Assembly: GCF_947623445.1 (NCBI RefSeq)
Contig: NC_135242.1
Location: forward strand, 3,286,001-3,350,000
Length of the DNA: 64,000 bases
Source: Clavelina lepadiformis
Taxonomy: Eukaryota > Chordata > Ascidiacea > Aplousobranchia > Clavelinidae
Direction: 5' to 3'
Part shown: positions 1 through 64,000 of the stretch, one piece after another
Position numbering within the stretch: the first letter of the stretch is position 1
How the letters are laid out: each line of letters starts with the position of its first letter
The notes under the pieces: model-generated
Databases searched by the model: none
What the model was told of the DNA's origin: nothing
Seen by the model: only the letters and a program-made list of their open reading frames with translations
Position numbers and translations under genes: made by a program

Positions 1-203
1 GAAATTATTGAAAGCTACTTAACTACACTAAATCTTTTGCAATAGGATTGGCCCACTGTAAATTATAAGTGGCTTACTCCAATAGGATAAGCTCAAAAGC
101 AATGGTTCAAAAGCGCATGTTTGAATTTTTTTCACAGAAGCTTAACCAAGTGAATAAACCAGTCATCACAATTAAGCATTCGCTGCGTTTACGATAAAGT
201 TTA

Positions 204-3200
204 TCATATTTTTTCTGTGCAAATGTTTGTGCAGTCTGTTCCGAACTGAACACAATCGTTGCTGTAGGTTGTTTCGTTCTGAAACTTGCCACCAACCCTA
301 GCCCATGACATATTTTGTGTTGTAAAATGGACTCCGACGCGCCCACTGCCGTCTACGGATATTGCGCCACCGCTTCCGCCAACTCGTGCCTTCATGTGGT
401 TTAAAGACTTCATTGTCGCTTGCTGAGGTGACATTCCTTCAAAGTAATGTAATTTGAGAAAGAGCTCTCCGTAGAGTGCTAAAATTCACTCCTTATCCCA
501 GCAGGCAACAAAAGGCACCGAGCAATTTACCAGGTTAAAACTGGATCCAGTTGAACTAAATTTTGATAACTTCATTTCTTTGTCATGATGCTCACAATCG
601 AGTGGCTAAGTTTTTAAAACATCAGTTTGTCAACTCACCTTGCTCAACGTACATGCTGATCATTCGTGCTAGGTTGACTTTCATGATCGCCTCGCCGTCG
701 CCAGTCGTTGAAACAGCAACTAGAAACAAAATTTAATAAAATTGGAACCACTTTGACATTGACCTAGACCAATGCTTTCAAACCGGTGAGCCAAGAGGAG
801 ATTTTAAGGAAGCCTGATTGATTTTAAGAAGGTTTTAAAAACAGAAATAGCGCAAAAACGAAAATTTGTCATCTCTGCATGCTTGTATGTCATAGAAAAT
901 CATTACTGTGACACAATTTTGCCAACGATTTTTTCGGTTTAGCTTAATGTTATAGTTAATGAGAAAATTAAATTTTGGCGGAAACATAAATTCCGTTACC
1001 GGAGTTATTGTCAGCAAATCCTCCACTACCACAAATTGACGAATCCGAAACTCTTCCCACCATCGGCACATTCCTTCCACCGGTAGATGTCGCACAAGCC
1101 AAATTGCCAAGGCAATCAAGTGCCACGGCCCCAACAGTGTCATGTTCACTAATATAAGCAACATTGGCCGGGTAATTTCTTTTTCAAATCAATACCATTT
1201 AATTAATAACTTCATAAAATCATTTTTTCCCAAACACCTTCGATATAGGTCTATTTACCACGTTTACCGGAACAAAACTGGCAAAATTAGATTGACCAGA
1301 ACTACTTTATCATGACACCGTCGAAATAAATCGGCGGGTTATTTTAGTTGTGACAATGTGGAAAGAAAAAAGCGACTCACCCTCTCTTGTCAAAGTCTTT
1401 TTGAATTGACCTCGAATCTTCATAATTTTTCTTTTTTTGCCTGCTAACATCGGTTATAAAATATTCCAGTGGTCGTTCTTCTAGACCATGTTGCCTTGCA
1501 ACTTGCAAGGTTGCTTCGGCACTCAAAAGGCAATAATCACTCTTGAAGTTGATAAAAACATTGTTGTTGAGCAAGCGATGATAGAAACATAATAATTCTT
1601 ACAAGTTTTAAATTTTATAGCGTTAGATTAACAAAGGTAAAAAGTACAATGACGCTAAAATCAATTTGTTAACAAGCTTAAACATAAACAGTTCATTATA
1701 GAGACAACTAATAAATTTATCGTTGCTTTCGACAAAAACTATCATGCGTCTATACTCTATAGTCTATACCATAGCCTGCTTGATACAACTATTTTCTCTA
1801 AATAGCTGATATTGCCTAACAAGCTTCTTACATGAATGCTACTGTAGCTTCTTACCATTACCTCATCAAGGATAAGCCTTGCTGCTTTTACAGGATTCTT
1901 GACGTGTTTGACGCACAAACAGCCTCCCATGTCGCATGTGTCCCCGCGCATTACAAGTGCGTGCATTTCGACCTCGCCCGCTTCGTTTATGACCGATCCA
2001 TGACCTGAACAACATGATCTCCATCGAATATTAAACTGGAAACTTCAACTTTTCGGGGTATTTAAAACCAGCAAAACTTTTTCTATCAAAAGTTTGAACC
2101 AATTTATTACTAACTAAACGTTTCCTAATCGTGTTGCCAAAACATTAAACAACAGCATGGAACCGACAAAGGCCATTATGGTAATTAGTTAAAGATTGGA
2201 GTTTGTCGAATGCGTTTCCAGAAACATCATCACTTGTTTGTGTTCTACATTTCTTTGTTCAGGTTATATTGAAATTGAAGCAAAATATCTTTTTTTTTCA
2301 GATTATCTGTTGCTGGTACATGTTACATGATATGATGTTATAACATGCCTGCGTTAAAGTAGGGATTGTCCTCCAAAGCTTGCACCGCCTTCACAACAGC
2401 GTCAATGCAGCTGCCGCCATTCTTAAGCACTCTGCACAAGAGCAAGTTGTTTACGATAGTTTAATATCGGAAATTGAAGCTAGAAATTGCTGAACACAAG
2501 CCCACGAACAAATTGAAAAAGTAAACGGTCGCAAAAGTATGATGTAAAGTGCATAATAACAATATAATAAAGTATAGCATAGGATGACATATATACAGTA
2601 AAAGTATGATGGTTGATGAGTGTAAATTCAAATTAATTGGAATGGTGTTTATAGAATATATACTATACATTGATTAATTATTTTCGCTAATTTTTAGAAG
2701 ACTTTTTGAGTAAGTTACAGTAAGTAAGTAAGTAAGTAAGTAAGTTGACCCTTACAGCAAGTTATTTTTATCTTATAGTTGCAATATATTTGCAGCTATG
2801 AGATATGTTTCCGGACAGTTACATTGTTCATACATTCTTGACTACTTGCTTAACCTTCTGTTGAAAAACAAATCTCATTGCACAAAGCAAATCAACCTAA
2901 ATTTGTTCAGCCAATCACTGGATTCTCCGACAAAATTTTTAAAAAGAAGAAAGAAATTACTGACCGTGATAGGCTAATTCAGCCGTGGGTTTAAAAAGTA
3001 TTTTCATAATAAAATTCGGACGGCTATTATCTTCTTCTCTAAATGAAGCATGAACAAATTGGTCCTGCTCTGACATCTCTACATTTTCTTGTTGGCCCAT
3101 TGCGAGATATACTACCTTTGCGGGAACTAGGCCAATTAGTTATATGTTAGACTATACCAGAGCTACAAATCAGTGGTTTCAAACCTTCTCCTACTTGTGG

Positions 3201-3518
3201 CTTTATAGCTGCAATAATTCCTTTCTCCAGAACCCCCAACAAAACTGTTACTTATAAGCTATTTATGAGGAATTAACGTATAACTTGCAGACCCCAGGTT
3301 GGGAACCACGACTATAGACTATATACCAGATGCTTAATTATAAAGTTTTATTTTACAGTAGTTTTTCATCTGTAGCCATCGAGAGCGGCATCTCTTACTC
3401 CTAGAGCGGATTTTTCAAGAAAAGCTTTCGCAATTGTTCGAGCTCCTCCCTGGACCAAAATCACCGGCTCACAGATGAAATCTGAGTTATTCGATGAGTC
3501 ATTGACGTTGTTTGTCAT
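204..3518 (-). CDS. Isoaspartyl peptidase/L-asparaginase-like protein, copy A
   Basis: Seven exons on the minus strand: 3370-3518, 2349-2431, 1862-2004, 1381-1541, 1000-1148, 639-719, 204-436 (332 aa, no internal stop). The family is the N-terminal nucleophile hydrolases (ASRGL1/plant-type asparaginase), which self-cleave and then hydrolyse L-asparagine and beta-aspartyl dipeptides. Seen: the nucleophile Thr in [10 protein letters not shown] (exon 5), the Arg/Asp substrate pair in VGRVSDS, and [15 protein letters not shown] in exon 2. Oddities: the exon 1 donor reads CAG|ATGAAA instead of GT, the exon 2 donor is GC, the usual HGGA near the N-terminus is QGGA, and the usual TTGHGE is TTGDGE. 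It is a tandem paralogue of the gene at 6979-9665 with the same exon layout. The frame is intact, so it is either recently decaying, polymorphic, or correctly spliced by an unusual route. Family call sure; activity doubtful. Confidence 0.78.
3368..3370 (-). other. Non-canonical splice donor (AT for GT) in asparaginase copy A
   Basis: Read on the minus strand, exon 1 ends GGCTACAG and the intron begins ATGAAAAAC. The paralogue has CACAG|GTCAGT at the aligned position. An internal GTAAGA lies about 30 bases earlier in the exon but would change the frame. The exon 2 donor of the same gene, at 2347-2348, is GC (GCAG|GCATGT), which is tolerated in animals. Confidence 0.7.
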
Positions 3519-3576
3519 ATTCGATTGCAAAAATCAGCTTACAAAAGAGAGAACAAAATGCTCGCAACGTGATAAG

Positions 3577-3600
3577 TGGTATAACACGTTCACTACATAC
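3577..3600 (-). promoter_or_regulatory. Candidate promoter motif shared by the two asparaginase genes, copy A
   Basis: On the plus strand the segment gtataacacgttcactaca lies about 60-80 bases upstream of the start codon. A close version occurs at a similar distance upstream of copy B (9758-9777). It is one of the few upstream blocks that still match between paralogues. Promoter function is inferred only from position and conservation. Confidence 0.3.
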
Positions 3601-3827
3601 AAAGCGTACGGTTGCTGAGAGTAAGCAATGTAAAAGTAATCCACTATATTTCGCATGGTACGATGCTTTGCACTGTCATACAATCCATCCGTTTCCGTTT
3701 TAAGCAGGAGATATTTCCCGCCATATTCTATTCCTCGCTTCCCAAGAAAACATTTGATGTGTGATCACATCCTTTTGCTTTCATGAAATACAGCTTTTAA
3801 CCAACAGAAATTAAATACTTTGAGATC

Positions 3828-4354
3828 CTCTATACCAGGGGTGGCCAGACCTGCTTCATGCTCGAGCCGCATATAACAAATTCCAGTTTTAAAAGAGCCA
3901 CAACACAAACACAATAAAAAACACGAATTTATTCACTCACAACGAAGTGTAGCTGTTGATAAACATTAGTGCTGCGTGGTGATACTATGAGTCTCCACCT
4001 GGGCTTCACCAACTCTTTTTGCAATTATTAGTATAACCGTAACCAAGACTTAAAACTAGGTCAGCCCTGACGTACAGCTTCAATCTGACAGTTTACTTAA
4101 CTACAGTGTACAAGTTAGCACACTTCTGTACAATAATGTACTTTTTGGAGTGTATTTTAATTATTACTAACAATGAGTCCATTATTACTACATGTGATAG
4201 AACGCATTGTTTCATAATCTGATCAAACAACTCGTCTAGACCGGGAAAATGCATGTCTAATTCAACAATGCTAATTCATCAAAGAGCCGCAATCAAAGGC
4301 TCAAAGAGCCGCATGCGGCTCGAGAGCCGCAGTTTGGCCACCCCTGCTCTATAC
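3828..4354. mobile_element. Non-autonomous hAT element (MITE), copy 1, with 8-bp target duplication
   Basis: The element spans 3836-4346 (511 bp). Its ends are CAGGGGTGGCCA and TGGCCACCCCTG, followed inward by an imperfect inverted region rich in GAGCCGC. It is flanked by a perfect 8-bp duplication, ctctatac, at 3828-3835 and 4347-4354. The CAGGGG terminus and 8-bp duplication are diagnostic of hAT transposons. No transposase frame is present. A second, nearly identical copy lies at 33709-34217. Confidence 0.93.
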
Positions 4355-6978
4355 CATTCCCTAAGTTTCGCACCCTCTAAAAGATTAGCTCTTAGTTGGG
4401 AACTCTTAGCATAAAGATTGTGCATACACGTATAAGATTGTACATATATAAAGTATGAAAACAATTTAAAGTTAGACGAATAATAATCTTATGTTAGTAG
4501 AACATATGGATGTAACTGGGATACATTGCTTGATACATTGGGATTCATTGCTGAGATACAAACTTTTGTCCCAAGCAAAAAAAAATAATTGACTGCTGTA
4601 TTTTGATTCCTCACATAGCTTGCTTTGCCTTGGCTCGCTTAATTTATTACAAGCTATTGACCAGCATCGGTTATGTTACTTGTCAGGTGTTTGCTTACAA
4701 GTAAAAAAGGAACCGCAATTTTCAAAACTTTGACATTAATTTTGTAACGAAAATGAAGATCGTAAAAGACTTGAAAAAGACTTTTAAAACTTTACAATGG
4801 TAATTTTTTTGCTGGTGTTTTAGTGTCTTCGATTTATTTATTCTTGCCTACCTACTTTTGTCTCTTTTGGACTAAAAGCAGTTTTTTGTAAGACATAAAT
4901 TCGGCGACAATTCACTGATCACTACGAAGCGAACAGTCTTACGTTTTCGGGACCTTGCTACAGAGCGTGTGTTTTCTGATCGATCGGGTATTTCATTAAT
5001 GATTGCTCTACCCATTGCTCTTTGCTATCGTGCCTGCAGAAGATTGGCATAAGCACCAATCTGCGTATGGTATCAGGCCCATCCTTACATCACGTTTAAC
5101 CGAATGAGTAGCGATCAACTTAATAAAACCTTAATGAATAAGCTTAGTAAATTCTATAACATAACTTGTTTTTTTGTAAAAACAAACTTGGCTTATAGTT
5201 TCATCTGTAGCGCGCAGCACAATGGAGTTAAACTATATTGCGCACCACATCGAATTAACGGAACAGCTAATCTGCTAATACTAGAACTAAACTGTAGAAA
5301 AAAATTCTGCATAAGCGCTCACTCTAAAGTAGACTGCTGAGCAACATACCAGACATTTAGCAAATCAATACCTTAATTGGTTTTTGTTATGTCGTCCAGC
5401 AATAATGTAATTAGTAGATTCCAATTGATGAAGAAACAATGAAAAAAATTGCGATGGCAGATAATTTCCCTGATGCGCAGTCGCAATTCAAATTCCTAAA
5501 CCAATAATAGAGATAGAGCTTATATTTGCCTTATTAATGTGTTGATGAAATATTTAAAAAATAATAATTTAGTTACATGTTTGGGGGAATACCCGTTCGG
5601 TATGCATTTTATTTATAACAAATAATAGAGAAGAAATCTGTATAGGCCTCTTGATACTTTTTAGCCCCAGGCCCATTATGGTCTTAATCCGGCTCGGATC
5701 CTATCTATAGAAATTCTCTAAACTTCAGTTGAGTAGATTTGATACAAAACACAGAGAATCTGATTAATTCGACTTTTAAAGTTGTTCATTACTAAGCTTA
5801 TTTTTGGACAAACATAAGAATTACGACAACATTAGAGTTATTCAGAGAAAAGGGTTTTAAGAACCCGACTGCAGTTAAAATGCATCTCTCAACGTTACAA
5901 GATCACTTAGAAAGATTGTTTTCAAAGTCGCGTATTATCTCTCTCTCATCAAAACTACAGCATGCAAACGGAACACACTGAAGGAGCGAATTAAAGAAAC
6001 AGAATTTAATCGTAAGGGACAATGCGCTTATCACTACAGGAAATGCTTCGGATTTTTGGACTCACAGGCTCAGTGTTAATTCTAACAAGAGAATGTTCGA
6101 TAAAACATGGCTATTTTGAATATGACGATGCGGTTATCGCGAGGTCGATCGTGCAGATAAACATGTTTACCAATCACATTGTCAATCAATTATTCTTCGA
6201 TTGATGGGTAACAATTATATCGTGAACTGAGAATGATCTTATGACAAGTATGACATTATGCAATAAACGCGCAGTAAATGGTTGATACACAAACATAACG
6301 TCACGACTTGGGAGACAATGGAATCAGTGTGTTCCATAACCAGTAACGTGACCTGTGCTGTGCAGAGATCAGTTGTTTCTACAGAATAATTTTACTGCTA
6401 AAATAAGCTTTTGCTTTTTTCGTTAAAATTATGATTGGCTTCAGAGACATATTCCTTTGAGATTTTTCTTTTCTATGGAAGATTTTAAGCATGAAAAGTG
6501 TTTCTATTGAGGCAATTTACCGTAAATCTGTAGCACTCAAGTGTACTAAGTTACAGACCGCATACAAACACATTTTATTACGCAGGAAAAACAACTAATG
6601 CTATACCGAAATCCACAAAACATTTTGTGAAAAACTACAGAGCACATTATAAACATCATATAGTCCAACATTTTTGCTAATGCTATTCCCAAACACGGGA
6701 CAAGAAAATAATAAACTTATTCTATTTTAACAAGATTAGATAGCATTTGAAGCTACGCGTGAAGACAATTGTGTAAACAGACACACACAAATCGCCGAAT
6801 GTACGAAGCCTAAAATTTACATCCTGGTGAAGGGGTTAAGTGTGCCGATAAGTTGGTATTCCATCACAGTGAACAGCTTAATACGATAACATTGCCAGAG
6901 AAAGAGGGGGGTGCCAACAAAAACCAAGCAAAAGGCAATTGCAGGGTTAAACAGTCGCAAAGTTTACGATCAAACTGA
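4355..6978. other. Intergenic stretch between the asparaginase genes
   Basis: AT-rich sequence between the hAT copy and the 3' end of asparaginase copy B. I see only short chance open frames, and no exon-like blocks, RNA gene or clear repeat. Confidence 0.5.
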
Positions 6979-9665
6979 TCATATTTTCTCTGTGCGAAAA
7001 TTCGTGCAGTCTGTCCCGAACTGAACACAATCGTTGCTGTAGGTTGTTTCGTTCTGAAACTTGCCACCAACCCTAGCCCATGACATATTTTGTGTTGTAA
7101 AATGGACTCCGACGCGCCCACTGCCGTCTACGGATATTGCGCCACCGCTTCCGCCAACTCGCGCCTTCATGTGGTTCAAAGACTTCATTGTCGCTTGCTG
7201 AGGTGACATTCCTTAGAAGAAAAGTCGTTAAGATTTATTGCCATGAAGTGAAAAAGCAACCGCACTAAATGCACACATCTGTTAACATGTTAAATAAAAT
7301 TCAATTCGACTGAACATACACAGCAGGGTCTTTGCGAAGTCAGAACGAGACTTTCAACGACGATTTTTGTCAAATGAGGAAGCAATAGCTTTTTTTTCAT
7401 CTTAAGTGAAATTTCTTCATAGTTGTCCTAGATCATTGACTTACCGTGTTCAACGTACATGCTGATCATTCGTGCTAGGTTGACTTTCATAATCGACTCG
7501 CCGTGGCCAGTCGTTGAAACAGCAACTAGAAACGACATTTATTAAGAGCAACATGTTGTGACTCATACGTACAATGAACGCAAGAACCAAAGCAATACAA
7601 ATGTCTGACGAATAAAATGTTTTCTACTGTTTTGGTTCATGCATTCGTTCAACTGAAGAAACGTTTATCCTTGTTCAAAATAATTTATTCTACAACACTA
7701 TAGTCTAAAGACAGTAAACGGCCAACTGATACTACAGCGGCAAGATTTATCTGATTACTTGAATTGTTGTCAGCAAAACCACCACTGCCACCGATCGGCG
7801 AGTCCGAAATTCTTCCTACTTTTTGCGCATTTATTCCGCCGGTAGATGTCGCACATGCCAAATTACCATGGCAATCAAGCGCCACTGCACCTACAGTATC
7901 ATGTCCACTGCACATGTGAAAAGTGTTACTAAAATGCAATTCGACCAATGCTAAGATGCCAAAGACATAATTGACTCACTCCTGGCTATCAAAGAGTTCG
8001 TGGATGGACGCAGAATAATTCTTGTAATCTTTCATCTCTTTGCGGCTTTCGTCTGTGATGAAATACTCTAGCGGTCGTTCCTCCAGACCATGCTGCCTTG
8101 CAAGTGTCAGGGCCGCTTCTCCGCTCAAAAGGCAATGATGACTCTTGTAATTAAGAAAAAAGAGTTTCGTTAAGTAAACAATCATCTAGAGTGGAATTCG
8201 TAGTTTTTCCTAAACCGCAATTGGTCGTAAGTTGTAACAAACAGACTCACAGCGAACAACAATAGAGTGTAGCGGATGTCAGTCAGTCGGTTATCATGAC
8301 TGCAGGTAATAAAGCAAAGTGGTAAACTAGGGATAAAAAACTTTATGCTTGTTTTCAACGTGATCTTAACTAACTGGTTACAAATATATCAGCCTCATAG
8401 CAATTATGTTACCTCATCTAGGATAAGCCTTGCTGCTTTTACAGGATTCTTGACGTGTTTGATGCACAAACAGCCTCCCATGTCGCATGTGTCCCCGCGC
8501 ATTACAAGTGCGTGCATTTCGACCTCGCCCGCTTCGTTCAAGACCGATCCATGACCTGAACAACATGATCGTTAACTTTGACAAAAAAACGATTAATCTA
8601 TAGACATTTATAAAGCATCCGAGGCTTCAGGCTAAATTTTAAGTTACATTTTCCTATGTATGAGTTGTTCTGAAATATTACAACTTACATGTAGGCCTAT
8701 TACATACCTGCATCAAAGTAGGGGTTGTCTTCCAAGGCTTCCACTGCTTTTACAACAGCATCAATGCAACTGCCTCCATTCTTCAGTACTCTGCGTATAA
8801 AGTAACACCTATAGGCGTTATGCGAGTAGGCCAAACCGCTTTCAAAATTCAAAAATGTGAATTTGCCAAGTTAAGCATTGAATTGAAGAAAATGTATTAA
8901 GTATTGATTAAATTAAATTCATCTTACATAGTATTATTATGACCATTGAAACCTCTACTATACATAATACGTTGTTTTGTGTAAAACTTTTGCAAAATAT
9001 TTTGACCGTGGTAACTTAAAGTGAACATTAGACATTAAATCCGGGAACGTTCATAACAAAATATTAGACTGTGAATCTATATTGAGTAAAAGTGACAACA
9101 TATCAACAGTTAAGCTGTTTCTGGATGATTCCATATCGCGTATTATGCGTGGTTACTCGTTTCAGTGCAGCATTCGTCATTACTCGCGGGAAATGACGTA
9201 CGTACATAGCAGCTAAATACGCTATCAATTGCTAAATACGTAAGAAAATGTTGCAAACAGGAAACTTTTCCCTCGTTTATTTAGCAATCGGTCAAAAAAG
9301 TACAAGCACTGTGATTCTGCAATCTCGAAAATTATAATCATCCAAATAATTAGGCAACACTTAACCTTCAAGTCGTAAAAAACTGTGACACAGATTTTCA
9401 ATTCCCATGGCAACACCAACACCAGTTGTTTACACATTGCTGACTATCACTTCCGGGGATTGCCCTTGTAAAGTAGCAAACACGACCTAAGTTAACAACT
9501 GCAAGCTGTTACTGACCTGTGACCGGTAACAGCTGCATCCCTTACGCCCAGAGCCGAATGTTCATGAATATCACTGGGAATCTTCCAAGCTCCTCCATGG
9601 ACGACAATCACCGGATCACAGATAAAATCAGGATCATTTGATGAGCTATTACCGTTGGTTATCAT
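6979..9665 (-). CDS. Isoaspartyl peptidase/L-asparaginase-like protein, copy B
   Basis: Seven exons on the minus strand: 9517-9665, 8708-8790, 8413-8555, 7980-8143, 7759-7907, 7445-7525, 6979-7211 (333 aa), all with GT-AG boundaries. It resembles ASRGL1 over its whole length. Motifs in order: IVVHGGAW near the N-terminus, [38 protein letters not shown], nucleophile Thr in [10 protein letters not shown] at about residue 182, VGRISDSP, and [17 protein letters not shown]. Autocleavage before that Thr would give alpha and beta chains. Expected role: cytosolic removal of isoaspartyl damage and asparagine hydrolysis. No signal peptide is visible, so lysosomal aspartylglucosaminidase is less likely. 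This copy keeps every motif that is altered in copy A, so I take it as the functional member of the pair. Confidence 0.9.
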
Positions 9666-9757
9666 ATTTCGTTTCTTTTCTTATTCTAAGGTTATGAAGG
9701 CAGAAATTCAGCGCATGCAACCGAAAACAAAATACCCGTGGTATGATTGGAAGAAAC

Positions 9758-9800
9758 GTATGAGAACGCTCACTACAGTATATACTATATAATATCATGC
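9758..9800 (-). promoter_or_regulatory. Candidate promoter region of asparaginase copy B
   Basis: The block gtatgagaacgctcactaca (9758-9777) matches the block upstream of copy A. It is followed further upstream by a TATA-rich stretch (tatatactatataatat, about 9780-9796), 115-130 bases from the start codon. The role is inferred from position and conservation between paralogues. Confidence 0.3.
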
Positions 9801-12702
9801 GATGGTAAGACCGAGCCCAAAACGCTACGTATATACAAAACTGCCATCTGTTGCTTCCCTTCGATATTTCCTACAATAATGCTCCAATAATCATGGTATC
9901 GGATTCTTTATCGGCGGACTGGAGAAAGTTTTTCACGGCTTAAACCCCACCATGGTTCTTTACTGCTCGAAGCTCGGTTACCAAGCGCTGCGTATATTTT
10001 CCGATACGAGTAATTCTTATTTACTGGTCATGTAATTCTGCTCAGAACTGTTTACCAGGTCCGCTGAAAACCAGCAAGGGTCGTTAATGCCTTGCCCAGG
10101 GGTAGTTCAACGCCGGCACCGCTAGGGATAAAACACGGTTTTACTTCGCTGCAAACCGCGGTCTTTTACCGTTTCGCGATCGTGTCTTCACGCGCTGTCT
10201 CTGAAACAATCAGAGAGCAAATCACTTCTCCATGAAGTGGAAGGGCCCAACGAGAAAATGAATCAACCACCATGTTTACATGATCTCAGAGTACCGATAG
10301 GCTAGTACAGATATTATACAGTAACTAAGTATAACAGCCCGCTAATAACTGTGATACAAGAGTTTCGTTGCAATGCTAAAAACTATGTAGAACGCTTAAT
10401 GATATGCTAGCAGGCTACCCCTCTAAAATTCGACACTGGAGGGTTTTGAGAACATCATTAAACGAAAAATGCTCAACCGAAAACGACACTTACAAGGCTT
10501 ACGAATTTTGAACCCAATTCCGACTATTCAATTTAATCAATTTTTGGGAGAGATTTTTACGTCACGTGGAGGCCAAAGAGAGAGTATAAGTTGGGAAGTA
10601 TTTCGAGTTAAGTTATTTGGGTCAAATTAGGTGTTAGAAATAAGCCAGCTGTGTGGTGGATTTGGGTTATGGATTAAAATAATACAGCTTGCAATAACTT
10701 TGTAGTCATTTAGGTTAACCGGAAAAATCGCTTCAAGCGTATAATACGATTGTCTCCTTTGAAACACTCGCAGCCTCATTATTACCTACTGCGTTCTTAT
10801 GGGCGCATTTTAAAATGACGCAACTATGCATGATTGTAGAAATATGTACGTGACGAACCTATGCCTCCATGAAAACGTATATCATATGTTCAGTAATGTC
10901 GTAGCGTTATGAATAAACACTGCAAACGCACTATGTATTGTAATTGTTTCCGTTTGCCGAATTAAGCTAACTATGAACACGGTAACCGCATAGCCAACAT
11001 TTATAGGGAAAATATACCACGAGTGTATTTAACAATTATATCACGATTCACTTGACTGTGTCTCGAACAGTATCGTAGCAACGAAACATTTCTATGGGCT
11101 GTGTTGGCATTTTAAAACCGAAACGTCCACAACGCTTCGCCCTAAAATAATGTACTTTCACTTTTCTATGGAACCGGTTGAAGCTTAGTTAACGGCTATC
11201 GCAGTAAATCCTTCCATTTGCTGCCTACACTGCCCTTTAACAGATGTATGACCTTGATTCGCGAAGTAGTTAAAATCGATAAGACCTTCAGCATTCAACG
11301 AACTGTGGTATAACCAGCAAGATAGTTGAGACAAACTAACGGTTCCAAACCCCTTGCCCTGTTACCTTTGAAAAGTAAAGGTAATATTTTCTTTTTATTC
11401 GCCCTTTAAGAGTTTAGATTTCGATAAAACACGTGGGTTATAATGCAAAAGCGCGCTTTCACGCTTGACTGACGATTGAAATGGTTGATCTGACTTTTTA
11501 ACGCGTTTAGATTTACACCGTTTCCTTCAATTGAAGACAGGTTTTGCTTGCCAAAGTATAATACACAAACAAACGCTACTTGATGTTGAAACTCGACGCA
11601 CAGCGCCGTAATGTAAAGGCTACTTAATTACAACAGATATCTTTGTCGCTGTTGGGTGACCTACGTCTCACACTGACAATCAGAAACACCTATAAATAGC
11701 AGTGACCTGTGTAAGCTCATAGCTTGCAGCTTAAGTTTAAGCTGCCCTGTATATTTGTTTCCTTTTTACTAGGGTCGACCACAGAGTGTTAATTTCTCCA
11801 CGAACGGCCACACTGAGTAACATTTATTTTTATCGTAATACCACAACATACGTGAACATTCAGATCTAGTGGAGTGTCACCAGCGAGTGGGCGTCACGCA
11901 ACCAATCACAAGCGAGAATCCGGGCCCACACCCAACCGCGCCAAACACTAAGGGAGGAAATGTTTCTAAAGCCCTGTTCTAGCATAGGCCTGCTATTTGT
12001 TACTGCCCAGACAAGCGTTAATGCGCATAACTCTAAGAAAACTTATACTGTACGTGCTGTAAGCGTAACGATTCCAAAGTGTTTGTTACTGTTAAACCGT
12101 TTCTTATTACTAGTTAGACTCTTAGACAGGATTGCCATCGGTCTGTACCCAAAAATAAAGACGACTACGAAACGAAAGAAGAACACTACCTTAAAGAGTG
12201 CACCACATGAGAAGGCAATTAATGTTCCTAAAAAAAAGAAAAAAGAAACGAGAAACTATTTGCATGGTCTCAGTTTTGGTACCTCTTTGGCACAAAATGG
12301 TACATTAAAGGGATCGAAATGTCCAAAGTAGGAAGCTCTGCCTTAAAAAATAAGACAAAAATAAGCACGTTTCTTAGAAATATACACATTAGTATTTTCT
12401 AAGACATTGTACTTGAAAATATGCAGAAGTATTAGAAATAAGCGCGGAATGGTGCTTGAATGAAACATATCCGGGATGGAATCCGTCATAATCACGTTTC
12501 CTCTCTTTGTGTTTTAAAGTTAACATTTCACCAATAATAATGAGCATTGGGGGATGTGTTATTTGATAAGTGGCAGTTGCAATGATCGATAATGATCAAC
12601 AAACTCATCAAGTGTAACCACTTGAAATTGTCGAAGATTTTTGTCTGTCAGACAAAAAGGCTGACTGAAGTGATAATACTATTGGCTTTGACCAGAGATT
12701 CT
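9801..12702. other. Gene-poor intergenic region
   Basis: No exon series is visible on either strand. A 123-codon open frame at 11960-12331 lies about 265 bases downstream of a TATA-like tataaata (about 11692). It shows no recognisable domain, and its lysine-rich C-terminal half looks like chance. Confidence 0.4.
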
Positions 12703-12774
12703 CAAACTTTTTCAGCTTGCGGTGCACTGACAAAAAAAAAGAAAAATTCGCGGCACACAGTTTGAGAAATACTG
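12703..12774. mobile_element. Very short hAT remnant or mini-MITE
   Basis: A 72-bp unit starts cagagattctcaaact and ends agtttgagaaatactg, so the ends are inverted repeats of one another. It is flanked by gctttgac and gcttagac, an 8-bp target duplication with one mismatch. The CAG...TTCTCAAACTTTTT end is typical of hAT (Charlie-like) elements. Confidence 0.6.
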
Positions 12775-15112
12775 GCTTAGACCTTTATACCATCCATAAC
12801 TATGGACTATACTAACTCTGATTTACTGCATTTCTGCATATCTGAATCTGCAAATATTATTATTAGGAAAATGTTCATTCACTTACTCCCAAGAGTGCGA
12901 AAGTTGTGCCAAAGGTGACGTCAGAGAACTAACCAACGCTTTGGTTAGTAGCCCATACTGCCAATTAACTTGTTGCCTTATTGGCAAAAACGATGAAACT
13001 ACAACAAAATATGAAGCTTTTGTTGATAATTTTGGTCGATAGTAATCTATAAATGATATTTGTATAGCGAAATTAGTTTACGGAAAAATGATCACTTCTT
13101 CACTGAAAACTGGAATGAGTTTTGCTACTGGTCGGTGGTCACGTAATGACAGGCTACGCCAGTCTCCTTATTAATCGCAGTTCTAAGAACACCAGCCAAC
13201 CCTCGCTCAAGTGAACAGTTATACACGTCCATTCATGAACGCAGTAAACATCAAAGTCATCTTAACATTAGTTAACGAACAATGAAAGTCGTATTTGCGC
13301 AAAACATTATTTCGTATGACAAAACACACTGAAAATACACTATCTCGTTTTTTAGACCATTAGTAATTGCAGCCTTATTGTTCAAACAGAAGAACTTTGG
13401 CTGAAAAACTTTTGCTGCAATTCTTTATTGAATAGCACAAAAAAGTTTCTCACAACGTTCAGAAACGTATCGGCATAGCCCATAACGCAATTACATTGTT
13501 ATAAGTTATAACTGACCAAACTAGATTTTAAACATGATTTTTGTCTGATGTCTGGCGAGTGTCTACTGTATATAAAAGCATTTCTTTGCTATTGCGTCAC
13601 CTTCTAAACGACGCTGTTTTTGAACAATTGCGTCATCCGAATGGGATCAATTAAGAATCTATCTAAAAAATTTTCCTGCAAACAAACGACAGTGGTTGTT
13701 TCTGTCAAGTAAAATGAAATTGTTTGTGGAACTATCTCTTCATTAAAATGAAACTATCTCTTTTTCTACTTTTCGAGTTGCGTGACCACGAGTTATGCCT
13801 TAAAAAAGAAACCATTTTCTAAACGATTTGGTTGGTGTTGAAATGTAGTTATTCGCATCACAGCATTTTTGTCGCGATTAATTTTTTTTGAGTTACGACC
13901 TGAGCAATAACCGAAAGCAACGTTCTTAAGCTTCTGTGTAGATGGTGGGGTTGGAAAAATATGATGGTGTCACTAACGTATACAGATAGAACTTAATCGT
14001 GCTTTGTGTGGCCTTACGCTAACTACTACAAGATACCTTGTATAGTCTTGATTTATAGGCTAAATACCTTTATAATTAAAATCCTATTCCTGGCCTTACA
14101 CAATAAAATATTATTGAAGAATATCATCAAAAAAGTAGGCTACTTATGCTAGTTCCACAATTTTGGACAATATTTTTCATCTTAGACTCTTAGAGTAACC
14201 ATTATACTGTCAATAAACCGTTTCTGAATGACAAACGGCCGTGTCTGCCATTTTTTAAGTTATCATTAATTAACCTATGTCTTTTGATATAATACTTATC
14301 AGTAGGATAGCAAAACAAAACTTAATGCAAAGTCAAACTATAAATTAGTTATAGAGCAGCAAAATATCGAGAAAATTTAAAATTTGGCGGACTTTTCTAT
14401 CAAAACTTAACGTAAGCTAATCATTTGTATTTGGTAATATGTTAAAAAAAAGGCGAAAATGTGAAGGGTATGAAACAAAAAACAATTTTGCGTTATCTCG
14501 CGGCTGAATGAAATCATCTCGTTGTCTCATCTTGGGAAACGTTCCATGACGGGTAACTTTCTCCTACACCTGCAAGTTACAGATAGAATTTTCAGAGATC
14601 TTTCAAGCTTGCATTGCAGTCAACATGCTTCGGTAATAATTAGGAAAAAGAAAGCCCGAAATAGTCCAAAAATATTTTAGTTTGGGAACTTCTATAAACC
14701 TTCACAAAACCATTTACAAAATATAGCCTAAGGACTTTTGTTTTTTGAGTTCAAAACGTCCGAATTTTAAATTTATACTTTAGATCTACATGATTAACGT
14801 TTAAATTAATTATTTTTTAAAGCTAGTGGCTAGAAGGGGTCTCGCTACCAGTTATCAAATTGTGCCCCGCAGTAGACTATGTTACGCCGGTTCTGAGTTG
14901 GCCTATATTGCATGAACACACTTGGTTTGTTTTGTATTTTAGGTAATGACATCATAACTTTTGTCATCTTAAACTTGGTGATGATTTCACATCGCTCAAA
15001 TTCCGGTTATCCAGCTAGACTTTTGTGCAAGTTGCGATGGGTACACTGTTTTTATTTGTTTTCTAATTTTCTTTATATCGTTTTCCTCCAATTTAGAGCT
15101 ATTTACCAGAAT
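12775..15112. other. Gene-poor intergenic region
   Basis: AT-rich sequence without an exon series, RNA gene or clear repeat that I can support. Confidence 0.4.
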
Positions 15113-15246
15113 CACTGAACAAGAGCAAACACCGTTATTGCGTTGCCCAAGGACATTACAAGGGTAAGCCTATCTTCACTAGGTATCGAACACGGACAGC
15201 GAAATCGCAAGCCCAGTGCTCTAACTACTCCGCAAACCGAGCAGTA
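15113..15246 (-). mobile_element. tRNA-derived SINE fragment
   Basis: On the minus strand, GGAGTAGTTAGAGCAC resembles the tRNA D-arm/A-box and GTGTTCGATACC resembles the T-arm/B-box. They are about 30 bases apart, as in a tRNA. Downstream comes TGTCCTTGGGCAACGC, resembling the CCTTGGGCAAG block found in the body of many tRNA-derived SINEs. The tRNA part does not fold into a perfect cloverleaf, so it is a retroposon and not a working tRNA gene. Confidence 0.6.
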
Positions 15247-15908
15247 TCTATTCATAAATTATAATTATATATACCGGGGTGGTTTATTCACTCTTACCAG
15301 CAGGTGGTGACATCATGGCTTAGCACAGACAGAGCCAATAGCGAAATCCAACCATATCACTGAAGCCCTACAGCGCCGTTTAAGTTTGCTACGATTTCAG
15401 GGATTCTTGTGTTGAAGTGTGGAGATATGGTTATGGTGTGATCCTTTGGTAAAGGGCGTGATGGCGTTGGTGCGTAGTAAACTTGAAATTGTCCCAATTG
15501 ATGAATGGATATGAATTGCGAAGTTATTTAGGCCTACAGGCTAATGATTTCTTGAAGATGAATCCTAACTTCACTAGGCCTAGCCTAATAAAATGGTTGA
15601 AAACTTCCCTTAGTTTACCAAACGTCGGCTTGTTAGCCTCAGAAGCTAATTTTAAAATTAATAAGTAGAATGTTGTTAAAAAGGTTTAATCCTAGGCTGT
15701 ACAAATGTAGTCTTAGCCTTGTAAATCTTTTTAGTTGGATAGTGTGACAGACGCACGAGGACTCACCAACGTGCTCGACAAACTTTTTCAAGTTCACGCT
15801 GAATTCTAGAAACAGACCGGGCAAAGTCGGTTGCTTGAACGCCGATTTGAAACAATTAACAAAGAATTAGGCTAGCCTAGGTTAAGGTTTCAGTATGCTC
15901 GATGACAC

Positions 15909-16028
15909 CAACATTTGGGTCTAATATACAAGTGCACAACCAGAAGAAGTCTCAATTTGAGCAGTTGGGGTCTAGTATACAAAGGCATCCTGAGGTTGTG
16001 CACTTGTTTATTAGATCCAAAATTTGTG
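15909..16028. repeat. Inverted repeat, possible small MITE or hairpin
   Basis: The left arm, 15909-15941, begins caacatttgggtctaata. The right arm, 15994-16028, matches its reverse complement over about 33 bases with a few mismatches. The 52-base centre holds another copy of the ggtctagtatacaa motif. No target duplication was identified. Confidence 0.55.
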
Positions 16029-17067
16029 TATGTGAATGCACAATATCTTGTCAAAAACTGCTTTCCGCTTCAAGTTGTCAGGTCGGTTACGTTCTAAAGT
16101 TGGCTCTCTTATACTTCTGCACTCCGACTTGAAGGTTTGAATGGGAATTAGTAATAGAATAGAAATTATGGCGTAATATTTCCTTAAAATTCTATCCTGA
16201 TATGGGAGTGCAAAAGTAATGAGAGACCCCTCATGTTTTCGTGCGCGGTTTAACTGATTTCTAACACAAACTTTAAGTTCAATTTATTTTTCATTGTTTT
16301 TTCTCGTATTTTTGCTTTGCCTAACACATAGCCTACTCTACTAGTAGTGGTAGCCTACCCTATAGATCCAATAGAATTTGCAGCCATTACTGGTTATATA
16401 ACCTACATAATCTGAAAGAGCAGTATACTGAAATAAACCATAAGCTAGTGGAAAGCATGGCAACTGGACCCTTGAAATTATTAAAGACTGTCCTTGCTGC
16501 ACCCGAATGTCAATTTGGGAAGGGTGTAATCTCTAAAAAGACTGTGCTTTGAAATACTGTAAAGCTTTTTCAAGATTTTGGCTCTTCTGTTTTTCTCTTT
16601 TAGACGACCCTGATTTTAGTCATTCTGCACCTGGTCAGCTTGATTTTGGCTGTCCTGCACCCTCGAAATATTGTTGAAAAGTGCGGTGCTTTCCAGTCTA
16701 GGACACAAGGTAGCTTCCAAAGCCAGATAGAAAAGTATTTTACAACTCTGTCAATCTCCATGTATAGTTGTATACTGTTTTAAATGAAAGTTTTGTTTAA
16801 ATATCATGGACAATATTGTTATTGGATTTCAGTCTGAGTCAAGTGAAACAATATAAGGATAATTCAATTCCAACCATTTGCTAAAAATACCCCTAATTAT
16901 GAATTATGATAAGTGTTTTACGTTTTGTTAAAAGTTAATATTGCTATAATCTTCAAGTGGTCTAATTCTTCACAAGTGAGTTCTTGTTTCAGTTGTTTTT
17001 GTATGTGATTGTTGTTACTTAAAACGTTGGAATCCAGATAGTCCCAGTGGTGTAACATTTTTATCGA

Positions 17068-17305
17068 CTGCTACTATTTCACCAGAAAATATCGTGCATT
17101 CGAAGCTATTTATCACAGTTTCTTGTCAACTTAACTTGAATTTTATGACACAGTAGCCGAAACCTAACCTAAATCTACCTTCTAATCTAAATCTAACTCC
17201 AATAAAACCTTAAATAGTTAAAGTGAACTTTTTCCATACCCATTCTCTTAACTTAACCGCTATCTTTAACAGGCTGCATGACCTACATACAGTGAAATAT
17301 TCACT
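17068..17305 (-). mobile_element. MITE family 2, inverted copy
   Basis: Starts ctactatttcaccaga and ends ggctgcatgacctacatacagtgaaatattcact. It is the reverse orientation of the elements at 18476, 35239 and 37280. Shared internal blocks include aggtcannnagcctgttg and a tract related to ttaggttac. Confidence 0.6.
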
Positions 17306-18475
17306 TCGATCCATTGAAATAGTCTATTTGAATGGAGTTGATGGCTAATGCTTTTTCCAGATTCATCATGAACCATATGGCACACTTCAAACATTTTTTA
17401 GCTATGTTTTTTTTGCGCTGGCCACTTAATAAAGAAACCAATAATTATTGTTCAGCGACAGTTTTAATGCTAATTTATAGGTAACAAACATGTAATTTGA
17501 TAGGCTGCATGTTGTCACACCAGAATTTCAACCTCCACACCTCAGTAGGTTGCACCAAGTATATAAATTTCTTTTTTATAATTGTTGTAAGTCTTCGCCA
17601 CCCGGCTCTAAATTCTGCAACTGGCATATACTGAGATTGTGCAGTTTAAAAGCTATTTTATGTTGTATATGTATATTTGAACTTGACTCTCAATGTATGA
17701 AACAGCTTACTCTGACATCAACATTACACTTTTAGATACTGTTTATATGGTGGTAAACGGTTAATGTTTTCACGTATTTCGTAATCTTGAAAGATACGAC
17801 ACGGCATCAATTTCAGTGGCACTAAAACGTAATTTGCAAATTTAACAAAGTTATGAGCATATATATGTTCAATTGTTCACCAGCTTAATGTGCTGACGCT
17901 AATGAGCAGCACAGCAGTGTTTACTTACAAAAACGCTAGTTCATGTAGGTGTTATATGCGTTGGACTTTGTTTGCCATAGAATTTGATGATGTCTGAGTT
18001 TGTTTACCTCAAAATGTCATGATGCTTTGTCTGGTTTAGGGTGTTACGCATTGGTCCACACTCCACAATGTTGCGCAGTTTTTATTCAAAGTAAGTGAAA
18101 ATGCTGTGCTTCATGGCCCTGTAATGACAATTTAATTCATATTTTGTTTGAAATGTGAAATTTATGTTAACATAAGTAAAAATTTTATTTGTGAAGTGAA
18201 GATCATTAAGCCCATAAAAACAGTCATTTCATATATAACGAAAGTTATGATTTGCCCATGATTTATCTTTAATGGTTGTTAAAATGGAAAATAATTAATT
18301 CTTGTTAAATACTTGCCTTTTATTTTTCGTTTTTGTAATTCAAAACAAGTTCGAAGTGTGTTAAGTAGTCAAAGTTTAGAGCTAGTTCACTTTGCATAAT
18401 ATCTGAAGTTTACAAATTACCTTATTGCTGCCAAAGTCAGAAAAAACTGGTACCTAAACCATTTTTTATTTGAAA

Positions 18476-18680
18476 ATGACTATTTCACAATAAATAGGTC
18501 ACACAGCCTGTTGCTAAGAATAGGTTGTTGGGTTGGGTATTCGAAAAAATGTAGTTTATTTGTTTTGGGTTTGATTGAAGTTTAGGTTACTAAGTTATAA
18601 CATTTATAATCAAGTTAGGTCAACAAAAAACTGTAAAAATAGCTTCAGACGTACAATTTTGTTGGTGAAATAGTGATAGC
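18476..18680 (+). mobile_element. MITE family 2, copy
   Basis: Begins gactatttcaca and ends ggtgaaatagtgatagc (inverted termini). It has the internal blocks aggtcacacagcctgttg, ggttgggttggg, taggttactaagttataacat and ctgtaaaaatagcttc, in the same order as the other copies. Confidence 0.65.
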
Positions 18681-21220
18681 TTTTTTATTTTCAACAACCT
18701 TTTTTGCAAGCTAAGCATTTGCGTTTTTACTGTGAGAACCTTGCAAATGACGTTTCAGGTGTTAAATGTCATTCTCCCGCACTCTTGATGGCTTCTTCCC
18801 TTTTGTTTATGTAATTATGTATATTGTCAAATCTGTTGTCGTTGTTAGTAACATGTCATGCTGTAGTTATGCTGTGTTATACCAAGCAAAACTACTGGAA
18901 TAAAGCTAAATTTCTAAGTCAAACAAGCCTTAAATTTGATGTGTCAAGTAAAAACCTGAAACTGAGAATTAAGAAGTTTTCATTCTAAATGTATTTAAAG
19001 TGATTTCATCTAAGTGGATGGTTTTGATTGGATGTTCTGTGATAGTATGTCACACTCATATACTGTTTGTGATTGACAAGTGTACATAGTGACCAGTACT
19101 ATGCACTGTGGAGAGTTATTTTGCTATTTATATTTCAAAGCTTCGTTTTCAGCTTAAGCTGCCAGCCTCCAAAAGCCGTATCCGTCTACCACACAGCATC
19201 CATGAAAAATTTTCCTTTAACGCTAATCACGTGATATAAAGAAGCATACCAAGCCATAAAACCGGGTGTTGCTTTTCTTCATTGCCGAAGAGATTTGAAA
19301 CTTCGCTATGTGATGTTATTTAGTGCTTATTATTACGTGAATACGTTTTTTGTAAACCGCCAATTTCACTTACAGTAGTTTGTTGCTCGGCGACTTGACT
19401 GACAGGTCGACGTAGAGTACCTCTTTTTGTTTTGGTCGTTTGACGCTTTGAATGATTAAACGCTTCGTTGGTTTTTATGATCGTTCGTCTTTCTTAGATT
19501 AACGTGCAAATTTTGTAAAGGTTTAAGTCAGTAGAAATGACGTGGTTTTATTATTACGTACGTCATTTGTTGTCCCAAAGCACCATTTGCGTTTTGTCTG
19601 CAAATGTCCATTTAGTTACCCTTGGTTTGACAAGTAGTGTTACGGCTATTTTGCTGGTGGATATATTTACCTCGAAAACACTTCGAAAAAGGTTCTTCGA
19701 ATTTACATTAAGATATAACTCCTTTTCCTGCGGTTTACTGCGAATGGTATAAAGCGTACCAGTGTTACTGCTAAGTATCAAGAGTAACAGCTTAATTTCA
19801 TAACACGTATTCGTTTATCTTGCTAAACTCCTACGCGCTATTACATTACGCTTGACCTATCGCGGTAGTTAGTCGTTTGGTTGTGTTAAACCGCGGCTGC
19901 TGTTTTGAAGACAACTACGCTCCTAAGCGCAGAAAGCAACGAAGCGTTACCGTTTACAAATTGAAGTAGAATTTTGTAGACGACAACCCAGTAGTAAGCG
20001 ATTTACGTTTGGGAATTAAAGACTTAAAAGACGTAATTACAGCCGAATACTGCAGCATCAAAAACTTTGCATTGAAAAAACGCGCCTTGTCTATTACAGT
20101 AAATCCGTATTTCACCTGAAACAGCATTAGGTACCCAGATTACGTCATTGGAAAGCGAACAAAGTTTAGACCTCTACCTATTTTGAGATGTCTTAAAGGT
20201 TTACATTTATTGTATAACAGTGTACCAGTGCTTGCGGTGGTTTCATTTCATCGTAGTTCACTCGGAAATATCTATAACTTGTACGCAGAATACAGGAAGC
20301 GGCAACAAAAAATACCGCTTTAATAATTGCTCGATAACCATAACAGCGTAATGTGTCTTATGCATGGTTTGCTTAATTATAGGTTTCTTATTATCTGTCG
20401 CAATTTTTAAATCAATTACAGGACTTGGTAATTTATCGTTCATATGAGTACAAGCACATAAGAAGTCGAATACAACTGCGAGTAGTAGTGGAAGATTTCG
20501 CGTATTACAGTAGTTATCAAGCGGCAGTGTTCCAGGCTATTGAGATAAGGTTGCAAGCATAGTTCTAACATGTTATGTTTAGCGGAGTTGTTTTGACGGT
20601 TGGGTGCTGATTGCCTGACGTTGTTGAACTTTTTGTCGAACGTTTGGCCTAGTTTGTAAACCGGAAACATTATTTTTTAAAACGGTCCTTGTACTTTCCT
20701 TCACCCCCATTGTGTACCAATGTATGTATTCTCAACCAAGCCCGGCTGTGTCTTATAAACTTCCCCGAAAGATGATAACCCCCACGATTCAAACGCTTTT
20801 TGAATAGCTGGCTGTTGTGACACTCATCACGACTCTGATAGAGCTCTGAATAAAGATAGGATTTTTTCAACATACGCCTTGTGCAAAGATGACGTCATAA
20901 CGTGGGTGAACGATTCTCGTACCGGAAAGTTCTTGTCGGTCGTTGGCATTGTGTTGACAATTTATCTTACTATCTAACTAACCATTACCTATTCCACTTT
21001 CCTTCGTAGAAAATAGGTGGTGTTTATTTGTTATTTTGTATATTGCATAACATATTGGTGTTTATTGCTTGCAAAGTTAGTAAAGGCTACTCGGTAAATA
21101 GACCAATCTCTGTCGGTGGCCAGAAAAATTCCCGCTTCGGCAGACGTAAGTTAGTTCGTAAAATTTTTCTATCATAATTACCAACTGCTCGTTCGTTTAA
21201 TTGTCTTGTCTAATTGCAGG
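18681..21220. other. Upstream flank of the Src-family gene
   Basis: No coding exons are seen. The sequence taattgcag at 21212-21220 immediately before the first coding exon is a good splice acceptor. The 5' leader therefore either comes from an upstream non-coding exon in this flank or is supplied by spliced-leader trans-splicing, which is common in ascidians. Confidence 0.45.
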
Positions 21221-21229
21221 CCAATAAAG

Positions 21230-31342
<10,113 letters not shown>

Positions 31343-33062
31343 AACATCGTGCTATTTTAAACATTTTCTTCTGGAACAGTTGCGTCTTGGGCCCGCAGTG
31401 GTCGTGTCGGAAGGACGATGTATGAGTAGAATACTCATTGCCGCTAGCAGCCCCGTCTGCTGCACGTACATAGCGATCCTGTCTAATTAGAGCCCCTTTT
31501 ATATTTAGTACAGTGCCTGCTTTTTTCTTTTCATCGAAATTTTACAACATTAATTTTTTGCTCTGTAAATAGTAGTCTCATTTTGTGCTCATTACTTGTC
31601 AGTACCATCGCTTGGTCGTCTGGATCGAAATTGCACGTTTTTCATCAAGAACCGATTCGTGCTGTGTATGAAGTGTATATTTTCACCCTACGCACAGAAG
31701 CTCTTTCGTTTCGATCATTATTGAACTGCGGTGTTTTGTGTTCTCCTTCATGCACTAGGTGTCTTAAACCATTGTTTTTTAGTCTTCATGTAATGAGAAA
31801 AACGCATTTAATTCACCCTAATCGCCACTGAAAAGCGCTTCACGGCAAGTATTTAGTTATTAATTTTCTTAACATTGTCTGCTTAATTTTCGACGTCACA
31901 TCAACAGCAGTTTACATTAATCTTGTAGAGTTTCATACAACAATTTTTTTTGTCACGGGAAGACAAAATTAACTTAAATATGACTTATTTCCTTTAACCA
32001 TTCTGACGCTTAACAATTAACAAGACAGCGTTCATTTTGTACCTATTAATCTGAAATCAGCGAAGGGGTTTCTACATAAACATTAGCATCGGTGAGTGGG
32101 CTTTTTCTTTGCTTTTGAAATAATCTAAATCGTTAGTTATTGATTTTTTAGCCCAGTTGAATATTTCGAAAACCGTACATAGCTTATTATAGTATTGTCT
32201 TTTGAGTTTTTAGGTGATTGTTTCTTTATTTCTGTTGTGTCCGTTGTAAATGCAATAATATAATTAAAGCTTTTTAATGATTTTTTAGCCGCTGTTTTTT
32301 TTGTTGCTTACAATAAAATTTCATGCGCCAATAAAATTTCTTGATCGATTGGTTTAAAATTTTTTGGAGGCCAAAATCTGCGACTTTATCGGTAAAATTC
32401 CGAACATGTGTGTTATTTTCAGCGCGATTATGCAATTTTATGTTCACGACGTAGCTAACTTTCGAGCCTGTTGGCTAGCCTCAGCATGGACCCATATGGC
32501 GAATATTCTGAAAGAAAATTTTTTACCAACAATCCGTTTGCACAAAAAACTATTGCTCCTGAAACAGTCATCAATTTGAAAATTAATGAAATGTTTATGC
32601 AGGTTTAAGAATCAAATTTGACAGTCGGCTGAAATGCTGAACTAAATACACGCCATAAAGGAAGGTAACCAAGATCCAACCGGACTTATTCCACTACTAT
32701 TTCCGGCAAGCGGCAATGCACGTATGTCCATTGCACAGCAAACTATAAAACAATTTTATATAGAAGTATTGTTTTGCGAAGGAATTGCATTGTTGTACCA
32801 CAAGCGTTATAAAGATTGATTGCTTTTGATACCGGAAGGCGAAAAAGAAAATTGTTATGTGCTTGAGTTTTTTGAACTTACAGGTCGTCAAGCTTGGTGG
32901 AGCTTTTTCTACCATTCCTAAGAAGGCAATCTTTTCGCTTTCAGAATTGTACGTAAAGACAAAAGCAGATTTAACTGAGCACAAGCAACAATTTGTGCCT
33001 GCAGTTTTTGATTAGCACCCTGTTATTGGTGACGTCATATTGTTGCTCATTAGTGGTTGAGA
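31343..33062. other. 3' flank and UTR of the Src-family gene
   Basis: AT-rich, with poly(A)-type signals such as caataaaat at about 32311 and 32330. No convincing exon or repeat. Confidence 0.5.
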
Positions 33063-33692
33063 GAGGCAGGGTCGTATTCAAAAGAACGGCTGTTATTGTT
33101 GTACAGCAGCCTGCTGTTACGAATAGCGCCCTGTTATTGTTTAAGCTACTGCTCAGTAGTTAACAAGCTACTGCTACCGTTGTTGATGTGTAACGGCTAT
33201 AGGCTACTGTTCATGACGTAATGAGCAGTAGGATGTGATTAATCGAGTAGCACTTTGCTGCTGGTTTCTGCTCTGTAATTCATAAGCTGCTGGTGGTGAC
33301 GTAATGAACAGCAGACTGTGATTGCTCGAGTAGAACTCTGCTATTGGTTGCTGTTGAAAACTGTACGGCTACTGTTTTTTTTTTTATATCAAGGACGTTC
33401 AAAGCGTGAACATAAATTATGCTATCCTCACTCACACAACCAATCTTTGAATATGTATTTTTTTATAAAAACCATTGCAAAGCTTACCTTTTCCTTAGAT
33501 AAAGAACACATCAGCTGCTCATTTTGTTGAAAAAGTTAACTGCTATTGAATACGTCACGAACAGCAGCCTGGCGTTACTTTATCAACAACAGGCTGTTAG
33601 TCACTGACCAGCAACCAATAGCGGGTGCAATTGGAAAGCAGCATGCTGCTATTCAACAATAGCGCCAGCTCTTTTGGTTACAACCCTACCTC
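33063..33692. mobile_element. Foldback-type element with long inverted ends and internal repeats
   Basis: The left end (gaggcagggtcgtattcaaa, 33063 onward) and the reverse complement of the right end (gaggtagggttgtaaccaaa, to 33692) match imperfectly for about 75 bases, including a shared ctgtaca/ttgaa-agcagc-tgctg block. Inside, 33202-33268 and 33286-33352 are imperfect direct repeats (period about 84) containing gacgtaatga-cag-ag. No coding frame. It abuts the hAT copy at 33709. Confidence 0.65.
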
Positions 33693-33700
33693 ATAAAAGA

Positions 33701-34225
33701 CCCTACCACAGGGGTGGCCAAACCTGCTTCATGCTCGAGCCGCATGTAACAAATTCCAGTTTTAAAAGAGCCACAACACAAACACAATAAAAAACACGAA
33801 TTTATTCACTCACAACGAAGTGTAGCTATTGATAAATATTAGTGCTGCTTGGTGATACTATGTGTCTCGACCTGGGCTTTACCAACTCTTTTTGCAATTC
33901 TTAGTATAACCGTAACCAAGATTTAGGTCAGCCCTGACGTACTGCCAGCTTCAATCTAACAGTTTACTTAACTACAGTGTACAAGTTAGCACACTTCTGT
34001 ACAATAATGTACTTTTTGGAGTGTAATATGATTACTACTAACAATGAGTCCATTATTACTACGTGTGATAGAACGCATTGTTTCATAATCTGATCAAACA
34101 ACTCGTCTAGACCGGGAAAATGCATGCCTAATTCAACAATGCTAATTCATTAAAGAGCCGCAATCAAAGGCTCAAAGAGCCGCATGCGGCTCGAGAGCCA
34201 CAGTTTGGCCACCCCTGCCCTACCA
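33701..34225. mobile_element. Non-autonomous hAT element (MITE), copy 2, with 8-bp target duplication
   Basis: The element is 33709-34217 (509 bp), with ends CAGGGGTGGCCA and TGGCCACCCCTG, in the same orientation as copy 1 and nearly identical to it. It has a perfect 8-bp duplication, ccctacca, at 33701-33708 and 34218-34225. The high similarity of the copies suggests recent mobility driven by a hAT transposase elsewhere. Confidence 0.93.
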
Positions 34226-35238
34226 TGTTATGAGGTGCTGTCATGGTCTCATGGATATCTTGTATACAATTAGACCGCAAATCTGTCAGCGAGAGTAGTA
34301 CTGTATGTGCACGATATCTATACTTGTACAAGCACTGTACACAAAAAAATCTACATTTGCTCTAAATAAATCCGAAAATTATCGCTTTTATTGTCATATT
34401 TTAAGATTTATGTTTTTGCAAACGTGATTTCGTGCTGGAAAGATTGAACGAGGTGATATTGCGAAAATGACACTTTCGGGCGTGACTGTTAATGTATGAC
34501 GTCATACTTTTATCAAGTGAACCGTGTTGATTTCGTAAGATCGTTTCAGGTCTAGTCAAGCTAGCCTTTGTGTTGAGGTTTCTGGGCGGCTGTAAAGTTT
34601 CAAAGGTTACTTTTTTGTTGTATTATAGCTCTAGGCAGACAAAGCAAATACTTTTTATAAATTAATTGCTTCTCATTTTTTATGAAGTTACCTACACATC
34701 TGCAGCATACTGGCTTAAAATTTTTGCGCCTTTGTACTGTAGCTGTCGCAGCAGTGTATATAGGCTTATGCCGGGATAAATAGGCCGAGACTGAAGTATG
34801 TGTGCGGTATAAGCCCTGAAATTTGATTTAACTATACTGTATATCAGTATTTTCAACAGTTTAGTGTCCATAATTGTTAAAACAAAAAAAGCAAGCTGGT
34901 GTAGGCGTAATGAGAGGCAACAACAAAAACAGGTATATAGCCTGTATAGGTTAGTACAATAGGCTATGCTGTACTGTAGCCTTTAATCTGATAGTTTGAT
35001 GAAAAACTTCAGACGCAAAATATAATGATTGATTGATAGAGTGAAGTGGAATTTATAAGTGGTCAGAATTTCCATCATTGTGCTAGGCATAGTATAATCT
35101 GGTGTATTAAAATTTGCAGAAAGGTAATAACCTATGCTGCTATGTGTCACAGACTGCAGAGTACGACCCTGTATGGAAAGCTTGTATTTTGGCACAGGAA
35201 GGTTCACGCAAAAAAGTAAGGTCTCTGTTTTGTTTTTC

Positions 35239-35474
35239 AGAGTGACTATTTCACCGTTAGTAGGTCACGCAGCCTGTTGTTAAAGATAGGTGGTTGGGTT
35301 AGGAGAAAGGCAATGCCAATAATTGCGTTTAGCTTTTTTAGGCCTTATTGGAGTTAAAGTTAGATTAGGAGGGAGATTTAGGTTACTATGTTACAACATT
35401 TAAATTAGGTTAATAAGAGAATGTGAAAAATAGCTTTGAACGGACTATTTTTTTCTGGTGAAATAGTGGCAGCC
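35239..35474 (+). mobile_element. MITE family 2, copy
   Basis: Begins agtgactatttcacc and ends ggtgaaatagtggcagcc. Internal blocks aggtcacgcagcctgttg, taggttactatgttacaacat and tagctttgaacg are shared with the copies at 18476 and 37280. Confidence 0.7.
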
Positions 35475-36726
35475 TTTGTTTTTTGTGCTTGTTTCAAAAT
35501 ATTGTGTCATGATTTATTCAGGTTAGATATTTATGCCAGTGGCATAATGATATTTGCCCCTTTGAAATGCCGTAGATCTTCGGTGTAACTTACAAACACA
35601 CCAGACAAAAGCACACCGGAGATATTTTGGGCTAAGTGATTTAGCACAGACACACCATTATGCAGAAACGGTTTTTTTTATGAGAGAAAGATGTGCTTTG
35701 GCCACAAGTTGTGGTGCATACTAGCTGCTTTCTCGCACTCTGGAATTTGCTTTTGCACTCACAAGAACTCGGCGAAAGATGCCATATTCTGCAGTCCTAC
35801 TGTGTATCAATGAACCATCCAAGAGTGATGCGTGAGGTTAAGGTCTGTGTGGTATTCTTCACAGATTTAGATAAGATGAGCCGAATGTGTGCTGAACTTA
35901 CGGCATTCCTATTTTTTTGTTACTCATGAAATTCAACACTGTATCACTATTTTGTGATTTTACACCTAGGTTTAATTTCTGTTGCCAGTACAAAATATAT
36001 AAATGTGAAAAAGCTCAAAATATTTTCTCATTCTAGATTGAAAAATTTGCAAACTTTTCGGAGGATTTCAATCTTACTTGTCACTAGTCACATCTGAGAA
36101 TAGGTGTACTGTTACAGCTATATACATAACTCAATCTAACTAGTTATATGTGTATAGCTTACCACTACTTAGTTATATACGTATTTGAATCTTGCTTCAC
36201 ATGGGATATCTCCTTCAAATATGCTATCCTATTTACCTGGTTCCTTACCTTATGCATGGATAAACTTTTCACTTTAAAATCGGTCATAAGTTGCTCTACT
36301 CGTTAACATTGTACTTGTGGTAAACTACAGTTTGCTAGTATATATTTTTTTCATAATTATTCAAACTTGTGAATGAAATAGTCCTTCTTAAGCGTAGCAA
36401 ACGTGGAAAAATCACATTATTTGTAGTACCACTCTTCACAGTATGCTATTGTAAATTGTTAAGGTAGTGGCACCCTAAGTTGATGAAATAAGATTTCAGT
36501 AGCCTATGATATGGTATTAAACTATATATTTTCAAGATTGCATTGTGAAGAGTCTCAGTTTACTCGGCCTAACAAAGTGAAACTGATCAAACATTTATGG
36601 AGTTATATTTTTATGATAGGTTGGTTGAGAAAAAAAATCTTAATAGAAATAATAGATCCTTGTTTCAATTCTTTTTGTTATTTTAACTACAAAAAGTGCT
36701 GCTAACATTAAGTGTTCAGTTTTCAA

Positions 36727-39634
36727 ATGGCAAAAAAGACGTATGACTTACTTTTCAAACTTCTTCTAATTGGAGATTCTGGTGTTGGCAAGACATGTGT
36801 TTTATTCCGATTTTCAGACGATGCGTTCAATACCACGTTTATCTCAACCATAGGTAAAATTTTTATGTTATTGTATTGTATAGTATACTGTTGTAAAAAA
36901 TATTTATGCCATGCCACAATATTCAGTTTTTATAAGTTGTGTTGTAGAACTAATGTAGTATCATTCAATTTGCATGCTAAAATTGCAGAGATATCTTGAA
37001 GAAATACTTTGCAAATAGCCAGTTTTTTAGTATCCTTAATTATATACACAGCAATTATACACGTATGTAGAGTATATATAAAGACACCTTTTCAGAATCA
37101 TGCATTTTCTTAAAGCGCACACAGTGTATATGCATAACCAAACCTGTATCAAGCATCCCTTGATATTGATTTTGTTGTTTCAAGGCATTGATTTCAAAAT
37201 CAAGACCGTGGAACTGAATGGCAAAAAAATTAAGCTGCAGATCTGGTAAGTTCCACTTGAAGATTATTTAAATATACAGAGTGACTATTTCATCAAAAGT
37301 AGGTCATCCAGCCTGTTGTTAGGTTTGGAGAATTGGTATGTAAAAAGTCAATTTAAGCTATTTAGGGTTTAATTGAAGTTAGATTTAGCTTACAAGGTAG
37401 ATTTAGGTTACCATGTTATAACATGTAATTTGGGTTAACAACTAACTGTAAAAATAGCTTTGAACGCATGGTTTTTTCTGATGGAATAGTGGCAGCCATA
37501 AATATATTGGGGATGTCATGATTGCAACAATTATCTGACATGGGGTCGTTAGAGAATATAATATTTCATAATAAATACGCTAACACAACAGTGCCATAAG
37601 TTGTGAAACGCACACTGTACACACCGCATCAAGAAACATGTAACAATGTGAGCCAATAATTAATCAATGATAGTCTTAACAGGAAGACATCTTGTAAGTG
37701 CTTGTGGCATTTAAATGGCGAAATAAAAATGCGCACTGCAATTCTGTAGTTAGTAATATATATGTATATATACTTAGTGTGTAATTACAACTTCCATATA
37801 TACATGTACATGTTCTTAGGGGGAGCTTGTTGTGATTTTGGTAACTACTGCCTCGAACTAGTAACTTATAATTAATGGTCAGAGGGCAGTATAGAAAATT
37901 GTTAGGTGAAAATGGTAGAGGTTTAGTCATGTTGCTCATCAAATTTAATGGCAAAAAATGAAGTCTTATAAATTGGGCTGATTTTCATAGCTTTTTGTAG
38001 AACTCAATGCAAGTGTGCTTGTATATCTGTGGCACATTCTTGTTATGATTATGACATCATCAGTTGAGCTTTGTGTAATGGATTTTCTCTGATTCATATG
38101 TTATGGGCCCAGAACAACAACGTAATGTGACAATATTTATCGTATTATAAACTTCATTAATCGCAACTAACTGTCCCAATAGCAGAACAAAAACAAAAAG
38201 TCAATAAATATAGAGTAGGTATGTATATATGTGGCATTGGTGTGGCTCACGGAAAAAGTGAAGTAATTATTTAAAGTTGTTTGTTCCGGAGAGAATAGTG
38301 TTATTGAAGTTGGGTACATGGTATTTCAAAGTGTTTAGTTGATGTGATCAGTGATCCATCCAACACCCTGATACTTTGTATACATTCTTCTTCATTAACA
38401 GATGTTTGAGTGGTGATTTTAATTTACTATTCAGGCTTTTCCTGCTCTCTATTCATGCATAAGGCTTCCATAGAAATGATTTTATATGCTACATTATAAG
38501 GAAGTGAATACAATCACTCTGTAATACTTGTGAAAAATTGCAAAAGACAATCTTCAATGTAGATAATTAATAGATGCATTTCAGTTTGTGATTCAAATTA
38601 AATTATATTTTAGTTATTGTTATACATGCTAAAAAGTTTTCGGTCTACTTAAGCGGCTTGGTTTGACGTCATTTGAATATCCCTTTATTTTGCCACATGT
38701 ATTCTTGTATGTCACCATTTCCTTCATTCCTTCTCCATTTATTTATAACAGGGACACAGCGGGACAGGAGAGGTTTCACACAATCACTACTTCCTATTAC
38801 AGAGGTGCAAATGGCATAATGCTCGTATATGACATAACCAACACTAAGAGTTTTGATAATATATCAAAATGGCTTCGAAATATAGAAGAGGTAAGGAAAA
38901 TGATGGTGTGCGTGAAAATGTATGTGTGGTGTTATCATGTGTTATCTTTTAATGAAAGTAAATGAGTAGGTTGTCTGGCATGTCTGTATGGGAGTGAGAG
39001 AAAATTTGATTGTACCCAATTATTTATAAGGACGGTTTACTTTATTAAAAAATCTTCTTGGGCGTACAGCTTTTTATGTAGACATTATCATTGCATTTCA
39101 ACATAAATCCAACCTCATACAAGATAAACTGCGGTAAACCTCACAGTAAACTGCAACATTATACATTTTTGCAGCATGCAAGTGAAGACGTGGAGAAGAT
39201 GTTGCTAGGAAACAAATGCGATATGGAAGACAAGAGGATGATCAGCAAAGAGAGAGGAGAAATGGTGAGATGAAGCCGGACACGTAATTTGAAGTGCGAT
39301 TTCGCCCCAGATACTGCAACAGCCTTATTTTTGTAGATTGCAAAGGACCACGGTATCAAATTTTACGAGACAAGTGCCAAGAACAACATCAACATAGAAA
39401 CAGCTTTTATAGCGCTTGCAACTGATATTTTACATAAGGTACCGGCATTTGACCAAAGTTCATTAGAATATAAGTTTTATGCGCTATGCAAAACCTGGAA
39501 AGCTTTGTTGCTTGTGTGAAACAAAACCGCTAATGTTGTATTTTCAGACACCATGCAAGGATCAAGGCCAGTCTCGCGGTCCTGATACCATTCTTACCGA
39601 GCAAAAGTCTTCAGGTCGGTCTTGCTGTGCGTAG
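36727..39634 (+). CDS. RAB10: Rab10 small GTPase
   Basis: Six exons: 36727-36853, 37185-37245, 38752-38890, 39175-39264, 39337-39438, 39548-39634 (201 aa; vertebrate RAB10 is 200). The N-terminus [20 protein letters not shown] continues identically to vertebrate RAB10 through the first exon, which separates it from RAB8 and RAB13. Nucleotide motifs: GDSGVGKT 16-23, DTAGQE 64-69, NKCD 122-125, SAK 152-154. It acts in polarised exocytosis, GLUT4-type and basolateral recycling, and ER and cilium-linked trafficking. The C-terminus is SGRSCCA, one residue past the usual terminal CC; CCX ends can still be geranylgeranylated. The exon 2-3 intron is the longest and carries a MITE. Confidence 0.96.
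37280..37497 (+). mobile_element. MITE family 2, copy inside a Rab10 intron
   Basis: Begins agtgactatttcatc and ends gatggaatagtggcagcc, with the shared internal blocks in order. It lies 35 bases after exon 2 of Rab10 and does not touch splice signals. Confidence 0.7.
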
Positions 39635-41626
39635 AGCCACCTGTATTTTTCATGCCTTTAAAAAAATTTAACGAACTTGATTATGCACTGAATGAGTTTT
39701 GCTAAAGTCTGCACTTTACAGGCATAAGCATGGTAGGTCTGTGTACAAAGGCCCGACAGTGAATTGAATTTAAGTAGTGGTCTATAGAGCTTTATCATTT
39801 GTAACAACGTTTATAAGTAACCCATTATATGTACTAATACTGTGCAACTTCAAAGCATAAATACTTTTATTTTTATGTTTTTTTTGTGTCGTATAAAGCA
39901 AGTAATCTTACTAAAATAACAAAACAGGAACCAACTGTAACTGCTAAGCCGCCAGTAAATAATTCTGTGGCAAAATATGAGTGAAAAAATTTCGAAATGC
40001 AAAGAAAAGACCAGCTCTCATAAGTATAGAGTTTATCGTACACTGACTTCTGCACGGTCGGTGGTTGAACCTCTATCAAGTCTGGTTTGTTATTTTTTTT
40101 CAATGTTTTCAGCCGCTCAGTCCTATCACTTGTACTCTTGTACCTTGATGTTTTCTCTGCTTTTTTTACAATAATGCAACTTTGAAAATTGCTGTATTAA
40201 ACCCACAACCGCTTTATTGCTTGTTTCAATTGCGTTGTATGATTGACATACTATATACGAGGGCAATAACTCTTCTTGCATATTTATATGTCTTAAACGC
40301 ATGTCATTGTACAGTTTTGGATGTCGACCTTTAATTGTATTTTATGTAATTTTGGATCTCATTCAAAGTACCATAGAGTTTAATGGAGCCAAAATGACTT
40401 GGTCAGTCTTTGCTGGACCCTAGTTACACGCTGGCATTTATTTGCCTGGGAGAAAGCATATTTTTCTAAAGTCGTTTGTGTTACCTTACTTGGCTTATGC
40501 TCTACTGCCTTGTCATATGAGACTTGGTGATTTTGCTTGTTTCTTTTTCTTAGTACTTTGTTACTTTCAAACAACTAAACAATAACATAATCTACCATAA
40601 AATTGTCACCTTTTGCTGGGTTCATAATTGATGTGTCCTATTATATCATCAGCTGTATGAAAATTCATTGTAATCGGTCATAAATATTTACGGTTTTAGT
40701 GAATTTCAATTTCTGCAACTCCACCTAGCATTTCTTTTAAATGTAAACATTGTTCTTCATTAAATGTAATATATGATGGAAATTCCTGATATGAAATGTA
40801 ACCTTCATTTTCATATTATCAGTTTTCACTGATTCATATTTTGCAATATTTTTTCGATTTGGGTACTTTGTGTAAATTTTCACACAACATATTGTGACTA
40901 AACTTTCAGATCATGTTATTTTGACTTTAAAACATAAAAATCTGACGTATTTCGCATATTTTAATAGGAATTTCTATTAAAAAGCTAAATAGAAGACATT
41001 TATAATGTCTGGTTTAATTTTGCCAGATTTATTGAATTAATTTAGTACTGCATGTAAAAATTAAAATACTCCACCTGTTAATTGACTACCATAATGTAAA
41101 TTGTATTGAATGCAAAATCGTTCTACCAGTCCCTGGAATTTTAATACATCAATGAAGCTGTAATATATGGTTAAATTTGTGCTGTTAAATCGATGACTTC
41201 TGAGAAAAAAAAGAGCTTTTCAGGCTACTTGGGATAAAGTTACTCACACCACCATGCGTATAATTCATCATTTTCTGACACTTCGGTGTCTGAATTGCCA
41301 CACCAGTTTCCACCAATCAACATGAGAAATATAAGTTTAACATATGCTACCAATGCAATAATACGGCCTTCCTGGAAAAATTCGTGATATCAATTAAAAG
41401 CTTATCATTCAACCGCACTGCTATGTTTACATCTGTTATGAGAAGTTAGGGGCTCAGTAAACTTGAGAAAAGTAAAAATTCAACACCACTTTTGACACTT
41501 AATGCAAACGCTGGTCATGTTTGCGCTGGTGAAGTTGCACCCTGCAACTTTCCGTTCTATTGCTTCCATACTGTAAGATTCGAAATCGGTACAAAGTGTT
41601 CTCAGTGCTGTTCAAAGGGTTGTAAC
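39635..41626. other. 3' flank of Rab10
   Basis: AT-rich with several AATAAA/ATTAAA-type sequences. No exon series seen. Confidence 0.45.
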
Positions 41627-42058
41627 TAGAGATGTGCCGCGAGGAAGATTATTCGGGTTCGTGCGAACCCGAATATCACGAAGGTCGACACGAACGAATC
41701 TCGAATCTATTCGTATTAGAACCAAACAATAAAATTTCCTCCAACAGTTGTCAAGTCTTGCTTCTAAAATGACGTAATCGATAAACAAATCGCTTTCTTT
41801 GGATCAATAGTGTTTAAAAAACGATCGAAAAAGCAAAATCGTTAGGAAAACGACCTTCATTGTAAGTCCTGCTGAGTCTAGTTTAGCATTGTCGGGAAAC
41901 TAGATCATCATTTTTTACGAAAGTCAGTAAATTTATAAGTAATATTGTATTCGGGTTCGCCATTGTTGGTATTCGTGTTCGCCCGAATTTTCCATAAAGG
42001 CGATATTCGGCGAATCTATTCGGGTTTGGGTTCGTATCGGCCCATCTCTAGTTGTAAT
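41619..42058. mobile_element. hAT-like non-autonomous element
   Basis: The element is 41627-42050 (424 bp). It starts tagagatgtgccgcgagg and ends cgtatcggcccatctcta, so the ends are inverted. Subterminal repeats of attcgggttcgtg/cgaatctattcg occur at both ends. Flanks gttgtaac (41619-41626) and gttgtaat (42051-42058) form an 8-bp target duplication with one mismatch. No transposase frame. Confidence 0.75.
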
Positions 42059-42730
42059 ACTAATGCCCGGATGTCCATTTTCAAGAAGAAAACGAAAAAC
42101 ATGAACAGAAGGCATCCAATTTGTGGATGAACAATACATTTAACTAGACAACTTTTTTAAAAATTGCCCCAGGTAAAGTTCCGTTCATCTTACATGGAAG
42201 ATTCCTCTCAAAATTAGCCCGCACCGTTTTAAACCTATTTCAGCAGGCAATTTTGGGCAGTGGGGTTTCGGTTAAAAGTTACAAAGAATTTTTTTGTGAA
42301 TAATGATAATATATATTATTTCTCAATAAGGTAGTTAGTGTTGTAAACTATGATGATTATCATGTATTTTATGGATGTACAGGATTAAAAACCTAAGAAA
42401 AGGTAAGGATCGAAACTCGCAGCATACTGGTATTTTCCTCTGTTTTATTGGTCTTGAGATTTTATTTAATACTAACTTGTCTTGCATTAAGTCTAGCTCG
42501 AAAACGTGTTTTACCAAAAATGTTATTTGAAACCGAAGGATCGTTGCTTCATTACTGTCAGTATTTTACTTTCAACCCCGATAACGACGTAAAGCCGCAA
42601 AACAGTTGGTTATAGCTTAGGTTATTCCCCAATATCTATCACAGTGCCAGACATCATGCAAGGATTTTTGTTATGTGTGGTCTGGCAGTTGCTGGTAGAT
42701 GCTGATGCAAAGAAACGTTATCGGGAAAAG

Positions 42731-44111
42731 ATGAAGATTAAACGTCAAAAACAAGCGAGACATAACCTCAGTTTATACAGGAATATTTTTAAGTAAGTGC
42801 AGAATAGTTCATTTGTTTTTATTGGCCGCTATTTAAGTTTAATACTAATATCTTGTTATCATAACCTTATGACCTAATAAACTACTGATTAATTACGGAC
42901 CAGTGACTAGCACAATACTACGGTTTAAACGTACTATCACTTGTGACTGACTTTTGTAATTAAGCTATATCTTTAAATAATGAAAATACCTATTTTACTT
43001 TTCGAATTGTTAAGAGTAGGCCCAGTCTAATTGAATTAACCTAAAGAGTGTTTATTTTAAAGATTTCACGAACCATACCTAATTCTTATTGATGGGACAT
43101 TCTGTCAGGCATCCTTAAAGCACAACATTTTCATCAAAGAGCAACTTTCAAAATACCTTCAATGCAAATTACAATGTTGTACCACAAGGTTGTCAGTGAC
43201 CTTTATCTTGTCCTATTATTATTTTTCCATCAATTTTGCTGAATAATTCTGTAACTAAGCTTCACCCTTATCTCAGTTAATAAAAGGGAAAATTTCTTTA
43301 ATAATATTTAGTGCTTACAGCAAAACTAATACAGTTCTTAAGTCATGCCGTATTCCTGCAAGGGTGACAAATCTGTACCTTTAGGTTGCTATCTCTGAAA
43401 ACTTTTATTATTACTCAGATGCGTGCTAGCAGAACTTGATTTGCTCGGAAGTGAAATGTATGGGGCAAAAATTGTTGCGCAAAGATTTCAGTTGCGATCT
43501 TGTGCACACAAAGACAAGCCAGTTCCTGCATCACAGTGTTTGCAGTCTCTTATCGGTGAGAAAAACGACGGCAGATATCTTATGGCTACACAGGTGCACA
43601 TTGAATATAGGGAACATACGATTCGCAAATGCAAAATTTATAGGTTAATGTTTAATTTTTAATGTAGAACTATTCTCCAAAGTGAATGGTGATAATTAAC
43701 TTGTATTTTGTTACCAACTTCACTTAAGCACTTTTTTATAGGATCCCACTTTGACAAAAGTTGCCAGATCAATTCCTGGTGTGCCCGTCCTCTACATATT
43801 CCAAAGTAACATTGTTCTAGACAAGCCATCTCGGAAAACTATAGATTATGTTAAAGATTTATCTAAGGTAAAATCTGCATCTAGCAGCTCTGTACAATTC
43901 AATGGTAAAAAGTTTTTGTTAAAGCATTTTTTGTCAGGGAAAAATCCTCTCGCAAAATGATGTCGGTAAGCTTTCAGCCTTGAAGAAAGACGCTAACCTT
44001 GCTGAGACGAATCCGTCCCAACGAGAACGCCGCAAGCGAAAAAGGGCCAAGGGTCCAAATCCATTATCCTGCAAGAAGAAAAAGACAAAGCAGCAACCAA
44101 CATCAAAATAA
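42731..44111 (+). CDS. UTP23: rRNA-processing protein UTP23
   Basis: Five exons: 42731-42792, 43063-43188, 43419-43593, 43742-43867, 43938-44111 (220 aa). UTP23 is a nucleolar PIN-like protein needed for release of snR30/U17 and early 18S rRNA maturation in the small-subunit processome. Seen: MKIKRQKQARHNLSLYRN start, EPYLILIDGTFCQASL with Asp31, a CCHC-type metal site (Cys in CTTRC, SCAH and SQC), MYGAKIVAQRF, ATQ before DPTLTKVARSIPGVPVLYIF, NIVLDKPSRKT, and a basic tail with RAKGPNPLSCKKKKTKQ. The start is placed at 42731 because the family begins MKI; the frame stays open upstream to an ATG near 42656. Convergent with CSPP1. Confidence 0.93.
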
Positions 44112-44683
44112 GTCAAAAAACTTATATGCTGTTGGTTGTCATTCGTGCATGCAACAAGATGGATTGTATGCACAATTTGCACATGCAAAGTTACTGTTTA
44201 AATGCCTACATTTTTTAATGGAAGAAATGGTAAAGGCTGGAAGAAACCTTGGGAATGTTGATATTTGCAATAAAGTGTGGTTTTTCTTCTCTTGTACTAA
44301 AGCTTCTGCTTCTTTCCTCGTAACAATGCCAAGTGTATTTTTGAATTTTATTACAAAACTGACTATTATATTATCTCTCTGTAATATGGAGCTTGAAAGA
44401 TGTGCACAAAGTAGATGAAAAAGAGACTATTACGAGAAGAAAAAACCTACACAGTATACGAATAAAAAAAACACTAGCATGTTAAAGCGGATATTCGAGA
44501 ATAAATTTACAACATAAGCTATTACAGTGCAATAATTATAGTCTTTGACCTAGTCAAGTTTATCTCAATTTTGCTTGAAACTACGCAAAGGCAAAAAATG
44601 GATTGAACTAAGAAGATATCTGACATAGTTGCAAATGCTGAAAAGACTGCCAAAACTAAACACAATGGTCAACTTCATTCAAT
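44112..44683. other. Intergenic gap between convergent UTP23 and CSPP1
   Basis: Holds the 3' UTRs of both genes. Signals include aataaaaaaaa at about 44460 (plus). No further gene seen. Confidence 0.5.
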
Positions 44684-47600
44684 TCATGTGGCTGGTGGGC
44701 CCGTGCCTGGGCGAAGCCACAATTCTGTGTCCACGGTATTAACAGATAGAGGTCTGTCCTGTTGTGGTGCGCTGATAGATGTTCCTTTCCTAGGCCGGCG
44801 TGGTAGACTGGGTGCAAGGGAATCAGGTGTGCTCGGTAAATCAGATTTGTGTTGGTTGACAAAACGATCCAAAATATCATCGGGATCAGTCAGAGATACC
44901 TCGTCAGCTGCCAATACATTCGCTATTTAACTGACTTGCGATGTACATATTTTTTGATGGAAAATACACAACGCGTTCTGGTTCAGTTCTTTCATGTTAC
45001 CTTGCAGAGCTTTCAGTTTATTCAGTCGGTCCTGATTCTTGCTGGCCATCCTCTCTACATCCAACGTTGCGAGAGAGTTGAGCGAGTTGAGTGAGTAGTT
45101 ATCCGGTGCTGCTCTGTACGTCAGCCCTCCTTCGTCCTGAATTATTTCCAAAGCGTCAAACCACTGTTAATTATTTTGTAAACCATTGAAAGTCACAAAT
45201 CTTTGAAGCGCAGCATGAAACAAATCCCTACCTCATGATGTCTGGCAATTCTCCTTCTTTCCCGAGCAGAGGATTTTCTACGACAAAATCAAAAGTCAGG
45301 TTTCTAAATAGCTGGACGTGTTATGTCAAAGAGTTGGTACAGAGAGCGATACAAGATATGCAATTCACAATAAAAAGTGACACTGCTGAGGTTTATGACT
45401 CAGTGTGAAAGACATAAACATAAAAAAAACTTTAAATCCAACCTGGCTCTCCTCGGAGGACTACCAGGCGGCAGATTTTCTTCGTTATCGTCGACGACGG
45501 GAATATACATTGTCTCGGCATCGAGCAGAGATGCATAGGAATCTGATGGGGGCTGAAAAGTTGGTTTTCATTGAGATAAAAATATTATCTTATCGAAATT
45601 AGCGAAATTATCTGCTTCAATTTTTTCACACTATCTCATTTACCAGTAGGGTGAAGCCATTCCTGCTGCTTTTTACTGGAGATCTCTGACTGTATTGTGG
45701 ATGATCAACATTGCCTCTGCAAGATTCAGAAAAGTAAGATTTGATTTCTGTCCAAGACAAACGTTTAGTGTTTACAGTAACTCATGGCCTGAAACATACA
45801 ACCAGTAAAGCAATGGAAGTGTTACTTGAGCGATTCTATCTTCATGAGTTGATTTTTTATCATGTCCTCTTGTTGCTTCTCGAACGACGACGTGTCTGCT
45901 GGAGTCTCTGGATGCTGGATCCTGAACATCCGAAGTGATGCAGTGTCGTCTTGTCTGTTAAGGAAGATTATAGCTTAGGAAAGATTTCAGAAAGAATTTT
46001 TTAAGTGATTTTAATCGAGTTCAATAAGTGTACAAAACGTTTCTAAAACGATTGTTTAATGCGACGATCAAAAGTTGAGTTAAATAACTTCCAGTCTTCT
46101 GGTTGGTTGATATAACTTGACGTGACTGATGTAGCTGTCCTTACAATACTGTTACATGTAAGAGTGATATCGTCACCTGTGCTTGATATCTCGGAATTCC
46201 TTTAGAGCGTTCGAGTTCGGTCGTTGAACGGTTGGGGGTCTCCGGACTTGGACTGGTCTTTGTCGGACACGAGAAAGATCCACAAGCGCTTCTGTTCTTC
46301 TGCAAAAAGTTAACGTTAAGTTTATACCTGGCTGATTTTACAAAATTATCGATTGTCATGATTTCACAGTCGGCCAATATTGCTTCTTTGCATGTTGTTT
46401 GCTAAACTCACATTTTAGTTGGTTGGTAGGCGCCAAATTGCATTTGATCAGAAGATCTCAGCTGGTCCTCAATTCTCTGCTGTTCATTTAATAATTGCTT
46501 CCTCAGAGCAGATAGTTCTCTCGAGATCCGCTTCGATTCTGCGGAACAAAGACATCAAGAATATTTTCATGCTATAGCATAATAAAGTCAGTTGTTGTGA
46601 TTTCTCAGCCCACCTCTGGATTTTTCTGGACGAGCGACAATGGGAGTTTGAATACGATCGTATTTCGGTTGAACTGGACGCTCTTGCTGGCGGACCTTTT
46701 CACTGGTGATAAAAAGACATGACGTAATCCATAGACATCTTGTATCTTACGGCAAGGGATATCCTATCAAAAAATTCGTCACACTCACGTTGCAGCAGGA
46801 ACTTCCCGAATCGGCTTGTCATGAGAAACTTGAACTGCCGGAGTTTTGGCAACTTCTGGTGACTTGATAGGAGGTGAGGAGGGTTTATGCACCTGACATT
46901 AAGATGCAGCTGTGATCACTCCTGGTTGTGACATTTCGTTTCAAGTAACCTAGTTTAACAATGATACTTACGTTTAATCTCTCCTGAAGTTCTCTCTCAT
47001 TTGCGATCCGGGCCTCTTCTTCCCGCTGCATCTTCTCTTCTTTTCTTCTCAGCTCCGCTGCTCTTCTCTTCTCTTCCAGAGCTCTTTGCATTTCTTCGTT
47101 CTGACGTTTTTTCTAAAAGAGCAAAGTTTTTTCTTAAAACAGATCAGAAATTGATAAAATGAAAACAAGTCAGCTTCTAGTCAGCAAATATGTGAACAAC
47201 GTTTATATGGAACACAACCTGCAGCCACAGCAAGCATCAAAATGAATCACCACACACCACTAAATAATGACACTTGTCGCATGACAATATTTACTAGCAA
47301 CACAGTCATATCGGCAGTGAGCATACTTCTTCTATTTTCTCCTGTTGTTTCCTCTTCTCGTTTTCATATTCCTCCTGCATCTTCCGATTTTCTTCTTGCC
47401 TCTTCATTTCCTCTTTCTCCTCCAGGAGTCTAAATTCTTCCTTCCGTTTCATATCAAACCGACGACGTTCTTCAATCTTGAAAACATACAACAGTCAACC
47501 AAAGAAAATCACGAAGCAGATACCTGCATCAGGCAATAAGTTGTGCAGAAGTACTCGAACAAGGCTCTAATGTCATGCCAATAGAGTTGACCAAAACACG

Positions 47601-50600
47601 TAACCGCAGAAAATGTTGCAATGGAGAAATCATTCACCAAGTATATCAAGACATTGTTTAGATGTAATGCTTCGGGAGGAATCTATGCTGGGCATAGTCA
47701 ATTATATGCCATGTACTAAGTGAGTGTTGAACAAACAAGAATACACTGACATAGAACAAGACATATCTACATCTAGACCTATTTACACAATTCCGCGAGA
47801 GCAATGTCACCTGTGCAAATTTCTTGTGTTTACCTTCAGCTTGGGTTAGGGGTTTAACATGAACAGAATACATACAAAAGGGAAATACTTGACTTCATTT
47901 AAAGTATCTGTATACTAAACCTGAAATGGCAACAGGCCTCAATAATAAAGCATGGTGGGCTTCACCTGTCTTTGTAATTCGTCCTTGTAGAAATCCTTCT
48001 GTGATTTCTGTTCCTGAGTCTCTTTCATCTCAAAGGGATTGCTCCTGCCAAATCTTGGAGATATGACACCAGGGACATCCTGATTTTTTTTAAATTAACA
48101 ATTAAACCATGACATAATCAAAATCAAACAATAAATAACATGAAATAACAATCGCAACATGAAATAAATTTTCAAGTTTTTTTTAACTAATTCCCATAGA
48201 TGTCATTGCGCACCGGTTGTCGTGGCGATGTGAAGAAAAGTTCTTCTTTTGCTTGAGAGGCTTGCTGCCTCTTCTTGCTCTGCTCTGCTGCCTTGATTGG
48301 ATCACGTCCCAGATCCTCGTTTTCAAGATGCATTTGCCGCAGGTCAGCTGCACAATAACACCAGCACAAAGGTGTTGAGGAAGGTGGTCAATCAATTCAA
48401 CCCACGGACGATTAAATTCACAGATGTTGATTTGATCGTTCTGGGTTGAATCGACCAGGAACCATTGAGAAGGATTTTCATGCTGGGTGGCGCCATTGTA
48501 GCTGGCTTACATTAACATAAAATCACTTACACACTAGATTTCCGTGGATATCTTTCATGGGTGCCCCACCACCCCCTTTGCCCCATGGGTTGTAGTTCAT
48601 CGCTTCGCGTTCGATTTTCTGCTCGTATCTTTCCTGCTCCTCCTTTGCGACTTTCTTCTTTTGTTCTTTTATGCTCATCTGTTGATCGAGAATATAGCGT
48701 GGGTTTTAGTAGCAGAAGAAATTGGAGTGGTATGAACTGTGAAAGACTTGGTAACCGATAGATTTATAAGCTGAGATTTACACTTAATTAAACCAAAATT
48801 CTCTAATTTTTGGATAAGTTGACTTGCTCAAACCATCACATAAACATCAAGCTGCGCACAGAAATTTGTAGCAATCAATGGCAAGCTCAGATACACTAGC
48901 GCCACTTTTAGTAAATAGCATTCTTTATATATTTTCACATATTATGAGAGTATCTTTTGACCGAGTTAATGCATTTCAATTATTCGTATAACGCACCTGT
49001 GCTTTTAGTTCCTCCTGATATGCTTGCATCGTCTCTCTCTTCTTTTGTTTGTCTCTCTTCTCATCCGAAACCAAACTTGATTCTGCATTTCCAGCAAAGC
49101 TAACCTGACTACGACCGGTACTGCGGCGAAAAAAGCAGAGTGTCATCAAATGTTACTTTAAGTTGAGAATTTTATTAATTTTCAATCACGTGCAACATAT
49201 TCACAACTATCTTTTTTAAACTAATAAATACTCAAAGGGCCAAGAACAAAGCATAAAAGTAGAACTCTCGCGCGAAACGTCAGCATCACCGTACCGTGGT
49301 GTTCTTGACTCCTCCGCAAGAGTGGGTTGTTCCGCAGCCAAAGGTTTGCCCCTGCCCCCTGCTGCCATTAAAAGTGGGGACAAACCAGGCTGAAGGGGGC
49401 CGGGATGGGGCACCACTGGCATAGACGAGGGGTCAAGCGGGTTGCGAGTCCCGTAATAATAATAAGCGTCGTCATAGGGAGACGGGAACTGGGGTGGGTA
49501 GTATCTGACAACAAAGTGGGCGCCCAATAAAGCGCTGGTTGTTTTATAATAAGTTCAAGACGAATCTTAAAGTTACATCTTAAAATCTATCCTGTCTCGA
49601 AACGAGTAATTTTAACAATGTTGGTAAAGCACCATCAGAAAATCACCCCAATTACTATATTCAAGTAATTTGTACCCATTCGCTGGTGGAGGCACAAAGT
49701 AGTTGGGGACACGTTGTCGTGGTAAAAATCCTCTCCTGGTGTCATCCTCATCACTTTCCTCGTCTTTAAATGTTGTCCTGTTGAATAAAACCGTCGAGAA
49801 AATTTTAAGCTGTGGAAGTACAACTGATCAAACCGTGCTTGTATGTCGCTGCATGAAGTTATAAATTTGAAAGAAAATGAAGTACCAACGCAATTAAGTT
49901 GTTAATGTTAAGCTATTTAGAATTAAAGTGACTGAATTTTAGAAAGTGATTATTAAAATGAATGGTGACATTTGCTTTTGAAAAGTTTGCCTTACCTCTT
50001 CTTTTCTTTCTTTTTAGGTTGCACTTTGTCGGTATCGCTGACTTGGTGAGCTTCAACTTTCTTCTGCCGTGGAGATAAATCATGCAACCTGTTCGGCTGC
50101 AAAACAACGCACGTCGATAAACACTACAAAGTAATGCCATGAACCGTGGCACAATTACAAACATTACACCTTACCACAAGTTGCAGCCCACACTGTGCAG
50201 TGCATTTATGTTGCATAAAATTTCAAAGCGTTAGAGAAAATATTCGTATGGCATATAGACGAACATGAACAATGAAAATACAATGTGTAATAATATACAA
50301 TGTGGTAATAGTCATTAAGAGTTTAAAAATGAGACTTCACCCTTTTCTCAGGATCATTTGCGCCACTTGCATCGATTCTCATTTCTAATTGCTTTGATCT
50401 GTTACAAAAGTTTAATTACAGAGTTTAAAAAATAACATTTGATGTAACAAAAAACTAATTATGTCAACCTTCTTTTGTTAATGTCATTTTGCTCCATTTG
50501 TCTTTGTAAGTCTAACTTATATTCATCTTTCCTACGCTGGACTGTGTTGGCACTTGGCACGTTGCCAATGGGCAGGCCTGCAAAAACCCAAAAGAAATGG

Positions 50601-53600
50601 TTCCTACATAACACGTAAAACAACGCAACAAATAAAGAGAGCACACGTACTAGTTTGTTGCTATCAATGAATAATAAATAGGAATAAACAGAGACCTGTG
50701 AACTCCTGGTCCGGTGGAGCAGATTTTGATCTAAGATCATTTTGCTTGTCAATGCTCGCTTCTGGTCTGGCACGATTGTTGCGCGCTGAGTTCATTCGTT
50801 TTGTTTCTTCGCCGTAATCTTCGTTGCTCTGTTTATTACAAATCATGTGACTGTGATATCCCAGCTCGTTGCGCGATGCTAAGCATGCATAATTTATGAC
50901 AGAACGCGGCAACATACTCTTTGTTTGATTTTTTTAAACAGTCGTCCATCGTCTATGTCTTCATCACTGTCTACAGCCCGGGCGGCATTTCGACCGCGTC
51001 GCCTACGAGCTCGCAACCTCTGAATTAATTCCTCTTCACTTTCGTCATCATCATCGTAATATCTTTCAATGTATCTCTGCCTGGTAATCACAATTAACAT
51101 GGTTTGTCTAAAATAGGAAGTAACATGATGATGAAGTTATCAGTGAAGTCGTTGTCATCTTCACCTTCTCCTGGGAGCATGCCTTGCTTTCCTCTCTCTG
51201 ATCCTGTGATCATCCTCATCATCAAGATAATCTCTCGCAGGCTTCTCACTGTATAAGCAAACCGGTAATAACAACATGCATAAGATGTACCTTGTGCTTC
51301 ATTAGCGGAGACAAAATTTTTTTCTGGTTGCAAGCTATGTTGATATGGCCGGGTGAAAATGACCTACTGTTAATAAAGGTCTTATACAACATGCTAAATA
51401 TAGTTTGTAATAATATTAATACTACGACCTGTGTATACTTATTCACTCTTTATTTAGTTAGAAAATAATTGTTTGATTAAAGTTAAAAACGTATTAAACA
51501 ACAAAAGAGTGGCTTTCTGAATTAAACTTTAATAAATCTCAATATTCAAGTTAAAAATATCGAAGAAAACGGAAGCCGACAAGTAGGCAAACATCCTAAT
51601 TAACTTTAAACAATCTATGAGCATTGTACTTGAACTTGATTATATAATTATTTCTCTGAAGATTATGTCTATCACAAATCCCGATGAATAACAAAAAGGA
51701 GGTTGTTTTACCCTTCAAAAAAATATCCAACAGTGAGCAAAACAAAAATACACGAAAGTATAAGCATCTTCTACTAAATACTTCATTCAATGTAACATGA
51801 AGGCTCTCCACCTGTACATTACTTCATCTTCCAAGTTTTCATCATTTCGATAAGTTTTTTCCTGTCTTCTCTTACGCTCGAGAATCTGTTCATAACTCTC
51901 CCCGACTTCTTTTTTAACGCTGTTTCCTATTGGCGGCTGAGACAAAATAATTATAAATCATGACTGTACGTGCATTACATCGTAATAATGATTATTGTGA
52001 ACACTGAACTTATTCAGAGTGCTTGAATCTTTCTACGTGTAATCAAGAATATCGACGTTTAGTGCAAAGTTCATGCATAGATATTACATCTGCTATATAT
52101 GCTAACTTTATAGCTTTAATGAAAGACATTGCAATGCTATTTAAATAGTTGAAAATTAATGAAAGTTTATTGCTTTGTATTACATATCTATGACCAGTTT
52201 TAAATTATCAAATAACAAAACAAGTTTGTGTTTTAGGCATTCTGACATTTATCACATAAATAAGTGAGAAAGAATGACATGCATAGGGGAAGTATGGCTG
52301 AGTCTAATTATATGCAGATCAGCACAGTTACTAAAAACTGTGACCTATAGTTGTCACCTGTACCGAAACATAAAACTACACCAAAAAATCAGTGAAATTA
52401 ATTTCCTTGAGTAGAAATTCCAAACGTTCCAAATTCTTTCTACAAGAAAGTCATGCATAAACAGCTTGTTTCAAACAATTCAATTTTAAGCTCCTTTTAA
52501 AAGTATTATCTAAAAATGCATTGGTGTTGAATTGTAGATAGTTTACATGCACCAATACCTCAAGTACATACAAGACTGCCCAGAAGCAAAGTAATAATGT
52601 AAATACAATCAAAATGCTTCACACTTGGCTGATATGAAGAAAGCAAGCCCAAACACTAAAAACTTTAAAGAGGATCTTCAGTTTTTAATTGAAACCAGAC
52701 TACAACCTACTTGAACATCACAACGGAGCAATTCTAAAGTTGTGCAGTTACGCTATTTGGTTGGTTTACAGATACAAGCACTAGCTGCTACATGGATCAA
52801 AGTATTTCTGATACACCCTAAGTATATTCTACATTCTACAGCTATGCTTCATTTTCTCACAGTGGTCTGGGTAATTTCATTAACAGTGGGATAAGATATG
52901 GGAGTAGCGAATGTTGTTAATCGCTTTGGATGATTTTGGCTTCTCTTCTCATTTTCCTTATTCGCTTTAAATTCGTTATATTCTTTGTTTCTTTGTAATT
53001 TCAATCTCTCCTGTGTGTTGGGTAAAAAGCAATACAGGGATTGTGCATAAACAGAAGCGTCATTTTCAGCATAAAAGCAATATTTCAAGAATTGTCCACA
53101 CTTAATGAACAATAATCAACATATAATAGGTTAGACACATATAACACAGCTGGCATACATCATGTAGGTAAACTTGAGAATAATTTACAGCTAAAGGTAA
53201 GTTCAGTAATAACTTTGTACAGATGTTATATAGTTTTCAGTTTAGGTTGCTGTGCCCTAAAAGCAGGAAAGAATACAGCTACAATTAATCCCTAAATATA
53301 AAGTAAATACATGGGCAAAGTATACAGTCAAGTCAGGTGTTCACCTTTGCACTTAAATGATCCCGAATTGGTAAACTCAATCCTAAATCCAAGTCATCTT
53401 TATTACGCGCTTTGTTGGTTGCATTAGCAGCAAGACCTTCTTCATAAGTGGTTTGAATTTTTCCTCTTACACCGGTTGTCCGTATCTGCTTCTGCAAACG
53501 CAAACCACAAAGCTCAATCAAGTTCATAAACCTAGCTGCTGGTGAAAAGTTCTCCTGTATCCTGTGTATTTCAGACAATTAATTCACTTGAATTACATCA

Positions 53601-54243
53601 TCTATTGAGCTGCTTGGTTTGATCTAGTGAGCCTAAATTTTAGGACGGCGTTGTGCAGAAGAAAAAAAAACATTGTCCAGAAAACAACTAAAATTATGTT
53701 AGAAATGAACCTAAATCACAACACCATATGTGAGTTTAATATAGATCGGACGTACCTCAGCGAGTGCTTTCCTGTACTCTTGTCTCAACTCTTCTTTTAA
53801 CTTTTCCTTTTGATTTTGGTAAGCTTCTCCAAGTTTTAAAATCTGTGGAGTTGGTGGTTTTCCCTTCAAACTTTTCACCGATCTCTGACCCAATTCAGTT
53901 ATATCCTTGTGAGGAATTCTGGCATCTTTCAGTGGATTCTATGGAATTGGAAAAAAACAATTACAAACGTCCTTGTTTGAATACATTACCAAATAATTTT
54001 TTGTGTGTTACATTTTGTGTCCGTCATTACATCCGCCCAAAACAAAGTTCTGATGTATGTAACTTAATCGACCCGATAATTATAAGAGCAATATTTTACC
54101 TCTTTCCTTGGGTTTGTTTCATCAGCGATGTAATCTGTGACTGCAGAAGGAGGATTTCGTTCCAGAGTCTCCCTCTCGTGGGCAATTCTTGCACGTTGCT
54201 CCGCAATAAACCGTTCCATGTCCTCTTGTTCATGCATTTTCAT
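44684..54243 (-). CDS. CSPP1: Centrosome and spindle pole associated protein 1
   Basis: Thirty exons: 54100-54243, 53756-53938, 53345-53491, 52861-53010, 51812-51936, 51165-51248, 50918-51080, 50696-50828, 50469-50577, 50341-50398, 49996-50096, 49676-49777, 49295-49504, 48997-49120, 48531-48678, 48214-48347, 47966-48079, 47327-47476, 46972-47112, 46789-46892, 46614-46702, 46412-46538, 46177-46299, 46089-46139, 45826-45954, 45644-45716, 45443-45552, 45232-45277, 45001-45163, 44684-44922. All phases close to 1257 aa, about the human length. Hallmarks: an N-terminus like [41 protein letters not shown], a [15 protein letters not shown] segment, [19 protein letters not shown], long Glu/Arg/Lys coiled coils (about 720-840), and [10 protein letters not shown] near the C-terminus. 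It binds microtubule ends and the ciliary axoneme; loss causes Joubert syndrome in humans. Weakest donor: GTGCGC at 48213. Confidence 0.92.
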
Positions 54244-54540
54244 TGTTTATATTACCATAAGAGTGTTAAAGATTGTGTATCATATCAAAGAAATTGCTGA
54301 AAAATAAACAAGCGCTTTCCATCACATAAGCACACCCACTCTTTTGTTATTTATTAAACCTTATAAAAACACTTGTGTGCCACAGCACAATAGCAGATGC
54401 TACAAACCTAAAGTCATGGAAAGTAGCACAAAATAGTATATATTCATGTAATAAGGACTGCATACTGGTTTCCTCTTCATTTTTATTCTTTACTTCTAAG
54501 ATAAGCTGGTGGGCGACTGTGGCCAGGCTAAACCTTTCGC

Positions 54541-54592
54541 ATGATGACATCATCATGACATCATCATCATCATCGTCATCATGACTTTCTTA
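54541..54592. repeat. CAT-rich microsatellite
   Basis: Repeats of catcat and gacatcatcatcatcatc within the intergenic region upstream of CSPP1. Confidence 0.8.
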
Positions 54593-55628
54593 ATTATCTT
54601 TTTTATTTAATTCAAAAATTCGTATTCACATAAATGAACTGGGTGTGTTTGTTTATGTAAAAGTGAAGTGGCTGTTTACCTCACGACTGGGCTGTGGGGT
54701 AGTTTTAACAAATCAGACATAGGCCTATAAAATCAGAGTTTGGCATAACGGTGTGCATTGGAAATTCAATTCTTCATGTATTTATTCACGCAAAGCATTC
54801 AAAGAGCTAATTTTTTTGTTTGTTATAATCGACGTGAACAAGAACAAATTTCAGAGTGCATTTTGATAAGTCTCGTGTGTGTACCATCCTTTCAGGTTTA
54901 TCACTGTGGCTGTGCAGAATGCACATGAAAAAATCGCTATTGGTACGGTTTCAACTGAGGTACAGTAACTACAGAACTAACAACTACTGCAAATTCTTAC
55001 ATTTCTGTAGGTTACAAGACAGACCGTCTGACCGTAGCATACAGAAAACAGAGTACTACATATTTTAAATAAGGTTTCTCACAATCACCCAGGGTGAAAT
55101 CACATGGGCAGACATACTGCCAAAGGCAAAAGGACTTTAACTTCTTGTTCTCATCTCCCTGTTTCCCGAAGCTGGGAATCTAGCGTGAGATTCACCTTTA
55201 CTTTTAACTAAGTACCATGGTTAGATAATGAATTTATGAACCCTATAACGAAGCGTGACAATTATTGTAGCAATTGATGGTGAAGAAACTACTTCCAAAT
55301 GCGCCTTACCTACAACGCATCCAATTCAGTAATCTAGCCGACATTTTAAAAACTTCTCTGGTTTCACATACACGAGCGTTTCTCGTTACCCAACAACAAT
55401 CAATAAATAAACGTTTTCCGCGTGATGACGCATTTTTTCTGTCCAATAAAATAATTTCGGGATAGTTAGAAATATTTTTGTTGTATTTCAGCTTTCAATT
55501 AATATTCACACTGTTTTTGCAAGACTTCTGAAGCCAATATTATAATTAAAAAATATTTCGCTTCCATTTCATACTGAAACACACGGTATTTTCTGTATTT
55601 CAAAATAAATGATAATACAAAAAAGCAG
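54593..55628. other. Intergenic region between CSPP1 and the EF-hand gene
   Basis: It must contain the CSPP1 promoter (minus strand) and the 3' UTR of the EF-hand gene. No exon series or repeat family was recognised. Confidence 0.45.
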
Positions 55629-58600
55629 TCAAACCCAAGCCGCTTTGGGCTGGGATCTTCCCAAAGGAGGATATGGAATCCAGTGCGACGGTACAGGATA
55701 TGGAAGCCAGGGTGAAACGACAAAGGGTTCAACTTCACCAGTATACGCCAGATAGCTTTGTTTAAACTGATCGCGCATTATAGGCGTCATCTGTTGTACC
55801 TATTGATGAAATAAACATTCCGACATTTTCATGTTAGCTTGTTTTAAACGAGTGTTGGTGGTAACAAAAAGGAAAAATCTGTCTTCCAACTAATGAAAAC
55901 CAACTAACGATAAAGTACCTGAAACTTTTTGTAAACTGTCCGAGAATTAGTTGACGCGACTTTCTTCAGTTTATTGTAATAATCATCTAATATAACCTCC
56001 GTCTAAAGTTTAAAATAGGCTAATTTGAAACAATTCAATTATAACAACTATAGTCTCTCATTTTACAGACCAGGTCTAGGTTTACGTTTCCAATATAGTT
56101 TAATCCGTAATGGTTCAACATTACAATGATGTTTAAATATTAAACAATCACCTTTTGGCGGACTTCAGGTAGATCATCGTAATTAAAGGTTTGGGGATAA
56201 TCTTGCAATAGATATTTGGGTAAGGCAACAGCTTTTGGTGTGCAAACAAACTCTGATATCTTAGGGCGACGAGCGGGGGCGCCCCACGTTCTGGCAGATA
56301 TCGCTAAATAAAGAAATAAATTAAAGGCAAACTGTGCTCGTTTTTTAACACTGATCATAAAATCAAGCATCAAATTATAAAACTGGCCGCAAACTGTTCA
56401 ACATTTGCGCATTTTATAAAGAATTAGCCTAATTTAATTGACCTGTTACCTGTCACTGATGCTCCCTGCAGCATTCACATAAAGAGTTTAAGTTATGTTC
56501 TAGTGCAGATTACCTCTCCGTTTTATGATTGGTCCAGGAACCCTTTGCACAGGTGCTGAGTAGATTCTTTTGAAAGCTTCATCATTTGTAATACTTTTCT
56601 TCAACTTTGTAGGTTTTGGAGAGCTCCTTCGTTCGGTCTGAACCCATATTAAAACACCGATTGCATCAATAGAAATTTAAAATTAGAGTAAATAATAAAT
56701 GAGCCTACCAATTAAAATTTATAACAAAACATCGGGTAAGCGTAAGCTACGTTTACTCTGGTATGAGTGCAGATACTGCAGAAATATTAACAGCATTTAA
56801 ATGTAGGCTTACTTAGATTTGTACCTTAAATTGTATTTCATGGTCGTATTTAGGCAAATTTTTCGGTGCTGACTTTGGCCGTTTTATCGGGATCCGGTCA
56901 ACATTTGAAGCTTTTGTTTTTGCAGCTGACTTTGCTCGACCTTTAACGATCAAAAACAATTGAAACAAACAGTTCAACTAAAATAAAGTTATTTTACAGT
57001 TTCGATCAAGTTAGATAAGTGCGTTAGAAAGTTACTTTTGCTCAACAATTTCTTTCGCAAAACTTTTTTCTTCTCGGCCTCCTCTCGCTATGTAGAGTAA
57101 AACAGTTAGTGGCTTTGCTTCTAGTTTGTCCGATTCATCAATAACAAAATATGCATTAGACGAGTGCCAAGTTTAAGATAAGATTTTTACTTTGAAGTGA
57201 TTAAAACACAATGGCTGAGCGTATGGTGATGATTTCATTTTCCCCCAGTTGGCAAAACGTGATCTTTCGTCATGAAGTTCTTTTTTGATGCTCTTGAATC
57301 TTTTCATGATCTCTTCGAAAGAAATACCGAGGCATCTTTGTCCTAAACGTAACAAGTGCTTCAACAAAGAAAGTCAAACCAAGGAAGTAGATATTATAAA
57401 ATTCAAGGCTTACCAACCTGCTGAGTAATACTGGACCACGTGATCGTTGACCTTTTTTACCTTGTTGATGTAATATTGTCGAATCTCGTTCATAGATTCT
57501 TCTTTCGTAACTGTTTTCAAAACTTTAAAAAAGATACTTTTGCGATGTCTCCTGCGAATATATATGAATGGAAAGTAATTAAAAGGCGCTACCCTTGCAC
57601 TAAACACTTCTTTGTCCGATATCAGGGCTACCCACCTGGCGTTCGCCGTATTGTTAAACGTATTTCTCTTAACTTCGTCTGAATTGTTTGAGTTCACCAT
57701 TTCTTCCCACAATTTCATTTCCGATCGCATTTTTTGCTGATCTTCATCTACAGAATAAGGATTAAAATAACGCTTTTAATTTCACGCATATACCAAACTG
57801 ACCAATGGATAAGTGTGCGAAAATCCCAATGACAGATCGTTTAATCGTTTTGGTAATTTAATTAAGCCTACCGTGTATAAGTTTTACAAAGTTTTGAGGT
57901 TGAGTCACTGCAGTCAAGAACTCATCAAAATCTATTTCACCAGTTTCCTTGATATTGAATTCCTTATGGATTTCCTCCACTTCTTCCAATGTGATGTCTA
58001 TGTCGGGAAATGTACCCTGTTCGCGACAAATATGGATATATATAAGTTTGGTCTCTATGGAAGCCTGGGATTCCAGAGATAAATTAATCTAACCAAAACG
58101 GCTTGATAAAGTTCCTTAGCGCTGATTCCTCCACTTTGGGTTTGATCAAAACGAGAAAAGAGTTTATGAAATGCACCTAATTGTGTGGAACTTAAGGAAT
58201 TCCTCCGGGTCCTACCAACCACCTAATACAAGATGAAACGTTGGTAAACATTGGAAATAAATAGCAGTAGTTTCCGTAAGGCAAACATGACTGTGTTAAG
58301 TTAAACTTACAGGAGCGCGCATCAATGATATTGAGTCTGAATGTGACCTAAACTCCTTTGAAGTCTTTGTTTCTGGTGGAAGATCAGTGTCCTATAATAA
58401 TGATATTGTTGAAACCTGTCAAAATAAATTAAGTGCAAAGCAAAAGCGACTTACGTCACCAACGGTGGAGGGATAAGAACCCACGAATACCGGTGGCTCC
58501 ACAACCTCCTTGACGATTTCTTCCGTTGCTTCATCATTGGATTCTTCTAAAGCATTTTCAACCACGCGAGCCTCCACCTACGTTTGTAAAAAGATGTACT

Positions 58601-61254
58601 TACACGTTACAGAGAAACTCAACTCGAATGCATCAGAAGTTTGCGGGTGGTAAACCTACCCTGTACGTATAAAACAAGAAATATAACAATACCGGCATCA
58701 TGAATTCCGCCAATACATCTATTGATTGTGTGCGTTTTCTTGAGGCATTGATTTTGCTGGATCCAGGTTTTTCATGTTGGCTGCAATGCATCAACACCGG
58801 CTGGCATTATCATTTTACAGTTACTTTATTTTAAGATATATTCTTAACTTACAATTAATTTCTCCTTATACCTCATTTTGTTTCCGCAAACTATAATTTC
58901 GTTCAAATCGTCGTTCGTTGGCTTGTGAGGAAGAATTGGTTTTACGACGGTTGCATATTTTCCATGATATGCACTTTGAGGTCTTTTTCGTTGTGAAAGT
59001 TCAGTGGCACTTTTATTTACTATTTTTGTCTCGGGCATCTGCTGGTTAGTTTTATTGTTTACCAATGAACTTGAACTTGACGAGAGTGAGCTTTGTGCCT
59101 GACTTGACCGTGAACTAGAGGCCGAAGTAGATAAAATGGTGGAGGTACTTGATTCAGAGTTCTGCAGAAATTCCACTGTAAAACACCATCAACATACCTT
59201 CAGTAATGAATGAGTTTTTATACTATGTCATGCACACCTATGAGCCTAGTTGTATATCTGATTCTTGAAATAGTTATTACAACAGGTGAGCAAGAAATTA
59301 TCGCACCAATTAAATTCAAGAAAAAATAATGGAAATATTTGCTCGTACCAACGTTTTTTTCAAAGGTTGAAGACGAGTACCATGGTTTGATTAACTGTGA
59401 AGTTATCCTAGATTCGATGCCCAGATTTTGGTTGCAGCTTCTTGTCGATTTCAGAGCGCTTTTGGCAGTTTTTAAAGGAGAATCTTTCGTTGTACTTTGT
59501 GCCGAGAGCTTTTGTGCAAATATACAACAACGTAGCCTATATGCTTCAACTGATAAAAATGGGAAACTAAAAATGAAACTGTAAAGTTTACAGTATAAAG
59601 TTTATAAACTATCATCTTTACGCTTTAAACAACACAAACTTGTCTTGCCTTGTTTATGTTCAAGTTCTTGTTTTGCTCATCGTTTGTTTCAAAGTCTTTC
59701 AGCGCAGCAGTCAGTGCATCTAAACATTTTATCGACAATATAATATGACTTACACTAATCTTCAATTATGTCTTCTGCGTACTAAGACACATTTTTTCCC
59801 GAAACATAAAATCACAATGTTCAAATAATAATCAGCAACCATCTGCGTACTGTCGCAACGTTAACCGAACACAAATTGAACAAAGTTTCAAGAAGATTTG
59901 ATTACTGTACTCGAAACCAACCACAATTAGTTAAATTGATCGAGTGGTTCGAGGTGCGCCTTAGAAAGTTTGCATTAGTTTTCCCACACTTAGAACTAAA
60001 TATCCGAACCTTCAGCCAGTTTTTGTGCGCCTTGTTTGGGAGAGGTAGGATGCAGTTTTTTTTCGCTTTCCTGTTTATCCACGTCAAAATTTTCATTGTG
60101 GCTGCTGGTGTACTTCAGGGCGTTCTTTCCGGGTTTCAATGAAGAATTTTTCGTTGTACTCTGTGCCGAGCGCTTTTGTGCAAATATACAAAAACGTAGC
60201 CTACTTCAACTGGTAAAAATACACCACTAAAATTACACCTAAAAACCATCTTCTTTACGTCTAGTTAAATAACGTAAACTTGTCTAGCCTTGTTTTTCTT
60301 CGAACTTTTTTTCTGTTTTTCGTTTGTTTCGAAGTCTTTCAGTGCAGCAGTCAGTGCATCTAAAAATAATACACACCAATATTGTATGATCTACTATTTT
60401 CTGATATAAATAACTTAAAGTTCCCGGTACAGGTACGTCTAACAGGCTTGATTACTCTTAACTGCAATCAGTTAATTTGAGCATATAGGGTGAGGCACGC
60501 CTTAGAAAGTTGGCAGTAGTTTTCCCACACTTAGAAATAATTATCTGGACCTTCTGCCAGTATCTGGGCGCCCTGTAAGGAAGGGGAAGGATGCAGTTTT
60601 CTTTCGGCTTCCTCTTTTTCTCTTTTGTCTCTTTCTGTCTCTTCCTTACTCTTCAAGTTACCAATGTTTAACAATGTTCTTAGTAACGCTGAAACGTCGT
60701 CGTTTAAAATGGACGGTTCCTCGCTAAAAACAAAAAAGGATTGTGTGACCGACTTCCCTTTAAAGAAATGTATGAAAGTTTTTAAAAGTTGTATTTTTTT
60801 GGAAAAATTTAGATTTGCAAAGTTTGGAATGCATAAAATTTTTCATGTAAAAAAACAAATAACATGGGAAAACATGTGCTAAAACTTGCATCATTTGTTG
60901 CACAAATTGACCAAATGTTTCAAGTATCTTTGAAAACTTGACATAAATAACATTTTATGCCAATAGATGTAATACATAAGCTTTTGACATTTGTAAACCT
61001 TAAAATTTACAACAGTCATATGAAATTTATGACGGTTGGTCATTATCGCCATACGTCGATACCGGCATGGTATCAAGTGCCATTTTATAATGATAGGTTT
61101 TCATCTCTTACCTTACACTTGTAGATGTAACTTCTGATTCACTTGAATGGCTGGATAGAGGAGCCGGTTGGTATGTCGTGACATCAGAAAATGAAACCCT
61201 CTTTTTTACTTTTGGCTTTTTCTTCGACAGGTTTGATGGTGCTGGCCTTGACAT
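55629..61254 (-). CDS. EF-hand protein of unknown identity, possibly ciliary
   Basis: Twenty-one exons: 61112-61254, 60551-60723, 60280-60359, 60010-60172, 59640-59719, 59349-59508, 58872-59175, 58693-58780, 58455-58577, 58311-58391, 58094-58222, 57872-58016, 57636-57747, 57418-57551, 57191-57342, 57036-57087, 56825-56940, 56514-56637, 56152-56303, 55919-56002, 55629-55790 (918 aa). I do not recognise the family. Residues 1-30 are basic with RVSF at 19-22, a PP1-docking-type motif. Residues 48-266 hold duplicated modules and a Ser-rich tract follows. A canonical EF-hand loop is at 491-502 (DQTQSGGISAKE) and a degenerate one at 529-540 (NIKETGEIDFDE). Helical basic segments follow, and the tail is rich in Pro, Trp and Tyr (SPWLPYPVPSHWIPYPP). 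Some segments (KRPQSAYH, KRPKSAP) resemble axonemal proteins, but this is a weak guide. Confidence 0.8.
59349..60723 (-). repeat. Intragenic tandem duplication of an exon pair
   Basis: The exon pair 60551-60723 plus 60280-60359 corresponds to 60010-60172 plus 59640-59719. Shared blocks are ERKLHPSPSLQGAQILAE versus EKKLHPTSPKQGAQKLAE, and DALTAALKDFETN at the start of both second exons. Exon 59349-59508 repeats the first part of 60010-60172 (SAQSTTK). Flanking introns also match, for example gcacaaaag before 60172 and 59508. Confidence 0.85.
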
Positions 61255-62902
61255 GCTCTCATTATAATCTGTCACCAGCTTGTTCTAATATTTATTGACA
61301 TTTATGTCCCTATGTAGTCAGGCAAAGGTTATCGCATTGTAACTCAAGCCACTTTTTCTTGCTTTAACTCGTGCATTGGTTCGCTTGTGACGTAACAAAC
61401 TGACGTTCCAATCACAATCACATTGGCTTCAGAACTACGTTAGGAAGCAATGCGGCATCACTACTGCGGCTGTAATCTGTAGCAGTGTAACTTTAGTTAA
61501 CCAGATTAGAGCGGCTTGTTCTTTAGTTTACTTGGACAGATTTCTATGATTCTTATTTCATTGCAATTCTGACGTAATCCACTTTCATTACTTCACAAAT
61601 ATTATTGAAATATTCAATGTTTGGCTAGGATTTTTAGCTTTAAATAAACTGCATCAGCATTTTTGTGTTTTGCACCTACTTTGAAACAGAATTGCAAAAT
61701 AAACACTTAACTCACTTTTACGATTTATACGCTCTTAAAAGCACGGGTTTTTCTGAAAAAACAAAGTTATAGTTAAAACGACACATTTAAAGGCTTCGAT
61801 ATAAATGTTAATCAAAGATAAAAAAATTTTAAAGAATAACATCTATCGTGAACAAAATTATGTTCCAATTACCAAAGCTTATTCTGTCTTGTTTTTTATA
61901 CTTTGCATATACCTGTGTAAAAATTTTAATTCTCTTCAAGGTGTTTTTATCAATTTTTAGAAGATGTCAAAACATATATGTTATAATAATCTTTTGCGTT
62001 TGCTGTTTCCAAGCAGACTTTAACCTATGTAGCAACTTTGAAAACTTTTTGCCGTGTCTTAGTACCTAGTACACTTGATAAAGCAAGCTCACTTTTGCAA
62101 AAGCTTGTGTAGAGAAATTAAAGACAAAAGTTAACCCTATGGAGTGCTATCAAATACTGTACTCTGATTTTTATTTTTTGGTTTACTGATTATAATCTTG
62201 CCATAAAGTAATCACCAAAGGTCAGTTACTTATAATTTTACTACGTTTATTCCACATTTAAAACTTCACATGCTTTTTTAGTTGAACTGCATTGACCCAA
62301 GAAAAAACCTCACAAATAGGCTACCTGGACTTTCCACTGCAATCGTTCTCAATGAGAATATGATTAACATTTATAACAAATGTTTTAGATCGGATGTTGG
62401 AACTTTTTAGAAAGATATGTATTGATACATAGGCTACAAGTACAACTGATATCATTCATTCGTTTCAGTTTTCGCCTTAGGGGAGGAAATATTGTGCTGA
62501 CGCAAGTGACATACTGCAGTTTCACAAAGTCTTTCAGGTTTGTTATCTAAGCTAAGGAAGGCATTTCATTGAAGTACAAACCTAGCAGTTTGATACAAAA
62601 AAGGTCGAAACGCGTTATGCCTATACACTACTTTGTATATGTATAAACGGGGTTAGTGGAGAATAATAGATTTATATTTTGAGCTGTCTTCAGAACCGGA
62701 AAAGGCCTACCGATGTAACACTGTGGCTTTTGTAGGGATAAAGATATTGTACTACAGTTATTGGCAACAGTAGGTCCATATAGCTCTTTGATTGCTATGA
62801 CGATAACTCACTACTCCGCCTTGACGACTGCAATTTTCAGCAACGCATTTGCTGTGTAGTAGTGTGTAACAGTAATAAAATATCACTAATAAAAGCAAGT
62901 CA
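61255..62902. other. Intergenic region between the EF-hand gene and the peptide gene
   Basis: AT-rich; must contain the EF-hand gene promoter on its left side. Open frames here (for example 61848-62069) look like chance. No repeat recognised. Confidence 0.4.
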
Positions 62903-62908
62903 TTTATT
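62903..62908 (-). terminator. Poly(A) signal of the peptide gene
   Basis: AATAAA on the minus strand, about 85 bases after the stop codon at 62990-62992. Confidence 0.55.
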
Positions 62909-62989
62909 GCAAGTTAAATTATGAATTCAGTCGTAAGGGTAGAAACGGTCTGGTAACACATAGGCATCACACAAGATCCTGTGAAGAAT

Positions 62990-63714
62990 TTAGCCGGAAA
63001 AATCAGTTTCAGTGTCGAGTTGTCTGACCAAATCATCTAAAAGGCCATCCAATGACGCTGCAAATATGACATATCCTTTCGTCCCGGAAACCGCTTGATT
63101 TCCAACTTGACCAATTGTACCGTCGTCACTGGTCGCCATGGCTAAATCATCAGCATAACCCCTTCATATGAAACATAAAACTTGAAAATTAAGTTAATGT
63201 TAGCGGCAACGAAAGAGCTCGGGTTTCGGATAGCAGACATTATGAGAGAAATTACAATCCAATATAGCCTTGATCAAAGATCAAATTTTGAACTTGAAAA
63301 AAACTGAAAAGGACCTTTTTCCAACCATAAACCTCATGAGCCTGTTTACAGCATTGCGGTCCAAATATTTGGCTCGAGAATTGGTGTAATAGCCACTTGA
63401 ATAACGTTTGCTGGGCACTTTTTCCAACAGAGCACCGTCCCTCATTAGTTCTCTGTGAATTCATAATCAACACATTATTGTCATAAAATTACAAGACTGC
63501 TAGTAAATAATTTCATATCTTTCTGAGAGCTGAACATATTTGCCCGTGTAGTACTTTAATAATGTGACATCATGGCCTGGCATAGGTCTGCTTTTTCATA
63601 CCTGGAAAGAATGTCATTGTCGTCTTCACCTTGTGCCCGCACTGAGGCGCCTGACGCCGCGGAAAACGCCACGGCGAGGGTAACCATAATTGCGATCAGT
63701 TTATAAACAGACAT
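62990..63714 (-). CDS. Secreted peptide precursor of the PACAP/GHRH/secretin superfamily
   Basis: Three exons: 63602-63714, 63315-63452, 62990-63161 (140 aa, phases 2 and 2). Residues 1 to about 23 are a signal peptide (MSVYKLIAIMVTLAVAFSAA). After a short propeptide, VPSKR (dibasic 53-54) releases a 27-residue segment, 55-81, starting YSSGYYTNSRAKY. It is followed by Gly82-Lys83-Arg84, the classic amidation and cleavage signal. Against PACAP-27 the length is identical, and Ser2, Gly4, Thr7, Ser9, Tyr13, Ala18, Val19 and GKR coincide. Position 6 is aromatic, and Tyr1 recalls GHRH. The acidic C-terminal part (85-140) is probably a spacer. The ligand would act on class B1 receptors through Gs. 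The exon 2 donor (AAAAG|GTCCTT) is weak; the only other in-phase donor (ATGAG|GTTTAT) would delete the GKR. Family call is by eye from spacing. Confidence 0.75.
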
Positions 63715-64000
63715 CTTATGAAATAATCTTATTCACGAATATTAAATCTTTTATAAAGGCAACGATCTGTTTTTGAACTCTAAAAAAGAGAAAAATCTTG
63801 TTTTCAGGTCACTTTTCACTGGTTAAAGTGGTTAAGAAAACAGTAGAAACGATGTGTGATGCTTGTAGGCCACATTCTATTATGCAGATAGAAAAGATGA
63901 GCGTAATGCCTCGCTGCATTTCGTCTTACTTTAACATAACGTCATATCTAAACTGAAATCTTTTACAAGTATGAAGAATAATATAATAGGAAAGATTTAG
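63715..64000. other. Upstream flank of the peptide gene
   Basis: 286 bases up to the window edge that must contain the 5' leader and proximal promoter. No distinct element recognised. Confidence 0.4.

Follow-up and report, generated by a model that had tools for sequence, protein, structure and literature searches.

Sea squirts are among the closest invertebrate relatives of vertebrates, and a hormone of the PACAP/glucagon family has long been sought in the group, where a gap had remained between amphioxus and vertebrates despite the glucagon-type receptors of Ciona. Excerpts of two papers (PMC2880984, 2010; PMC7251081, 2020) describe searches of Ciona genomes and of transcriptomes from tunicates that found no PACAP/secretin-family gene, and cast doubt on tunicate cDNAs described in 1997; in the excerpt of the later paper, the existence of a urochordate PACAP is treated as unresolved. 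In the excerpted main text of a Ciona central nervous system neuropeptide atlas, PACAP, secretin, glucagon, GHRH, calcitonin, and class B have no occurrences (PMC12441681), and no report of a genomic tunicate family member was found among open-licence PMC papers.

The question raised by this locus is whether a small gene near the end of a 64,000-nucleotide stretch of the Clavelina lepadiformis genome (the window, C3:3286001-3350000) encodes such a hormone. An earlier note, made from the letters of the window alone, had called it a PACAP/GHRH-like hormone precursor in a probable tunicate genome. The organism is indeed a tunicate, the species being C. lepadiformis and not Ciona. Our analysis gives a probability of about 80% that this ascidian gene encodes a secretin-superfamily precursor with a single hormone of PACAP/glucagon type. 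The family itself is already known; a tunicate genomic member is probably new.

Structure of the gene and its predicted precursor

The gene lies on the minus strand at C3:3348990-3349714. Its features, in window coordinates, are as follows.

63750..63755, minus strand: TATA box TATAAA upstream of the ATG, function putative
63602..63714, minus strand: coding exon 1, with ATG, hydrophobic signal-like start (MSVYKLIAIMVTLAVAFSAASG..), acidic pro-region, and GT donor
63315..63452, minus strand: coding exon 2, 138 nt, phase 2-2, containing KR, the 27-mer, and GK-R
63404..63409, minus strand: KR (AAACGT), a putative prohormone-convertase site
63323..63403, minus strand: 27 residues predicted to form the mature hormone, YSSGYYTNSRAKYLDRNAVNRLMRFMV-amide, with the amide predicted from the GKR behind it
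63315..63322, minus strand: GKR amidation/cleavage signal, with base 63161 completing the Arg codon
62990..63161, minus strand: coding exon 3, with acidic C-terminal pro-peptide and stop
62903..62908, minus strand: AATAAA past the stop, a putative poly(A) signal

Two GT-AG introns, with donors GTATGA and GTCCTT and with acceptors that end in CACAG and TGAAG, separate the three exons. Spliced in frame, these give 423 nt including the stop codon and a precursor of 140 aa. Its order is a signal-like start, judged by eye, followed by an acidic pro-region, KR, the 27-mer (which starts YSSGYYTNSRAKYLD), GKR, and an acidic tail, and the reading of exons and junctions thus reproduced exactly the 140-aa, three-exon gene that had been described. 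The hormone and its cleavage sites all fall within a single exon of their own, exon 2, with GKR beginning at 63322 and intron 2 splitting its Arg codon. As read from the translation, the precursor appears to fit the family layout, in which a predicted secreted protein carries a dibasic-bounded hormone of about 27 to 44 residues. Across the six frames of the window, five segments have the form [KR][KR]-(24 to 45 aa)-G[KR][KR], and the 27-mer is among them.

Upstream of the coding region, window positions 63715-63800 (minus strand) include a run of mostly pyrimidines closed by an AG (CTCTTTTTTAG), and a second AG stands immediately 5' of the ATG. Trans-splicing is known from other tunicates, and both AGs are possible trans-splice acceptors.

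The gene is also represented by a second C. lepadiformis record. P0001, a 140-aa "unnamed protein product" from an 11.6-Mb contig, is identical to the precursor at 135 of 140 residues and carries an identical 27-mer, so the hormone sequence is already public, but unnamed. The two proteins differ at residues 14 (exon 1; A in the window precursor, S in P0001), 86, 93, 117, and 137. Four of these five differences are in exon 3 and none is in exon 2, a distribution that lends no support to conservation of exon 2, which holds 47 of the 140 residues (chance of 0/5, 0.12, not significant). The earlier note had also raised the danger of a donor that removes GKR. Such a site does exist, since an earlier in-frame donor (GAG|GTTTAT) is present whose use would remove FMVGKR, but P0001 is a separate gene model whose junctions preserve GKR. 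Beyond Clavelina, no homologue was found among 5.8 billion proteins, searched as a whole database and by region with a word-based method that is weak on short divergent peptides (61 and 2 candidates scored), and within its own genome the 27-mer matched itself only.

Resemblance to secretin-family hormones

A phmmer search of the 30-mer against 177,635 PDB sequences (E up to 10) returned six matches at E values of 0.47 to 1.6. Each of the six was glucagon, GLP-1, PACAP, or an agonist designed after such hormones (Peptide 15, Peptide 20), and the alignments were in register, beginning at residue 1 or 2. The reversed 30-mer and one shuffled 30-mer each returned no match from the same database. 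At the level of sequence, the likeness of the 30-mer to secretin-family hormones is not chance.

Scoring similarity without gaps, as the BLOSUM62 mean over nine human hormones whose sequences were entered by hand, gave the same picture. The 27-mer scored 29.6, which none of 200,000 shuffles reached (best shuffle, 22.8; z = 6.0 in a further 20,000 shuffles), and when all six frames of the window were compared it ranked first of 27,389 open 27-mers, the next scoring 13.4. Identities over 27 residues numbered seven each with PACAP, GHRH, and glucagon, six each with secretin and GLP-1, four each with VIP, PHM, and GLP-2, and three with GIP, and the top individual score was that of glucagon (42, versus 38 and 36 for PACAP and GHRH), due to KYLD. 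The name "PACAP/GHRH-like" stands as regards a secretin-superfamily precursor, on the PDB matches, the shuffles, and the Src linkage described below, but is too narrow, with glucagon equal to PACAP and GHRH in identities and best in BLOSUM score, and with the two receptors scored (see below) being of glucagon/GLP and PTH type.

Position 1 of the 27-mer is Tyr, within the His/Tyr choice of the family, and Tyr1 is present in GHRH as well. In the N-terminal cap, Thr of the Phe6-Thr7 motif is kept and Phe is swapped for another aromatic, giving Tyr6-Thr7, while position 3 is Ser, and the D/E/Q common (not defining) in the family is absent. Tyr1 is natural in GIP too, according to an excerpt of PMC2880984. 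A single-sequence AlphaFold model of exon 2 (mean pLDDT, 74.9) places a helix at residues 32 to 43 of 45, corresponding to hormone residues 16 to 27; such a modeled helix would be compatible with the family and is not discriminating.

Profile methods were less responsive. A check with the Pfam Hormone_2 model, which had been proposed for this gene, yielded no signal: scans of the precursor and the 30-mer returned no family at E up to 10, Hormone_2 (diagnostic, not defining) included. This is one half of the paired outcome that the earlier note had named as refuting, the other half being a lack of conservation in related ascidians. A Hormone_2 scan of the whole genome was empty, and equally empty in all 14 control genomes, hence uninformative. 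A home-made profile from the nine human hormones scored the candidate weakly, at 2.3 bits and rank 670 of 20,001, the other 20,000 being shuffles. The full-length precursor matched eight unrelated PDB proteins and no hormone. Because Pfam is silent, the nine-sequence profile weak, and the full precursor without a PDB hormone, the peptide is to be regarded as divergent, and resemblance by itself would not settle family membership. Nor was there any sign of further family members in the genome, where the pattern KR-[HY]xxGx[FY]T occurred at 14 sites versus 27 for a backward-pattern control (the other 13 sites being examined as matched letters only).

These silent or weak profile results, together with the full precursor's lack of a hormone match, the modest single E values, and the failure to find relatives outside Clavelina, are what would favor an alternative in which the 27-mer is an amidated ascidian peptide from outside the secretin superfamily, such as a tunicate-private neuropeptide, that came to resemble these hormones by convergence. 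Evidence from genomic position bears on this choice.

A Src-type kinase neighborhood

The window contains a second gene of relevance to family membership.

26859..31179, plus strand: SRC-family tyrosine kinase gene with SH3, SH2, and kinase exons (span of its open reading frames, not the whole gene)

Joined fragments of this kinase matched Src at 426 bits, Fgr at 393, and HCK at 355 in PDB, a ranking by which the window copy is SRC. With a joined piece of its catalytic region as query, 150 of 202 candidates in the genome were scored, and at least 10 of them matched at E up to 1e-12. The top four were the window's own copy at C3:3316315 (plus strand, 98%) and three minus-strand copies at C3:3368099 (83%), 3376621 (80%), and 3360463 (74%), the copy at C3:3360 kb showing the expected Src-type kinase exons; the remaining six had at most 62% identity, and two of these were 3.1 Mb off on C3. 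The four best copies span C3:3316315-3376782, or 60.5 kb, which is 0.03% of the genome, and the hormone gene lies among them. In human, SRC also lies near GHRH.

In excerpts of PMC2880984, the Src-type kinase YES1 is a conserved neighbor of the PACAP gene in Takifugu (both paralogues), Xenopus, chicken, and human, whose arrangement the Clavelina hormone gene shares in being beside a Src-family kinase. Ciona is described there as having a YES1 homologue without a peptide gene. One of three published neighbors tested was linked, namely the Src-type kinase, whereas RPN2 was unlinked on C1 and METTL4-type (MT-A70) genes were unlinked on C9, on C4, and on C3 at a distance of 22 Mb. After-the-fact arithmetic puts the chance of such linkage at about 0.2% once the six flankers of PACAP, GCG, and GHRH named in PMC2880984 are allowed for. 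The Src-kinase neighborhood points to the PACAP side, and we infer that the gene is orthologous to the PACAP/GHRH members of the family.

Other genes nearby include an inositol-phosphatase-family gene (best PDB match, 3'(2'),5'-bisphosphate nucleotidase 1), which we take to be BPNT2, and RRP7, both of which separate the hormone gene from the next Src copy. A CSPP1-like gene was recognized by eye at about 45 to 54 kb of the window, six of its open reading frames having no Pfam match above the cut-off. In human, CSPP1 and BPNT2 would both lie near LYN at 8q12-13, probably a sister of the regions that contain PACAP and GHRH.

Several additional features of the window were observed. The exon encoding the start of the kinase domain in the Src-family gene is present in two tandem versions (28496-28852 and 29067-29321, plus strand), and vertebrate FYN has alternative exons 7A/7B at the matching position. 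Two adjacent asparaginase-like copies occupy 207-2044 and 6867-9680 (minus strand), with Asparaginase_2 matching one open reading frame of each. Open reading frames at 56143-59188 (minus strand), between the CSPP1-like and hormone genes, have a weak EF-hand match below the cut-off.

Taken with the peptide itself, the neighborhood speaks against convergence. Convergence would have to produce, in one gene, an alignment register starting at residue 1, a 27-residue amide length, the cap residues Tyr1, Gly4, and aromatic6-Thr7, and linkage to Src; the coincidence of all of these makes it improbable. A considerably less likely alternative is a hemocyte antimicrobial peptide, formed as a cationic amidated helix between acidic pro-pieces in the layout of the ascidian antimicrobial clavanins and styelins. 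Features that would fit it are the signal-like start, the acidic flanks, the net positive charge of the 27-mer, and the amidation signal, but the polar YSSGYYTNS half is unsuited to a membrane-active helix, helical amphipathicity of the 27-mer is ordinary (15,013 of 100,000 shuffles were as high), and the in-register hormone resemblance would be left unexplained.

Class B1 receptors in the genome

If the gene encodes a secretin-superfamily hormone, its partner would be a class B1 receptor. HRM and 7tm_2 profile searches of the genome revealed several class B1 receptor genes among the matches listed, and ten loci were read. The receptor at C1:12.246-12.249 Mb, scored as joined exons with part of the 7TM region missing and among the best 60 of 79 matches, gave 181 bits to GLP2R and GLP1R, 165 to PTH1R, 163 to GCGR, 140 to SCTR, 132 to VPAC1, and 125 to PAC1, and by these scores is clearly of the glucagon/GLP type. 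By eye, a close copy of it is present at C7:16.385-16.388 Mb, and a similar HRM exon at two further loci, C4:24.85 Mb and C3:22.70 Mb. The receptor at C5:20.745-20.750 Mb is of PTH type, with 212 bits to PTH1R versus 157 to the secretin receptor. The two partly assembled receptors that were scored are therefore of glucagon/GLP and PTH type, and neither is of PAC1/VPAC type. An excerpt of PMC7251081 describes two receptors of glucagon type from Ciona and none for PACAP, and the Clavelina results agree with this. The PTH-type receptor could suggest that the peptide is a ligand for it, or a CRH-type ligand, instead of belonging to the PACAP/glucagon group, but with all six PDB matches of glucagon/GLP-1/PACAP type and none of PTH or CRH, this is scarcely credible.

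Two arrays of related genes were seen in the receptor survey. A tandem class B1 cluster occupies C1:12.20-12.25 Mb (L056 and L059-L061), in which four copies were read: L056 is the one of glucagon/GLP type, and an HRM with DGFMCWPHGRAHSLVEAPCP is common to the other three, which seem to be a divergent subgroup. At C4:0.48-3.24 Mb, class B-type 7TM matches whose scores and model ranges resemble each other form a long array (among the matches listed, L029-L033, L035, L036, L043, L045, L046, and L048-L051), with weak HRM-like matches below the cut-off between its members; this array looks like a lineage-specific expansion.

Comparison with known hormones and proposed mode of action

The 27-mer combines features of several vertebrate hormones. 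Like PACAP-27, it is bounded by KR and GKR with a predicted amide, and Ser2, Gly4, Thr7, Ser9, Tyr13, Ala18, and Val19 are common to both, so that the length, amidation signal, and residues listed in the earlier note all held up on alignment. Tyr1, Thr7, Asn8, Ser9, Lys12, Leu14, and Leu22 are shared with GHRH, including the Tyr1 and Asn8-Ser9 already singled out there. Shared with glucagon are S2, G4, T7, and K12-Y13-L14-D15, alongside the highest BLOSUM score of the nine hormones and a receptor type present in the genome. Unlike PACAP, the Clavelina precursor has no second, PRP-type hormone (none was found in it; the next best 27-mer scores below 0 and overlaps the first), and it has Ser3 and lacks Asp3, Gln16, and the RKQM motif. 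Unlike glucagon and GLP-1, it provides an amidated 27-mer, one hormone per gene, without Ser-Asp at 8-9 or Trp-Leu at 25-26. Given the lack of PRP and of the motifs particular to PACAP, the gene is probably best filed as a divergent PACAP/glucagon-group member and not as PACAP proper.

Among invertebrate chordates, the amphioxus PACAP/GCG gene similarly encodes divergent peptides of PACAP/glucagon type (excerpts of PMC7251081 and PMC9049855). It specifies three peptides of 32 to 33 aa with 10 to 15% identity to human PACAP (PMC7251081, excerpt), whereas the Clavelina gene has one 27-mer with 7/27 identities. The Chelyosoma PACAP1/2 cDNAs (McRory and Sherwood 1997) were likewise a tunicate PACAP claim, for peptides 85 to 96% identical to human PACAP (excerpts of PMC7251081 and PMC2880984) that were not found in other tunicate data according to the excerpt of PMC7251081; the Clavelina claim, in contrast, concerns a genomic and divergent sequence.

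As a secretin-superfamily precursor, the protein would lose its signal peptide and then be cleaved by convertases at KR and GKR, after which Gly would be converted to an amide and a 27-residue peptide amide released. The cap (Tyr1, Gly4, and Tyr6-Thr7), in which Gly4, the aromatic at 6, and Thr7 suit a receptor-activating role, would enter the core of a class B1 G protein-coupled receptor, and the modeled C-terminal helix (residues 16 to 27) may dock to the HRM ectodomain. The likeliest partner would be the glucagon/GLP-type receptor, presumably signaling via Gs and cAMP. The hormone gene is presumably expressed.

Implications for the hormone family

The evolutionary scenario we lean toward, with less assurance than the family assignment, is that this gene is the tunicate descendant of a single ancestor of PACAP, VIP, GHRH, and perhaps glucagon, that the pairing of Src kinase and PACAP predates the vertebrate genome duplications, and that the tunicate hormone signals via glucagon-type receptors since a separate PACAP receptor either never existed or was lost. 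The earlier expectation that the gene would fix the pre-vertebrate form of the hormone family asks too much of a single species, whose Ser3 is unusual. If the identification is true, a tunicate gene with Src linkage would be the missing ligand, a search beside Src would offer a handle for locating the Ciona counterpart, and the glucagon-type receptors of tunicates would become testable.
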